52,614 bases of DNA from the NCBI GenBank assembly GCA_001784805.1, contig MFSE01000007.1:1-52614 (forward strand). The letters run 5' to 3'. The notes below the pieces were generated by a model, which saw only the letters and a program-made list of their open reading frames with translations, did no database searches and was not told the DNA's origin. The stretch is from Candidatus Moranbacteria bacterium RIFOXYA12_FULL_35_19 (GTDB lineage Bacteria > Patescibacteriota > Minisyncoccia > Moranbacterales > UBA2206). A program made the position numbers and the translations under genes. Each line of letters starts with the position of its first letter. Within the stretch, counting starts at the first letter, position 1. Positions 1 through 52,614 of this stretch are shown here, one piece after another.

Positions 1-210
1 CTTTCCAGCTCTCCATCCGGTTGTACGGGAGGCAGTCCTGTTTTGACCCAATCTTGCACTACTAACGATGCTACGCTGTGTACTTCTTTTAAATATTCAA
101 AGTGGAGCGCTTGCATTGACAATATCAGAACCAGAACAGTACTTTCCAGCTCTCCATCCGGTTGTACTGGAGGCAGTCCTGTTTTGACCCAATCTTGCAA
201 AAAAAAGTAG
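1..210 (+). CDS. C-terminal end of a Cys-rich repeat surface protein (5' truncated)
   Basis: Frame 1 is open from the window edge to a TAG at 208-210, giving 69 residues. Two copies of an LSSSPSGCTGG..PVLTQSC block lie 141 bp (47 residues) apart, with a KWSAC...RTRTV stretch between them. The W-S-x-C, R-T-R and TQSC spacing resembles the thrombospondin-type-1-like repeats common in CPR surface proteins. The near-identical DNA of the two copies indicates recent tandem duplication. The rest of the gene, including any signal peptide, lies outside the window. A repeat-bearing exported protein is a fairly safe call; binding target unknown. Confidence 0.7.
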   Translation, partial: LSSSPSGCTGGSPVLTQSCTTNDATLCTSFKYSKWSACIDNIRTRTVLSSSPSGCTGGSPVLTQSCKKK

Positions 211-282
211 ATGAAAATTTGTTAATTATATTGGTAACTATAATAACTATATATACAAAAAGTTAGTTATTATTTAGAGGAT

Positions 283-339
283 ATGAAAATAAAAGTAGCT
301 ATAATTTCAGTAAGCATTTTAATTCTGCCGTTTTTTTGA
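283..339 (+). CDS. Possible 18-residue leader peptide or signal-peptide remnant
   Basis: ATG at 283 follows an AGAGGA element and encodes a short hydrophobic peptide (MKIKVAIISVSILILPFF) whose TGA falls inside the loop of the terminator hairpin at 325-351. It could be a leader peptide or the leftover start of a lost exported protein. Only the reading frame and the ribosome-binding-like site support it. Confidence 0.25.
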   Translation: MKIKVAIISVSILILPFF

Positions 340-351
340 CGGCAGTTTTTT
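325..351 (+). terminator. Rho-independent terminator
   Basis: CTGCCGT and ACGGCAG pair around a T-rich loop and are followed by six T. It separates the partial gene upstream from the exported-protein genes downstream. If the 18-residue peptide is translated, ribosomes would reach the stem, so attenuation is conceivable. Confidence 0.75.
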
Positions 352-370
352 ATTTTAATTAAAAAATTTT

Positions 371-1348
371 ATGAAAAACAAAAAAAACAAGTTACATTTC
401 CAACTATTTATCTTAACAATACTTTTTTTGACGTTTTTTGGCTTTCTAGAAAATTCTAAAGCGGCTACGAAAATTTTTGAATATGGATTTGAAGATTGGA
501 CAGGCGATGCAGACACTACTCCGACATATCCTTTTGGCACAAACAGCTTAACATACTGGACACAACATGAACAAGTGACAGAAGTCGTGGAGTCTTGTGC
601 GGTTGGTGGAGTAACATGGACGCCTCATTCTGGCAGTGAATTTTTTTATACCAACGCCTATGATGGCGAAACAGATCCTTGTCTTGGTGCGACAGGACAT
701 GTCGGTACATATAATCAGTACGGCTTGGGAGCAATGACTTATGGTGCAAATGGTAATTTTAATTACCAAGATTATATAAATTATGAAGCAGGCGCGCGAG
801 AGCTATATACCAAATTTGAAATTAAATTTGATCCTAATTGGAAAACTGCCAGCTGGGTAAATGGTTCTGGAGAGCCGGCAACTGCGACTAATGCTAATTT
901 GAAGATATTTCGAACATATATGCGCCAAGATGGCAGTGATGGTTGTATTCTGTATTTAAATAATACGACATTTATGTCTTTTGCATGTACTGGTGAAGTA
1001 GCTTGGTCAAGAGGCGTAAATCTTTTAAGTGCACACAGTATTGATTTGTTGGATGGAGAATGGCATCAAATAGCGGTGTGGCACAAGCTACAAGACACGG
1101 CAGGTTCTGGGTATGGTTCTGTAAAAATATGGGTGGATGATATTTTAACCCAGGATTATGCAGACCTTGCGTTATCTTTAACAGATGATGATTTTGAATA
1201 TAGTTATTTTCTGAATAATTTTTCGGCATATTATCCCACTTCTCATCTCTCAATGGCTCTGGATGATATTGAGGTTTGGGACGGAATTCCCGATGAATCC
1301 TCCGACACCACTCCGCCCTCCGCTCCATCAGGACTTAGCGTGAGTTAA
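371..1348 (+). CDS. Exported jelly-roll (LamG/polysaccharide-lyase-like) protein with shared C-terminal tail
   Basis: 325 residues. Residues 1-32 are a signal peptide (Lys/Asn-rich start, hydrophobic core, cleavage near SKAA). The body reads like a concanavalin-type beta-sandwich: a YTKFEIKFDPNW strand, then DGEWHQIAVWHKL, then GSVKIWVDDIL and a closing ALDDIEVWDG, as in LamG domains and PL14-like lyases. Catalytic residues are not evident, so binding and cleavage are both possible. The protein ends SDTTPPSAPSGLSVS, the linker and first strand of an FN3 domain, and then stops. The same tail closes the proteins at 1413, 4209 and 6837. First of the four tail-bearing cargo genes. Confidence 0.7.
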   Translation: MKNKKNKLHFQLFILTILFLTFFGFLENSKAATKIFEYGFEDWTGDADTTPTYPFGTNSLTYWTQHEQVTEVVESCAVGGVTWTPHSGSEFFYTNAYDGETDPCLGATGHVGTYNQYGLGAMTYGANGNFNYQDYINYEAGARELYTKFEIKFDPNWKTASWVNGSGEPATATNANLKIFRTYMRQDGSDGCILYLNNTTFMSFACTGEVAWSRGVNLLSAHSIDLLDGEWHQIAVWHKLQDTAGSGYGSVKIWVDDILTQDYADLALSLTDDDFEYSYFLNNFSAYYPTSHLSMALDDIEVWDGIPDESSDTTPPSAPSGLSVS

Positions 1349-1412
1349 AAAATTGAGTTTGTAAAGTTAATAAAGTTTATAAAGTTAATAAAAGCAAAGG
1401 AAAATTAAAACA

Positions 1413-2741
1413 ATGAAAAATAAAAGAAATAATTTAATTATAAAAACATTTTTTTTAACAATGCTATTTTTAGTTTTTGGAATTTTCGGTTTTGCGAAAA
1501 CTTCTCTTGCTGTGCCGAGCGTATCTGGTGTTTCCGGCACTATTTCCCACGGGAATTCAATTACAATCAGTGGTAGTGATTTTGGGATTAAGAATCCGGC
1601 CAAGCCTTTGATGTGGGATGATGGAGAAAATGCTACAGCTGGAACATTCCCAAGCGCTTCACCTAATTCAGGATCTCAAGTTGGATATTCAGATTATCAA
1701 CCCGAAGATATTAGAGACGAATACGATATTCCAGAAACTCACGAGATTCATTATAGAGCAATACCTTATACTGCTGTTAATCAAGCTATAAATGGTCCTC
1801 ATTTAAGATCTACGAAATTACTAGTTGGAGGGCATTGGGACCCCGGACTTCTTAATGGCGATATTCCAGCTAGAGATGTTGATTTGACCGTGGCTACTCC
1901 TTCTGATTTTGCAAATAGATGGTTTGCTACTTGGTATTATAGAACTGACCCTGATTGGCCGACACCTTGTCAATCTGGCAATAATGAAAAAATTAGTGTT
2001 TATCAAGCCGGAATACAGGCTTATTCTAATTCTCCTTATACTAATCAATATCATTATTTTGATTTAGCGACAAAAAGTTGCACAGATGCTGGATATGTCA
2101 CTATGAAAACCATGTCTTCTGATTCTTCTCCAATTGGAAACGCGTTTGTAACTTCTGGGTCATACTCTGGAGATCTTCCACAGACAACAACACCTTGGAA
2201 TTACAATATGGGAATAGTGCCAGTTGAAAGACCGGCGCATTCTCAACGAGATCAATGGGTTAGATATGAACAAAGAATCAGTAATGATCAGGGCTTTGAT
2301 AGGTTTTTAATTGATAATACAGATGTCTGGTGGGGATCTGATCAACCTTATTTTTTTACAGATGTTTCTGAAATGGCTTATGCTGGGATTAGAAGTTATT
2401 CTGTTGGAGGATATTTTCGCTATCAAGATGCTCCCAACAGAACTCATAATAATGCTTTTCGTTATTTTGATGATATTTATATTGATTCTACTTTGTCGCG
2501 AGTGATGCTCGGCGATGCTTCAGTTTATACCAGTTGTACAATTCTTGAACCGCAACCACCAACAACTTGGTCATCTTCTTCAATTACCGTTACAGTTAAT
2601 CAAGGCGCTTTGCCAGATGGAACAGCTTATCTTTTTGCTTTTGATGCGGATGGTAATATATCAAGCGGATATCCCGTGACTCTTGGTGAAACTTCCGACA
2701 CCACCCCGCCCTCCGCGCCGAGTGGGTTGAGCGTGAGTTAG
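1413..2741 (+). CDS. Exported TIG/IPT-like protein with shared C-terminal tail
   Basis: 442 residues with a signal peptide (1-33, ending TSLAV). An IPT/TIG-like Ig domain follows at about 34-70 (VPSVSGVSGTISHGNSITI..SDFG). A large unidentified region comes next, ending in a jelly-roll-like RYFDDIYIDSTLSRVML segment. A final Ig-like stretch (TVNQGALPDGTAYLFAFDADG) precedes the tail SDTTPPSAPSGLSVS. It is a clear paralogue of the protein at 4209: the two share the signal peptide, TIG start and last about 90 residues, while the middle has diverged. Likely a surface lectin or carbohydrate-active protein, but no active site is recognisable. Confidence 0.65.
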   Translation: MKNKRNNLIIKTFFLTMLFLVFGIFGFAKTSLAVPSVSGVSGTISHGNSITISGSDFGIKNPAKPLMWDDGENATAGTFPSASPNSGSQVGYSDYQPEDIRDEYDIPETHEIHYRAIPYTAVNQAINGPHLRSTKLLVGGHWDPGLLNGDIPARDVDLTVATPSDFANRWFATWYYRTDPDWPTPCQSGNNEKISVYQAGIQAYSNSPYTNQYHYFDLATKSCTDAGYVTMKTMSSDSSPIGNAFVTSGSYSGDLPQTTTPWNYNMGIVPVERPAHSQRDQWVRYEQRISNDQGFDRFLIDNTDVWWGSDQPYFFTDVSEMAYAGIRSYSVGGYFRYQDAPNRTHNNAFRYFDDIYIDSTLSRVMLGDASVYTSCTILEPQPPTTWSSSSITVTVNQGALPDGTAYLFAFDADGNISSGYPVTLGETSDTTPPSAPSGLSVS

Positions 2742-2757
2742 AATTTAGAAAATCAGT

Positions 2758-2801
2758 CATTGACAAAATGAATGACATAATATATGATAATAGTGTCAAT
2801 G
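2758..2801 (+). promoter_or_regulatory. Promoter with inverted-repeat operator before ATPase gene
   Basis: TTGACA (2760-2765), a 17-bp spacer and TATGAT (2783-2788) make a near-consensus sigma-70-type promoter for the ATPase at 2837. CATTGACA (2758-2765) is the reverse complement of TGTCAATG (2794-2801), so the -35 box lies inside an inverted repeat that could be an operator. Confidence 0.6.
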
Positions 2802-2836
2802 ATAATGACAAGTAATTAGTAAGTAATCTCAAATAT

Positions 2837-4204
2837 ATGGCTAATTTACTAGAAAAAATATATTCTTCAAACCCTTGGTTTGAAAACGAACAGTTAATTG
2901 AAGAGGATTTGCATATTAGAGACTTGGCTGACAGTCAACATATTTTTCTCAATCGCGAATTTTTGGAGCATAAATTTGCAGATGGCGTATATATTGTGAC
3001 GGGACCCAGACAAATCGGAAAAACCACCCATCTCAAGCTTTTAATTCAGCAAAAAATAAATATTGCCAGTAAGACGGATTTTCTATATTTCAACTGTGAT
3101 CTTTTGGAGACAAAAGAGGATGTGGTTGATTTGGTTGAGACTTATCTCAAAAATTTTCCTTCTAAAAAACGAAGCTTCATTATGCTGGATGAAATCACTG
3201 CAGTTAAAGATAGCATTTTGGGAATAAAATATTTGATTGATAAAGGTATCAAAAAAAATATTACCTATATCCTCACTGGCTCAAGCACGATTGAAATCAA
3301 AAAAACCGGAGAATATCTTCCGGGGCGAAGAGGCAACGGTGTTGATTTTCATTTTACTCCTGTCAGTTTTAGGGATTTTGTGAAGATTCAATATGATAAA
3401 ATTAATTTTGATTTGGGTGTCAAGGAGAGTCTGGAAAAATATTATGCTAGAATAAAAAACAAAGTGCCGTTGGCCAAAGAATTGAACAATTATTTTTTCT
3501 GCGGAGGCATCCCGAAAATTATTAATGAATACCTGGCGAAAAAATCTATTGGTTTGGAAAATCTCAATCTCTATCGCGATTGGATTGTGTCTGAAATTGC
3601 TAAAAATGGGAAAAGAGAAAATATTAGCAAGCAAATACTTGCTCGAATCTTGAATTCTGTGACCAGTGATGTTTCCTACAATTCATTTGCTCAAGATTCT
3701 GGCATCGGTTCGCACAACACTGTTTATGAATATCTTAATTTTTTGGAAGATGCATTTATTGTCTCGCAAATTTATAATTATGATTATGATCAGAAAAAAA
3801 TTAATTTTCGTAAAAACAAAAAAATATATTTAAACGATCCATTTTTGTTTTCTTTGCTTGAATGGTGGTTGAATGGAAAAATTCCTAGCACCAAGTTGAT
3901 GTTTGAAGATTCAATTCTGAAAAGTCGAATTGCAGAAAATTTGACCTTTCTGCATCTCAAAAAAATATTTAGCGAAGTTTATTTCCATAGAAACAATGAA
4001 GAAATAGATTTTATTTGTGGCAAATCAGCTTTTGAATCAAAATTTCAAAACAAAATTGCCAGCGATGATTTCAAAGGATTGTCAGAATTTACCGGATCTA
4101 AATTTATCATAACAAAAAACACTTTTGATGTTCGCAAGGAAATTAAATTTTTGCCATTGGAATTGTTTTTGTTGGTTGAGGGGAAATATTTCAAGATAAA
4201 ATAA
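2837..4204 (+). CDS. AAA_14/DUF4143 family ATPase
   Basis: 455 residues. Walker A is GPRQIGKTT (56-64), Walker B FIMLDE near 115-120, and a sensor-like ILTGSS follows. The C-terminal DUF4143 half contains a winged-helix-like stretch and a PD-(D/E)XK-like motif, EEIDFICGKSAFESKF (about 391-406), with acidic residues and ESK in the expected spacing. Family function is poorly known. It has its own promoter, and its stop is 4 nt before the exported protein at 4209, so the two are surely co-transcribed and probably coupled. The same ATPase-cargo pairing recurs at 5636/6837. Confidence 0.8.
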   Translation: MANLLEKIYSSNPWFENEQLIEEDLHIRDLADSQHIFLNREFLEHKFADGVYIVTGPRQIGKTTHLKLLIQQKINIASKTDFLYFNCDLLETKEDVVDLVETYLKNFPSKKRSFIMLDEITAVKDSILGIKYLIDKGIKKNITYILTGSSTIEIKKTGEYLPGRRGNGVDFHFTPVSFRDFVKIQYDKINFDLGVKESLEKYYARIKNKVPLAKELNNYFFCGGIPKIINEYLAKKSIGLENLNLYRDWIVSEIAKNGKRENISKQILARILNSVTSDVSYNSFAQDSGIGSHNTVYEYLNFLEDAFIVSQIYNYDYDQKKINFRKNKKIYLNDPFLFSLLEWWLNGKIPSTKLMFEDSILKSRIAENLTFLHLKKIFSEVYFHRNNEEIDFICGKSAFESKFQNKIASDDFKGLSEFTGSKFIITKNTFDVRKEIKFLPLELFLLVEGKYFKIK

Positions 4205-4208
4205 TTCT

Positions 4209-5552
4209 ATGAAAAACAAAAGAAATAAAATATTAATAAAAGTATTTTTTGTAGCAATACTGTTTTTATTTTTTGGAATTTTTGGTTTTACGAAAACCTC
4301 TCTTGCCGTGCCGAGCGTGTCTGGTATTTCTGGCACTATTTCCCACGGTAATTCAATTACAATTAGCGGTAGCGATTTTGGAGTTAAGAATCCGGCAAAA
4401 CCTCTTATGTGGGATGACGGAGAAGATGCAGTTGTGGATACTTTCCCAAGTGCAAGCCCGAATGAATATTCTCAAGTCGGTTATTCTGATTATAATCCTA
4501 TTGCTTCGCGAGATGGTGATGTTATTCCAGAATCTTGGCAAATAAAATATAGAAGTGTCACATTTACACCAACCGGAGCAACCGAAATACTTGACGCCAT
4601 TTCTCCATCACATAGCCACTCCACTAAATATATTGTTGGCGGTCACTATATGTGCACAGAAAATTGCGATGGACAATATGACGGAGGAAATAATGGCGGG
4701 CGTGATGTTGGTCTGACAATACCAGCAAATGGCCCGGTAGGAACTTTTGAACCAAGATGGTACTCTCATTGGAAATACAGACTCCATCCGGCTATGCCAG
4801 CGTGTACTGGGACTGACGATAATCATAAATGGAACATAATTCAAAGCGCACAAGAGGCATATGGTGGAGGATTGTTTCCAAATGATTTTGTATATGGTTG
4901 CAATGAAGATCTTAGCGGATCTCCGTGTACACGATCTGAAACCTTGAGTTTATTAACATACGAACTACCAGGCGATGTAATGCCAAGAGAGGCTCCGCTC
5001 GCAGATTGTACAGAGGGAGAAGGGGAAGGACTTAATGTAAATGTAGAAAATCCAGTTTTAGAGTGGATCACGATTGAAGATGTTATTGTAAATGATGATA
5101 CTGATTTATCTCAAAGAACCACAAAAGTTAATCAAAAAAATGCATGGAGCTGTCACAATTCGCCTCTCTGGTTTACTAATGGGGTGGGTCAAGGTATTGG
5201 GAGCTACACACTTGGTGGGTTTTACAGATATGATATGTTCCCAATAAATGCACAGCATTCCGATATCTACAGATATTTTGATGATGTTTATGTGGACTCA
5301 ACTCTTTCAAGAGTAGTTCTTGCCAATAACGCAACATATGAAGATGCAACAGTTGTTGAACCACAAATTCCATCGGTATGGGCAGGCGATGAAATTACGA
5401 TTGCAGTTAATCAAGGTGCTTTGCCAGACGGAACAGCCTATCTTTTTACTTTTGATGCGGACGGTAATATATCAAGTGGATATCCCGTGACTCTTGGTGA
5501 AACCTCTGATACCACCCCGCCCTCCGCGCCGAGTGGACTTAGTGTGAGTTAG
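4209..5552 (+). CDS. Exported TIG/IPT-like protein with shared C-terminal tail (paralogue)
   Basis: 447 residues, paralogous to the gene at 1413. It has a nearly identical signal peptide and TIG start (SGISGTISHGNSITISGSDF), a diverged middle with several cysteines, and a conserved end: RYFDDVYVDSTLSRVVL, VNQGALPDGTAYLFTFDADG, tail SDTTPPSAPSGLSVS. The conserved ends with a variable centre suggest exchange of the binding or catalytic part. It begins 4 nt after the ATPase at 2837. The junction DNA (taaaataattctatgaaaaa) is also found at 6829-6848. Confidence 0.65.
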   Translation: MKNKRNKILIKVFFVAILFLFFGIFGFTKTSLAVPSVSGISGTISHGNSITISGSDFGVKNPAKPLMWDDGEDAVVDTFPSASPNEYSQVGYSDYNPIASRDGDVIPESWQIKYRSVTFTPTGATEILDAISPSHSHSTKYIVGGHYMCTENCDGQYDGGNNGGRDVGLTIPANGPVGTFEPRWYSHWKYRLHPAMPACTGTDDNHKWNIIQSAQEAYGGGLFPNDFVYGCNEDLSGSPCTRSETLSLLTYELPGDVMPREAPLADCTEGEGEGLNVNVENPVLEWITIEDVIVNDDTDLSQRTTKVNQKNAWSCHNSPLWFTNGVGQGIGSYTLGGFYRYDMFPINAQHSDIYRYFDDVYVDSTLSRVVLANNATYEDATVVEPQIPSVWAGDEITIAVNQGALPDGTAYLFTFDADGNISSGYPVTLGETSDTTPPSAPSGLSVS

Positions 5553-5564
5553 GTTTAATTATAT

Positions 5565-5593
5565 TTGACAAGTATAGAATAATCTGATAATAT
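5565..5593 (+). promoter_or_regulatory. Promoter of second ATPase-cargo cassette
   Basis: TTGACA (5565-5570), 17 bp, TAATAT (5588-5593). Two copies of an aagtatagaataatct(g/a)ataat word follow in tandem, and a TGTCAT at 5624-5629 mirrors the TTGACA, much like the operator-like arrangement before the first ATPase. Confidence 0.6.
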
Positions 5594-5635
5594 AGTATTT
5601 ACTAAGTATAGAATAATCTAATAATGTCATAAAGT

Positions 5636-6832
5636 ATGCTTTATTCAAGGGAAATATTGAAAAAAATAGAAAAAGTGCTCTTTAGAGACGAGTTTATCAT
5701 TCTAAGCGGAGCGCGCCAGACAGGCAAGACCTCGATTCTTTTGATTTTGAAAAATCTTTTGGAAGAAAAGGAGTATACTTGCCATTATTTCAATCTAGAA
5801 AACCCAGAACATTTGAAATTTTTCAACGATCATCCTTTCAATTTATTGGAAGTTATTCCCCCTAAAAAAACCAAGCAATATATTTTTATCGATGAAATAC
5901 AATATCTCGATGACCCCAGCAATTTTCTCAAGCTTCTTTATGACGAAAAAAGAGCAGAGATAAAAATAATCGTATCCGGTTCTTCGTCTTTCTATATTGA
6001 CAAGAAATTCAAGGACAGCCTGGCCGGTAGAAAATTTCTTTTTGAAATATATCCTTTGAATTTTGAGGAGTTTTTAGTTTTTAAAAAAGAAGAAAAACTA
6101 TTGGAAGAAAAAAATAAAAAACTCACCATATATTATCAAGAAAAATTAGCTAAATTGTGGAAAGAATACCTGACCTTTGGCGGTTACCCAAAAGTGGCGC
6201 TGGCGGAAAATGACGAAATGAGAAAAATATTATTAGAAGAGATTGGAACATCCTATATTAAAAAAGACATTGCTGACGCTGGTATTCGCAATAGTGAAAA
6301 ATATTTTTCTCTTTTGAAACTTCTAGCTGGTCAAACCGGGCAACTGGTCAATTCGCAGGAATTGGCGACGACACTCGGGGTTGCACATAAAACTATCGAA
6401 GAATATTTGTATGTTATGAAAAAGTCCTATCAAATTGCCTTTATCGCGCCTTTTCACAAAAATATGCGTAAGGAGCTAGTGAAGATGCCCAAAGCCTATT
6501 TCTATGATTTGGGACTGCGTAATTTTTTTCTGGACGATTATTATTTTTTGGAAAATCGCGCGGATAAGGGCGCGTATTTGGAAAATATTGTTTTTCGAGA
6601 ATTTCTCAAAGAAACAAAAGATGCCAGTAAGATAAAATTTTGGCGCACTCAAAATCAAAAAGAAGTGGATTTTGTAATCGGCAAAAAGGCGTATGAGATA
6701 AAATTCAATTTGGCAAAGCAGAAAGACAAAAAATATGTTATATTCAAAGAACAATATCCTGATATCGCATTTTCTTTCCTTTGTGAAAATGATTTGCTTG
6801 AAAAGTTTTATGGATTTGAAAAATTAAAATAA
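5636..6832 (+). CDS. AAA_14/DUF4143 family ATPase
   Basis: 398 residues. Walker A is GARQTGKTS (25-33), Walker B YIFIDEIQ (about 83-90), and SGSSSF acts as a sensor-like element. The C-terminal DUF4143 part ends with KEVDFVIGKKAYEIKF, the PD-(D/E)XK-like D...ExK pattern seen also in the gene at 2837. The two ATPases are only distantly similar, so this is not a recent duplication, although both occupy the same position 4 nt upstream of a tail-bearing exported protein. Roles proposed for this family include defence or toxin-antitoxin-like functions; none is demonstrable here. Confidence 0.8.
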   Translation: MLYSREILKKIEKVLFRDEFIILSGARQTGKTSILLILKNLLEEKEYTCHYFNLENPEHLKFFNDHPFNLLEVIPPKKTKQYIFIDEIQYLDDPSNFLKLLYDEKRAEIKIIVSGSSSFYIDKKFKDSLAGRKFLFEIYPLNFEEFLVFKKEEKLLEEKNKKLTIYYQEKLAKLWKEYLTFGGYPKVALAENDEMRKILLEEIGTSYIKKDIADAGIRNSEKYFSLLKLLAGQTGQLVNSQELATTLGVAHKTIEEYLYVMKKSYQIAFIAPFHKNMRKELVKMPKAYFYDLGLRNFFLDDYYFLENRADKGAYLENIVFREFLKETKDASKIKFWRTQNQKEVDFVIGKKAYEIKFNLAKQKDKKYVIFKEQYPDIAFSFLCENDLLEKFYGFEKLK

Positions 6833-6836
6833 TTCT

Positions 6837-8237
6837 ATGAAAAACAAAAGAAACAAAATATTAATAAAAATGTTTTTTCTGGCAATATTATTTTTCGGTT
6901 TTGTTGAAATTTCTGAAGCCAAAGATCTATTTGTTTCTACTACAGGAAATGACGCAGTGACTTATGCCAACAATGACATAAATAATCCGTGGCTTACCGT
7001 TGAAAAGGCGTGGGCAGACGCACAGACAAATGATGTGGTGTATTATCGTGCTGGGACATACACTATAACCGCTCAAATTAATAATTTGACCAGTGGAGCA
7101 AGTGTCACACACACGAATTATCAAGATGAGGTGGTGACATGGGAAAGCTCTTTGTGCGACGGTGCAGAATCTGATCATGGAGTTATTCATGTAAGCGAGG
7201 ATAATATTACAGTTGATGGTATCAATGGAAACTGGACAGGGAGCGAGGACTGCTTTGCGGATACTGGTTTTTTTGTTATGGGGTGGTCGGCAAAAGCGGT
7301 ATCGGCAGACTACTTCACTCTTAAAGATGGTGACTGGACATCTGCTAAATATGGTCAGAACGGCGGGATTGTTTTTGCAGCACTCCGAGGCACGGATCAC
7401 TCTACTCATGTAATGATTGAAAATGTAAATATTATAGGTGCTGGAGCAGAAGTCGGTTCAATTAATACTTCTGGAATCATGACATTTCAAGCAGAAGATT
7501 GGACTATAAAAAATTGTGAGATTTCAAATGTTAATACAGGTATTTTTTTTAACAAACATCCAAGTATAGCATCAGCAGTGGGCGGGACAATCGAAAATAA
7601 TTATATTCACACCGTTCATTCAGCCCTTAGAACTCAAACAAACAATACGGAATTTACAAATAATATTTTTAATGGTTCTGTTTCGATGGGATACGACAGC
7701 GGCCCATGTTCGATTGATGGCAATGTAGGATCAGACAATAACACATGGACACATAATACTTTTACGGGTTATGTTGAGTTATCTTCAGCTACACGAGATG
7801 GGGATAATGAGTTGGTTGGGACTGTCTATCCGGTTTTTGAAAATAATATTATGCCAGCAGTAAATGTTGATATTCACAGATATTCTGTCGCCCCCACATA
7901 CTATGAAGGCGATTATAATCTATGGCCACCAGCTGGAACAATATATGTTTATGAAGGGGGGTCATCCGCAAAAATACTTACCACATTTAGAACTTTTTTA
8001 GGTGGATGTCCTAATGATGACAATGAATGCAATTCTCTTGAGCAAGTTCCAATATTTGCAGGCGGTGCAAGTCTGGATGAAATAGCTGATTTTGCGCTTA
8101 CAGCGGAAAGCCCTGGATACCAAGCGTGTGCGGACAGCAGTGACATGGGAGCTGATATTTCTCTTGTCGGAATAGACGCCGGCGAAGAGTCCGACACCAC
8201 CCCACCTTCTGCTCCAAGCGGACTCAGTGTGAGTTAA
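6837..8237 (+). CDS. Exported right-handed beta-helix protein with shared C-terminal tail
   Basis: 466 residues with a signal peptide ending EISEA. It then has the typical start of DUF1565/pectate-lyase-like beta-helix proteins (LFVSTTGNDA...NNPWLTVEKAW..AQTNDVVYYRAGTY). Repeated short strands with N-rich turns follow (DNITVDGINGNWTG, IENVNIIGAG, WTIKNCEISNVNTG, IENNYIHTVHSAL, FTNNIFNGS). Such folds usually bind or cut polysaccharides. The end is SDTTPPSAPSGLSVS, as in three unrelated neighbours. It starts 4 nt after the ATPase at 5636. The signal peptide DNA is almost the same as that at 4209. Confidence 0.75.
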   Translation: MKNKRNKILIKMFFLAILFFGFVEISEAKDLFVSTTGNDAVTYANNDINNPWLTVEKAWADAQTNDVVYYRAGTYTITAQINNLTSGASVTHTNYQDEVVTWESSLCDGAESDHGVIHVSEDNITVDGINGNWTGSEDCFADTGFFVMGWSAKAVSADYFTLKDGDWTSAKYGQNGGIVFAALRGTDHSTHVMIENVNIIGAGAEVGSINTSGIMTFQAEDWTIKNCEISNVNTGIFFNKHPSIASAVGGTIENNYIHTVHSALRTQTNNTEFTNNIFNGSVSMGYDSGPCSIDGNVGSDNNTWTHNTFTGYVELSSATRDGDNELVGTVYPVFENNIMPAVNVDIHRYSVAPTYYEGDYNLWPPAGTIYVYEGGSSAKILTTFRTFLGGCPNDDNECNSLEQVPIFAGGASLDEIADFALTAESPGYQACADSSDMGADISLVGIDAGEESDTTPPSAPSGLSVS

Positions 8238-8240
8238 AAG

Positions 8241-8286
8241 TTATCCACAGGGTTGTATTTTAAAATTTTGAAAAATATAGTATAAT
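8241..8286 (+). promoter_or_regulatory. DnaA-box-like site and -10 element before FN3/cohesin operon
   Basis: TTATCCACA (8241-8249), a perfect DnaA-box match, starts 4 nt after the stop of the cargo gene. A TATAAT lies at 8281-8286, 18 nt before the ATG at 8304. The -35 is weak (TTTTAA at 8258-8263 with 17-bp spacing). The same nonamer opens the spacers at 27373 and 31490. Confidence 0.45.
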
Positions 8287-8303
8287 TAACTCAAATTAAG
8301 AAA

Positions 8304-8690
8304 ATGAATTCTAGGAAAAAAATAATACTTTTGATAGTTTTAATTTTAGGAATAGCGGGAGTTTTTTGGTTTTTTAATACAGAGAAAAAAAAGACATTAG
8401 GCTCGGCTGTTCTTTCTTGGAATGCTAATTCCGAAACTGATTTGGCTGGATATAAAATATATTATGGAAAAAAGCCACGAACCGATGATTGTCCCAAAGG
8501 GGGATACGAAAAAGTTGTTGATGTAGGGAAAAAAGTAAATTATACAGTAAATAATTTAGAGTTGGGGCAAACTTATTATTTTTCCGTGACATCGTATAAT
8601 TCTGCCAAAAAAGAAAGTTGTTTTTCGGGGGAAACTAAAAAAGAAATCAAATTATCCATTATGGATAAATTAAAAAATTTTTTAAAGTAA
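8304..8690 (+). CDS. Membrane-anchored single FN3 domain lacking strand A
   Basis: 128 residues. An N-terminal transmembrane anchor (about 6-24) is followed at once by an FN3 domain that begins with strand B: SAVLSWNANSETDLAGYKIYYG, then YTVNNLELGQTYYFSVTSYN. The usual PPSAPxGLSVS strand A is absent, and exactly that segment ends the four cargo proteins upstream. The C-terminus is a short basic amphipathic stretch. It is the first gene of an operon with the FN3-dockerin (1 nt gap) and cohesin genes. A role as membrane acceptor for cargo tails is inference; some unrelated FN3 proteins also begin at strand B. Confidence 0.7.
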   Translation: MNSRKKIILLIVLILGIAGVFWFFNTEKKKTLGSAVLSWNANSETDLAGYKIYYGKKPRTDDCPKGGYEKVVDVGKKVNYTVNNLELGQTYYFSVTSYNSAKKESCFSGETKKEIKLSIMDKLKNFLK

Positions 8691-8691
8691 C

Positions 8692-9318
8692 ATGAAAAAA
8701 CAAAAATTATTTTTATTAGTCATTTTTTCTTTCGGACTTTTTTTTGCCCTAATTTTTGCCGAAAAAACTTTAGCCGCGGGTTCGGCCACTGTTTCTTGGA
8801 CGGCTCCAACAACTAACGCAGATAATTCAACTCCTGTGGATCTAGCCGGGTATACTGTTTATTATGGTACCTCGGCAATTGATTGTACTGCTTGGGATGC
8901 TGCATCTGATCAAGCCACTAGACAAGCAATTACACTAGCAGCAAATCATGTGGATGTGACTGAAGATGATACGCTTAGAGATACAGCTGATGAAACAAAA
9001 AGAGGATACACTTTTAGTACTACAAGTCTTTTGACTCCTGGAGAGACATATTATTTTACAGTAATTGCTTATGACAGCACGGGCAATGTAAGTGAATGTG
9101 TTAATGATAGCGGTAGCAATAAAACTGCTAGTAAACTCGTTTACCATAGTGGAAATCTAAAGGATAGTGGAACAGTTGGTCTATCTGATCTAAGTATCTT
9201 AGCTGAAAATTTTGGATCCACAATATGCAGAATTGCTGGAAATCCAAGTGATATTGATGGTGATTGTGATGTTGATGTATCTGATTTGAGCATTTTTTCC
9301 GGAGAGTGGGGACTTTAA
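8692..9318 (+). CDS. Exported FN3-dockerin protein
   Basis: 208 residues. A signal peptide (ending LAAG) is followed by an FN3 domain that starts at strand B (SATVSWTAP...DLAGYTVYYG) and ends TPGETYYFTVIAYDSTGNVSEC. Residues about 152-208 form a type I dockerin: two calcium-loop/helix repeats, GNLKDSGTVGLSDLSILAEN and PSDIDGDCDVDVSDLSIFSG, each with D/N-x-D-like loop positions and the LSDLSI helix. The first loop is less acidic than usual. Dockerins bind cohesins, and the next gene encodes a cohesin. It therefore looks like an adaptor between cargo (through FN3) and scaffold (through dockerin). Confidence 0.8.
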   Translation: MKKQKLFLLVIFSFGLFFALIFAEKTLAAGSATVSWTAPTTNADNSTPVDLAGYTVYYGTSAIDCTAWDAASDQATRQAITLAANHVDVTEDDTLRDTADETKRGYTFSTTSLLTPGETYYFTVIAYDSTGNVSECVNDSGSNKTASKLVYHSGNLKDSGTVGLSDLSILAENFGSTICRIAGNPSDIDGDCDVDVSDLSIFSGEWGL

Positions 9319-9322
9319 ATAA

Positions 9323-12300
9323 ATGAAATTTAGTAAAAATAAAAATATGTTGCATTTACTAAAAAAGGAAATAAATTTTAAAAAAATAATAACAATTATT
9401 TTTATTGCAGTTTTATATTTTGGGTTTTTTGTTCCTAAATCCAAGGCAGTGGGAATAGTTGATGCCACCCTTCTTTTTAACCCAGCGTCCACTTCGGTGT
9501 CTGCAGGAAGTGATTTTAATTTAGTAGCGCGCGTTGATCCAGGATCAAACACAGTAGATGGGGATGGTGTAAATGCTGTGCAATTAGATATCACTTTTGA
9601 TCCAGATGTATTGCAATTAAATAGCATGGTCGCTGCTGGCACATTTACAAGATTAGCTACTCCAACAATTGATAATCTTTTAGGAACAGCTTCGGCGGCA
9701 TTTTTTATTGCGGGTGATGATGTGATTACAGTTTCAGATGTAGCTACATTATCTTTTCATGCACAAGCAAGTGCAACTGATTCGCCAGTCGCCTTTGCCA
9801 CTAGTGCAAATGCTGCAGTTAGCGACGGACTTGGCACACAAGTCGTAGCCACTAGGACTCCCGCGACAGTGACAGTCACAGGGGTTTCATATACAGTTGG
9901 CGGAACAGCCAGTGGACTAAACGGCACAGCAGTTTTACAAAACAATGGTGGAAATGATCTGAATGTTACAGCTAATACAACTTTTACTTTTACTAACGGC
10001 TTAGCTGATGGTGCAACTTATGCCGTCACTATTCTAACTCAACCTACCGGACAAACTTGTGTGCTGTCTGATGAATCAGGCACGATCTCCGCTGCCAATG
10101 TGGATAATGTTGGTTTGACTTGTACGACAAATACTTACACCGTCACCTTCGACGGCAATACTTCTGATGGCGGATCAACTGCTACTCAAACTCTAGACTA
10201 CAACACTCCAACTGCTCTAACTGCTAATGGCTACACTAAAACAGGCTACACATTCGATGGTTGGAATACTCTAGCAAATGGCACTGGCACAGACTATGCT
10301 GATGAAGCAGAATATACAATTGGAACTGCCAATGTAACTTTGTATGCTCAATGGGTAGTGAATACTTACACTGTCACCTTCGACGGCAATACTTCTGATG
10401 GCGGATCAACTGCTACTCAAACTCTAGACTACAACACTCCAACTGCTCTAACTGCCAATGGCTACACAAAAACTGGATATACTTTTGATAGCTGGAATAC
10501 CGAAGCTGGCGGAGGAGGAACAGAATATGCTGATGAAGCAGATTACACCATTGGAACTGCCAATGTAACTTTGTATGCTCAATGGACAGTTATTACTTAC
10601 GCTGTCACCTACAACGGCAACAGTAACACTGGTGGAACTGCCCCAGCTGATCAAACTAAAACATATGCTGTTGATTTAACTTTGCAAACAAACTCTGGCA
10701 CATTAGTTAGAACGGGGTATACTTTCGATGGCTGGAACACTCAAGCTGATGGTGGAGGCACAGATTATGCTGTGGGAGCTACCTACACCACTAACGCTAC
10801 TTTAGCTTTGTATGCTAAATGGACAATTAATACTTACACCGTTACCTTCGACGGCAATACTTCTGATGGCGGATCAACCGCTACTCAAACTCTAGACTAC
10901 AACACTCCAACTGCTCTAACTGCCAATGGTTACACAAAAACTGGATATACTTTCGATAGCTGGAATACCGAAGCTGGCGGAGGAGGAACAGAATATGCTG
11001 ATGAAGCAGAATATACAATTGGAACTGCCAATGTAACTTTGTATGCTCAATGGACAGTTATTACTTACACCGTTGGCGGAACAGCTACGGGGCTTAACGG
11101 TACTGCAGTTTTACAAAACAATGGCGGAGATGACTTGAATGTTACAGGAGAAAGTTTTACCTTTGCTACGGGACTAGCTAACGGTGCAACTTACGCTGTC
11201 ACTATCGAAACTCAACCAACTGGACAAACTTGTACATTGTCTAATGACACTGGCACAATTAATTTGGCGAATGTGACTAATGTTGGGTTAACTTGTACAG
11301 AGAATAGCTATACCGTCGGTGGAACAATTACTGGACTAGATGATACTGTAACTTTGCAAAACAACGCCGGAGATGATTTGGATGTTTCAGTTGATGGAGC
11401 CTTTACTTTTGTTACTTCTATTGAGCACGGAGATACTTATGCAGTCACTGTTCTAACTCAACCTACGGGACAAACTTGTAGCGTATCAGATGGTTCAGGA
11501 ACTATGGGCGGGGCGAATGTGACTGATGTTGAAGTGACTTGTGCTGACATCACTTATACTATTGGCGGAACAGCTAGCGGATTAAACGGCACCGCAGTTT
11601 TACAAAACAATGCTGGCGATGACTTGAATGTTACAGAAGACGGATCATTCACATTTGCTACGGGACTAGCTGATGGCGCAACTTACGCCGTCACTATCGA
11701 AACTCAACCAACCGGACAAACTTGTACTCTATCTGATGAATCAGGCACAATTTCTGCGGCCAATGTGACGGATGTTGAATTAAATTGTACAGACACAGCT
11801 GGTCCGACTCGCTCGGCTGGTTCTCCAAGTGGTAGTTTTTCTTCGAAGACAAAAAGCAAAGCAATTTCACTTACTACTAATGAAGATGCTACTTGCAAAT
11901 ATTCAACTACGAGTGGAACTGAATATGATTCAATGACGGAAACTTTCACGACTACGGGAGAAACTTCTCACTCAACAACAGTTACAGGACTAAGCAGTAA
12001 TCACACCTATCGATACTATGTGCGTTGTCAAGGTGAATCATCTAATGTTAATTCAACTGATTATGCAATATCTTTTTCAGTCAAGAAAAAATCTTCTAGT
12101 GATGAGAAGGAGCCGGAAAAAAGAAAACTATCAACTAACAAAAAAGTACTTCAACGGGGAGAAGTCATTATCGAATCTGGTAAGAGATTTTCCAAAAATG
12201 ATTATGTGCAACTTTATTTCCAGACAAGATATGGAGGTGCTTTTTATCCACCAGTAACAGTAAAAACTTCAGACAAAGGAACTTTTTCAATAAGCTATAA

Positions 12301-12397
12301 AATACCGTGGTATAAATCGCCAGGAATTTATAAATGGTATGCAGTTGATCTAAAAACCGGAAGAACTAGCAAACAAGGTAGGTATATAGTACAGTAG
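9323..12397 (+). CDS. Cohesin-bearing scaffold protein with InlB-type and Ig-like repeats
   Basis: 1024 residues, 4 nt after the dockerin gene. A signal peptide (1-42) is followed by a cohesin-like domain (about 43-185) with ATLLFNPAS..VSAGSDFNLVARVD, GVNAVQLDITFDPDVLQL and a closing VATLSFHA strand. Then come one YTVGGTASGLNGTAVLQNN module (190-270), four about 77-residue Listeria-Bacteroides (InlB B) repeats (272-581; GYTFDGWNT...YTIGTANVTLYAQW) and three more YTVGG modules (582 to about 820). An FN3/chitobiase-like domain (about 825-930) and a C-terminal Ig-like domain (about 935-1024) finish the protein. No LPXTG or C-terminal membrane helix is seen, so the anchoring mode is unknown. Likely the backbone on which the dockerin protein docks. 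Confidence 0.8.
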   Translation: MKFSKNKNMLHLLKKEINFKKIITIIFIAVLYFGFFVPKSKAVGIVDATLLFNPASTSVSAGSDFNLVARVDPGSNTVDGDGVNAVQLDITFDPDVLQLNSMVAAGTFTRLATPTIDNLLGTASAAFFIAGDDVITVSDVATLSFHAQASATDSPVAFATSANAAVSDGLGTQVVATRTPATVTVTGVSYTVGGTASGLNGTAVLQNNGGNDLNVTANTTFTFTNGLADGATYAVTILTQPTGQTCVLSDESGTISAANVDNVGLTCTTNTYTVTFDGNTSDGGSTATQTLDYNTPTALTANGYTKTGYTFDGWNTLANGTGTDYADEAEYTIGTANVTLYAQWVVNTYTVTFDGNTSDGGSTATQTLDYNTPTALTANGYTKTGYTFDSWNTEAGGGGTEYADEADYTIGTANVTLYAQWTVITYAVTYNGNSNTGGTAPADQTKTYAVDLTLQTNSGTLVRTGYTFDGWNTQADGGGTDYAVGATYTTNATLALYAKWTINTYTVTFDGNTSDGGSTATQTLDYNTPTALTANGYTKTGYTFDSWNTEAGGGGTEYADEAEYTIGTANVTLYAQWTVITYTVGGTATGLNGTAVLQNNGGDDLNVTGESFTFATGLANGATYAVTIETQPTGQTCTLSNDTGTINLANVTNVGLTCTENSYTVGGTITGLDDTVTLQNNAGDDLDVSVDGAFTFVTSIEHGDTYAVTVLTQPTGQTCSVSDGSGTMGGANVTDVEVTCADITYTIGGTASGLNGTAVLQNNAGDDLNVTEDGSFTFATGLADGATYAVTIETQPTGQTCTLSDESGTISAANVTDVELNCTDTAGPTRSAGSPSGSFSSKTKSKAISLTTNEDATCKYSTTSGTEYDSMTETFTTTGETSHSTTVTGLSSNHTYRYYVRCQGESSNVNSTDYAISFSVKKKSSSDEKEPEKRKLSTNKKVLQRGEVIIESGKRFSKNDYVQLYFQTRYGGAFYPPVTVKTSDKGTFSISYKIPWYKSPGIYKWYAVDLKTGRTSKQGRYIVQ
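10136..11065 (+). repeat. Four tandem 231-237-bp coding repeats (InlB-type)
   Basis: Units start at 10136, 10367, 10598 and 10835. Units 1, 2 and 4 are nearly identical at DNA level (for example gtcaccttcgacggcaatac), while unit 3 is clearly diverged. This points to recent homogenisation or slippage and possible length variation. Confidence 0.85.
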
Positions 12398-12519
12398 AAT
12401 ATGAATTTATGTTGAAATTATTAAATATCATGGTTCTGCGTGCAAGTTATAATTTTTAATTTTAAGTTTTTAATTTTTACTGAATTTGTAATTAAAAAAT
12501 TTATAATAATAAAAATTTA
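12398..12519. repeat. AT-rich self-complementary spacer between convergent genes
   Basis: Runs of taatttttaa on the left mirror ttaaaaatta on the right, able to fold into a long weak hairpin. It lies between the scaffold gene and the convergent pth and may serve both as a terminator. The last codons of pth are made of the same words. Confidence 0.5.
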
Positions 12520-13125
12520 TTAAAAATTTAAAATTAAAAATTTTCTTATTTCTTCCAAAATATCCTCGGATATTTTTTTTATTGTTTTGAGTTCTGTGGA
12601 AGTAAATTTTTCCAAGACATAACTATGCATAGAAATTTGACAAACTTCTTTTTCTTCCAAAGCTTTGCCGATTCCTATGCGAATGCGAGAAAATTTTTGC
12701 GTGCCGAGTTGGTCGATGATGTTTTGGACGCCGTTGTGTCCGGCAGAAGATGAATCGACGGCGATTTTATATTTCCCCAGTGGAATGTCGATATCGTCGT
12801 GGATGATAAGGATGTCTTCCGGCGTGAGTTTATAAAAATCCAAAATTAATTTAACGGCTGTGCCAGAAAGATTCATATATGTTTGGGGTTTGACTAATAA
12901 AATTTTTTCATTTTCTTCGCCCGCTCCCTCTCCTGTCGCGAGTACGCGACATCCTCTCCCGAAGGGAGAGGAGGATAATGAAACTTCAGAATTGAATTTT
13001 TTGTTAAATTCAAACGCGGGAAAATTAAATTTTTCTTGAATTTTATCCGCCATAAAAAAACCAGCGTTGTGACGGGTAAGTTCATATTTTTTTTCTGGAT
13101 TGCCGAGACCGATAATAATTTTCAT
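12520..13125 (-). CDS. pth: Peptidyl-tRNA hydrolase
   Basis: 201 residues. It hydrolyses peptidyl-tRNA drop-off products. Family signature: IIIGLGNPEKKYELTRHNAGF with Asn9 and catalytic His19, then LLVKPQTYMNLSG, IIHDDIDIPLGK and SAGHNGVQNII. Residues about 51-68 (SSPFGRGCRVLATGEGAG) are not part of the family: they are translated from a palindromic repeat (12924-12974) inserted in frame before the KPQTYMN strand. All catalytic residues remain, so the protein is probably active with an extra surface loop. Confidence 0.95.
   Translation of the reverse strand: MKIIIGLGNPEKKYELTRHNAGFFMADKIQEKFNFPAFEFNKKFNSEVSLSSSPFGRGCRVLATGEGAGEENEKILLVKPQTYMNLSGTAVKLILDFYKLTPEDILIIHDDIDIPLGKYKIAVDSSSAGHNGVQNIIDQLGTQKFSRIRIGIGKALEEKEVCQISMHSYVLEKFTSTELKTIKKISEDILEEIRKFLILNF
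12924..12974. repeat. Palindromic repeat inserted in frame in pth
   Basis: Outer arms CTCCCTCTCC and GGGAGAGGAGG flank an inner hairpin (GTCGCG...CGCGAC) and a CATCCTCTCCC segment. The same arrangement occurs inside dnaX at 49230-49276 with a different but still self-complementary inner arm (GTCCTTCGGAC). Confidence 0.8.
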
Positions 13126-13135
13126 AAAAAAATAT

Positions 13136-13230
13136 TGTCATTCCCGTGAAAACGGGAATCTAGTCATAAAATAAATTTATTGCAATAAACTAAATCTCTA
13201 CACTAGATTCCCGCCTGCGCGGGAATGACA
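13136..13230. repeat. 95-bp intergenic inverted-repeat element
   Basis: TGTCATTCCCG...CGGGAATCTAGT on the left mirrors ACTAGATTCCCGC...GCGGGAATGACA on the right, each arm also forming its own hairpin. This is the widespread TCATTCCCG-type palindromic repeat of bacterial genomes. It fills the gap between pth and the LCP gene. Confidence 0.8.
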
Positions 13231-13235
13231 TCGGG

Positions 13236-14660
13236 TTATTCACTGTCTTCATTATAATCCTTAAAATCAACTTCCGCCAGAGAATAATGAGGGATAAGAT
13301 CCTCTCCAATAATTAAAACTAAATCAGCCGTGATGTTGCCAATGGATTTTTTGTCGGAAAAATTAAAACTTGAAGAAGCTTTGGCAGGTAACTTTTCCAC
13401 CAGTTCGTTCAAAGTAAAAAGCTTTTTCCCGCCAGTCAAATCATAAACAAAAGTCTGGCGTTCGGTTTTTTGGCCGGTGGTGGAAAGGGCAATCACATTT
13501 TTATAACCAAAATTTTCTTTGAGAAGCTTATTTATACGATTGGAAACTATACTATTGCCACTTTTATTTATTATCACAACAGTAGCATTTTCTTTATCTA
13601 TCTCTTCTCTTTTTCTTTTGATTTTGTTAGTGTCGAAAATATTTTGCGCCAATTCTTGGATTTCGCTCCAATTACTGACTCGGGGAATGAGAGCAGAAAT
13701 TCCTGTAATTTGGGAACCTCGGAGCAAGCTGTCTTTTTTCCAAGCATCGAGCACGACATTATTGATATTATTAGTGTCGAGATTTTTGATTAATGCGACA
13801 AAATCTGCAAATTCCGAACTGGCAATGTTAGTTTTGACATTTTCTCCCAAAGTGTTCAAGAGTTGGTTTATCGCTACAGGATTGAGCAGTGTGCCCGTAG
13901 AAAATATTTTATTTTTTATCGCTTGCATAACTTGTTGCTGTCTTTTGGCTCGGCCGAAATCGCTTTTCGGATCATTGTGACGCATCCGAGCATATTTGAG
14001 CGCAGTAGCTCCATCCAAATGGTGAAAGCCTTTCTTTAGTTCAAAGGTTTCATAACTATAATTTGGTCCTGGGTAGCGCGGATCAAAAATATCATATTCA
14101 TTAGTGATGTTTATTCCGCCGATAGCGTCAACAGCTTTTTGAAAGCCGTCAAAATTCATTACTACCCAATAATTAATGTCGAGTGAGGTGATGTTTTCAA
14201 TCACTTTTTTTATTGGCTCCATAGAATTTTCTTCGTCGCTAGGAAAAGTTTGCAAACCATATTCATAAACAGTATTTATTTTAGTAGTATAATTATTTTC
14301 CGGCACTTCAACGAAAAGGTCGCGCGGAATAGAAAGCAAAGCCGTTTGACCGGTCTTAGTGTTGAAACTGGCAATCATTATGGTATCAGTGAGATTTCTA
14401 CCCGGTTTTCCTTGCCCAGCTATTCCCAAAAGAAGAACATTTATCCTTCCTTGATCCATTCCTTGAAGATTTATTTTTCCTGGAGAAACGATGTTTTTGA
14501 AAGTATCTAAAAAAGAAACAGTATTTTCATTTTTTATATTGATCTTATTTTCGGTATTGGTTATTTTCCAAATAAAAAATGCGCCGTAAACCAAGCCGAC
14601 GAATATTATCAATAAAGATAGTCCCAAAATTATTTTTAGGAAAATATTTTTTGTTCTCAT
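13236..14660 (-). CDS. LytR-CpsA-Psr (LCP) family cell-envelope glycopolymer transferase
   Basis: About 474 residues from the preferred start MRTKNIFLKI (an in-frame ATG 12 codons upstream at 14696 gives an odd hydrophilic start). An N-terminal membrane anchor is followed by the LCP catalytic domain: NVLLLGIAGQG, LTDTIMIASFN, LLSIPRDLFVEVP with the conserved Arg, KINTVYEYG and ALKYARMRHND with conserved Arg residues, ending FGRAKRQQQVM. The C-terminal third (IINKSGN..VSNRINKLLKENFGY) matches the LytR_C domain. LCP enzymes attach glycopolymers to the wall. It is transcribed away from lepB. Confidence 0.9.
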   Translation of the reverse strand: MRTKNIFLKIILGLSLLIIFVGLVYGAFFIWKITNTENKINIKNENTVSFLDTFKNIVSPGKINLQGMDQGRINVLLLGIAGQGKPGRNLTDTIMIASFNTKTGQTALLSIPRDLFVEVPENNYTTKINTVYEYGLQTFPSDEENSMEPIKKVIENITSLDINYWVVMNFDGFQKAVDAIGGINITNEYDIFDPRYPGPNYSYETFELKKGFHHLDGATALKYARMRHNDPKSDFGRAKRQQQVMQAIKNKIFSTGTLLNPVAINQLLNTLGENVKTNIASSEFADFVALIKNLDTNNINNVVLDAWKKDSLLRGSQITGISALIPRVSNWSEIQELAQNIFDTNKIKRKREEIDKENATVVIINKSGNSIVSNRINKLLKENFGYKNVIALSTTGQKTERQTFVYDLTGGKKLFTLNELVEKLPAKASSSFNFSDKKSIGNITADLVLIIGEDLIPHYSLAEVDFKDYNEDSE

Positions 14661-14726
14661 TGGTTTAATAATAAAGGGAGAAAGCCATCTCGTCAAACTT
14701 TGGCTTTGCTAAGCCACCAATCACTC

Positions 14727-14755
14727 TTGCCAAAGAGGTTTTTTTCTGTTAAGAT
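14727..14755 (+). promoter_or_regulatory. Promoter of lepB
   Basis: TTGCCA (14727-14732), 17 bp, TAAGAT (14750-14755), placed 31 nt before the GTG start of lepB. Confidence 0.55.
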
Positions 14756-14786
14756 AAACTAGTAAATCAGCTAAAAAAGAAAAAAA

Positions 14787-15383
14787 GTGAAAAAGGAAGA
14801 AGCGGATTATTCATATCAAGGAGTCGGGGAGTTTATATTGGAAATAATAAAAATTATCGCGTTGGCCTTTATAATAATTGTGCCAATAAGAGTTTTTTTA
14901 TTCCAGCCTTTTTTTGTGCAAGGCGCTTCAATGGAGCCTAATTTTGAAGACGGTCAATACTTGATTATCAATGAATTTGGTTTCAAAGAAACGGACTTGA
15001 AAATTATCAATGTCGAATCGTTTAAGAATCTCGAGCGCCAGCAGGCTGTAGTTTTTCGCTATCCAATGGATCCAAAAAAATTTTTCATCAAGAGAATAAT
15101 CGGGCTTCCGGGGGAAAAAATTCAAATTAAAAATAGCGAAATTACAATTTTCAATGAAAGCCATCCTCTGGGTTTTGTCTTAGATGAAAAAGAATATATT
15201 CCCTCTAATGTAAGAACCAAAGGTGACTCGGTAGTTTCACTCAAAGATGATCAATATTTTGTTTTAGGTGACAATCGGGCGTTCAGTAGTGATTCTAGAA
15301 TTTGGGGTCCGGTACCGAAAGAAGATATTATCGGCGAAGTCCTTTTGCGCGCTTGGCCGCTCGATAAAATTTCTGTATATTAG
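14787..15383 (+). CDS. lepB: Signal peptidase I
   Basis: 198 residues from a GTG start. It cleaves signal peptides of exported proteins, which this window has in number. One N-terminal membrane helix (about 15-40) is followed by the catalytic SMEPNF (Ser48) and IKRIIGLPGE with the general base Lys102. The third conserved box is GDNRAFSSDSRIWGPV. Size and box order are those of Gram-positive-type single-helix enzymes. No Shine-Dalgarno is visible. Confidence 0.95.
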   Translation: MKKEEADYSYQGVGEFILEIIKIIALAFIIIVPIRVFLFQPFFVQGASMEPNFEDGQYLIINEFGFKETDLKIINVESFKNLERQQAVVFRYPMDPKKFFIKRIIGLPGEKIQIKNSEITIFNESHPLGFVLDEKEYIPSNVRTKGDSVVSLKDDQYFVLGDNRAFSSDSRIWGPVPKEDIIGEVLLRAWPLDKISVY

Positions 15384-15522
15384 TATATTTGAAAAAAGTG
15401 AAGAAGAAAATAGAAATTAGTTCAAGAGAAAAGAAAAATAGAAAAAATAGGAATCCATTTTCTGTTTTCTAATTTCCTAAACTACTTTCCAATTTCGAAT
15501 TAACTTATTTCTATTTAAAATC

Positions 15523-16884
15523 ATGGATAGCAAAAAAAATGCTAAAAAAATTATAAAAAAAGCTAAACCGGAAAAAATCAAAGAAGAGCCGCTGGTTTTG
15601 CAGACTCTTCGCGGAATGAAAGATATTTTGCCAATTGATCAGCCGTATTGGGAGCAAGTAAGAAGAATTTCAGAAAGGCTCGCGCGCGATTATGGATTTT
15701 CAAGATTGGACACTCCGATAGTGGAGTTTGCTAATCTTTTTTCTAGAAGTATTGGCGAGGGAACGGATATCGTAGAAAAAGAAATGTACACTTTTCTCAC
15801 TCGAGGGGCAGATAAGGTGGCGCTTCGCCCGGAACTTACTGCTGGAAATTGTCGGAGCTACATTCAACACGGAATGAATCTTTTGCCAAAACCGGTAAAG
15901 ATTTTTTCTACGGGACCAGTTTATCGTTATGACCGACCGCAAGAGGGACGATACCGTGAACATTATCAAGTTAATTTCGATGCTTTTGGCGAACAAGATC
16001 CGATTCTTGATGCGCAAATTATTCAATTGGCTCACCGGTTGGTGCAAACTTTTGGTATAAAAACCGCCCAGATGCAAATCAATTCCATCGGTTGTCAAAT
16101 TTGCCGGAAAGATTACAAGGAACTGCTGGTGAATTATTTAGATTCGAAAAAAACTAAACTTTGTCAAGATTGTCGAAGAAGAATAGAAACTAATCCTTTG
16201 CGAGTTTTAGATTGCAAAGAAGATAAATGTTCCCAAGTAGCGGCACTAGCGCCTCAATCAGTTGATCATCTTTGTGAAGATTGCCGTAATCATTTCAAAA
16301 CACTTTTGGAATATTTGGACGAGTTGGATTTACCTTACATCATCAATCCGCATTTGGTACGCGGTTTAGATTATTATACGAAAACAGTTTTTGAAATTTT
16401 ATCCAGCGCCGAAGAAGGAAAAAAATTATCTTTGGGAGGCGGAGGCAGATATGATAAGTTGATAAAAATAATGGGCGGAGAAGATACTCCCGCAATTGGT
16501 TTTGCAATCGGAGTAGAAAGGATCGTGGCGGAAATGAAAAGGGTGCAGGCCAAGCCGTACAAACCACCCCGACCAAAAGTATTTTTGGCTCAACTGGGAA
16601 ATTTAGCTAAAAAGAAAAGTCTGAAACTATTTTCCGAATTAGAAAGAAACGGAATTCTCACTGCGGAAAGTTTTGGGCGAGGCAGTTTGAAATCTCAACT
16701 CAAAGTGGCGAATCGACTCAAAGTTGAATTCACTTTGATTTTAGGGCAAAAAGAAACACTGGACGGAACAGTTATAGTCAAAAATATGGCTACGGGAGCG
16801 CAAGAAACAGTGAGCGCTGACAAACTGATTGATCTTGTCAAGAAAAAAATAAAAGCGGATAATGTGGTGGTGTATCATAACTAA
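15523..16884 (+). CDS. hisS: Histidyl-tRNA synthetase
   Basis: 453 residues. Class II motifs: TLRGMKDILP at the start, motif 2 YRYDRPQEGRYREHYQ (about 133-148), the histidine box LVRGLDYYTKTVFEI (about 277-291), motif 3 GFAIGVERI, and a C-terminal anticodon-binding domain. The insertion domain carries eight cysteines in four pairs (CQIC, CQDC, a Cys pair in LDCKEDKC, CEDC), suggesting bound zinc. The N-terminal about 25 residues are Lys-rich. The spacer before it (15384-15522) is one of the self-complementary AT-rich spacers. Confidence 0.95.
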   Translation: MDSKKNAKKIIKKAKPEKIKEEPLVLQTLRGMKDILPIDQPYWEQVRRISERLARDYGFSRLDTPIVEFANLFSRSIGEGTDIVEKEMYTFLTRGADKVALRPELTAGNCRSYIQHGMNLLPKPVKIFSTGPVYRYDRPQEGRYREHYQVNFDAFGEQDPILDAQIIQLAHRLVQTFGIKTAQMQINSIGCQICRKDYKELLVNYLDSKKTKLCQDCRRRIETNPLRVLDCKEDKCSQVAALAPQSVDHLCEDCRNHFKTLLEYLDELDLPYIINPHLVRGLDYYTKTVFEILSSAEEGKKLSLGGGGRYDKLIKIMGGEDTPAIGFAIGVERIVAEMKRVQAKPYKPPRPKVFLAQLGNLAKKKSLKLFSELERNGILTAESFGRGSLKSQLKVANRLKVEFTLILGQKETLDGTVIVKNMATGAQETVSADKLIDLVKKKIKADNVVVYHN

Positions 16885-16979
16885 CAATTTACGAAAATAC
16901 GAATCTAACTAAAATACTAATTACGAATTAAAATATTCGTAATTTCGCTAGATTAGTAATTTCGTAAATGCGAAGCGGC

Positions 16980-17426
16980 ATGTGTATTTTTTGTAAAATA
17001 GTTAAAGGAGAGATTCCTTGCCATAAAATATGGGAAGATGAAAAGCATTTGGCTTTTTTGTCAATTTTTCCTAACACAGAAGGATTTGCAGTTGTAATAA
17101 CAAAAGAGCATTATCCGAGTTATATCTTTGAACTTCCGGACGAAGTCTTGACAGGAATCGTTTTAGCCGCTAAAAAGGTGGGGAGATTGTTGGATGCTAA
17201 ACTGGATGATGTTGGACGAACTGGGCTTATCGCTGAAGGTTTTGGAGTAGATCATATCCATTTGAAATTATTTCCAATGCACGGAACCAAATTAGCTGAA
17301 TGGAAACCAATTGAGTCAAAAGTAGATAAATATTTTGAAAAATACGAAGGATATATTTCATCGCATGATTATAAGCGAGCAGATGACGAAAAACTTTCCA
17401 TTTTAGCTGAAAAAATTAGAAGTTAA
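16980..17426 (+). CDS. HIT family nucleotide-binding protein, variant triad
   Basis: About 148 residues from MCIFCKIVKGE, the usual HIT start; an ATG four codons upstream (16968) lies in spacer repeat sequence. The family hydrolyses or transfers nucleotides from P-N or P-P linked compounds. The HxHxHxx motif reads HIHLKLF: His92 and the nucleophile His94 are kept but the third His is Lys96. CxxC at the N-terminus (residues 2-5) plus C14 may bind zinc. The variant triad suggests altered chemistry. Confidence 0.85.
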   Translation: MCIFCKIVKGEIPCHKIWEDEKHLAFLSIFPNTEGFAVVITKEHYPSYIFELPDEVLTGIVLAAKKVGRLLDAKLDDVGRTGLIAEGFGVDHIHLKLFPMHGTKLAEWKPIESKVDKYFEKYEGYISSHDYKRADDEKLSILAEKIRS

Positions 17427-17450
17427 ATATTGTAATTTATTTAATTTAAG

Positions 17451-17460
17451 AAAGGAGGTT
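17451..17460 (+). promoter_or_regulatory. Full-length Shine-Dalgarno of rpsU
   Basis: AAAGGAGGTT, an extended match to the 16S 3' end, with its core 6 nt before the rpsU ATG. Every other start inspected in the window has no or only a weak site, so this one stands out. Confidence 0.85.
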
Positions 17461-17464
17461 TTGT

Positions 17465-17719
17465 ATGATTGAAGTAAAAAAGAAAGATCGTGAATCATCG
17501 GAAAGTTTAATCCGTAGATTTAGTCGTCGTGTCCAGCAAACTGGTGTTTTGATGCAGGCTAGAAGATCGCGATTCAGAAAAGATGAAAAATCCAAGAGAG
17601 AAAAAATTGCTGGCGCGATATATAAGGAAAAAGTGAAAAAAGTTGTGAACCGATTGAAAAAAATGGGCAAATTTGACGAAGGAACTTTCAAAAATGTTAA
17701 GAAAAAGTTGATTAAGTAG
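17465..17719 (+). CDS. rpsU: Ribosomal protein bS21
   Basis: 84 residues, rich in Lys/Arg: IEVKKKDRESSESLIRRFSRRVQ, then RRSRFRKDEKSKREKI, the bS21 signature, with a Lys-rich tail. bS21 sits next to the 16S rRNA 3' end on the 30S subunit. Its strong Shine-Dalgarno is unique here, reminiscent of the autoregulated rpsU of Bacteroidota. Followed by yqeY, a common partner. Confidence 0.93.
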   Translation: MIEVKKKDRESSESLIRRFSRRVQQTGVLMQARRSRFRKDEKSKREKIAGAIYKEKVKKVVNRLKKMGKFDEGTFKNVKKKLIK

Positions 17720-17827
17720 GTTACGAAATGCTAACCAAATACGAAATACGAAAGTACGAAATTTATAGTTAGTAAAATGATTGTGTCGGTGTTTCGTAGT
17801 TCGTTAATTTCGTAGTTCGTAAATGTT

Positions 17828-18277
17828 ATGTTGAAACAAAAAATTCAAGAAGACCTAAAAATTGCGATGAAGGCGGGGGATAGCGCTAAGCGCGACACTC
17901 TTCGAATGCTTGATTCGATGATCAAAAACTGCGAAATTGAAAAGAAAAAAAGAGAAACAGGATTATCAGATGAAGAAATTCAAGAAGTGATTGCGCGTGC
18001 AATCAAGCAAAGAAGAGATAGTGTTTCTCAATATACTGCTGGTGGTCGGCCGGAATTGGCGCAAAAAGAAAATCAAGAAATAGAAATTCTTATCGGCTAT
18101 ATGCCGGCGCAAATGAGCGAAGAATCGGCAAGAGTAGAAGTTTTGAAAATAATCGCCGAAGTCGGGGCAGTTTCCAAATCAGAGATTGGCAAAGTGATGG
18201 GGAAGGCAATGAAAGATCTTAAGGGAAAAGTTGATGGTAATTTAGTCAAAAAAATTGCCGAAGAAGAATTGAAATAG
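17828..18277 (+). CDS. yqeY: GatB/YqeY domain protein
   Basis: 149 residues. Matches the YqeY family: LKQKIQEDLKIAMKAGDSAKRDTLRML, RETGLSDEEI, KQRRDSVSQY..GGRPELA, EIEILIGYMPAQMSE and a C-terminal GKVMGKAMKDLKGKVDGNLV. The domain resembles the tRNA-binding tail of GatB; free-standing YqeY function is not settled. It follows rpsU after a self-complementary spacer and ends just before a strong terminator. Confidence 0.93.
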   Translation: MLKQKIQEDLKIAMKAGDSAKRDTLRMLDSMIKNCEIEKKKRETGLSDEEIQEVIARAIKQRRDSVSQYTAGGRPELAQKENQEIEILIGYMPAQMSEESARVEVLKIIAEVGAVSKSEIGKVMGKAMKDLKGKVDGNLVKKIAEEELK

Positions 18278-18287
18278 TTTTTATTCA

Positions 18288-18317
18288 AAGCGCCCCCATG
18301 AGTGGGCGCTTCTTTTT
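18288..18317 (+). terminator. Rho-independent terminator after rpsU-yqeY
   Basis: AAGCGCCC and GGGCGCTT pair over an 8-nt loop, followed by TCTTTTT. An in-frame ATG (18298) in the loop would extend ybeY but is not its likely start. Confidence 0.9.
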
Positions 18318-18321
18318 ACAT

Positions 18322-18783
18322 ATGAAAATCGAAATTGATTTTAATGATAGTGAAAAAAGCGGAATTAAAAAATCATTCTTGTTTCAAGTTGCGCAAAAAA
18401 CTTTAGCGCAAAAAGATTTTGAATTTTTGAAAAATAAAAATATTTCCATTAGTTTTGCCATGGTTACCGAAAAAGAAATTGCTCGGCTGAACGCAATTTA
18501 TCGCCGGAAAAAAACAGCCACCGATGTGCTTTCTTTTTGTGAATATAAAAATCAAAAAGAATTGAATGAGGCTGGGGATAAAAATGTGTATCTTGGAGAG
18601 GTAATTGTGTGCTATACTTATATTAAGAAATTTTCCAAAAAAGAAAAAAAGAATTCCAAGCAAGAATTGGCCGAAATAATTTCTCATGGCATGCTTCATT
18701 TGTTGGGTCTTCGCCATTCGCAAAAAATGTTTGAGATTCAAAAAGAAATCAGTTTGCTTTGTGGAAATAGGGACTCAAAATAA
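18322..18783 (+). CDS. ybeY: YbeY endoribonuclease
   Basis: 153 residues from ATG 18322, chosen because the upstream ATG at 18298 lies in the terminator. YbeY is a zinc RNase in 16S 3'-end maturation and ribosome quality control. The metal motif is HGMLHLLGLRH with His122, His126 and His132; the Asp before the last His in most homologues is Arg here. RRKKTATDVLSF and YLGEVIVCY match conserved strands. Confidence 0.9.
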   Translation: MKIEIDFNDSEKSGIKKSFLFQVAQKTLAQKDFEFLKNKNISISFAMVTEKEIARLNAIYRRKKTATDVLSFCEYKNQKELNEAGDKNVYLGEVIVCYTYIKKFSKKEKKNSKQELAEIISHGMLHLLGLRHSQKMFEIQKEISLLCGNRDSK

Positions 18784-18817
18784 TTTTTTAAAAACAATTT
18801 ATTTTATAAAAAACATT

Positions 18818-19174
18818 ATGGCTAGAATCAAAGAATTTTTCAAAAGTTTCAGCCACGCTTTTCGTGGTTTGAAATATGCGATTATAAATGAAAGGAATTT
18901 TCAAAATGAATTGCTGGTGGCGATCATTGCTTTTGGCGCGATGCTATATTACCGCGTGACTCGTTTGGAAACAATTGTGATTATTACTATGGTTATGGCA
19001 GTGTTGGTTATGGAAATGCTAAACACTATTGTAGAAAGAATTATTGATATTTTGAAACCAAGTGTTCATCCTTATGCAAGGCTTATCAAAGATTTGATGG
19101 CAGCTAGCGTTCTTCTGACTTCGATTATGGCTCTCATCATTGGGCTGGTGATATTTATTCCGTATATATTTTAA
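18818..19174 (+). CDS. dgkA: Diacylglycerol/undecaprenol kinase (DgkA family)
   Basis: 118 residues from ATG 18818. It is a small integral membrane kinase that phosphorylates diacylglycerol or undecaprenol. Hallmarks: FSHAFRGLKYAIINERNFQNEL at the N-terminus, then EMLNTIVERIIDI with the catalytic Glu and Asn, and KDLMAASVLLTS. Three membrane helices are evident. It lies 34 nt after ybeY, a common neighbour in this order. Confidence 0.92.
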   Translation: MARIKEFFKSFSHAFRGLKYAIINERNFQNELLVAIIAFGAMLYYRVTRLETIVIITMVMAVLVMEMLNTIVERIIDILKPSVHPYARLIKDLMAASVLLTSIMALIIGLVIFIPYIF

Positions 19175-19205
19175 AAATAAAAATAAATCTAACTAGGAGA
19201 AGCTG

Positions 19206-19234
19206 TTGGGGTTATTTTTGTTTTATTGTATAAT
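19206..19234 (+). promoter_or_regulatory. Promoter of ftsA
   Basis: TTGGGG (19206-19211), 17 bp, TATAAT (19229-19234); a second TATAAT lies at 19240-19245. An AGAGGAT at 19250-19256 is too far from the ATG at 19283 to act as its ribosome-binding site. Confidence 0.55.
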
Positions 19235-19282
19235 AAGTGTATAATCAAAAAGAGGATATTTTATAATCAATAAGTTTTTATC

Positions 19283-20542
19283 ATGTCGAAAAAAAATATA
19301 ATTTGCGGAATTGATGTTGGATCTTCTAGTATCAGAACGGTTATCGCCCAGCTGATTTCGCCAGAAGAAAAACCGAGAATTATCGGCGTAGGAATTGCGC
19401 CGTCTTTGGGTGTGCGAAAAGGAGTGATCGTCAACATTGAAGAAACTCTTGGAGCAGTTAATGAATCTTTAGAAAAAGCGGAACGCACCGCGGGCATAAC
19501 AATTGATCAGGCGATTGTGAGTATCGGAGGCAACCACATCACTTCTCAATATTCCAAAGGAGTGATAGCGGTCGGCCGGGCGGATGGTGAAGTGGCAACG
19601 GATGATATTGAAAGAGTGATTGGAGCGGCGCAAGCAATTTCTATTCCCGCCAATCGGGAAATAATCCACATTATTCCCAGAAATTATTCTTTGGACGATC
19701 AAAAAGAAATCAAGGATCCGCTAGGAATGAACGGTGTTCGATTGGAAGTTGACGCGCTGATCATTGAAGGCGCGACTCCGTATATCAAAAATTTGTCCAA
19801 ATGTTTTGAAAGCGCGAAAATTGAAGTGGAAAATTTTGTATTGGCGCCTTTAGCTTCGGCCAAGGCGATTTTGACTAAAAGACAAAAGGAATTAGGTGTG
19901 GTACTTGTCGATATCGGAGGTGGAACAACTTCGCTCTCTGTTTTTGAGGAAGATGATTTGATTGCCAGCGCCATTATTCCTGTCGGCGGAAATCATATCA
20001 CTAACGATATCGCTATTGGGCTACGCACTTCTATTGATGTGGCGGAAAAAATAAAAATAGAATTTGGTAGCGCCATCCCGCGAGAGATTGGTAAAAAAGA
20101 AGATATAGATTTAGCTCAAATTGATTCCAGTGAAGAAGGGATAGTTTCTCGTCATCATGTGGCAGAAATAATTGAAGCACGATTAGAAGAAATTTTCAAT
20201 TTAGTTAACAAAGAATTAAAACAAATTGGCAAAGATAAATTACTTCCCGCAGGGGCAGTGTTGGCGGGAGGAACAGCCAAACTTCCTGGTGCGGTGGATT
20301 TGGCCAAAGAAGTTTTGGGCTTGCCGGCGCAAACTGGTTTTCCTGTTCAACTCGGTGGACTAGTGGATAAAGTGGATGACCCATCTTTTGCGACAGTTAT
20401 CGGACTAATTATCTGGGGAATGGAAACAGATCAATCAACTGGAATAATCAGTTCGGCTGGCAATATTTTTGGCAATTTATCCAACCGATTCGGTGGCAAA
20501 GCGGGAGAGATGAAAAAATGGATAGAAAAATTCTTGCCGTAA
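19283..20542 (+). CDS. ftsA: Cell division protein FtsA
   Basis: 419 residues. Actin-like ATPase that tethers FtsZ to the membrane. Phosphate-1 loop IDVGSSSIRTVIA, 1C domain (GVRKGVIVNIEETLGAV..SLEKAER), phosphate-2 loop LVDIGGGTTSLSVF, adenosine box GAVLAGGTAKLPG, and a C-terminal amphipathic KKWIEKFLP for membrane binding. The last 72 bp are repeated downstream of the inserted MNT-HEPN pair. Confidence 0.96.
   Translation: MSKKNIICGIDVGSSSIRTVIAQLISPEEKPRIIGVGIAPSLGVRKGVIVNIEETLGAVNESLEKAERTAGITIDQAIVSIGGNHITSQYSKGVIAVGRADGEVATDDIERVIGAAQAISIPANREIIHIIPRNYSLDDQKEIKDPLGMNGVRLEVDALIIEGATPYIKNLSKCFESAKIEVENFVLAPLASAKAILTKRQKELGVVLVDIGGGTTSLSVFEEDDLIASAIIPVGGNHITNDIAIGLRTSIDVAEKIKIEFGSAIPREIGKKEDIDLAQIDSSEEGIVSRHHVAEIIEARLEEIFNLVNKELKQIGKDKLLPAGAVLAGGTAKLPGAVDLAKEVLGLPAQTGFPVQLGGLVDKVDDPSFATVIGLIIWGMETDQSTGIISSAGNIFGNLSNRFGGKAGEMKKWIEKFLP
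20471..20542 (+). repeat. Direct repeat, copy 1 (ftsA 3' end)
   Basis: 72 bp identical to 21244-21315, covering the last 24 codons of ftsA including the TAA. The two copies flank the toxin-antitoxin pair. Confidence 0.92.
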
Positions 20543-20559
20543 AATTTGAAAATAAAAAA

Positions 20560-20588
20560 TTGCTTAGCCATTCTTTTTTTGCTATAAT
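20560..20588 (+). promoter_or_regulatory. Promoter of mntA-hepT (leaderless)
   Basis: TTGCTT (20560-20565), 17 bp, TATAAT (20583-20588). The ATG follows 6 nt after the -10, so the transcript should start at or next to the start codon. Confidence 0.6.
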
Positions 20589-20594
20589 TTAATT

Positions 20595-20894
20595 ATGACA
20601 ACAAAAGCTATAAAAAAGAAAATATTGCCAATTCTAAGGCGCCAAGGAGTTCTCAAAGCGGCTGTTTTTGGGTCAGTTGCAAGAAATGAAATGACAAAAA
20701 ATAGTGATGTGGATATTTTGGTGAAATTGGCGAAAAATAAAACCCTGCTTGATTTAGTCGGCTTGAAGCTTGAATTAGAAGATAAACTAGGCAGGAATGT
20801 AGATGTTGTTTCTTATGGCGGAATTCATCCGCGATTAAAGGATATAATTTTAAGAGAACAAAATGTTATATATGAAAGCAAAAAAGGATCCTAA
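20595..20894 (+). CDS. mntA: MNT-type minimal nucleotidyltransferase antitoxin
   Basis: 99 residues. The pol-beta fold core is AVFGSVARNEMTKNSDVDILV with Gly26-Ser27 and the metal-binding Asp38 and Asp40, plus a later VDVVSYGG strand (third acidic position). MNT proteins partnered with HEPN act as antitoxins by AMPylating a tyrosine in the HEPN active site. It overlaps the HEPN gene, as usual for this module. Confidence 0.9.
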   Translation: MTTKAIKKKILPILRRQGVLKAAVFGSVARNEMTKNSDVDILVKLAKNKTLLDLVGLKLELEDKLGRNVDVVSYGGIHPRLKDIILREQNVIYESKKGS

Positions 20895-21222
20895 AATTTT
20901 TCTTGAGCATATCTTAGAAAGCATAAATGAAATTGAAAAAAATATTCTAGGAATGTCAGAAGTTGAATTTTCTCAAATAATTATGGTTCAGGATGCTGTT
21001 GCAAGAAGATTGGAAATTATTGGTGAAGCAGTGAGAAATATTCCAGAATCTTTTAGAAAAAAATATCCAAAGGTTCCATGGAAAAAAATAGCTGGGCTTC
21101 GCGATGTGCTTATTCATGAATATTTTGGCGTGGATATGGAGTTGGTCTGGAAAATTGCCAATAAAGATATCCCAAAACTTAAAAATCAAGTTGCGAATAT
21201 TCTTGAGGAATTTGAAAAATAA
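20872..21222 (+). CDS. hepT: HEPN (DUF86) ribonuclease toxin
   Basis: 116 residues from MKAKKDPK; an ATG three codons earlier (20863) is also possible. All-helical HEPN domain with the Rx4HxY motif RDVLIHEY (Arg77, His82, Tyr84). The Arg and His cut RNA, and the Tyr is the usual target of MNT AMPylation. IMVQDAVARRLEIIGEAVRNI and FGVDMELVWKIANKDIPKL match DUF86. It overlaps mntA by 23 bp. The pair sits between ftsA and ftsZ. Confidence 0.9.
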   Translation: MKAKKDPKIFLEHILESINEIEKNILGMSEVEFSQIIMVQDAVARRLEIIGEAVRNIPESFRKKYPKVPWKKIAGLRDVLIHEYFGVDMELVWKIANKDIPKLKNQVANILEEFEK

Positions 21223-21243
21223 TTTCGAAGTGAACATTTTTTT

Positions 21244-21315
21244 GGCAATTTATCCAACCGATTCGGTGGCAAAGCGGGAGAGATGAAAAAATGGATAGAA
21301 AAATTCTTGCCGTAA
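21244..21315 (+). repeat. Direct repeat, copy 2 (duplicate of ftsA 3' end)
   Basis: Same 72 bp as 20471-20542, out of context and not translated as FtsA here. What follows (TAAGCGAAAATTTGACG) is probably the original ftsA-ftsZ spacer. Confidence 0.92.
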
Positions 21316-21323
21316 GCGAAAAT

Positions 21324-21352
21324 TTGACGCATTTTTCTGAAACAGGTATAAT
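21324..21352 (+). promoter_or_regulatory. Upstream promoter of ftsZ
   Basis: TTGACG (21324-21329), 17 bp, TATAAT (21347-21352), just after the duplicated ftsA end. Confidence 0.6.
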
Positions 21353-21407
21353 GGAGGAAAGCTAAATAAAGGCTGAAAACAAATAAAAATACAAGGGGAT
21401 AAACTAT

Positions 21408-21437
21408 TTGACACATAATAATTTAATGTGCTATATT
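21408..21437 (+). promoter_or_regulatory. Proximal promoter of ftsZ
   Basis: TTGACA (21408-21413) with CTATAT/TATATT (21431-21437) after 17-18 bp; 35 nt before the ftsZ ATG. Two promoters would let ftsZ be expressed apart from ftsA. Confidence 0.55.
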
Positions 21438-21471
21438 TAGCTACTGATAAAATAACTAAATTTATAAAAAT

Positions 21472-22683
21472 ATGGCAGAAATAAAACCACCGGTAGAAAC
21501 TTTTGCAAGAATCAAAGTAGTTGGAGTGGGAGGCTCTGGCGGACACGCAATCAGTCGCATGATTGACGCGAAACTTAAAGGTGTGGAATTTGTGGCGATC
21601 AATACGGACGCGCAAGATTTGCATCATAACAAAGCTTCGGAGAAAGTCCATATTGGAAAAAATTTGACCAAAGGTTTAGGTGCGGGAATGAATCCAGATG
21701 TTGGTCGGCAAGCGGCCGAAGAAAATCGCGATGAAATTCAAGAAATTTTGAAAGGGGCGGATATGATTTTTGTTACTTGCGGATTGGGTGGAGGCACTGG
21801 TTCGGGTGCAGCGCCGATTGTGGCGGAAACTGCTAAAGAGTTGGGAATTTTGACAGTAGCGGTGGTTACTAAACCATTTAGTTTTGAAGGCGCGCAAAGA
21901 AGAGCGATTGCGGAAGAAGCGCTGGAAAATCTGAAAGAACGAGTGGATACACTCATCACTATTCCTAACGATAAGCTTTTACAAATTATTGATAAAAAAA
22001 CTACTCTCATTAATTCTTTCAAAATTGTGGATGATGTACTTCGCCAAGGTGTGCAAGGCATTTCTGATTTGATTATCAAACCCGGAATAGTCAATGTTGA
22101 CTTTGCTGATGTGAAAGCAATTATGTCGAACAGTGGATCGGCTCTTATGGGTATTGGAATTGGCACGGGAGAAAACCGAGCGGCCGAAGCGGCTAGAGCC
22201 GCCATCAATAGTCCGCTTTTGGAACTTTCTATTGATGGAGCTAAGGGCGTGCTGTTCAATGTGAGTGGTTCAACTGATCTCACAATGCTGGAAATCAATG
22301 AAGCGGCTAACATCATCACAGAATCAATTGATCCAAACGCTAAAGTAATTTTCGGGGCGGTGGTAGATGAAACGATGAAAAAAGGTGAAGTGCAAATCAC
22401 AGTAGTAGCGACAGGGTTTGACGCGGACAAAGTGAGCGAATCACCGATAGAAAAAATGTCGCGCATTACCATTGAATCTTCTCGAAAAAGCGAAGAAAAA
22501 GAAACGGAAGAAAAACCAAAAATAATTTTTCCGGAAAAATTCGAGTCGCGAATGATTATCGAAGAAAAAATTCCACCTAAACCGCAAAGAAATATTTTGC
22601 AATTACAAAAAAACAAAGAGCTAGAAGACGAAGATGACGAATTGGAAATCCCAGCTTTCATTCGGCGAAAAATGGGGAAATAA
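21472..22683 (+). CDS. ftsZ: Cell division protein FtsZ
   Basis: 403 residues. Tubulin-like GTPase of the division ring. IKVVGVGGSGGHAISRM at the N-terminus, tubulin signature GLGGGTGSGAAP (about 103-114), T7-loop-like VNVDFADVKAIMSNSG, then a Lys/Glu-rich linker and the C-terminal peptide LEIPAFIRRKMGK, which binds FtsA. Full length. The long opposite-strand ORF over this gene is a shadow. Confidence 0.97.
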   Translation: MAEIKPPVETFARIKVVGVGGSGGHAISRMIDAKLKGVEFVAINTDAQDLHHNKASEKVHIGKNLTKGLGAGMNPDVGRQAAEENRDEIQEILKGADMIFVTCGLGGGTGSGAAPIVAETAKELGILTVAVVTKPFSFEGAQRRAIAEEALENLKERVDTLITIPNDKLLQIIDKKTTLINSFKIVDDVLRQGVQGISDLIIKPGIVNVDFADVKAIMSNSGSALMGIGIGTGENRAAEAARAAINSPLLELSIDGAKGVLFNVSGSTDLTMLEINEAANIITESIDPNAKVIFGAVVDETMKKGEVQITVVATGFDADKVSESPIEKMSRITIESSRKSEEKETEEKPKIIFPEKFESRMIIEEKIPPKPQRNILQLQKNKELEDEDDELEIPAFIRRKMGK

Positions 22684-22702
22684 AAATACGAAAAAACTTT
22701 GC

Positions 22703-22737
22703 AAACAGCCTCCGAATTTCGGAGGCTGTTTTTTTTG
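22703..22737 (+). terminator. Rho-independent terminator of ftsZ
   Basis: ACAGCCTCCGAA pairs with TTCGGAGGCTGT and is followed by a run of T. Confidence 0.92.
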
Positions 22738-22741
22738 TTAA

Positions 22742-22776
22742 GGAGGCTCAACCTCCCTTTTGGAGGTTGAGCCTCC
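22742..22776. repeat. Palindromic repeat
   Basis: GGAGGCTCAACCTCC and GGAGGTTGAGCCTCC form a perfect 15-bp stem with a 5-nt loop. It follows the ftsZ terminator and precedes the promoter of the next gene. Confidence 0.8.
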
Positions 22777-22791
22777 AAGGGACAAAATGAA

Positions 22792-22820
22792 TTTACAAAA
22801 ATGCAAAAAGTTGGTATAAT
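22792..22820 (+). promoter_or_regulatory. Promoter of large surface protein gene
   Basis: TTTACA (22792-22797), 17 bp, TATAAT (22815-22820). The same TTTACA-17-TATAAT pair drives the gene at 27478. Confidence 0.6.
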
Positions 22821-22856
22821 AAAAACAAGAAAAGAATAAAAATCAAATATATATAA

Positions 22857-25640
22857 ATGAAAAAAATAATCTTAGTCGGATTTATATTTTTTGGGTTAAA
22901 TGTTTTTTGTGTAAATGAAGCTAAAGCTACTTCAGGTCTTTGCGGTCCAGCCGGCTCAAAAGATAGGATCTCTTCATCTACAAATCCAAATTATAGTTAT
23001 GCTTATACTATGTCGGAATATCGAGGAGAATTTTGCCTAAACGCGGAACCTTCTCCGCTACCGAAAATTCCAGAAATAGGAGAGGAAAAAACTTGGACTT
23101 GTTATGATGCAAACGGACAAAATCCGCAACCATGTTACGCTAAGAGAAATAGTAATGTTGAATTCAGATGCACTGAAGCTGTGCCAGATAATTCCACACC
23201 TTGTTCTAATGACAGTACCGGCTTAACTGCTAATGTTGCAAAACATTTAGTTTCTGCTTGTTCCGCTAATAACAACAACAATGCAGATAGATGCGAATAT
23301 ATTTGCAAAACAGGTTATCACAAAGTTGGAAATAGTTGTGTAATTGAGCAAACTGATGACGTAGATGATATAGACAACACAGATAATATAGATAATGAAA
23401 ATAAGAATATTGGTAATTCTAATGTTCGATGCGGAACTGCCAGTGGTAAAGTTTATGAAGCCACTAGTGAAAGTTTTGGTAGCGACACTCTTTGTTCTAA
23501 TGGAATAGCTAGTCCACTTACTCCTGCATTTCCCAAGCAAGGAGAAACAGTAGAATGGAGATGCACTCAATCAGGCAACTGGATTGCTGACGTATTTCTT
23601 TTTCGAGAAGTAGTTTCTTGTTCAGCTGGTCGCAAAAGCGCTAATACTAACATTGCTTCTGGTTGTGGCACAGCTTCTGGAAATTATTCGCAAACAACTA
23701 CCGCTTTTCGATCAACTAACTTTTGTGCAGAAGGATTCAAGCTTTCTTCTGGAACTCCAATCTTTCCAACGACTGAATCATCAATAGATTGGGTTTGCAA
23801 ACCAAATTGGTTTAATAATATTTTTACTAGTATGGATGAGGTGGTTTGTAGTGCAACCCTATCTTCTTCTTCTTCTTCAATAATCGCAAAGCCAACTCTC
23901 AATTTAACTATTTCTCCAATTACAATTGACAAAACTATAACATTAACATGGACTATTAGTGATGGCACTCCTACTAAATGTACTGCCACAGGAGATTGGT
24001 CAGACTCAAAATCAATTTATTCCAGCAATGAAACTATTACCTTATCTAATTCAACAAATGCAGATATTATTAAGACATACAATTTAGAATGTATTAATGC
24101 TGGAGGTTCTTCCGGAATAAAAACTGTTACCGTAAAAGTTAGTCCTACACCTAATAATATTCCTATTGCCAGTATTATTACTCCAACATCTGGTCTAGAT
24201 ATAACTGCTGGTCAATTAGTAATTTTCACTGGAGAAGGAATAGACACTGATCCGGGGGATACTATTAATGGTTATCAATGGCGAAATAATAATTGCACTA
24301 TGGGAACAATTATGAATTCGACCGCTTCTTTTTCTAATACCTTTCCCACCGTTGGAACATACACTATATATTTTAGAGTTATGGACAATCATAATACTTG
24401 GTCAGCTTGTCAAAGTCGAACGATAACAGTTACGAAACCAATAGTGGATACATATTCTAAGTGTAAGATGGATTATCTTATGTATTTTGGCTGGAGCTGG
24501 GAAAATGGCAAGTCATCATCCTATAAAGATATAAATAACTTAGATTATTCAAAAATTTCAAGTTCGCCTATGAATAGCTATACTCCTGAACTTGCGGGTA
24601 CTCCTTGGGTAAAAAAACCTCTTCCATCAGAGGAAGAACTAAATAAGATTATTACTGAACAAGAAAAAGCCAATAAATTTTTTTGGCCACGCATATATAT
24701 GGTAAGACTTGCCCAAGGCGACGGAATAAAAGGATTAGATTTATGGGATGAAAAAGGACATTTAACGAATTTTGAGAATTTATTTAGATCTTCCTTGCAA
24801 CTTGCAAAAGCAACAGGTGCTCCCGGTATTATATTGGATCCAGAGATGTATGGAAACAACGAAGATAATTGGATTGAAGAAATAGTAACATTGAACAATG
24901 ATTATAATGCAGATCGGGTTATAACTAGATGCAAAGAAATAGGAGCCAAGCTTGCCGATATTACTAATACTGAATACCCAAATGCAGTTATCTGGTCATT
25001 ATTTTTAGATTGGGATAGTGCTACAAAAAATTCTGCTTTTGATTCAATTGCTCCGATTCCTGCTAAATATTCTGGCAGAAAAAATCATAATTATGATAGA
25101 ACAATTTTTTATATTCAAGAAGGAATTTTAGAACGAGCAAAAAGTAAGGGATATAACCTTAAGGTCGTAGATGGAGGAGACGCTTCTGTGTGGAAAGTAC
25201 ATGCGTCATTACAAGATATTAAAGATCATTTAAGATCGCAAGAAGAAAGCCTAGCAGAATATAAAGTTAAATATCCTAATTTTGAATTCGGAGCCCCAAT
25301 CTCTTTGTGGCAGGATTATGAAGAAGATGTTTATATGTATAGCAATACTCTCTTTAATAATAATAATTTTTATGAAAATATATGTGAAGCAACTCCTTTT
25401 TCTTTTTGGAAAAATGGTTGTCCATGGCTGAATGCCATAGAAACTAATAAGATAAGAAACAATTTTACTACAAAAAAAATTCAAAATTTTGAGGAAGTAT
25501 TACGATATATCTTTGAAAATAGAAAATATGTCTGGTTTTATGCCCCGACAGTTTATCAGAATTCATTTGATGAATCGGATCTGAATAGAGCAAAGCCGTA
25601 TCGAGATGTAATTAAAAAAGCGATAGAGTTATGTCATTAA
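22857..25640 (+). CDS. Large exported Cys-rich/PKD protein with putative glycosidase-like domain
   Basis: 927 residues with a signal peptide (1-24). Modules: LCGPAGSKD Cys-rich unit (about 27-100), a second Cys-rich unit, an acidic D/N-rich linker, two CGTASG modules (about 191-333) each with six-cysteine-like spacing ending W.C...VVCSA, an Ig-like domain, and a PKD domain (about 440-530, DTDPGDTINGYQW..VGTYTIYFRVMD). The last about 390 residues read like an alpha/beta barrel (YLMYFGWSWENG, PRIYMVRLAQGDG, GAPGIILDPEMYGNNED, VIWSLFLDWD). DPE could hold a catalytic acid; the family is not recognised. The CGTASG pair is shared with 27478-31050. Confidence 0.7.
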   Translation: MKKIILVGFIFFGLNVFCVNEAKATSGLCGPAGSKDRISSSTNPNYSYAYTMSEYRGEFCLNAEPSPLPKIPEIGEEKTWTCYDANGQNPQPCYAKRNSNVEFRCTEAVPDNSTPCSNDSTGLTANVAKHLVSACSANNNNNADRCEYICKTGYHKVGNSCVIEQTDDVDDIDNTDNIDNENKNIGNSNVRCGTASGKVYEATSESFGSDTLCSNGIASPLTPAFPKQGETVEWRCTQSGNWIADVFLFREVVSCSAGRKSANTNIASGCGTASGNYSQTTTAFRSTNFCAEGFKLSSGTPIFPTTESSIDWVCKPNWFNNIFTSMDEVVCSATLSSSSSSIIAKPTLNLTISPITIDKTITLTWTISDGTPTKCTATGDWSDSKSIYSSNETITLSNSTNADIIKTYNLECINAGGSSGIKTVTVKVSPTPNNIPIASIITPTSGLDITAGQLVIFTGEGIDTDPGDTINGYQWRNNNCTMGTIMNSTASFSNTFPTVGTYTIYFRVMDNHNTWSACQSRTITVTKPIVDTYSKCKMDYLMYFGWSWENGKSSSYKDINNLDYSKISSSPMNSYTPELAGTPWVKKPLPSEEELNKIITEQEKANKFFWPRIYMVRLAQGDGIKGLDLWDEKGHLTNFENLFRSSLQLAKATGAPGIILDPEMYGNNEDNWIEEIVTLNNDYNADRVITRCKEIGAKLADITNTEYPNAVIWSLFLDWDSATKNSAFDSIAPIPAKYSGRKNHNYDRTIFYIQEGILERAKSKGYNLKVVDGGDASVWKVHASLQDIKDHLRSQEESLAEYKVKYPNFEFGAPISLWQDYEEDVYMYSNTLFNNNNFYENICEATPFSFWKNGCPWLNAIETNKIRNNFTTKKIQNFEEVLRYIFENRKYVWFYAPTVYQNSFDESDLNRAKPYRDVIKKAIELCH
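23424..23857 (+). repeat. CGTASG double module, copy 1
   Basis: Highly similar to 30604-31031. Both ends are almost identical, but an about 80-nt middle block is strongly diverged, which is the pattern of gene conversion. Confidence 0.8.
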
Positions 25641-25672
25641 TAACGATAATATTCAATAATAGAATAAAAATT

Positions 25673-25880
25673 ATGAATGTGTTCAAGCAAAAAAACAAAT
25701 TAATATTCAAGCTGATTGGGATAATGATTTTTAGTGTCAGTCTTTTGGTCATCAAATGTCGATGGTATTTTTTCAGGTTCGGGTTACAAAATCGGTTTCA
25801 ATAGTAGCACTGGTGCTGGCGTTGGCGGTAGTTATTTTCAAAATCATGGAATTGTCCGTTGCGTTCGAGGAGGGAAATAA
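25673..25880 (+). pseudogene. Remnant of exported FISUMP/DUF1566-like protein
   Basis: ATG 25673 opens a signal-peptide-like start (MNVFKQKNKLIFKLIGIMIF) that soon hits a TAG at 25802. In another frame the same DNA reads SVFWSSNVDG..GSGYKIGFNSS..SYFQNHGIVRCVRGGK and ends at 25878-25880. That is the typical C-terminus of FISUMP/DUF1566 domains (FWSS...VRCVRG). So a signal peptide was joined by deletion, out of frame, to the last about 50 residues of a surface protein. Upstream 25641-25672 holds nothing else. Confidence 0.65.
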
Positions 25881-25915
25881 ATGGCGAAAATTTATCCACG
25901 AAAGATTTTCTAAAG

Positions 25916-25978
25916 TTGACAGTTAATGTATTTATGCTAATATAATCCATATAGTTCCGTTTTTTAGGAACAATATGG
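25916..25978 (+). promoter_or_regulatory. Promoter and operator of the AbiE-type operon
   Basis: TTGACA (25916-25921) with TAATAT (16-bp spacer) or TATAAT (25941-25946, 19-bp spacer). CCATATAGTTCC (25947-25958) and GGAACAATATGG (25967-25978) form a 12-bp inverted repeat with one mismatch, ending 7 nt before the ATG. It is well placed for repression by the AbiEi-like protein. Confidence 0.6.
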
Positions 25979-25985
25979 AATAAGT

Positions 25986-26600
25986 ATGCAATATTTAGAG
26001 ATAAAAGACAATTTAAGGGATTTTGTGGTTTTTTCGGCTAATGATATATCAAAGGTTGATTTGGATTTTCATAAACAACGATTAAGCGAATGGCAGAAAA
26101 AAGGCTATATCAAAAAAATTACCAAAGGGTATTATATTTTTTCTGATACGCAAATTAATGAATCTGTTTTGTTTATCATTGCTAATAAAATTTTTGATCC
26201 ATCTTACATTTCGCTAGAAATGGCATTGTCATATTATGGTCTTATCCCAGAAGGTGTTTATAGCATCACTTCTGTTATAACTAAAAAAACTTACAAGCCA
26301 GTTTCTTCGCTGGGTCAATTCAGTTATCATAGGATAAAACCCGAGCTTATGTTTGGCTATCAATTGGTTGCCTATCAAAATCATAATTTCAAAATAGCCG
26401 AAATTGAAAAATCAATTCTGGATTATTTTTATGTAAATTCTAAACTCAAGACAAGGGGGGAGTTTGAAGAGCTTCGAATCAATAAGGATATTTTTCAAGA
26501 AAAAGTAAATATAAAGAAACTCAATGAATATTTGATCCAATTTAACAATCAAGCACTGGAAAAAAGAATTAATAATTTTGTCAAATATCTCAATGCTTAG
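25986..26600 (+). CDS. abiEi: AbiEi-like antitoxin / transcriptional regulator
   Basis: 204 residues. An N-terminal winged helix (FSANDISKVDLDFHKQRLSEWQKKGYIKKITKGYYIF) is followed by the AbiEi core (YISLEMALSYYGLIPEGVYSITSVI) with a Tyr/Lys-rich strand, FKIAEIEKSILDYFYV. AbiEi proteins neutralise the AbiEii nucleotidyltransferase and repress their own promoter; an inverted repeat lies at that promoter. It overlaps the toxin gene by 8 bp. Confidence 0.85.
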   Translation: MQYLEIKDNLRDFVVFSANDISKVDLDFHKQRLSEWQKKGYIKKITKGYYIFSDTQINESVLFIIANKIFDPSYISLEMALSYYGLIPEGVYSITSVITKKTYKPVSSLGQFSYHRIKPELMFGYQLVAYQNHNFKIAEIEKSILDYFYVNSKLKTRGEFEELRINKDIFQEKVNIKKLNEYLIQFNNQALEKRINNFVKYLNA

Positions 26601-27369
26601 CTTACAAGAAATCGAAAAATATTATCCTGAAAATATCCGAGTTTTTAAGCGCAATCTACTGCGCGAATATTTGCAATATAAAATTTTGCAGATAATTTTT
26701 GATTCTAAATATGCTAACAAGCTGGCGTTTTTAGGCGGAACAGCTTTGCGAATCATTCACGACAACAACAGGTTTTCAGAAGATTTGGATTTTGATAATT
26801 TCGGTCTTAGTGAAAAAGAATTCAATGAGATATCGTTGGTGGTAAAAAAACAATTGGAATTGGAGGGCTATGCAGTAGAAATTAAAAATGTTTTCAAGGG
26901 AGCTTATCGTTGCTATATTCGAATTCCAAAGTTGCTCTTTGATAGTGGCCTTTCTGGCTATACAAAGGAAAAAATCCTTATTCAATTGGATACCGCTCCG
27001 CATAATTTTCAATACCAACCGGAAAAATTTATTCTTAACAAATTTGATGTGTTTACGGAAATCAATATCACCCCGTTAGACATTATTTTGTCGCAAAAAA
27101 TATTTGCTATTTTCAATCGCAAAGCTCTAAAAGGCAGGGATTTTTTTGACATAGTATTTTTGCTTTCCAAGACTAAACCTAACTATGACTATCTTCAGTT
27201 GAAATTGAAAATTGAAAACGGACAAAAATTGAAAAGCAAATTGGCGACTCTTTCTGGTAAGGTTGATTTTGAGAAATTAGCCGAGGATGTTGAGCCATTT
27301 TTATTCAACGCCAAGGACTCCAAAAAAGTAATTCTTTTTGCAAGATTTATACAAAGCAGGGAACTTTAA
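26593..27369 (+). CDS. abiEii: AbiEii/AbiGii-family nucleotidyltransferase toxin
   Basis: 258 residues from ATG 26593 (a TTG at 26578 would add five residues). Motif I of the DNA-pol-beta-like fold is FLGGTALRIIHDNNRFSEDLDFD (GG-T and D-D pair). Later KILIQLDTAP (third acidic residue) and ILSQKIFAIFNRKALKGRDFFDIVFLL with the conserved K...KGRD box. Type IV toxin-antitoxin or phage-abortive role is known for the family. It lies between two large surface-protein genes, next to a pseudogene. Confidence 0.88.
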   Translation: MLSLQEIEKYYPENIRVFKRNLLREYLQYKILQIIFDSKYANKLAFLGGTALRIIHDNNRFSEDLDFDNFGLSEKEFNEISLVVKKQLELEGYAVEIKNVFKGAYRCYIRIPKLLFDSGLSGYTKEKILIQLDTAPHNFQYQPEKFILNKFDVFTEINITPLDIILSQKIFAIFNRKALKGRDFFDIVFLLSKTKPNYDYLQLKLKIENGQKLKSKLATLSGKVDFEKLAEDVEPFLFNAKDSKKVILFARFIQSREL

Positions 27370-27372
27370 GAC

Positions 27373-27430
27373 TTATCCACAGGGGGGTATTTTTAAAAAA
27401 ATTTACAAAAATTAAAAAATTCAGTATAAT
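27373..27430 (+). promoter_or_regulatory. DnaA-box-like site and promoter
   Basis: TTATCCACA (27373-27381) begins 3 nt after the abiEii stop. TTTACA (27402-27407), 17 bp, TATAAT (27425-27430) follow, 47 nt before the next ATG. Confidence 0.6.
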
Positions 27431-27477
27431 AAAGGCAAGGAAAATTTAATTTATAAATAAAATATAACAACAAAAAA

Positions 27478-30400
27478 ATGAAAAAAAAGACATGGCTATT
27501 GCTAATCTTCGCCGGAATTATTTTGGCGGGGGGATTAAATGTAAATTCGGCGGAGGCAGGGTTTTGGAGTAATGTTGGTAACTTTATATCAGATAGTCTG
27601 TTGCCTGGTAGTGGCATAGTAAATCAAGCTGTAATAAATAATAGTGATTATCTAAAGGATTCATTTGGAAGTGTGACTAATTATGCAATAGATTCAGCCG
27701 GAAATATAGTGGATAAATCAAATAAAATAGTTGGAAATTTGCATGATTATACAATAGATGCAAATAAAAACATATTAGATGGAACAGGAAAAGTAGTTGG
27801 AGAGGCGGGTAATTGTATCGTGGACAACAGCGGAAACTTACTTTTAGAGGGAATAATTATTGGAAAGATTAATGATCAAGATAGTAGTTCGGATACTGGC
27901 TGTTGTGGTACAAATGAAGGAGAATTGGGAATTGGAAAAGCATTCGAAAATGGTAAATTTTGTGGTCAAGGTTATTTATACGATGCTGAATTAAGCGGAA
28001 CTAATCTTCCTGTTCTTGGATCTAATATTGGTGATAAGGTAACTTGGTTTTGTGGAGGATCGGGTCTTGGTCAGAATTGTTCTTGTACGGCAACCAGAGC
28101 TACTTTTGCTCCTGTTCCTGCTCCTAATTCCAATCTTACTCCTGCTCCTGCCCCTGATTCTAATCCTAATCCTATTCCTGCCCCTGCCCCTGCCCCTGAT
28201 TCTAATCTTATTCCTACTGCTGATAATTTAACTTGCTCAAGTAAGACAATAACTGAAACCGATGGTCAGAAGTATGGTGAATTTACTTGGAATGTAACAG
28301 GATCTGGGACTAACAATCCAACATTGAATTGTTGGGAGAATAGTAGGTTAATATATAATGTTCCTGTTGCTGGAAGAGAAGGCTCTATTTCTTATAAGCC
28401 TATTAACCTCCCATCGAATCTATCGTGTGAGATAGAAATAGGGGGTCAAAAATGCATAAGAGAAGTAACTATCACAGCTTCAGCTTCATCGGCTAATAAT
28501 CAAGCGCCGGTTGCAGTGATTAGTACTACAGACAATAAAACAATCTTTAATGTTGGCGATAAGAATGTTATTTTTGATGGAAGGGGGAGTACTGATGATG
28601 ATGGGATTATTTTTTATCTTTGGGAATATAAAATAGAAGGAAGTATGGGAAGTTTTACAGAATTAACACAAGGCAATACTTTTACTGTTTCAGATATAAC
28701 TACAGCTTTTGCTCTTAATGGGCCTGTAAGTTATGAAATTAAGTTAACAGTTAGAGACTCTAAGGGAGCTGAAGATTCGGAGACAATAACAGTAACAGTT
28801 AATCCCGCACCCCCTAGTAGTACTACTGGAGATCTAATATCTCCTGAATTAACGAGTGTTTCTTGTAATGCTGAAAATAATACCGTAACGATTCAATGGA
28901 GTAATTATCAAAATTTTTTGCAAAAGCGCACAGCTGGCGGGGGTGAAGTTTGGGGAGCCGAAGAGGGAGGAAAAATCTCTGGAATAATTGGCGATTATAA
29001 AAATATTTCTGGTAAGTATGTATTTAATGGAGCGCAAGATAATACCGTTTATGGGGTTTATATTTATGCTCAAAAAGATGGCGTTAAATCAGAAAAATCA
29101 CAAACTTTGACAGCGAGTTGTTTTTCTTGTGTGAATGATTCCGCTGTTGTTCTTACAAATGCAGCAAAATGTCTGGGAAGTGAGGAGAATGTAGCTTCGG
29201 GTACGAAAAAAACTATTGTGGATAATTGTTATAATACTGATAAAAAATGCGCGTATGTTTGCAAAAACTATTATCATAGAGACGGAAATACTTGCGTGAG
29301 AGACACTGAAACTCCCGCTACTCCTACTACTCCCACCACTCCTACTACTCCCACCACTCCTACTACTCCCACTACTCCAACTGTAAGAACTGACTACACC
29401 CCATATTATTCAATGTATACCAAAATTGCTATGGGTGATGAGTGTTTAAATTTGCCAAAATCGTATCAAGAACTGGTAGAAAAAGCTTTAGAAAGGGACA
29501 CAGATGGAGATAATGAACTTAAGATACAGTGGAGTTCATATCCAGGGATTCATACGGCGTGTCTTGGAAAAACAAAAACAAGCGCTCCTAGAAATTATAA
29601 AGCTTTTGTTCCTCCAGGAACAATAGCGATGGATTTGGATCAATATTGGAGTAATGGAGGTACCGCAGAGCAAGGCGGAGATCCAGCAATTATAGCCGTT
29701 CGCTTTAAGACACCACCTCAAGGAGATTATAGTAATATACATAACTATAATGATTTGGATTGGAATACTATATGCCATTCTACTATGGATGGTCATGTTG
29801 ATTATAATGTGCTTGAAACCGAACAGAAATCTTCTAGGGACAAATGCGTTTTTGAGGAAGATGATGTATTTACACATACTGGTTATCAGGGGGTTACTCC
29901 AATTCAATATAAGGATTACTACAGCAAGGACTACTATAATCGTGTGGAAAATTCTGAAAAATATGTGCCTGTGGAAGAAGGGGGTTGGATATATATGAAG
30001 GTTATAAATGGAAGAGATATAGAGAGCAATGCTTTTGTCCATCATATATTGCAAAGGGTTACTGTAAGAAAAGATATTTTTCTGGATTGGTATAATAATG
30101 CTGATTTTGATGCTAATGGAAATCCTATCGTTTCTTCTGATTCAACTTCCACCACTTCTACCACTTCCACTACTTCCACTACTCCAACCACTACCACTAC
30201 CACTACCACTACCACGCCAACTAATCTTTGCGGTCCAGCCGGTTCAAAAGATCAAAATGGAAAATGGTACAACGCCTCGGTGAGTCCTGAACAATTTGCC
30301 GGAGCTTTTTGCCAAAACGGAAGCGCGCTTGTTGAAAATGAAGCAGATATTGAATTTCCAAGACTAGGAGAACAAGTGTCTTGGACTTGCAAAGAAACCG

Positions 30401-31050
30401 TCACCAATCAGACGCAACTATGCTATGCAAATAGAAATCGTCTCGAAGAGAATCCTAGTAATCCTTTTTCTGATGAGGACAAAGAAGAAACTGCCAGTCA
30501 AGAAGATGAAACCGATGAAACCGATGAAGCTGATGAAACCGATGAAGCTGATGAGGCTGATAATGAAGATGCGAAAGAAGAAACGGAAGAAAATAATTCT
30601 GATGTTCGATGCGGAACCGCCAGTGGTAAAGTTTATGAAGCCACTAGCGGAAACTTTGGTAGCGACACTCTTTGTTCTAATGGAATAGCTAGTCCGCTTA
30701 AGCCTGCATTTCCCGAGCAAGGGAAAATAGTAGAATGGAAGTGTAGTGAATCTGGTAATTGGTGGGCAGATACGATTATTTTTAAAAAAGTAGTTTCTTG
30801 TGCGGTTGCCCGAAAAAGTGTAGAAGCTATCTCTGGTTGTGGCACAGCTTCCGGCAATTATTCGCAAACAGCTACTGCTTTTCGATCAACTAACTTTTGT
30901 GCAGAAGGATTCAAGCTTTCTTCCGGAACTCCAATTTTTTCAACGACTGAATCATCAATAGATTGGGTTTGCAAACCAACTTTGTTTAATAATATTTTTA
31001 CTAGTATGGATGCGGTGGTTTGTAGTGCAACAAAAGTAAGTGTTGATTAA
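27478..31050 (+). CDS. Giant exported multi-module Cys-rich/PKD protein
   Basis: 1190 residues with a signal peptide (1-26). DUF3659-like repeats (about 55-140; IDSAGNIVDKS, IDANKNILDGTGKVVGE, GNLLLEG) lead into a Cys-rich unit, a Pro-rich P-A-P-D-S-N linker, an Ig-like unit, a PKD domain (about 340-440), an FN3-like unit, and a T-P-T repeat linker. An unidentified about 230-residue domain (about 640-870) follows, then a Thr-rich run, a LCGPAGSKD unit, a strongly acidic D/E/A/T stretch (about 1005-1040) and the CGTASG double module shared with the protein at 22857. Probably a long extracellular adhesin or stalk; the central domain is not recognised. Confidence 0.7.
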   Translation: MKKKTWLLLIFAGIILAGGLNVNSAEAGFWSNVGNFISDSLLPGSGIVNQAVINNSDYLKDSFGSVTNYAIDSAGNIVDKSNKIVGNLHDYTIDANKNILDGTGKVVGEAGNCIVDNSGNLLLEGIIIGKINDQDSSSDTGCCGTNEGELGIGKAFENGKFCGQGYLYDAELSGTNLPVLGSNIGDKVTWFCGGSGLGQNCSCTATRATFAPVPAPNSNLTPAPAPDSNPNPIPAPAPAPDSNLIPTADNLTCSSKTITETDGQKYGEFTWNVTGSGTNNPTLNCWENSRLIYNVPVAGREGSISYKPINLPSNLSCEIEIGGQKCIREVTITASASSANNQAPVAVISTTDNKTIFNVGDKNVIFDGRGSTDDDGIIFYLWEYKIEGSMGSFTELTQGNTFTVSDITTAFALNGPVSYEIKLTVRDSKGAEDSETITVTVNPAPPSSTTGDLISPELTSVSCNAENNTVTIQWSNYQNFLQKRTAGGGEVWGAEEGGKISGIIGDYKNISGKYVFNGAQDNTVYGVYIYAQKDGVKSEKSQTLTASCFSCVNDSAVVLTNAAKCLGSEENVASGTKKTIVDNCYNTDKKCAYVCKNYYHRDGNTCVRDTETPATPTTPTTPTTPTTPTTPTTPTVRTDYTPYYSMYTKIAMGDECLNLPKSYQELVEKALERDTDGDNELKIQWSSYPGIHTACLGKTKTSAPRNYKAFVPPGTIAMDLDQYWSNGGTAEQGGDPAIIAVRFKTPPQGDYSNIHNYNDLDWNTICHSTMDGHVDYNVLETEQKSSRDKCVFEEDDVFTHTGYQGVTPIQYKDYYSKDYYNRVENSEKYVPVEEGGWIYMKVINGRDIESNAFVHHILQRVTVRKDIFLDWYNNADFDANGNPIVSSDSTSTTSTTSTTSTTPTTTTTTTTTTPTNLCGPAGSKDQNGKWYNASVSPEQFAGAFCQNGSALVENEADIEFPRLGEQVSWTCKETVTNQTQLCYANRNRLEENPSNPFSDEDKEETASQEDETDETDEADETDEADEADNEDAKEETEENNSDVRCGTASGKVYEATSGNFGSDTLCSNGIASPLKPAFPEQGKIVEWKCSESGNWWADTIIFKKVVSCAVARKSVEAISGCGTASGNYSQTATAFRSTNFCAEGFKLSSGTPIFSTTESSIDWVCKPTLFNNIFTSMDAVVCSATKVSVD
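30604..31031 (+). repeat. CGTASG double module, copy 2
   Basis: Partner of 23424-23857. Terminal position in the protein here, but followed by an Ig-like unit, PKD domain and barrel-like domain in the other. Confidence 0.8.
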
Positions 31051-31076
31051 TAATTAATAAAAGTTAAAATAAAAAA

Positions 31077-31484
31077 ATGGACGAAACTAGAAAGAAAATT
31101 ATTATAATTAGTTCGATAGGAATAGCGGTATTAATCCTAATAGTTACTTTGGTGGTTGTGTTTAGTGGCAAGAAAAACAATTCGACAGAAACGCCCCCTA
31201 AAATATTAGAACCGCTTCCTATTGCTGATAGAAATTTTATAAAGAATGTTGAAGGCACAATCAACCATATCGATCTTAACACAGTGGTGATGACTACTAA
31301 TACAGGCAGAAGACTAAATCTTACATTTTCCAAGAAAGGAGTTTCTTTTATGAAACAACAGAAACAAGAGGATGGCAATATTTTGTTAACAAAAATTGGG
31401 TTATTAGATATTGCTGAAAATCAAGAAGCTAATATTCAATACGATAGTGAAACTGACGAAGCGATGTTGATTGTAGTCAAATAA
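31077..31484 (+). CDS. Small membrane-anchored protein (DUF5666-like)
   Basis: 135 residues. One N-terminal membrane helix (about 8-30), then a Pro-rich linker and a small beta-rich domain (GTINHIDLNTVVMTTNTGRRLNLTF..KGVSFMK), resembling OB-like DUF5666 domains in which a value-setting strand is followed by NTVVVxT. It lies 26 nt after the giant surface gene and is likely co-transcribed. Function unknown. Confidence 0.55.
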   Translation: MDETRKKIIIISSIGIAVLILIVTLVVVFSGKKNNSTETPPKILEPLPIADRNFIKNVEGTINHIDLNTVVMTTNTGRRLNLTFSKKGVSFMKQQKQEDGNILLTKIGLLDIAENQEANIQYDSETDEAMLIVVK

Positions 31485-31489
31485 AAAAG

Positions 31490-31498
31490 TTATCCACA
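31490..31498 (+). promoter_or_regulatory. DnaA-box-like nonamer
   Basis: TTATCCACA, 6 nt after a stop codon and just before a terminator; third perfect copy in the window. Confidence 0.4.
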
Positions 31499-31504
31499 GC
31501 CTGC

Positions 31505-31533
31505 AAAAAACAGCCAAAAATCGGCTGTTTTTT
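31505..31533 (+). terminator. Rho-independent terminator
   Basis: AAAAAACAGCC and GGCTGTTTTTT pair over a short A-rich loop; it closes the surface-protein unit. Confidence 0.9.
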
Positions 31534-31538
31534 GGTGC

Positions 31539-31595
31539 TTGGCAGATTTTTCACTTGTGGTATAATAAATGTAGTTTATACTATATATAGTATAA
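31539..31595 (+). promoter_or_regulatory. nrdR promoter and NrdR box
   Basis: TTGGCA (31539-31544), 16 bp, TATAAT (31561-31566). Just downstream, 31576-31595 is a perfect 20-bp palindrome with core ACTATATATAGT, matching the NrdR-box pattern. One box is clear and no second one is seen at helical spacing. Suggests autoregulation and control of the nrd genes. Confidence 0.7.
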
Positions 31596-31658
31596 AAGTA
31601 GTATTGAAGCCGTTATCCCGCACCAATTCCAAGTAAGAATTAATATTGAAAAACTTGT

Positions 31659-32108
31659 ATGTTGTGTCCATTTTGCAATCATAATGAAACTAAAGTTGTT
31701 GATTCTAGAGATACTAATGACGGAAAAATAACTCGAAGAAGAAGAGAGTGTTTGAAATGCTCGGCGCGTTTTAGCACTTATGAGGAAGTGGAACTCTTGC
31801 GCTTAGCGGTGGTGAAAAAAGATGGCTCCAAAGTGGATTATGATAAAAATAAAATTGAAGCGGGAATTCGTCGAGCACTTACCAAAAGACCAGTGTCGGA
31901 AGAAAAAATTGCCAAACTTTTGGGAGATATCGAATATGAAATAAGCTCCAATGAAAAACCGGAAATTACCACGCGGGAAATTGGAAAAATTGTGCTCAAA
32001 AAACTTCGAGAATTGGACGAAGTAGCCTATGTTAGATTTGCCAGTGTTTATAAATCATTTGGAAGTGTGGAAAGTTTCAAAAAAGAATTGGATTCGTTTG
32101 ATAAATAA
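31659..32108 (+). CDS. nrdR: Transcriptional repressor NrdR
   Basis: 149 residues. Zinc ribbon CPFC (Cys3, Cys6) and CLKC (Cys31, Cys34) with TRRRREC, followed by an ATP-cone domain (VVKKDGSKVDYDKNKIEAGIRRALTKRPV). It senses ATP/dATP and represses ribonucleotide reductase genes. Full length. The targets nrdD and nrdG follow directly, and an NrdR box lies in its own leader. Confidence 0.96.
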   Translation: MLCPFCNHNETKVVDSRDTNDGKITRRRRECLKCSARFSTYEEVELLRLAVVKKDGSKVDYDKNKIEAGIRRALTKRPVSEEKIAKLLGDIEYEISSNEKPEITTREIGKIVLKKLRELDEVAYVRFASVYKSFGSVESFKKELDSFDK

Positions 32109-32254
32109 GTTTTACGAAATACGAAATTAACGAAATACGAAAGCACGAAAATTAAAATTAAATACGAAAATATACTTACAACTATTTCGTATTTCGCTAA
32201 TTTCGTAGTTCGTAAATGTAATTTAAATATTTTTAATTCATTAACTTAAATCCT

Positions 32255-34429
32255 ATGGGAGGTAAAACAAAAATCAAAAAAGGGGAAAAAGTCGAAAAGA
32301 AAAAAATCCAAAGTAAAATTAAAAAAGTCGTCAAAAGGAGTGGGGAAGTGGTGCCGTTTAATCGAAAAAAAATAACTGAAGCGGTGTATAAAGCTTTTTG
32401 CGAAACTCGAGAAGCTGGCAAAAAAGAAGCCGAGCAAGTTTCACAGAAAGTTGTTCAAATGTTGGAGCGAAATGCTAAACCAGGGCAAATTCCGCAAATT
32501 GAAGAAATTCAGGATTTAGTGGAAAAAGTTTTGATGATTTTGGATTTTGATGAAACTGCTAAAGCTTATATAATTTACCGTGACAAAAGAAGCAAGCTTC
32601 GCGATACGGAAAGTTCGCTTTCTGAAGCGGTGGATTTGATTGAAAGCTACATCAAAGAAATTGATTGGCAAGTGAAAGAAAATGCCAATATGGCTTATTC
32701 TCTTCAAGGTCTCAATAATTATGTTTCTTCTATTGTTTCCAGCAAATATTGGATGGATCGAGTTTATCCAAAGTCAATCAAACGCGCTCACGAAGAAGGT
32801 GATTTTCATATTCATGATTTAGACAAAATCGCTGCTTATTGTTGTGGTTGGGATTTGCAAGATCTTTTGACCAAGGGTTTCACGGGAGTGTCCGGAAAAA
32901 TTTCTTGCAAACCGCCGAAACATTTCAAAGCAGCTTTAGGACAAATTGTTAATTTTTTCTATACTACGCAAGGCGAAACCGCGGGAGCGCAAGCTTTTTC
33001 CAATTTTGACACCTTGATGGCGCCGTTTATTCGGTATGACAAGTTGGATTATTCGGCAGTGAAGCAAGCGATGCAAGAATTTATTTTTAATCTCAATGTG
33101 CCAACTCGCGTTGGTTTTCAAACACCTTTTACCAATCTTACAATGGATATGACTTGCCATCCAACCTATAAAGATCAAAATGTGATCATCGGTGGTGTGC
33201 CACAAAAGGAAAAATATGATGAATTTCAAGAAGAAATGAATTTGATCAATCGAACTTTCGCTGAAGTGATGACGGAAGGCGATGCGAGTGGAAGAATTTT
33301 CACTTTTCCAATTCCCACTTATAATATCGACAAAAATTTTGACTGGAATGACAAAAGATTTGATCCAATTTGGGAGATGACTGCCAAATACGGCATTCCG
33401 TACTTTGCTAATTTTGTCAATTCCGATATGAATCCGGAAGACGCTCGCAGTATGTGTTGCCGATTGCGTTTGGACAATCGCGAACTACACAAAAGAATGG
33501 GCGGACTTTTTGGTGCTGCGCCTCTCACAGGTTCAGTTGGCGTGGTGACGATCAATATGCCCAGAGTAGGCTATTTAGCTAAAGATAAAAAAGATTATTT
33601 CAAAAGATTAGACGCGCTTATGGATTTGGCTAAAGAAAGTTTGGAAACTAAAAGAAAGATTGTGGAAAATTTTACTTTGAAAGGACTCTATCCGTATTCT
33701 AAATTTTATCTGGAAAATATTTTCAAACGCCGTGGATCATATTGGGGTAATCATTTTTCTACCATTGGGCTAGTTGGAATGAATGAATCGCTGGTAAATT
33801 TTATTGGCGAAAAAACATCCAGTAAAAAAGGTTTAAAATTTGCTGAAAGTGTTTTGTCTTATATGCGAGAAAAAATTCTGAAATTTCAAGAAGAAACTGG
33901 TAATTTGTATAATTTGGAAGCCACTCCTGCAGAAGGGACAGCATATCGACTTGCGCTCAAAGATAAAAAACGATTTCCTAAAATGATTTTTGCCAACAAT
34001 GGTGCGGTAGAAAAAGGGGCCCAGCCGTATTATACCAATTCTTCACAATTGCCAGTCGGATTTACCGATGATATTTTTGAAGCGCTGGATTTGCAAGATA
34101 GTTTGCAAACAAAATATACGGGCGGAACGGTACTTCACGGATTTTTAGGAGAAAGAATTTATGATATTGAAACCACTAAAAATTTAGTGAGAACCATTGC
34201 CAGTAAATATCATTTGCCGTACTTCACTCTTTCGCCAACTTTCAGTGTTTGCCCCAACCATGGTTATTTGGAAGGGGAGCACAAGACTTGCCCGAAATGC
34301 GTGATTGAACAAAAATGTGAAGTCTATTCGCGCATTGTGGGTTATATCCGCCCAGTCGAACAATGGAACGCGGGAAAAAGCGAGGAATATAAAGATCGTA
34401 AAGAGTTTGTAGTAGCTAACAGAAAATAG
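32255..34429 (+). CDS. nrdD: Anaerobic ribonucleoside-triphosphate reductase
   Basis: 724 residues. N-terminal ATP cone (VVKRSGEVVPFNRKKITEAVYKA), class III core (HIHDLD, CCGWDLQDLL, NFFYTTQGETAGAQAFSNFD), Zn cysteines near the C-terminus (CPNHG...CPKC), and the glycyl-radical loop SRIVGYIRP with radical Gly696 followed by WNAGKSEEY. It needs NrdG for activation and implies strictly anaerobic dNTP supply. The preceding spacer (32109-32254) is a self-complementary repeat spacer. Confidence 0.96.
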   Translation: MGGKTKIKKGEKVEKKKIQSKIKKVVKRSGEVVPFNRKKITEAVYKAFCETREAGKKEAEQVSQKVVQMLERNAKPGQIPQIEEIQDLVEKVLMILDFDETAKAYIIYRDKRSKLRDTESSLSEAVDLIESYIKEIDWQVKENANMAYSLQGLNNYVSSIVSSKYWMDRVYPKSIKRAHEEGDFHIHDLDKIAAYCCGWDLQDLLTKGFTGVSGKISCKPPKHFKAALGQIVNFFYTTQGETAGAQAFSNFDTLMAPFIRYDKLDYSAVKQAMQEFIFNLNVPTRVGFQTPFTNLTMDMTCHPTYKDQNVIIGGVPQKEKYDEFQEEMNLINRTFAEVMTEGDASGRIFTFPIPTYNIDKNFDWNDKRFDPIWEMTAKYGIPYFANFVNSDMNPEDARSMCCRLRLDNRELHKRMGGLFGAAPLTGSVGVVTINMPRVGYLAKDKKDYFKRLDALMDLAKESLETKRKIVENFTLKGLYPYSKFYLENIFKRRGSYWGNHFSTIGLVGMNESLVNFIGEKTSSKKGLKFAESVLSYMREKILKFQEETGNLYNLEATPAEGTAYRLALKDKKRFPKMIFANNGAVEKGAQPYYTNSSQLPVGFTDDIFEALDLQDSLQTKYTGGTVLHGFLGERIYDIETTKNLVRTIASKYHLPYFTLSPTFSVCPNHGYLEGEHKTCPKCVIEQKCEVYSRIVGYIRPVEQWNAGKSEEYKDRKEFVVANRK

Positions 34430-34448
34430 AAAATCAAAAAAGATAGCG

Positions 34449-34478
34449 GGGCAATTCTATCTTAAGATGGAATTGCCC
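34449..34478 (+). terminator. Perfect hairpin after nrdD
   Basis: GGGCAATTCTATCTT and AAGATGGAATTGCCC pair almost throughout. No T run follows, so it may be an mRNA-stabilising or processing hairpin rather than a terminator. Confidence 0.5.
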
Positions 34479-34607
34479 TGATTTAAAAAATAATTTACAA
34501 TTTTCAATTTACAATTTTCAATCAATTTTCAATTTTTTAATGAAATAATTTTCAATAAAAATTGATAATTGGAAATTTATTGTAAATTGATCATTGATCA
34601 TTGCAAA

Positions 34608-35327
34608 TTGATACTAGGTGGTTTTCAAAAATTGACGCTGATTGATTATCCCGGTAAATTGGCTACTACTGTTTTTACAGTCGGTTGTTCTTTTCGTTGT
34701 CCATTTTGTCATAACCCAGAGCTAGTAGAGGCGCAAAATTTTGCGTCTTTACACAAAGGAAAAATGGAGAAAGAGTTTTTTGAGTTTTTGAAAAAAAGAA
34801 AAGGAAAATTGCAGGGAGTTTGCATAACAGGAGGCGAACCCACCATTCAGCTGGATATTATTGAATTCATAAAAAAAATAAAAAAGCTGGGCTTTTTGGT
34901 AAAGCTTGACACTAATGGCAGTCGGCCGGATGTGCTCAAAAAAATTATCGATTTAAAACTGGTTGATTATATCGCAATGGATATCAAAAATCAGCCGAAA
35001 AGTTATCTAAAAACCGCAGGAATTACCGTAGGGAACGCGAATTCGCGTTCCATATTAGATAGAATAAAATTAAGTGTTGATTTAATAATGCATAGCCAAA
35101 TTCCTTATGAATTCCGCACCACAGTCGTTCCAGGGATCCACAGCGAAAAAGATTTTTTGGAAATCGCTAAATGGATTTCTGGCGCATCAAAATATTGGCT
35201 CCAAAAATATGAGGAAACAAAAATTTTAGATCCGAAACTAAAAAATAAAACTAAAGGCAAAAAGTTAGATTTGGAAAAAATAAAAAAAGCAATCGAAAAA
35301 CATTTTGAAAAAGTCGGGATAAGATAA
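34608..35327 (+). CDS. nrdG: Anaerobic RNR-activating radical-SAM protein
   Basis: 240 residues from TTG 34608 (MILGGFQKLTLIDYPGK), the usual start in this subfamily. A TTG at 34569 would add 13 residues made of spacer repeat. The radical SAM cluster is CSFRCPFC (CxxxCxxC), followed by GGEP-type VCITGGEPTIQ. It makes the glycyl radical on NrdD. Two palindromic repeats are translated within it: 34725-34752 (VEAQNFASLH) and 35032-35051 (GNANSRS). Confidence 0.92.
   Translation: MILGGFQKLTLIDYPGKLATTVFTVGCSFRCPFCHNPELVEAQNFASLHKGKMEKEFFEFLKKRKGKLQGVCITGGEPTIQLDIIEFIKKIKKLGFLVKLDTNGSRPDVLKKIIDLKLVDYIAMDIKNQPKSYLKTAGITVGNANSRSILDRIKLSVDLIMHSQIPYEFRTTVVPGIHSEKDFLEIAKWISGASKYWLQKYEETKILDPKLKNKTKGKKLDLEKIKKAIEKHFEKVGIR
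34725..34752. repeat. In-frame palindrome in nrdG (GTAGAG family)
   Basis: GTAGAGGCGCAAAA and TTTTGCGTCTTTAC pair with two G-T positions. Same family as the palindrome in comEC at 37110-37140. Confidence 0.7.
35032..35051. repeat. In-frame palindrome in nrdG (second)
   Basis: GGAACGCGA/ATTCGCGTTCC region is a perfect 20-bp palindrome, preceded by GTAG, in a gene of otherwise normal composition. Confidence 0.65.
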
Positions 35328-35436
35328 TGAACTTACGAAAGTACAAAAATATACAAAATTACAAAAATACAAAATCACGAAATTTATATTTTTTGTACTT
35401 TTGTATTTTTGTAAATATTTTGTAGTTTTGTAGTAT

Positions 35437-35658
35437 ATGAGAATTTATATTAAAGTCATTCCTCGTTCTTCTAAAAATGAAATAGTTAAAATTTCGGAAG
35501 GGGAATACAAAGTGAAACTTACCGCCCCACCGGCTGACGGCGAGGCCAACAAGATGCTGATTGAAATTTTAGCAAAGCATTTTGATGTGTCAAAAAGTCT
35601 GGTATCGATTATCGGTGGCAAATCTACACGGAAAAAATTAGTGGAGATATTAAAATAA
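35437..35658 (+). CDS. DUF167 (YggU) family protein
   Basis: 73 residues. Matches the family: IYIKVIPRSSKNEIV, YKVKLTAPPADGEANKMLIEILAKHF, SLVSIIGGKSTRKKLVEI. Function unknown despite wide conservation; possibly nucleic-acid related. It ends just before a bidirectional terminator and a candidate RNA gene. Confidence 0.9.
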   Translation: MRIYIKVIPRSSKNEIVKISEGEYKVKLTAPPADGEANKMLIEILAKHFDVSKSLVSIIGGKSTRKKLVEILK

Positions 35659-35668
35659 TTTTTTGAAA

Positions 35669-35962
35669 AATAAAAAAGACCTAAGGGATATGTTTTCCTT
35701 TGGTCTTATTTTTGGAAAATGCTGCTGGAGAAATCAAGGCAAGTTGTATTCGTCTGATAACGGATCTTTCCTCCAAAACGATGGAGTATTCAGTCTCTTT
35801 CGGAAGAAGAGTGCGTATGGGTCGCCACCCATCTCAATTCCCGAATTATTACTGACATGACCTTCCGTATCCAACACAACAAAGCCTCCCGATGGGCTTT
35901 ATTTGTCCCTTGATTCTCCAGAGTTCTCCAGCAGCAAACTAAAAAAGGTACTATTTCTTAAT
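35669..35962 (-). ncRNA. Candidate structured non-coding RNA
   Basis: No credible gene fills 35659-36042. Long-range pairing closes the region: TGCTGCTGGAGAA (35718-35730) with TTCTCCAGCAGCA (35924-35936), then AATCAAGG/CCTTGATT, GTTGT/ACAAC, GATAACGG/CCGTATC and TCAGT/ACTGA. Inside are hairpins CTCC/GGAG, CTCTT/AAGAG, ATGGGT/ACCCAT and AAAGCC/GGGCTTT. On the minus strand TTGACA-17-TAACCT (35997-35969) could start it, and the hairpin 35707-35676 with its T run would end it. Identity unknown: tmRNA and 4.5S RNA signatures were looked for and not found. Confidence 0.5.
35676..35707. terminator. Bidirectional terminator
   Basis: AAGACC-AAGG and CCTT-GGTCTT pair. T runs follow on both strands, the better one (TTTTTTATTTTT) on the minus strand. 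Confidence 0.75.
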
Positions 35963-35980
35963 GGGTAAAGGTTATCAAGG

Positions 35981-35986
35981 TATAAT
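35981..35986 (+). promoter_or_regulatory. -10 element before comEC
   Basis: TATAAT with a weak -35 (TTAATG, 35958-35963). It overlaps the proposed minus-strand promoter of the candidate RNA. Confidence 0.35.
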
Positions 35987-36042
35987 AAATCTGTCAAGAG
36001 AGAGGTTGTGCGAGAGAGAGGCGTAAAATAATTGTTAATTTT

Positions 36043-37512
36043 ATGATTAAATCAAAAATATTTCTCATTCTTTCTTTGTTTTTTATCGGAGGCATAATGA
36101 CGGCTTCTTTTTATTATCCAAAAATAATGGATATTTCTGTAATGTTGCTTTTTCTTATACTAGCACTAATAATAATTTTTCTTTTCTATAAAAATAAATT
36201 TTCTGTTATCGGATTTGCGATGACTTTTTTTATTTTGGGAATTTTTTTAGTTTCGGGAAAGCTTGAAAAAAATAAAGATTTAAATCAAGACGGAAATAAT
36301 TTTTCGGGAGTTGTGATGATTGCCAAAGAACCAGAAATTAAGGAAAAAATGCAAAAAATAATTCTTGCGCCTCTTGAAAATGGGAAAGAAAAAATTTTAT
36401 TAAACACAAATATTTATGAAAAATATGAATACGGAGAAAATTTAAAAGTTAATTGCCAGTTAGAAATTCCAAAAAACTTTGATGAAAAGTTTGACTATCG
36501 AATGTATTTGGCAAAAGACGGAATTTTTTATGAATGCAAAAGTCCAAAAATAGAAAAATTGAATAAAAATAGTGGGAATGAAATTTATGCTATATTGCTT
36601 AAAATAAAAAATAAATTTAACGAAAATATAAATCAGCTGATTCCCGCCCCAGAATCGGGGCTTCTCTCGGGTCTGCTTTTGGGTGGAAGTGATCAATTGT
36701 CAAAAAGTGTCAAAGATAATTTTTCGCGTACAGGGATGACACATATCGTGGCAGTTTCTGGCTATAATGTGACAATCATTGCGGAATATTTGATGCTGGT
36801 TGGAATATTTTTGGGATTGTGGCGTCGGCAGGCTTTTTATTTTGCAGTTACGGGCATAATTATTTTCGTTATTCTTACGGGGCTAAGTTCTTCGGCTGTG
36901 CGCGCTGGGATAATGGGCGTGCTTTTGATTTGGGCGATGAAAAACGGACGATTGGCCAATTCCCAAAATGCCATTTTATTTTCTGCCTGCGTGATGCTTT
37001 TGATCAATCCTTTGCTTTTGCGCTTCGATATCGGCTTTCAACTTTCTTTTTTGGCGACTATTGGAATCATATATTTATATCCAATTTTCGAAAATTATTT
37101 TTTGCATCTCGTAGAGACGCAGCAGTGCTGCGTCTCTACGATCATAGAAATTCTTTTTCTTTCACTTTCGGCGCAAATTTTTGTTTTGCCGATTATTATG
37201 TTCAATTTTGAAACCCTTTCTTTGATCTCGCTTTTAGCTAATGTTTTAATTTTACCAATTATTCCATTCACAATGTTGTTTGGATTTATAGCCGGCGCTT
37301 CTGGTTTTATATTTCAGCCGATCGCGCTTATTTTTTCCTGGCTGGCATTTTTACCATTAAAATATGAAACGCTGGTGATAAATTATCTGGCTTCTTTGAA
37401 ATATGCTTCGGTTGAAATGAAAATCGCGTGGTGGGGAGTGGTGATTTGGTATATAATTTTAGTAGGGATAATTTATTTTATAAAAAAGAAGGTTAAGAAG
37501 GAAATATTATAA
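36043..37512 (+). CDS. comEC: ComEC/Rec2 DNA-uptake channel, membrane part
   Basis: 489 residues. N-terminal helices and DUF4131-like OB domain (about 95-165), then the competence domain: LLSGLLLGGSDQLSKSVKDNFSRTGMTHIVAVSGYNV, LTGLSSSAVRAGIMG, LRFDIGFQLSFLATIGI. About ten membrane helices. It carries DNA into the cytoplasm during transformation. Residues about 358-367 (ETQQCCVST) come from a perfect palindrome (37110-37140). The metallo-hydrolase half is the next, separate gene, with a repeat element between them. Confidence 0.92.
   Translation: MIKSKIFLILSLFFIGGIMTASFYYPKIMDISVMLLFLILALIIIFLFYKNKFSVIGFAMTFFILGIFLVSGKLEKNKDLNQDGNNFSGVVMIAKEPEIKEKMQKIILAPLENGKEKILLNTNIYEKYEYGENLKVNCQLEIPKNFDEKFDYRMYLAKDGIFYECKSPKIEKLNKNSGNEIYAILLKIKNKFNENINQLIPAPESGLLSGLLLGGSDQLSKSVKDNFSRTGMTHIVAVSGYNVTIIAEYLMLVGIFLGLWRRQAFYFAVTGIIIFVILTGLSSSAVRAGIMGVLLIWAMKNGRLANSQNAILFSACVMLLINPLLLRFDIGFQLSFLATIGIIYLYPIFENYFLHLVETQQCCVSTIIEILFLSLSAQIFVLPIIMFNFETLSLISLLANVLILPIIPFTMLFGFIAGASGFIFQPIALIFSWLAFLPLKYETLVINYLASLKYASVEMKIAWWGVVIWYIILVGIIYFIKKKVKKEIL
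37110..37140. repeat. In-frame perfect palindrome in comEC
   Basis: CGTAGAGACGCAGCA and its exact complement around one base. It replaces family sequence in the loop between two membrane helices. Confidence 0.8.
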
Positions 37513-37528
37513 ATACAAAAACATTATT

Positions 37529-37636
37529 TGTCATTGCGAGGGAGCGCCTGCCTGCCGGCGAGGCAGGTAGCGACCGTGGCAATCTCGAGTTTTGCAAATT
37601 TAATTCTGAGATTGCTTCGCTACGCTCGCAATGACA
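37529..37636. repeat. 108-bp inverted-repeat element between the two comEC halves
   Basis: TGTCATTGCGAGGGAGCG at the left mirrors CGCTACGCTCGCAATGACA at the right; inside, GCCTGCCTGCCGGCGAGGCAGG and GCAATCTCGA/GAGATTGC arms. A MITE-like element of the TCATTGCGAGG family. The CCTGCC core is also found in the tRNA-like element near 48281. Confidence 0.85.
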
Positions 37637-37645
37637 TTTAAACCC

Positions 37646-38512
37646 ATGTTTTCTAAAAAATATTCATATTTTATCTTATTATTTTTATTAGCTATCAGCT
37701 TGATTTTAGCTAGTATTATTTGCAATTCCCAAAGCCGAAAACTAAGAGTAGTTTTTTTTGATGTTGGGCAGGGCGATGCGATTATGCTTTCACAGGGTCA
37801 AAACCAAATTTTGATTGACGGTGGACCAAGTGGAAAAATTGAATTGGAAAAATTAGGAAGACACATTCCTTTTTGGGACAGAAAAATTGAAATTGTGATT
37901 GCCACTCATCCAGACCAAGATCATATCGGCGGACTTATTGATGTGATGAAAAATTATAGAATTGGAAAAATAATTGATAATAGTGCCGAAAGTGATTCAC
38001 AAGTTTATAAAAATTATTTAGAAATAATTAAAAATAAAAATATTGAAAGATTGAAAGGTAAGGCGGGAATAAATATTAAAATTAAGGATGCTGATTTAGA
38101 AATTTTGTATCCTAATGCTGTTCTAGAAAATCCTCCAGCTGGCGGATCGAAAAATACCAATACAGATAGTCTCGTAGCAAAATTAGTTTATGGCGAAAGT
38201 TCCTTTCTTTTTATGGGTGATTTGCCAATCGAAAAAGATAGTGATCTTATTAATAAGAATCCTAATTTAAAAACGCAAGTGTTGAAAGTTTCCCATCATG
38301 GGTCAAAAAATGCTACTAGCGAAGAATTTTTGGATAAAATTATTCCAGCTGACGCGATTATTTCTGTCGGTAAAAATAATCGTTATGGCCATCCGGCAGG
38401 GGAACTTCTGGAACGCCTCAAAGCGAGAAAAATAAATATTTTGCGAACGGATGAAAAAGGAGATATCGAATATATTTGTGAAAATAAGCTTTCTTGCCAA
38501 ATGGCTAATTAA
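37646..38512 (+). CDS. ComEC C-terminal metallo-beta-lactamase-fold protein
   Basis: 288 residues from ATG 37646 (the ATG at 37631 belongs to the repeat element). One N-terminal membrane helix is followed by the MBL fold: VVFFDVGQGDAIML, ILIDGGPSG, IATHPDQDHIGGL (the THxDxDH metal site as THPDQDH), LFMGDL, and KVSHHGSKNATS. This is the nuclease-like domain usually fused to ComEC. Here it stands alone behind its own membrane anchor. Confidence 0.9.
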   Translation: MFSKKYSYFILLFLLAISLILASIICNSQSRKLRVVFFDVGQGDAIMLSQGQNQILIDGGPSGKIELEKLGRHIPFWDRKIEIVIATHPDQDHIGGLIDVMKNYRIGKIIDNSAESDSQVYKNYLEIIKNKNIERLKGKAGINIKIKDADLEILYPNAVLENPPAGGSKNTNTDSLVAKLVYGESSFLFMGDLPIEKDSDLINKNPNLKTQVLKVSHHGSKNATSEEFLDKIIPADAIISVGKNNRYGHPAGELLERLKARKINILRTDEKGDIEYICENKLSCQMAN

Positions 38513-38561
38513 ATGATAAGTTATATATATTAGGATAATAATTATTTACTAAATAAATCAT

Positions 38562-38762
38562 ATGCCAGTAGCAAGACAACGCCACACAAAAGCTAGGCGA
38601 GACCGAGCCAGGGTTCAGTTTCAACTCAAATCAAAAAATTTGATTGTTTGCTCAAATTGCAAAGCCAAGATAAAAGCGCATACAGTTTGTCCAAAATGCG
38701 GATTTTATAAAGGCAAAGAAGTTGTGGACACAATGAAAAAAGTTAACAAAAAGAAAAAATAA
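38562..38762 (+). CDS. rpmF: Ribosomal protein bL32
   Basis: 66 residues. [17 protein letters not shown] start and zinc cysteines Cys30, Cys33, Cys43, Cys46. Two nucleotides before nusB. Confidence 0.95.
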
Positions 38763-38764
38763 AC

Positions 38765-39229
38765 ATGGCCAATAGACACTTATCTCGTTCAATCGCAATG
38801 CAATGCCTTTATGAATGGGATTTTAATGGGAAAAAAAATTCTGGCGTGGAGGAAATTATTGAAAAAAACACTAAAGAATTCGGACCAGGAATGGACGATA
38901 TTGGTTTTGTGCAAGCTTTAGTGAAAAATATAATCGAGAATGTTGATAAAATTGATCCATTGATCGAAAAGTGCGCGCCGGAATGGCCATTGGATCAAGT
39001 GACTATTGTGGACCGGAATATTTTGCGTCTTGGAATTTACGAGCTTCTTTTTGGCAATTATGAAGAAGTGCCACCCAAAGTAGCAATTAATGAATCAATT
39101 GAACTGGCCAAGTCTTTTGGCGGGGAATCTTCCGGCCGATTTATCAATGGAGTTTTAGGAACGATTTATCGAGAATTGGGAGAACCACTTAAAAATGATG
39201 TGTCGAAAAATAAGAAAGAAGAAAAATAA
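38765..39229 (+). CDS. nusB: Transcription antitermination factor NusB
   Basis: 154 residues. All-helical NusB fold: [18 protein letters not shown], then [52 protein letters not shown]. Binds boxA RNA with S10 during rRNA transcription. rpmF-nusB-rnc form one unit. Confidence 0.95.
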
Positions 39230-39294
39230 TTTTTAATTTTTAATTTTTAATTTTCAAATTTATTGAAAATTGGGATTTGAAAATTGTTGTATTT

Positions 39295-39984
39295 ATGATT
39301 GAAGAATTAGCGAAAAAAATTGGAGTAAAATTCAATGATATAGAAATTTTGAGCCAAGCGATGACGCATCGGTCGTATCTTAATGAACATCGTGCTTATA
39401 AACTTGAACACAATGAGCGATTGGAATTTTTGGGTGACGCCGTACTTGAACTTGTTGTGACGGAATATTTGTATAAAAATTATCCTAATCCGGAAGGCGA
39501 GCTCACTAATTGGCGGGCGTCTTTGGTTAATGGTGAAATGCTTTCCAAAATTGCCAAAAAAATGGAAGTGGAAGAATATCTGATGATGAGTCGAGGGGAA
39601 GCGAAAGATACCGGACGGGCGCGTCAATATCTTTTAGCTAACGCTTTTGAAGCGATAATCGGAGCGATTTATTTGGATCAAAAAAAAGATGGTTATAAAA
39701 AATGCCAAGACTTTATCGAAAAAAATGTAGTTTGTGAACTTACTAATATTATTGAAAATAAATTATATATGGATCCAAAATCTCGCTTTCAGGAAGAAGC
39801 GCAAGATAAGGCTGGGGTCACTCCATCCTATCGCGTAATTTCCGAATCCGGCCCCGATCACGACAAAAAATTTATAGTTGGAGTGTATCTAGCTGACGAA
39901 ATGATTGCCAAAGGCGAAGGGCAATCCAAGCAAGAAGCCCAAAGAAATGCAGCCGAAAAAGGCCTCGAAGAAAAAGGTTGGTAG
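39295..39984 (+). CDS. rnc: Ribonuclease III
   Basis: 229 residues from ATG 39295; an upstream TTG (39277) would add spacer-derived residues. The catalytic signature is HNERLEFLGDAVLELVVTEYL (about 39-59) with the later conserved Glu in ANAFEAIIGAIYLD. A dsRNA-binding domain at the end (SRFQEEAQDKAG...GEGQSKQEAQRNAAEKGL). Processes rRNA and other duplexes. Confidence 0.95.
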   Translation: MIEELAKKIGVKFNDIEILSQAMTHRSYLNEHRAYKLEHNERLEFLGDAVLELVVTEYLYKNYPNPEGELTNWRASLVNGEMLSKIAKKMEVEEYLMMSRGEAKDTGRARQYLLANAFEAIIGAIYLDQKKDGYKKCQDFIEKNVVCELTNIIENKLYMDPKSRFQEEAQDKAGVTPSYRVISESGPDHDKKFIVGVYLADEMIAKGEGQSKQEAQRNAAEKGLEEKGW

Positions 39985-40024
39985 GCGTATTGACGCTAAG
40001 AGGAATTTATTTTAAAATTAAACT

Positions 40025-40386
40025 ATGGATGAGGAAAATAAAAAAATTGAATATATAACCAAGGCTGATCTTGGCGAACAAACACAAATTATACTTAGCG
40101 CAATGGATAATCGTTTTGGCGCTGTAGATAAACAGATTGAAAATTTAAATAAGGAAATAAAAGATACTGAAAAAATTCTTAGAAATGAAATTTATGCTGT
40201 TCGAGACGAGTTAAAAGAAGAAATTCAAGAAGTAAAAGAAGATGTTGGTGATATTAAAATACACTCGATGGCCTTGTGAAAAATCAGGAAGATTTCAAGC
40301 AAGAGTTTGAAATTGTAAAGGAAGAAGGAAATCAAATGAAAAAAATAATTAGTAGCAAATTAGGAGTAAATATAAGTGCAGTTTAG
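40025..40386 (+). pseudogene. Coiled-coil protein gene with -1 frameshift
   Basis: The first frame (40025-40279) encodes 84 residues, ending SMAL after a long Glu/Lys-rich coiled coil. Stepping back one base in the TTAAAAT near 40257-40260 continues as NTLDGLVKNQEDFKQEFEIVKEEG and stops at 40384-40386, with the same heptad character. It is therefore a frameshifted gene or, less likely, a -1 recoding site (the sequence is not a classic slippery heptamer). Function unknown. Confidence 0.65.
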
Positions 40387-40411
40387 TTTTTTGAAAGTTT
40401 GATTTTTTTTG

Positions 40412-40436
40412 AGACCCCTGCTGGGGTTTTATTTTT
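40412..40436 (+). terminator. Rho-independent terminator
   Basis: AGACCCC and GGGGTTTT around TGCT, then ATTTTT. Confidence 0.85.
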
Positions 40437-40449
40437 AATGAAAATGAAG

Positions 40450-40455
40450 TATAAT
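40450..40455 (+). promoter_or_regulatory. -10 element of smc, leaderless arrangement
   Basis: TATAAT ends 8 nt before the smc ATG (40464), so transcription should begin within 2-3 nt of the start codon. Confidence 0.5.
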
Positions 40456-40463
40456 ATAGACAC

Positions 40464-42851
40464 ATGTATTTAAAGAAACTCGAAATTTCAGGTTTTAAAT
40501 CTTTTGCCACGAAAACTACGCTGGATTTTTTAATTGACTGCAAAAGTGGAAAAAATTTAGGCATCACGGCGATTGTTGGTCCAAATGGTTCTGGCAAATC
40601 TAATATTGCGGATGCTATGCGCTGGGTGATGGGGGAGCAATCAATGAAAAATTTGCGCGGAAAAAAATCGGAAGACATTATTTTTGCGGGAAGCGGAAAA
40701 AAAGCGCGTCTTGGAAGTGCTTATGTAACGCTCTACCTTGATAATAGCGACAAAAAAATTCCTTTGGAATTTGAAGAAGTAACAGTTACTAGAAAAATTT
40801 TTCGTTCTGGAGAAAGCGAATTTTTGATCAATGGTTCTAGAGTGCGTCTGCAAGACATTGGGGATATCCTAGCTTCTTCGGGAGTGGGCAAAGAAAGTTA
40901 TGCAGTAGTCAATCAAGGAATGGCAGATGCGGTTTTGAATGCCACTCCGATTGAACGGCGCACAGTAATTGAAGATGCAGCTGGAGTGAAAGTTTATCAA
41001 ATTAAAAAAGAAAGATCAATTCGAAAACTTGAATCAACTAGACAAAATTTGGAGAAAGTAAAAAGTCTGGTGGAAGAAATCAAGCCACATCTAAAAATGC
41101 TCAAAAGGCAAGCGGATAAAGCGGCCGAGAGCGAGGAAGTGTCAAAAGAACTTTCGGAAAAACAAACAAAACTTTTTTCCTATCTTTGGCATAGTTTTCA
41201 AGATGAGAGAAGTAGACTAAACGAAGCCAAGGAGGAAGCAGGAAGAATTTTATTAAATGTCCAAAGAGAGGCAGATAAATTGACGGACGAAATAAACAAA
41301 GAATCAAAAGAAGAAGAAAAAAATACCAGACAGGCTGAATTGGAAAATAAACAAAAAGAGCAAAGGGATAAATTGAATCAGCTGGAAAAAGAGCTTATCA
41401 TAACGGAAGGGCGGATTGAAATTGAAAAAGAAAAACAGCAAAATGTTCAAATGATAAAAGAGGCTGAAATAAGTTTGCCTAAAAATGACGCGATAAATAA
41501 TTTTTATATCAAGGAAAAGTTAGAAGAGATAAAAAAAGAACAGGAAAAATTGATTGAAAAAATTGAAAATGCCGAGAAAGTGGAGGATTTGCAAGACATC
41601 AAAGAATTTGCCAGAGGAGTGAGTCAACGACTGTATGATTTAAAAATGGAAATTGAAAAAGGGAAGAGATTACAGAATAACGCAGAAATAAAAATACAGA
41701 ACGACACGGAAGAAAACAGAGCGACACAAAAAAAACAGAATGATGCAGAAAAATCTCAAGTGCTAATTGAATTTCAGGAAAAAATTATAAAAATTAGAGA
41801 AGAAATAAAGAAATCCGAAGAGGAATTGCGATCGATAGATCTAGAAATTCAACAAGAAATTGCGTTAGATCGCCAAAAGCGTCAGAAGTTTTTTGAAATT
41901 GAAAGAAGTCTTCGCTCAAAACAGGATGAGATGAATAAGCTTAAAGATAAATTCAATGAATCCAAAATTGCTTTGGCTAAAGTAGAAGTGCGGGAAGAAG
42001 ATTTGAAAAATCAGATAAAGATGGAACTCAAAAAAGAAGTGGAAATTCTAGAACCAGTTTTAGATGAGATTGATCCGGGTAAATTAGGCAGTGAGATTAT
42101 GAAATTGAAAGTGAAAATGGAACAAATTGGAGGAATTGATCCGATGGTAATGGAGGAATATAGCGAAACTCAAAAACGCTTTGAATTTTTGACGAAAGAA
42201 TCGGAAGATTTGGAAAAAGCTATTTTGTCTCTTCGGGAAGTGATCAAAGAAATGGAGCAGAAAATTGAAGAAAAATTTGCGCTTACCTATGAAGAAATTA
42301 ACAAAGAATTTACCAAATATTTTCGCATAATTTTTGGTGGAGGAAATGCAAGTTTGATCAAGAAGAAAGAAATAAGAAGAAAGAAGAAAGAAGAAATCGC
42401 AGAAGGGGAAGGAGAGAATAATATTGAAAATAGCGAGGAATTAGAAGAAGAAAATAAGGAAGAGGAAAGAGAAGAAATTGGTATTGATATCACCGCTTGT
42501 CCGCCAGGGAAAAAAATTGCCAATCTTTCTATGCTTTCCGGTGGAGAAAGATCTTTGACTTCGTTGGCACTTTTATTTGCCATCATTTCCCACAATCCAC
42601 CTCCATTTGCGATTTTAGACGAAGTGGAAGCAGCCTTGGATGAAGCCAACTCTCGCCGTTTTGGGCGAATTCTCACCGAACTTTCCAATAATACTCAATT
42701 TGTCACAATTACCCACAATCGCGAAACTATGCGCCAAGCCTCGCTTCTCTACGGCGTCACGATGGGCGAAGACGGCGTTTCGAAACTTCTTTCAGTGAGA
42801 TTGGATCAGATAGGGCAGGGAGGGAGACTGTTGACAACAGAAAAAAAATAA
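40464..42851 (+). CDS. smc: SMC-family chromosome segregation ATPase without hinge domain
   Basis: 795 residues, against about 1150-1200 for usual bacterial SMC. Walker A GPNGSGKSN (39-47), R-loop and Q-loop regions (FAGSGKKARLGSA; RWVMGEQS), coils from about 165 to 600, then the C-terminal head with SMLSGGERSLTSLALLFAI and Walker B PFAILDEVEAALDEANS. No glycine-rich hinge is visible between the coils: only Lys/Glu-rich heptads with a short non-helical YIKEKL...FARGVSQRL stretch near 350-390. An extra Glu-rich loop (about 640-675) interrupts the C-head. Residues about 404-430 are encoded by a repeat word shared with rpsP. Confidence 0.92.
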   Translation: MYLKKLEISGFKSFATKTTLDFLIDCKSGKNLGITAIVGPNGSGKSNIADAMRWVMGEQSMKNLRGKKSEDIIFAGSGKKARLGSAYVTLYLDNSDKKIPLEFEEVTVTRKIFRSGESEFLINGSRVRLQDIGDILASSGVGKESYAVVNQGMADAVLNATPIERRTVIEDAAGVKVYQIKKERSIRKLESTRQNLEKVKSLVEEIKPHLKMLKRQADKAAESEEVSKELSEKQTKLFSYLWHSFQDERSRLNEAKEEAGRILLNVQREADKLTDEINKESKEEEKNTRQAELENKQKEQRDKLNQLEKELIITEGRIEIEKEKQQNVQMIKEAEISLPKNDAINNFYIKEKLEEIKKEQEKLIEKIENAEKVEDLQDIKEFARGVSQRLYDLKMEIEKGKRLQNNAEIKIQNDTEENRATQKKQNDAEKSQVLIEFQEKIIKIREEIKKSEEELRSIDLEIQQEIALDRQKRQKFFEIERSLRSKQDEMNKLKDKFNESKIALAKVEVREEDLKNQIKMELKKEVEILEPVLDEIDPGKLGSEIMKLKVKMEQIGGIDPMVMEEYSETQKRFEFLTKESEDLEKAILSLREVIKEMEQKIEEKFALTYEEINKEFTKYFRIIFGGGNASLIKKKEIRRKKKEEIAEGEGENNIENSEELEEENKEEEREEIGIDITACPPGKKIANLSMLSGGERSLTSLALLFAIISHNPPPFAILDEVEAALDEANSRRFGRILTELSNNTQFVTITHNRETMRQASLLYGVTMGEDGVSKLLSVRLDQIGQGGRLLTTEKK
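41672..41752 (+). repeat. ACAGAA/CGCAGAA word repeat inside smc
   Basis: A string of acagaataa-cgcagaaa-acagaacgacac words; the same order recurs in rpsP at 43232-43269. Translated as Q/N/D/E-rich coil. Confidence 0.6.
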
Positions 42852-42914
42852 TATAATCTATATAGGTAATTGATTTGACCCGAGTATAACTTGGTTTATG
42901 CTTATTTTACTATT

Positions 42915-43385
42915 ATGTTAACTATACGATTAGCTAGAGTAGGAAAAGTGAATAAGGCTCAATATAAAATAGTTTTGCAGGAGAAGACGGTTGCTCCTGG
43001 GGGGCGACATGTTGAGATTTTGGGCTCTTATGATCCACATTCCAAAAAAGCAGTTCTCAAAGAAGAAAAAATTAAATATTGGATTTCCAAAGGCGCTCAA
43101 CTTTCTGATACGGTGCATAATTTATTTTCATCCAAAGGTCTTATAACTGAAAAGAAAAGAGTGGTGAAACTTCCGACAAAAAAGGCGGAAGAAGCACCAG
43201 CGGGGGAAATTAAGACAGAAGAAATTAAAACACAGAATAGCGCAGAAGAAAAACAGAACGACACAGAAAAAGTAGAAGAAGCCAAAGTAGAAGAAGTTAA
43301 ATCAGAAACTAAGATAGCAGAAGCGCCAGTAGTCGAAACTAAACCAGAAGAAGTTAAGGTTGAAGAACCTCCAAAAACTGAATAA
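42915..43385 (+). CDS. rpsP: Ribosomal protein bS16 with long acidic tail
   Basis: 156 residues from ATG 42915; about 80 are normal bS16 (LTIRLARVGKVNKAQYKIVLQEKTVAPGG..VEILGSYDPHSK, KIKYWISKGAQLSDTVHNLF). The remaining about 75 are a Glu/Lys/Val/Pro low-complexity tail, part of which comes from the ACAGAA repeat word. The tail must project from the 30S body or be cleaved. Confidence 0.92.
   Translation: MLTIRLARVGKVNKAQYKIVLQEKTVAPGGRHVEILGSYDPHSKKAVLKEEKIKYWISKGAQLSDTVHNLFSSKGLITEKKRVVKLPTKKAEEAPAGEIKTEEIKTQNSAEEKQNDTEKVEEAKVEEVKSETKIAEAPVVETKPEEVKVEEPPKTE
43232..43269 (+). repeat. ACAGAA/CGCAGAA word repeat inside rpsP
   Basis: Near-identical in word order to 41672-41710 in smc. Confidence 0.6.
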
Positions 43386-43407
43386 TTGAAAATTTTATAG
43401 ATATTTT

Positions 43408-43500
43408 TTCCGCAGACCATAGGCAAAAAAGTAAGCCCTATGTAGGAAATAAAAACAATTAAGTTTTTATTTTGGTCGACTGCGGAAAGGCAGTCTTTTT
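43408..43500 (+). ncRNA. Ribosomal protein L10 leader RNA
   Basis: CCGCAGACC...ATAGGC...GCCCTAT...GGTCGACTGCGG gives the typical closing stem and inner kink-turn-like region of the L10 leader. It is followed by a hairpin GACTGC/GCAGTC with T5 that can act as the attenuator terminator. It lies just upstream of rplJ-rplL, where L10(L12)4 binding represses expression. Confidence 0.85.
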
Positions 43501-43623
43501 GTTTATCTTTACGAATTACTAATTTAGTACGAATATACTAATTTTTTCGTAGGATAATCAAAAAACATTTATAGCTAATTCTTATTCGTATATTCGTACG
43601 GATTCGTAATTAGTAAAGAATTC
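43501..43623 (+). repeat. Self-complementary spacer before rplJ
   Basis: Left arm words (tacgaattactaatttagtacgaatatac) mirror the right arm (gtatattcgtacggattcgtaattagtaaa). Member of the spacer family also at 16885, 17720, 32109, 34479, 35328, 39230 and 44143. Confidence 0.65.
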
Positions 43624-44142
43624 ATGCAGACAAAATTACAAAAAAAAGAAATAGTTAAGGATTTGGCCCAAAAAATTAAAAATTCCAAAGCGGTGGTTTT
43701 TTCTGATTTCAAAGGGCTTTCTGTTAAGGATATGACTATTTTGCGAAGCGAGCTTCGTGAAAAAAATATTGATTTCAAAGTGCTCAAAAAGACTTTGATG
43801 ACTTTGGCGCTCAAAGATGCGGGCATTGAAATGGATGCGAAAAAAATGGAAGGTCAGATCGCAGTGGCTGTTTCCTCGGGAGATGAAGTGGAAGCTTCTA
43901 AAATTATCGCTAAAATGGCCAAAGCCAATGAAAATTTGAAAATTTCTGGAGGAATTTTGGGAAAGAAAATTCTTTCCAAAGAAGAGGTGATGGCGCTTTC
44001 CAAACTCCCAAGCAAAGAAGAACTCTTGGCGAAATTGGTTGGAACATTGAACGCTCCTGTTTCTGGATTTGTCAATGTCTTAGCTGGAAATTTGCGAGGC
44101 TTGGTACAAGTGCTGAAATCTATAAGTGAAGTTAAGGTATAA
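43624..44142 (+). CDS. rplJ: Ribosomal protein uL10
   Basis: 172 residues. TKLQKKEIVKDLAQKIKNSKAVVFSDFKGLSVKDMTILR start, FKVLKKTLMTLAL, and a C-terminal helix that binds L7/L12 dimers (GFVNVLAGNLRGLVQVLK). Base of the ribosomal stalk and autoregulator through the L10 leader upstream. Confidence 0.96.
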   Translation: MQTKLQKKEIVKDLAQKIKNSKAVVFSDFKGLSVKDMTILRSELREKNIDFKVLKKTLMTLALKDAGIEMDAKKMEGQIAVAVSSGDEVEASKIIAKMAKANENLKISGGILGKKILSKEEVMALSKLPSKEELLAKLVGTLNAPVSGFVNVLAGNLRGLVQVLKSISEVKV

Positions 44143-44266
44143 AAAAATAATTATTTTTAATTTAATAAATTTTTATCTTTACTAATTACTAATCAAATAC
44201 TAATATACTAATAATTTGTAAATTCGTATATTCGTAAAAAATTCGTAATTCGTAGAGAATAAACAT

Positions 44267-44677
44267 ATGACTGAAGAAAAAAAGGAAGAAGTAGTTGTTC
44301 CAGAAAAATTTAAGACACTTGTTAGCGAAATTGAAAAAATGAGCGTGTTGGATCTTTCTGAACTCGTAAAAGTTTTAGAAGAAAAATTTGGCGTATCAGC
44401 GGCTGCTCCAATGATGATGGGAGCAATGCCAGTTGCTTCGGGAGAAGCTGCGGCTGTTGAGGAAAAAAGCGAATTTGATGTTGAAGTGACAGCTAGTGGT
44501 GCTTCAAAAATCAATGTAATCAAAGCAGTTCGAGAAATAACTGGACTAGGACTCAAAGACGCTAAGGATTTGGTAGACGCTGCTCCAAAAGTTATCAAAG
44601 AAAAAGTGACTAAAGCTGAAGCAGAAGATATGAAAAAGAAACTGGAAACTGCCGGTGCAACAGTGACTTTGAAATAA
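44267..44677 (+). CDS. rplL: Ribosomal protein bL12
   Basis: 136 residues. N-terminal dimerisation part ([23 protein letters not shown]), flexible Ala/Gly hinge, and C-terminal factor-binding domain ([31 protein letters not shown]). The spacer 44143-44266 before it is another self-complementary repeat spacer. Confidence 0.97.
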
Positions 44678-44705
44678 TTTCTATTCGAATTTATTAGAAA
44701 GCCAA

Positions 44706-44735
44706 AAGACTCCGCCAATTGGCGGAGTCTTTAGT
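44706..44735 (+). terminator. Rho-independent terminator of rplJL
   Basis: AAGACTCCGCC and GGCGGAGTCTT with loop AATT, followed by TTAGTTT. Confidence 0.9.
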
Positions 44736-44763
44736 TTGATATAATCTTTTTTTATGCTAAAAT
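44736..44763 (+). promoter_or_regulatory. Promoter of PBP gene
   Basis: TTGATA (44736-44741), 16 bp, TAAAAT (44758-44763); the ATG at 44772 follows 8 nt later, a leaderless-type layout. Confidence 0.4.
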
Positions 44764-44771
44764 TCAATTAA

Positions 44772-47015
44772 ATGAAGAAAAAAAAGGAGAAAATTTCAAT
44801 AAAGAAACTTCGAAAAGGGGTCGTTTTTCTTCTTGAAAAATTTTCAAAAAAGAAAAATAATTCTGAACCCAAGAGCAAGATTATTCTTAAAATTTTTGTA
44901 TATATTTTTTTATTTATAATTTTTGCTATTTTATTTTTCATCGCCTATATCTATTTTTTTGCTACTCCAAAAGCTAAGGAATTACCCAATAAAGTGTCAA
45001 AAGGTACGACAATTATTTATGATCGAACAGGCGAACATATTCTTTATGAAATTTATGGGGAGGAAAATAAAAAAAATCTTTTGCATAATCAAATCCCTGA
45101 TACTATTCGTGTCGCAACTATTATTTCGGAAGATGCTTCTTTCTATGACCACATGGGAATTGATATTCCTTCAATTTTTCGTGCGCTGGAAGTTAATATA
45201 AGAAACAAACAATTTCAGCAGGGCGGATCAACAATTACTCAACAATTAGCGAGAAATGTTTTTTTGGATCGGGATAAAAATATAAAAAGAAAAATTTTAG
45301 AATCAATTATTGCCTTGAAGTTGGAGCGAAAATTCAGTAAAGATGAAATTTTAGATTTTTATTTAAATCAAATTCCTTATGGTTCAAATGCTTATGGTAT
45401 TGAATCCGCTTCGCAAACTTTTTTCGGAAAAAATGCTATCGATTTATCCTTGGATGAAGCGGCACTTTTAGCCTCACTTCCCAAGGCAACAACTTTTTAT
45501 TCTCCTTATGGAAATAATCAAAAAGCACTGATTGATCGACAAAAAAATATTCTTCGACAAATAGAAGCACTTGGTTTGATCGATGAAAAAATAATTGAAG
45601 AAGCATTGAGGGCGGATACTTTGAAAAAAATTATACCTCCGAAAAAAAATATTGAAGCTCCTCATTTTGTTTTTTATGTTAAGGAACTTTTAGAAAAGGA
45701 ATATGAAGATCTGGATTTGGAAACAGAAGGTTTGAAAATTTATACTACGCTTGATTATGATATGCAAAAAAGAGCGGAAGAGTCGGTGCTTTGGGGCGCG
45801 GAAAATAATAAAAAATATAGAGCGAGCAATGCTTCATTAGTGGTAATTTCTCCTAAAACAGGGGAGCTTCTCGCAATGGTGGGAAGCAAAGATTATTTTG
45901 ATTCATCAATCGATGGGCAAGTTAATATCGCCACTAGTCCTCGCCAGCCAGGGTCATCATTTAAGCCGTTTGCTTATGCCAAAGCTTTTGAAAAAGGTTA
46001 TCAGCCAGAAACCTTAATTTGGGATACCCCAACCAATTTTGGTCCGGATGGTTCGGGAAAGGAGTATGTGCCGAATAATTATAACGGATCATTTAGTGGA
46101 CTCGTTTCTATGCGTCAAGCCTTATCATCATCACTTAATGTACCGGCTGTCAAAACTCTTTATTTATCCGGAATAAATGAAACAATAGATTTGGCCGAAC
46201 GCTTAGGAATTTCCACATTAAAAGAAAGAAATCGCTTTGGTCTTTCGCTTGTTTTGGGTGGGGGAGAAGTGAAATTGCTTGAAATGACTTCTGCTTTTTC
46301 AGTTTTTGCTAATGATGGAGAAAAAAATCAGCTTAAAGTTATTCAAAAAATTATCGATCGAGAAGGGAATATTATAAAAGAATATCCAAATAAACGCGAA
46401 AGTGTTTTAGAAAAAGAAGTTGCTAGAAAAATAAATTCAATTCTTTCGGATAATTTAGCCAGAGCGCCTGTCTTTGGAAGCAACACTCCTTTGGCGTTTA
46501 AGGATTATGCAGTGGCGGCAAAAACCGGAACCACTCAAAACTTTCGCGATGCTTGGACGGTTGGTTATACGCCTAATATTTCTGTGGGAGTTTGGGTTGG
46601 TAACAATGACAATACTCCTATGAAGTATGGATCAGATGGAATTTTTGTGGCCGCGCCTATTTGGAGAAATTTTCTGGACAAAGAATTAGCTAATTTGCCA
46701 AAAGAAGAGTTTGGATCGTATGAGAAAATTGTTTCTTCAAAGCCAATGATTACGGGAAAAGTTTCCGGAGAAATCAAATATTTCAAAATAGCTTCCGGCA
46801 ATGAAATTTCCCAAAATAAACTGAAAAAATATAAAGCTTCGGAAGTACGCCAACAAATCGAACCAGAAAAACATTCGCTACTTTTTTATGTGAACAAAGA
46901 TTTTCCTCTTGGTCCGGAACTCCCAAATTATAATGACCCAATGTTTGTTCGTTGGGAAAAAGGAATAAACCAAGATTTCGAAGAAGGAAATTTTGATTTC
47001 AATCCCATAAATTAA
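44772..47015 (+). CDS. Class A penicillin-binding protein (PBP1A type)
   Basis: 747 residues. A basic cytoplasmic start and one membrane helix (about 38-62) precede the GT51 glycosyltransferase with IISEDASFYDHMGID (catalytic Glu about 120), QGGSTITQQLARN and RKILESIIALKLERKFSKDEIL. The transpeptidase has S395-S-F-K in PGSSFKPFAYA, SSSLN, and KTGTTQNF (about 583). It polymerises and cross-links peptidoglycan. The C-terminal tail has no recognisable repeat domain. Confidence 0.95.
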   Translation: MKKKKEKISIKKLRKGVVFLLEKFSKKKNNSEPKSKIILKIFVYIFLFIIFAILFFIAYIYFFATPKAKELPNKVSKGTTIIYDRTGEHILYEIYGEENKKNLLHNQIPDTIRVATIISEDASFYDHMGIDIPSIFRALEVNIRNKQFQQGGSTITQQLARNVFLDRDKNIKRKILESIIALKLERKFSKDEILDFYLNQIPYGSNAYGIESASQTFFGKNAIDLSLDEAALLASLPKATTFYSPYGNNQKALIDRQKNILRQIEALGLIDEKIIEEALRADTLKKIIPPKKNIEAPHFVFYVKELLEKEYEDLDLETEGLKIYTTLDYDMQKRAEESVLWGAENNKKYRASNASLVVISPKTGELLAMVGSKDYFDSSIDGQVNIATSPRQPGSSFKPFAYAKAFEKGYQPETLIWDTPTNFGPDGSGKEYVPNNYNGSFSGLVSMRQALSSSLNVPAVKTLYLSGINETIDLAERLGISTLKERNRFGLSLVLGGGEVKLLEMTSAFSVFANDGEKNQLKVIQKIIDREGNIIKEYPNKRESVLEKEVARKINSILSDNLARAPVFGSNTPLAFKDYAVAAKTGTTQNFRDAWTVGYTPNISVGVWVGNNDNTPMKYGSDGIFVAAPIWRNFLDKELANLPKEEFGSYEKIVSSKPMITGKVSGEIKYFKIASGNEISQNKLKKYKASEVRQQIEPEKHSLLFYVNKDFPLGPELPNYNDPMFVRWEKGINQDFEEGNFDFNPIN

Positions 47016-47041
47016 AAAAATCACCAATCGGGGATGATTTT
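47014..47041 (+). terminator. Probable terminator of the PBP gene
   Basis: AAATCACC and GGATGATTTTT pair imperfectly and end in a T run. From here to 47267 no gene is seen; the stretch holds only AT-rich DNA with a small taatacgtatta palindrome. Confidence 0.6.
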
Positions 47042-47267
47042 TCTTGAAAAGTTTTATTTTCGTCTAGCGTGTAAGTATTTTAATACGTATTAGAATATGT
47101 ATTAATTTTTTTCAATTTTTTCTTTGACTTTTATTTTCGTCTTTTCAGAATTTATTCTTATGTTTTAATTCGCATAAATTTTATTCAAAAAATTATCATT
47201 GCCAGTTTAGACTAAAAAAAGGTGCCTGACCCCTTTTTCTTCCTTCAGTTTTTTAGAATCAGGGTTT

Positions 47268-48113
47268 TTATTTTCTCAATTTCCTAACTGTCTTGGATAT
47301 TTTTTTACTTTCTGACCTTAATCTACGATCGAGCTTTTTCAAATCCTCTTCCGCTGGTAACGCCTCTGGATAAATTCCGCTTTTTCCAAGCATCTCTCGC
47401 ATATTTTTGTTATTCTTGACATGCTCATGGGTAATTAAGGTTTCACCCCTAAGCGCTTGATCTTTTTTAAGATTATGATTGGTAATTTCACTGGCAAGAT
47501 CTTTGGCTTTGATTGTCACTGTTGGCAAAAAATCCGCCAACGGTCTTTTTGCGGGAACTTTCAGTTTATATTTCATATCTTGAGTTGTATGTCCACCAAA
47601 AAGAGCCGCATCTCCCTGACTGCGAATTCTTGCAAATCCCTGACTATCCACTCCTCTTTGAAAAATAACTCCGGAAAGTTCTTTTTCCGAAAGAGTAAGT
47701 TTTTCCCTCGCTTGCAAGCGCTCCCATTCCCCAAGTCTTTGTTCAACTAATTCTTGCTTCCTTGTTTGAATAGCAAAATATGTCATCGCAAAAGCAATCT
47801 CATCTTTTCGTGGATCACCATTTTGCGCGATAAGATAGCAAGCATAACGCGTGAGCATGATATCAGAAATCTCTTTTGTAGCTCCTTTGGGCATTGGGAT
47901 CGTTTTCGTGACGTCACGAAAATGATCGGAAATGGCTTGTTTTGAAGTTTCACATGCAATTTTTGCTTTTAAAACAGCATTTTCAAAATTTTCCCATCGA
48001 TTGTATCCAAGAAGATGTTGCAAGTCTCTGGCATACCAAAATTCTATGCCATCTTCCTCGTGGACATAATCTTCGAAATTTTTGTGTAGTTTTAAAATAA
48101 TTTCTTTTTCCAT
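47268..48113 (-). CDS. dinD: DinD-like DNA-damage-inducible protein
   Basis: 281 residues. BRO-N-like start (FEDYVHEEDGIEFWYARDLQHLLGYNRWENFENAVLKAK), the DinD core (DIMLTRYACYLIAQNGDPRKDEIAFAMTYFAIQTRKQEL) and tail motifs RGVDSQGFARIRSQGDAALFGG and HEHVKNNKNMREMLGKSGI. In E. coli DinD is LexA-controlled and inhibits RecA filaments. No LexA-type box was recognised upstream. Often carried on mobile DNA. Confidence 0.9.
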   Translation of the reverse strand: MEKEIILKLHKNFEDYVHEEDGIEFWYARDLQHLLGYNRWENFENAVLKAKIACETSKQAISDHFRDVTKTIPMPKGATKEISDIMLTRYACYLIAQNGDPRKDEIAFAMTYFAIQTRKQELVEQRLGEWERLQAREKLTLSEKELSGVIFQRGVDSQGFARIRSQGDAALFGGHTTQDMKYKLKVPAKRPLADFLPTVTIKAKDLASEITNHNLKKDQALRGETLITHEHVKNNKNMREMLGKSGIYPEALPAEEDLKKLDRRLRSESKKISKTVRKLRK

Positions 48114-48264
48114 ATCCTTTTTTTATTTATACCCCTATATTTTATCACTAAGTAAGTAATAATTCAAGATTGCAAAAGGGGAATATGAAGCGACTTAAAT
48201 TTGTGCATAAAAAAACAGCATCAAAATAGCTGTTTCTAGAAAGTTATTGCAATTACATACAAAG

Positions 48265-48338
48265 TTGGGGCGGTAGGATTCCTGCCTACCGGCAGGCAGG
48301 CGAACCTACGCATGCCCCGCCAAGGCGGGGTGCCTTAC
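48265..48338 (-). pseudogene. 3' half of a disrupted tRNA-Gln-like gene
   Basis: Read on the minus strand it has an anticodon arm replaced by CCCCGCC-TT-GGCGGGG and a T-arm GTAGG/CCTAC whose loop holds a 20-nt palindromic insertion (48281-48300). The acceptor 3' strand CGCCCCA follows. The matching 5' half is at 48704-48762. Confidence 0.65.
48309..48338. repeat. 30-bp direct repeat, left copy
   Basis: Identical to 48716-48745; includes the CCCCGCC/GGCGGGG palindrome and flanking tRNA words. The two copies bracket the GIY-YIG gene and tRNA-Gln. Confidence 0.85.
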
Positions 48339-48586
48339 TCATTAAATTTTATATTCAATTTTTTCTCAATATCTCCTTTTAAAGATTTTAAGTATTTTTC
48401 TCTTCTCATAGCTTCTGCTCTGGTATTATAATTTTCACTATAAGCTAAAACTAAAGGTCTTCTGTTTTTTGTAGCAGTAACACAACCATTATTGTGTCTT
48501 AAAAACCTATCAGTCAAATTATTGGTTTGACCTATATAAAATTTATCATCTTTAACACTTTTAAGAATATAAACAAAAAATTGCAT
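48335..48586 (-). CDS. GIY-YIG family endonuclease (UPF0213/YhbQ-like)
   Basis: 83 residues from ATG 48586; the longer frame runs into the tRNA and is not real. Motifs: FFVYILKSVKDDKFYIGQTNNLTDRFLRHN with Y-I-L/Y-I-G and the Arg, then REKYLKSLKG. Single-domain GIY-YIG proteins act on DNA, often in mobile settings. Its stop codon lies inside the left direct repeat. Confidence 0.88.
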   Translation of the reverse strand: MQFFVYILKSVKDDKFYIGQTNNLTDRFLRHNNGCVTATKNRRPLVLAYSENYNTRAEAMRREKYLKSLKGDIEKKLNIKFNE

Positions 48587-48603
48587 ATATATTTTGCACA
48601 ATG

Positions 48604-48675
48604 TTGGGGAGGTAGGATTCGGACCTACGCATGATGGAGTCAAAGTCCATTGCCTTACCACTTGGCTACTCCCCA
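48604..48675 (-). tRNA. tRNA-Gln (anticodon TTG)
   Basis: Complete cloverleaf: acceptor TGGGGAG/CTCCCCA, D-arm AGCCAAGTGGTAAGGC, anticodon arm TGGAC-TTTGACT-CCA region reading TTG, T-arm GTAGG-TCCGAAT-CCTAC. No CCA is encoded, so CCA must be added enzymatically. Confidence 0.93.
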
Positions 48676-48703
48676 ACACTATGTAAAATTAAATTTTTAA
48701 AAT

Positions 48704-48762
48704 GATTCGAACCTTCGCATGCCCCGCCAAGGCGGGGTGCCTTACCACTTGGCTACACCCCA
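48704..48762 (-). pseudogene. 5' half of a disrupted tRNA-Gln-like gene
   Basis: Minus strand: acceptor 5' strand TGGGGTG, intact D-arm AGCCAAGTGGTAAGGC, palindrome in place of the anticodon arm, then the start of a T-arm before it runs into unrelated DNA. TGGGGTG pairs fully (one G-U) with the CGCCCCA of the half at 48265. Confidence 0.65.
48716..48745. repeat. 30-bp direct repeat, right copy
   Basis: Second copy of 48309-48338. Confidence 0.85.
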
Positions 48763-48766
48763 TCTG

Positions 48767-50407
48767 CTACTCTTCTACGACCTTGCCTCCCATAATTTCC
48801 AGTGCATCAGTGAGGAGGGAGTTTTGTTCGGATTTTTTGATTGGCTCGGCTTCTTTTTTCAAAACTAAGTTTTTGTCCAGTTCAATGTTAATCTTAATTT
48901 CCGATTTTAGTATCTTACTAAACACTTGCTCAACTGTCAATCTATTGGTTTTATCATTCAATCGTTCGCAATAAAAACTATAAGGCGTGCCTAGGGTGAT
49001 TATATTTTTTTCAGTTTTTGTCGGCTGGCAATTGGAAAGAAGGGCGGAAAGAGAATGATTGTAAGGGCGGATGTCGATTAATAATTTAGGCCAATTAGAT
49101 TTTATAGTGCTTAAATCAATATTGGTATTAACATTGTCTTCTTGCAATTTGCAATTTGTAATTAGTAATTCGGAATCTTCCTTTTTTTCTGTTTTATCAG
49201 AATTTATATTTTTACTATCTAAATTGGCTTCTCCCTCTCCTGTCCTTCGGACATCCTCTCCCAAAGGGAGAGGAGGAATTTTTGGATCTTCAATTTTATA
49301 TTCATTTTTTTCTGCCGGAAAAGTTTGTGTGGCTTTGATAATGGCAATTTCTAGCGGAAGCTGGGGGAGAATAAAACTGGAAATTTTGCTTTGGGCTTCC
49401 AGAAAAAGATTTATGCTTGAAATAATCATAGAAAGTTCGGCGCCTTTGGAAAGTTCTTCCATTTTTTCCAATCTTTCGCTGGTTATTTCGCTGGAAAAAT
49501 ATTTTTTCAAATTAGAATCTATTTTTATAATCATCAACTGCCTAAGGTAATTGATCAAGGATTTATTGAAAACTTCCAAGTCATAGCCATTTTCCAAAAG
49601 TTCATTTATTTTAGAAATCGCGCCGGAAGAATTTTTTTCAAAAATCATCTCGGCTATAATTTCGGCAGTTTTTTTGTCAGCGGTGCCGAGGATTTCTTCC
49701 ACTTCTTTTAGCGTGATATTTTTATCTTCCAAGGAAATAATTTGGCCAAGTAGTGATTCGGCATCGCGCATTCCGCCTTCGGCGCTGATGGCAATCATCT
49801 CCAATGCCTCACTCTCAATTTTTACTTTTTCTGCTTTAGCAATCAAAGCTAATTTTTCGATAATATTTCCAATCGGCAGTCGGGCAAAATCAAAGCGTTG
49901 ACAACGAGACAGAATTGTTTCGGGAACTTTATGAATTTCCGTGGTGGCTAAAATGAAAACTACATGGGTGGGTGGTTCTTCCAAAGTTTTCAAAAGCGCG
50001 TTGAAAGCTCCTGTAGAAAGCATATGCACTTCGTCGATAATATAAACTTTATATTTAAGCGAAGCGTTGGAGAGCGCCACGGTTTCTTTGAGTTCACGAA
50101 TATTATCTACGCCAGTGTTTGAAGCGGCATCAATTTCAATGATGTCCAAGGATTTTCCGGCCGTGATAATTTTACAAGCTTCGCATTTTTCGCAGGGGAT
50201 AGCATCGCTTAAATTGGCACAGTTAATAGTTTTCGCCAAAATTCTGGCAATGGAAGTTTTGCCAGTGCCACGCGGACCAGTGAAAAGATAAGCCTGGCCA
50301 ACGCGATTATTTTTTATCGAATTAGAAAGTGTGCGCACGATGTGCGCTTGTCCGATAATTTCAGAAAAATTTTTCGGTCTATATTTTCGATAAAGTGTCT
50401 CCGACAT
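48767..50407 (-). CDS. dnaX: DNA polymerase III subunit gamma/tau
   Basis: 546 residues. RKYRPKNFSEIIGQ start, Walker A GPRGTGKT (44-51), four zinc cysteines (CANLSDAIPCEKCEAC), DEVH Walker B (IIDEVHMLS), sensor ATTEIHKVPETILSRCQRF. Clamp-loader ATPase. Residues about 378-393 (PPLPLGEDVRRTGEGE) are translated from a palindromic repeat in the linker to the C-terminal tau-like part. Its stop is 5 bp from the tRNA-like half upstream. Confidence 0.95.
   Translation of the reverse strand: MSETLYRKYRPKNFSEIIGQAHIVRTLSNSIKNNRVGQAYLFTGPRGTGKTSIARILAKTINCANLSDAIPCEKCEACKIITAGKSLDIIEIDAASNTGVDNIRELKETVALSNASLKYKVYIIDEVHMLSTGAFNALLKTLEEPPTHVVFILATTEIHKVPETILSRCQRFDFARLPIGNIIEKLALIAKAEKVKIESEALEMIAISAEGGMRDAESLLGQIISLEDKNITLKEVEEILGTADKKTAEIIAEMIFEKNSSGAISKINELLENGYDLEVFNKSLINYLRQLMIIKIDSNLKKYFSSEITSERLEKMEELSKGAELSMIISSINLFLEAQSKISSFILPQLPLEIAIIKATQTFPAEKNEYKIEDPKIPPLPLGEDVRRTGEGEANLDSKNINSDKTEKKEDSELLITNCKLQEDNVNTNIDLSTIKSNWPKLLIDIRPYNHSLSALLSNCQPTKTEKNIITLGTPYSFYCERLNDKTNRLTVEQVFSKILKSEIKINIELDKNLVLKKEAEPIKKSEQNSLLTDALEIMGGKVVEE
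49230..49276. repeat. Palindromic repeat inserted in frame in dnaX
   Basis: CTCCCTCTCC / GGGAGAGGAGG outer arms with inner GTCC-TTC-GGAC hairpin; second copy of the element in pth (12924-12974). Confidence 0.85.
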
Positions 50408-50416
50408 AATACATTC

Positions 50417-50459
50417 GTCGCGGACTTACGCGGACTAGACGCGGATTCACGCGGAATTT
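50417..50459. repeat. CGCGGA word repeat in the dnaX leader
   Basis: Four spaced CGCGGA words (gcggacttacgcggactaga and on). They lie between the dnaX promoter and its start, so would be in the 5' leader of the mRNA. Confidence 0.6.
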
Positions 50460-50498
50460 AATAAATTTGGAGCGCCGATTCCGGTACCCCTATGAAAT

Positions 50499-50527
50499 AT
50501 TATAGCACTGGAAAAAAATGCTGGCAA
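50499..50527 (-). promoter_or_regulatory. Promoter of dnaX
   Basis: On the minus strand TTGCCA (50527-50522), 17 bp, TATAAT (50504-50499), giving an about 85-nt leader. Confidence 0.6.
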
Positions 50528-50532
50528 TAAAA

Positions 50533-50555
50533 TAAAAAAACCGGCCTAAGGCCGA
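50533..50555 (-). terminator. Terminator of the gtrA unit
   Basis: Minus strand CGGCC-TTA-GGCCG followed by GTTTTTTT. Confidence 0.85.
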
Positions 50556-50581
50556 TTCAAAACTTATATAAACAAAGCGAT

Positions 50582-51229
50582 TTATTTCTTAAACACTAAA
50601 AACTTATAGCCTAAAAAATTCCAAACAAGACCGATGATTGAGCCCATGGCGGCGCCAATTAGACCCCATTGTTCATAATTCATTCCTGATAGTGGATGAA
50701 TATATTTGAAAACAAAAGAAGCAATGGCGACATTGATGATGAAGCCGACAATGCTCACGACGAAAAATTGGCCAAAGGCGGATTGACTGTCTTTTTTTTC
50801 TTCAAAAGTCCAGTATTTATTCCAAAAATAACTATTGATGTTGGCGATTGTGAAAGACAGCGCTTTATATATGGAATAAACGGAAATAACTAAAACTCCC
50901 AAACTCAACATGACATCAGTAGAATTGATTGCAAAATATTTTTTTAGAAAGATTGTTAAAATGGTCAAAACTCCAAAATCAACCAAAACATTCAAAACTC
51001 CTGTGACACCGAATTTTCCTAATTGCCAGATGATGGGAATTTTTTTGCCGATTATGTGGGCGATAGCTAGCCCGAGTGGAGTGCCGATCAAGAAAAATGG
51101 AACGATAGCTAATTTTAAAGTAATATACAAATCTGGTTTAGCAACAGCTAAAATTGGCATAAACATTATTCCAATCAAGAACCCGGAAAGCATTCCGAGC
51201 CAAAAATCTTTTTTTGGCATAGCTTGCAT
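50582..51229 (-). CDS. GtrA-family membrane protein
   Basis: 215 residues. Two N-terminal helices, then a GtrA-like domain (LGKFGVTGVLNVLVDFGVLTILTIF, KALSFTIANINSYFWNKYWTFE, FGQFFVVSIVGFIINVAIASF, GLVWNFLGYKFLVF). GtrA proteins help move polyprenyl-linked sugars across the membrane. The first two helices are an addition to the usual four-helix domain. It follows the gene at 51241 by 11 nt in the same direction. Confidence 0.85.
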   Translation of the reverse strand: MQAMPKKDFWLGMLSGFLIGIMFMPILAVAKPDLYITLKLAIVPFFLIGTPLGLAIAHIIGKKIPIIWQLGKFGVTGVLNVLVDFGVLTILTIFLKKYFAINSTDVMLSLGVLVISVYSIYKALSFTIANINSYFWNKYWTFEEKKDSQSAFGQFFVVSIVGFIINVAIASFVFKYIHPLSGMNYEQWGLIGAAMGSIIGLVWNFLGYKFLVFKK

Positions 51230-51240
51230 AATTTTTTTGT

Positions 51241-51933
51241 TTAAGATTGAGAAGGAGTATTTAAATTATTGTTCAATTCTTTTTTTAGTTCTTCAAGATC
51301 AGGCGACCATTCATCCATTAAGTCGGAATTTTTATCAGAATTTTCTTCTTCCTTTTCTTCTTCGAAAGAAGGTATTATCGCTGATTGTTTTTTTCCAGAA
51401 TTTTTCTGTAAAACATTTTCAATTGATCCCCAATCGGAGGAGATATTTTTTGGAGTGACCAAAGTGACTTCATCTCCCGGTTCAACTTTGAAATAAGTGA
51501 TAGAAGCCAGAAGAACTTTGTAAGCTTGACCTTGAGCGGCTACGAAATAGTTGCCTTGGGCGTCAAGACTGGCGACTCCAATTAGTCTTTTTCTGTCCGT
51601 TGGACCGATTTGTTTATAGATAAAAGACCCGTCTTGAGTGATGGTGAGTTTCAACATATCTCCTTCGACGAGTTTTGATTTTGAAGCGTAATTGGCCGGC
51701 ACCGGATATTGCTTGCCGTCAGTACCAATCATAATTTGTCCGTCAAAAGTTCCTTCAATGATTCTGCCGTCTTCGGCGTCCTCATCACTAATTTTTTTTC
51801 TGCGACCGACTTTCTTTTTTCCTTCAAGTTGGAGTAGCATCGACTTGGCGCCTTGCAAAGTTTTTTCGGCGCTATAAATCATTTCACGAAGCGCTTGAAT
51901 TTTATCATTATTTTTTTCTTCTTTTTCTTCCAT
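51241..51933 (-). CDS. Conserved acidic protein of unknown function
   Basis: 230 residues. An N-terminal helix (KIQALREMIYSAEKTLQGAKSMLLQLE) and a Lys/Arg patch (GKKKVGRRKK) lead into a beta-rich core: RIIEGTFDGQIMIGTDGKQYPVPANYASKSKLVEGDMLKLTI, then RKRLIGVASLDAQGNYFVAAQG. The C-terminus is an acidic, Ser/Asn-rich tail. No known catalytic motif. The core resembles small barrels that bind nucleic acid, but this is only an impression. It likely shares an operon with gtrA. Confidence 0.6.
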   Translation of the reverse strand: MEEKEEKNNDKIQALREMIYSAEKTLQGAKSMLLQLEGKKKVGRRKKISDEDAEDGRIIEGTFDGQIMIGTDGKQYPVPANYASKSKLVEGDMLKLTITQDGSFIYKQIGPTDRKRLIGVASLDAQGNYFVAAQGQAYKVLLASITYFKVEPGDEVTLVTPKNISSDWGSIENVLQKNSGKKQSAIIPSFEEEKEEENSDKNSDLMDEWSPDLEELKKELNNNLNTPSQS

Positions 51934-51962
51934 TTTGATTTTTATATTTATATTACAAATAG

Positions 51963-51991
51963 ATTATACAATTTATTCAACAGACGCGCAA
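51963..51991 (-). promoter_or_regulatory. Promoter of the acidic protein-gtrA unit
   Basis: Minus strand TTGCGC (51991-51986), 17 bp, TATAAT (51968-51963). Confidence 0.5.
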
Positions 51992-52067
51992 GGCAAGATA
52001 TTGGGGATAATAATTTTGAAATAATTGGGGTTGTTTTTTGTAGTAATAATGAGCCTTTTATAAATAT

Positions 52068-52565
52068 ATGAATACTAAAAAGGGAATGACAAAAAGATTC
52101 ATCTCGCATGTTTATATGTGGATTCTTGTAACCTGCGGATTTGTTTTGGATTTTATTTTCATTCCATCTGGAATTTTGCTTTATAATAAAAATATCAATG
52201 TTTATTTTACCGCTATTTTTTTGGCTGTTTTTCTTTTTTTATTTTTAATTTATTATATCCCCAGCGCCATTTGGGAAAGAAAAAAATTTCGACTTTATTC
52301 AGCGGAGGAATTGAGAAAGATGATTCATTTGGGAGTTTATGGTAAATGCGTTCATCCCACTTGTACGACACTAGTTATTTTAGGTTGGATAGTTTTTTTC
52401 ATCTTTCCGGAACTACAAATTTTTCTAGCTGTTCTTTGGTTTAGCATGGTAGTTGTTTTTTGGATGAGAGTGGAAAAATCTTTTTTTCTTGGCAGAAAAT
52501 CAAAATTTGAAATGGAAGATCCTAGTTTGGGGATTGAATTCAAGAATTTAGAGCCCCTTTTTTAG
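52068..52565 (+). CDS. Integral membrane protein, isoprenylcysteine-methyltransferase-like
   Basis: 165 residues with four or five membrane helices. LRKMIHLGVYGKCVHPTCTTLVILGWIVFF resembles the GxYxxxRHPxY box of ICMT/PEMT-type methyltransferases, with Val in place of the Arg, and ends FWMRVEKSFF where these families have an ExxL/F motif. Weak assignment. Nothing else is seen up to the window end (52566-52614). Confidence 0.5.
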   Translation: MNTKKGMTKRFISHVYMWILVTCGFVLDFIFIPSGILLYNKNINVYFTAIFLAVFLFLFLIYYIPSAIWERKKFRLYSAEELRKMIHLGVYGKCVHPTCTTLVILGWIVFFIFPELQIFLAVLWFSMVVVFWMRVEKSFFLGRKSKFEMEDPSLGIEFKNLEPLF

Positions 52566-52614
52566 AACTCTAGAGCGATAACTTCGTTAGGTGTTAAGTA
52601 ATTAAGGGCTTTTC

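Follow-up and report, generated by a model that had tools for sequence, protein, structure and literature searches.

In cellulosomes, scaffoldins carrying several cohesins each gather enzymes through dockerins on those enzymes, and the scaffolding can be layered with anchoring and adaptor scaffoldins. In non-cellulosomal cohesin-dockerin pairs, one cohesin scaffold adjoins one dockerin protein, and the dockerin sits on the cargo. Patescibacteria have few genes and rely on surface contacts with other cells, and how their proteins are attached to the surface is poorly known. A survey of cellulosome diversity names neither Patescibacteria nor Parcubacteria (PMC11557425), and no paper in the literature that we searched links these groups to dockerins in this sense. 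Here we analyzed a window of 52,614 nucleotides, the whole of contig stretch MFSE01000007.1 under study, from Candidatus Moranbacteria bacterium RIFOXYA12_FULL_35_19, a genome of about 0.99 Mb. With a probability of roughly 0.6, we believe that the locus encodes surface display by way of a split FN3 domain, in which tailed cargo proteins would complete receptors lacking strand A and a dockerin-cohesin joint would reach a rod-like scaffold.

Three plus-strand genes at 8304–8690, 8692–9318 and 9323–12397 are separated by gaps of 1 and 4 nt. They encode a membrane-anchored FN3 receptor (N-terminal membrane helix; FN3 at 8400–8645, from strand B), a secreted adaptor (signal peptide; FN3 without strand A at ~8776–9135; dockerin at 9142–9315) and a secreted scaffold (cohesin at ~9461–9880; InlB/List_Bact and other repeats at ~9884–11793; C-terminal domain at ~12083–12394). 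The preliminary description had read the membrane FN3, dockerin and cohesin genes as one operon in a CPR bacterium with four exported cargo genes beside it. The short gaps and common strand bear out the operon, homologous loci in relatives named Paceibacterota and Moranbacteria/Moraniibacteriota agree with the assignment of the host, and the cargo genes do adjoin the operon, lying upstream on the plus strand with two ATPase genes in between. Cargo 1 (371–1348) is an open reading frame with a signal peptide and the tail SDTTPPSAPSGLSVS at 1301–1345. Cargo 2 (1413–2741, tail at 2694–2738) has a body homologous to that of cargo 3 (4209–5552, tail at 5505–5549), and the exported cargo 4 (6837–8237, tail at 8190–8234) is beta-helix-like with a weak NosD match. 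The two AAA_14/DUF4143 ATPase genes amid them, also on the plus strand (2837–4204, Pfam 88.7 and 50.1 bits; 5636–6832, Pfam 102 and 122 bits), are probably outside the display system. The window opens with the 3' end of another membrane-anchored FN3 receptor gene (1–210, plus strand), in an open frame up to a TAG at 208–210, with the remainder at the end of contig C23 (L027:10677–11226). The sequence CTTTCCAGCTCTCCAT is common to the end of C23 and the start of the window and sits within a 58-nt direct repeat, which would account for an assembly break there; C23 would join the window start within this upstream receptor gene.

Residues ~56–184 of the scaffold score 25.5 bits with Pfam Cohesin (cut-off 24.1) and are followed by four List_Bact/InlB repeats (Flg_new, 144.6 bits), which upholds the earlier proposal of a cohesin gene with an InlB rod 4 nt after the dockerin gene. 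The family profile of this cohesin matches cohesins of R. flavefaciens and others in the PDB, and cohesins top the structural match list for the AlphaFold model of a scaffold homologue (E 1e-8). In the adaptor, the signal peptide and FN3 precede two F-hand-like repeats, of which calcium loop 2 (DIDGDCDVDVSD) keeps the usual acidic residues and loop 1 (NLKDSGTVGLSD) is degenerate, with most of them gone. In a profile search the window repeats fell below the Pfam Dockerin_1 cut-off of 22.9 bits, homologous adaptors rose above it (26.4 bits in L022, 23.4 bits in L023), and the adaptor family profile, window repeat included, matches cellulosomal dockerins in the PDB (2y3n_B, E 1.5e-8; 4fl4, 1clc, 1daq). 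The F-hand duplication, the PDB matches and the homologues speak for the two-repeat dockerin that had been placed at the end of 8692–9318. The expectation that family profiles would detect both partners held for the cohesin and for the homologous dockerins, but not for the window dockerin, which misses Dockerin_1. The cohesin and dockerin of the window presumably contact each other. When a dockerin-cohesin read-through from L023 was modelled with AlphaFold, both domains folded well (pTM 0.54) in an output that carries no interface information.

The locus resembles a cellulosome in its scaffoldin with a cohesin, recognized by both Pfam score and homologue fold. Layered scaffolding is likewise seen in the G069 cluster, where a membrane cohesin, an FN3-dockerin, a cohesin-dockerin and cohesin scaffolds occur together. 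It is unlike a cellulosome in that genome-wide searches yielded one cohesin, rather than several per scaffold, and one dockerin, which is carried by the adaptor. A domain search of 62 cargos found no Dockerin family member, and no cellulase, plant-cell-wall glycoside hydrolase or CBM3 was found among the cargos. Given these single copies and the dockerin-free cargo, this is not a small cellulosome. Of the cellulosome-like assembly in the preliminary description, the dockerin and cohesin, both real and adjacent, survive and the cellulosome does not. Non-cellulosomal pairs are closer in that one cohesin scaffold adjoins one dockerin protein and no cellulases were found, but here the dockerin is on an adaptor instead of the cargo and its calcium loop 1 is degenerate. 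Cargo exchange would fall to the FN3 tail and not to a dockerin; the interchangeability of cargo would rest on the C-terminal tail together with an FN3 that lacks strand A. The chain suggested earlier, from cargo tail through FN3-dockerin to cohesin scaffold, remains the best reading, and the FN3-dockerin/cohesin gene order is found again in related genomes. Other cohesin scaffolds share the C-terminal domain of this scaffold, and in G081 that domain is fused straight to an FN3 receptor, where it looks as if a covalent joint had taken the place of the dockerin-cohesin joint.

All four window cargos terminate exactly in SDTT(P/A)PSAPSGLSVS*, as does a fifth cargo encoded on the neighbouring contig. 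All pairs of these five own-genome tails together show 76 synonymous versus 4 non-synonymous codon differences, so the tail is kept as protein while synonymous codons vary freely. Judged by its residues, the tail (consensus D-x-x-[PA]-P-x-x-P-x-G-L-x-V-x) corresponds to an FN3 linker followed by strand A. Across 84 distinct tails, whose bodies fall into 19 similarity groups, the common residues are D-14 (77/84, a position absent from the search pattern), P-10, P-7, G-5, L-4 and V-2, whereas the last residue is free to vary. A stop codon directly follows the motif in all 84, and a hydrophobic helix and basic end are absent. By a crude test, a signal-peptide-like start is present in 70 of 78 tailed ORFs compared with 92 of 210 neighbours. 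The tail sits right at the C-terminus of up to 27 proteins per genome (G063), and the pattern was not found in viral contigs. A tail left by an FN3 domain cut by frameshift or stop was considered and rejected, as strand-B sequence was not evident by eye 3' of cargos 1 to 3. As for the bodies, which had been described as carbohydrate-active or lectin-like, the Laminin_G_2 and TIG matches of the window cargos lie below cut-off and lend this little weight; the case is better for counterparts in other genomes, which match Beta_helix, Polysacc_lyase, CBM_4_9 and PL14.

The FN3 of the membrane gene at 8304 scores 31 bits with Pfam fn3 (cut-off 25), matching from profile position 14–15, and the FN3 of the adaptor scores 24.9–26 bits, at the cut-off. 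Both domains and their homologues start at strand B, with strand A absent. Receptor matches to Pfam fn3 start at positions 10–16, those of FN3 domains embedded in large proteins from these genomes mostly at 2–6, and a single protein in L064 holds an FN3 without strand A and then an intact FN3 whose strand A, APSVPANLLAV, shows the motif of the tail. AlphaFold models the receptor FN3 with strands B to G only (pLDDT 92–98), in the PDB the model aligns with FN3 domains from their strand B onward (Z up to 10.8), and the domain is predicted to be stable without strand A. FN3 domains that start at strand B directly after a signal peptide are also present without tails in Deltaproteobacteria, Nitrospirae, KSB1 and others, so a missing strand A does not by itself demand a partner. 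A search of the fetched loci for a fusion of tail and receptor found no intact gene encoding a receptor-type FN3 that keeps its own strand A.

Among 94 related genomes, the tail-plus-stop pattern was observed in each of the 8 that encode an adaptor homologue and in 2 of the 86 others (Fisher 4e-10, a kind of value that overstates independence because the tailed genomes are related), and both tail-pattern genomes without an adaptor homologue looked like background. Held-out genomes picked by the tail alone gave receptor profile scores of 129 (G441), 123 (G533), 131 (G535) and 133 bits (G532), whereas none of 85 other genomes exceeded 61 bits. Five genomes (G081, G085, G096, G097, G533) have tails and receptors without a dockerin profile match, and G095 has receptors without the strict tail. 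The coupling of tail and FN3 receptor is well supported. We lean towards a natural split-FN3 display in which a strand-A tag is carried by dozens of exported, mutually unrelated proteins in each genome and dockerin-cohesin is an optional extension. As part of this reading we also slightly favor a sporadic distribution of the tail-receptor system in Patescibacteria, with at least one Elusimicrobia genome.

Under the proposed mechanism, exported cargos of many unrelated kinds would carry a free C-terminal strand-A-like tail, and the receptors would be FN3 domains that start at strand B, carried by a membrane anchor (8304) or placed directly behind the signal peptide of the adaptor (8692). After export, the tail would bind a receptor FN3 and enter it in trans as strand A, completing the sandwich, so that any receptor would be open to any tailed cargo. 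The adaptor dockerin would bind the scaffold cohesin (9323), and the rod-like scaffold would hold the cargo off the membrane, presumably at the cell surface, where it may serve in attachment or in handling polymers. As in donor-strand complementation by chaperone-usher and type V pili, the acceptor is an Ig-like sandwich without one strand, and a partner peptide with the sequence of that strand would complete it in trans. Unlike in those pili, the fold is FN3, the absent strand is the N-terminal strand A and the donor is the C-terminus of many unrelated cargos; a Pfam scan of ten window proteins found no chaperone, usher or pilin families. LPXTG, PEP-CTERM and T9SS CTD signals similarly share one C-terminal signal over many unrelated exported proteins, but the tail lacks the transmembrane helix and basic end of LPXTG and PEP-CTERM, and the candidate partner is an FN3 domain instead of a transpeptidase. 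Donation of the N-terminal FN3 strand by another chain has a parallel in strand-swapped Tencon (PDB 4m6a) and engineered split domains. Entry 4m6a, by its title a strand-swapped FN3 crystal structure, is among the PDB matches of the receptor FN3; it is an engineered homodimer, as opposed to the natural cargo-receptor system proposed here. Folding studies of FN3 showed that strands A and G are the last to form (PMC4330816).

In an AlphaFold test of the tail, cargo-4 tail and membrane FN3 were joined in one chain by reading through two TAA codons in the same frame (8166–8687). The tail remained undocked and formed no strand (pLDDT 53–58) in this construct, where artificial and membrane helices lie between tail and FN3 and the homologous sequences used did not cover the tail. 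Adding the real tail raised the fn3 score by 0 to 3 bits, barely above the reversed tail. Only real tails stretched the fn3 match to profile position 1–2, in three of four cases, and in the window tail-receptor fusion the tail aligns to fn3 from position 1 onward.

If true, split-FN3 display would be a class of protein sorting and docking not described before, and no earlier description of FN3 strand-A cargo tags appeared in the literature searched. Pairing a one-strand tag with a split-FN3 receptor would make for simple and modular surface display, in which cohesin-dockerin serves as the joint between receptor and rod and not between enzyme and scaffold. Unannotated secreted proteins could be found through their last 14 residues, and protein engineering would gain a natural tag-and-catcher pair. 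One peptide and one small domain would suffice to examine the pairing in vitro.

The tail might instead be an address that the FN3 receptors or another co-inherited factor read by edge-strand or loop contact, or as a secretion or processing signal, with no strand A inserted. Co-occurrence of tail and receptor holds whatever the chemistry, the AlphaFold construct did not insert the tail, and a receptor FN3 predicted to be stable, with tail-less examples elsewhere, is in keeping with such an address. However, the tail is just the strand that the receptor is missing, and its buried strand-A positions P-7, L-4 and V-2 are fixed with the last residue free, a pattern more like that of a buried strand than that of an enzyme motif. 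Since the motif, unlike LPXTG and PEP-CTERM signals, is in addition followed by neither membrane helix nor basic end, we consider an address without insertion rather unlikely.

We regard as improbable a small non-cellulosomal cohesin-dockerin scaffold whose FN3 is a spacer and whose tails are relics of lost FN3 domains. The cohesin and dockerin are real and secreted enzymes often contain FN3 spacers, but relics would not be expected to keep an identical protein sequence while codons change, or to recur exactly at the C-terminus of as many proteins as in G063. The five genomes with tails and receptors but no dockerin match, and the lack of dockerin on cargo, argue against it as well. Split-FN3 display is also preferred over a covalent C-terminal sorting signal of the sortase or exosortase substrate type with merely co-inherited FN3 genes. 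Such a signal would indeed appear as a short motif conserved at the C-terminus of many exported proteins per genome; nonetheless, we find it very improbable, as the motif ends at a stop codon without a hydrophobic stretch and the held-out prediction leads to the FN3 receptor gene.

Downstream of the four cargo genes (starting at 371, 1413, 4209 and 6837), three closely packed genes on the + strand encode a membrane receptor (8304-8690), an adaptor (8692-9318) and a scaffold (9323-12397). The membrane receptor consists of an N-terminal membrane helix with an FN3 domain behind it; the adaptor has a signal peptide, then an FN3 domain and finally a dockerin of two repeats; the scaffold also starts with a signal peptide and continues with a cohesin, a long repeat series in which four repeats are of the List_Bact/InlB type, and a C-terminal domain. 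The preliminary description had recognized a dockerin and a cohesin in these genes, and this is confirmed by their presence together with profile and fold matches (Pfam, family profiles against the PDB, and Foldseek). The scaffold cohesin passes the Pfam cut-off by a narrow margin, its family profile matches R. flavefaciens and other cohesins, and cohesins head the Foldseek list obtained with the AlphaFold model of a homologue. The adaptor dockerin of the window, taken alone, falls below the Pfam cut-off; the dockerin of adaptors homologous to it passes, and the dockerin family profile, which includes the window's own repeat, matches cellulosomal dockerins in the PDB with an E value of 1.5e-8.

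All four cargos end in the same fifteen residues, SDTTPPSAPSGLSVS, with the stop codon immediately after, and a fifth cargo on the neighbouring contig C23 (L027:9035-9907, on the C23 side of the window's left end) has the C-terminal end SDTTAPSAPSGLSVS. Over these fifteen positions, all pairwise comparisons of the five cargos give 76 synonymous versus 4 non-synonymous codon differences, which argues that the protein sequence of the tail is under selection and is not merely a recently copied DNA repeat. As judged from its sequence, the tail is an ordinary FN3 linker followed by the first strand (A). The window's left end (1-210) itself appears to continue contig C23 (L027:10677-11226) of the same genome, and the membrane-FN3 gene that would be split between the two carries the C-terminal repeat LSSSPSGCTGGSPVLTQSC.

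The receptors begin where the tail ends. Strand B reads GSAVLSW in the membrane receptor and GSATVSW in the adaptor, in the latter immediately after the signal peptide. The Pfam fn3 profile aligns to the operon receptors only from position 13-15, AlphaFold models the membrane receptor FN3 with strands B to G and no A (pLDDT 92-98), and structural alignment with PDB FN3 domains likewise begins at strand B. Most receptors of tailed genomes share a conserved cysteine pair (CPxGGY...ESCFS) that is absent from tail-less relatives, G020 being an exception; this pair might stabilize the empty receptor. Other bacteria that have no tails commonly encode an FN3 whose strand B comes first behind a signal peptide, so a domain of this kind can be stable by itself. 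Loci L066 to L138 hold secreted proteins of this form from many phyla (Deltaproteobacteria, Nitrospirae, KSB1), and tails in their genomes are not above background.

An adaptor homologue is found in 8 of 94 related genomes. The tail, searched for as the DNA pattern P-x-x-P-x-G-[LF]-x-V-x-stop, occurs in all eight, 2 to 27 times each, and in 2 of the 86 others, once each, one of these ending in TGG, which is no stop; a reversed control pattern gave 7 matches across all 94. Since the genomes are related, p-values for this co-occurrence serve as a guide only. In a first held-out test, covering 380 genomes of the phylum, at least three tail matches were seen only in the window's genome and G441; a second, covering the order, added G535, G533 and G532. 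The receptor profile scored 129 bits in G441, 131 in G535, 123 in G533 and 133 in G532, compared with at most 61 bits in 85 other genomes, the 61-bit match being an FN3 that has its own strand A. In the held-out tail genomes, too, a membrane helix or signal peptide leads into strand B of the receptor. Tails thus predicted receptors in genomes where nothing else had been examined. A receptor-profile search of G548, which has one weak tail, found no receptor. Seven tails matching the pattern, together with a receptor FN3, are present in the Elusimicrobia genome RIFOXYA2_FULL_50_26 (G097; L064; contigs C34, C37, C39, C87 and C100), which extends the system beyond Patescibacteria. In G095 (Portnoybacteria) one cluster (L236) encodes two dockerins and four cohesins along with receptors, but the 0.7 Mb assembly contains no strict tail, perhaps because the tail differs there or because contigs are missing.

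We propose that the cargo tail, which would be what makes the cargos interchangeable, would bind the receptor FN3 and serve there as its strand A, that the adaptor dockerin would bind the scaffold cohesin, and that the whole assembly would sit on the cell surface. Donation of FN3 strand A between chains is possible (PDB 4m6a), and in FN3 folding studies strands A and G come last (PMC4330816). In a single AlphaFold docking test the tail remained undocked; the construct was a poor one for this question, since artificial helices and a membrane helix were attached to the tail and the alignment contained no homologous sequences over it. Fusing the tail to the receptor raised the fn3 score by 0 to 3 bits, not clearly above reversed tails. 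As a mechanism this would resemble donor-strand complementation, with the differences that the fold here is FN3, the absent strand is N-terminal, and the donor strand is the C-terminus of many unrelated cargos. No earlier description of a tail/split-FN3 system was found in the literature searched, most subscription journals lying outside it, and there is a real chance that the two constitute a new kind of sorting system.

The operon had also been likened to a small cellulosome, a comparison that fails on two defining features: in place of several cohesins, profile searches find one in the genome (and one dockerin), and in place of dockerins on enzymes, Pfam finds none in the tailed proteins. 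Cohesin and dockerin here probably make up a new pair of the non-cellulosomal kind, set apart from the others by the degenerate first calcium loop of its dockerin. Some genomes with tails and receptors, among them G081, G085, G096, G097 and G533, lack a dockerin-profile match; the adaptor of G085 ends in a different duplicated repeat that is dockerin-like by eye, and in G081 the receptor FN3 forms a direct fusion with the C-terminal domain known from the window's cohesin scaffold. At the opposite extreme, one cluster of G069 (L019:8630-13301) encodes a membrane FN3, a membrane cohesin, an FN3-dockerin, a cohesin-dockerin scaffold and a cohesin-C-terminal-domain scaffold. This spread suggests that dockerin and cohesin are an extension of the system, an added joint by which the receptor is linked to the rod. 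The G069 cluster adjoins parA/parB-like genes, and the same FN3 pair lies beside parB in G532. The scaffold C-terminal domain (12083-12394), which has no Pfam match and also ends cohesin scaffolds elsewhere and the G081 receptor, is a candidate envelope-anchoring domain.

Grouped by similarity of their bodies, the 84 distinct tailed proteins form 19 groups. A crude test detected a signal-peptide-like start in 70 of 78 tailed proteins versus 92 of 210 neighbouring ORFs. The majority of bodies are unannotated; those recognized by Pfam are right-handed beta-helix, polysaccharide lyase, TIG/Ig and carbohydrate-binding domains. The suggestion that the cargos are carbohydrate-active or lectin-like is better supported for the tailed proteins of other genomes than for the window's own four, whose bodies gave matches below threshold only. 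Two AAA_14/DUF4143 ATPase genes (2837-4204 and 5636-6832) lie between the cargo genes on the same strand, and a further gene of this type adjoins the adaptor in G085 (L024:1204-2424).
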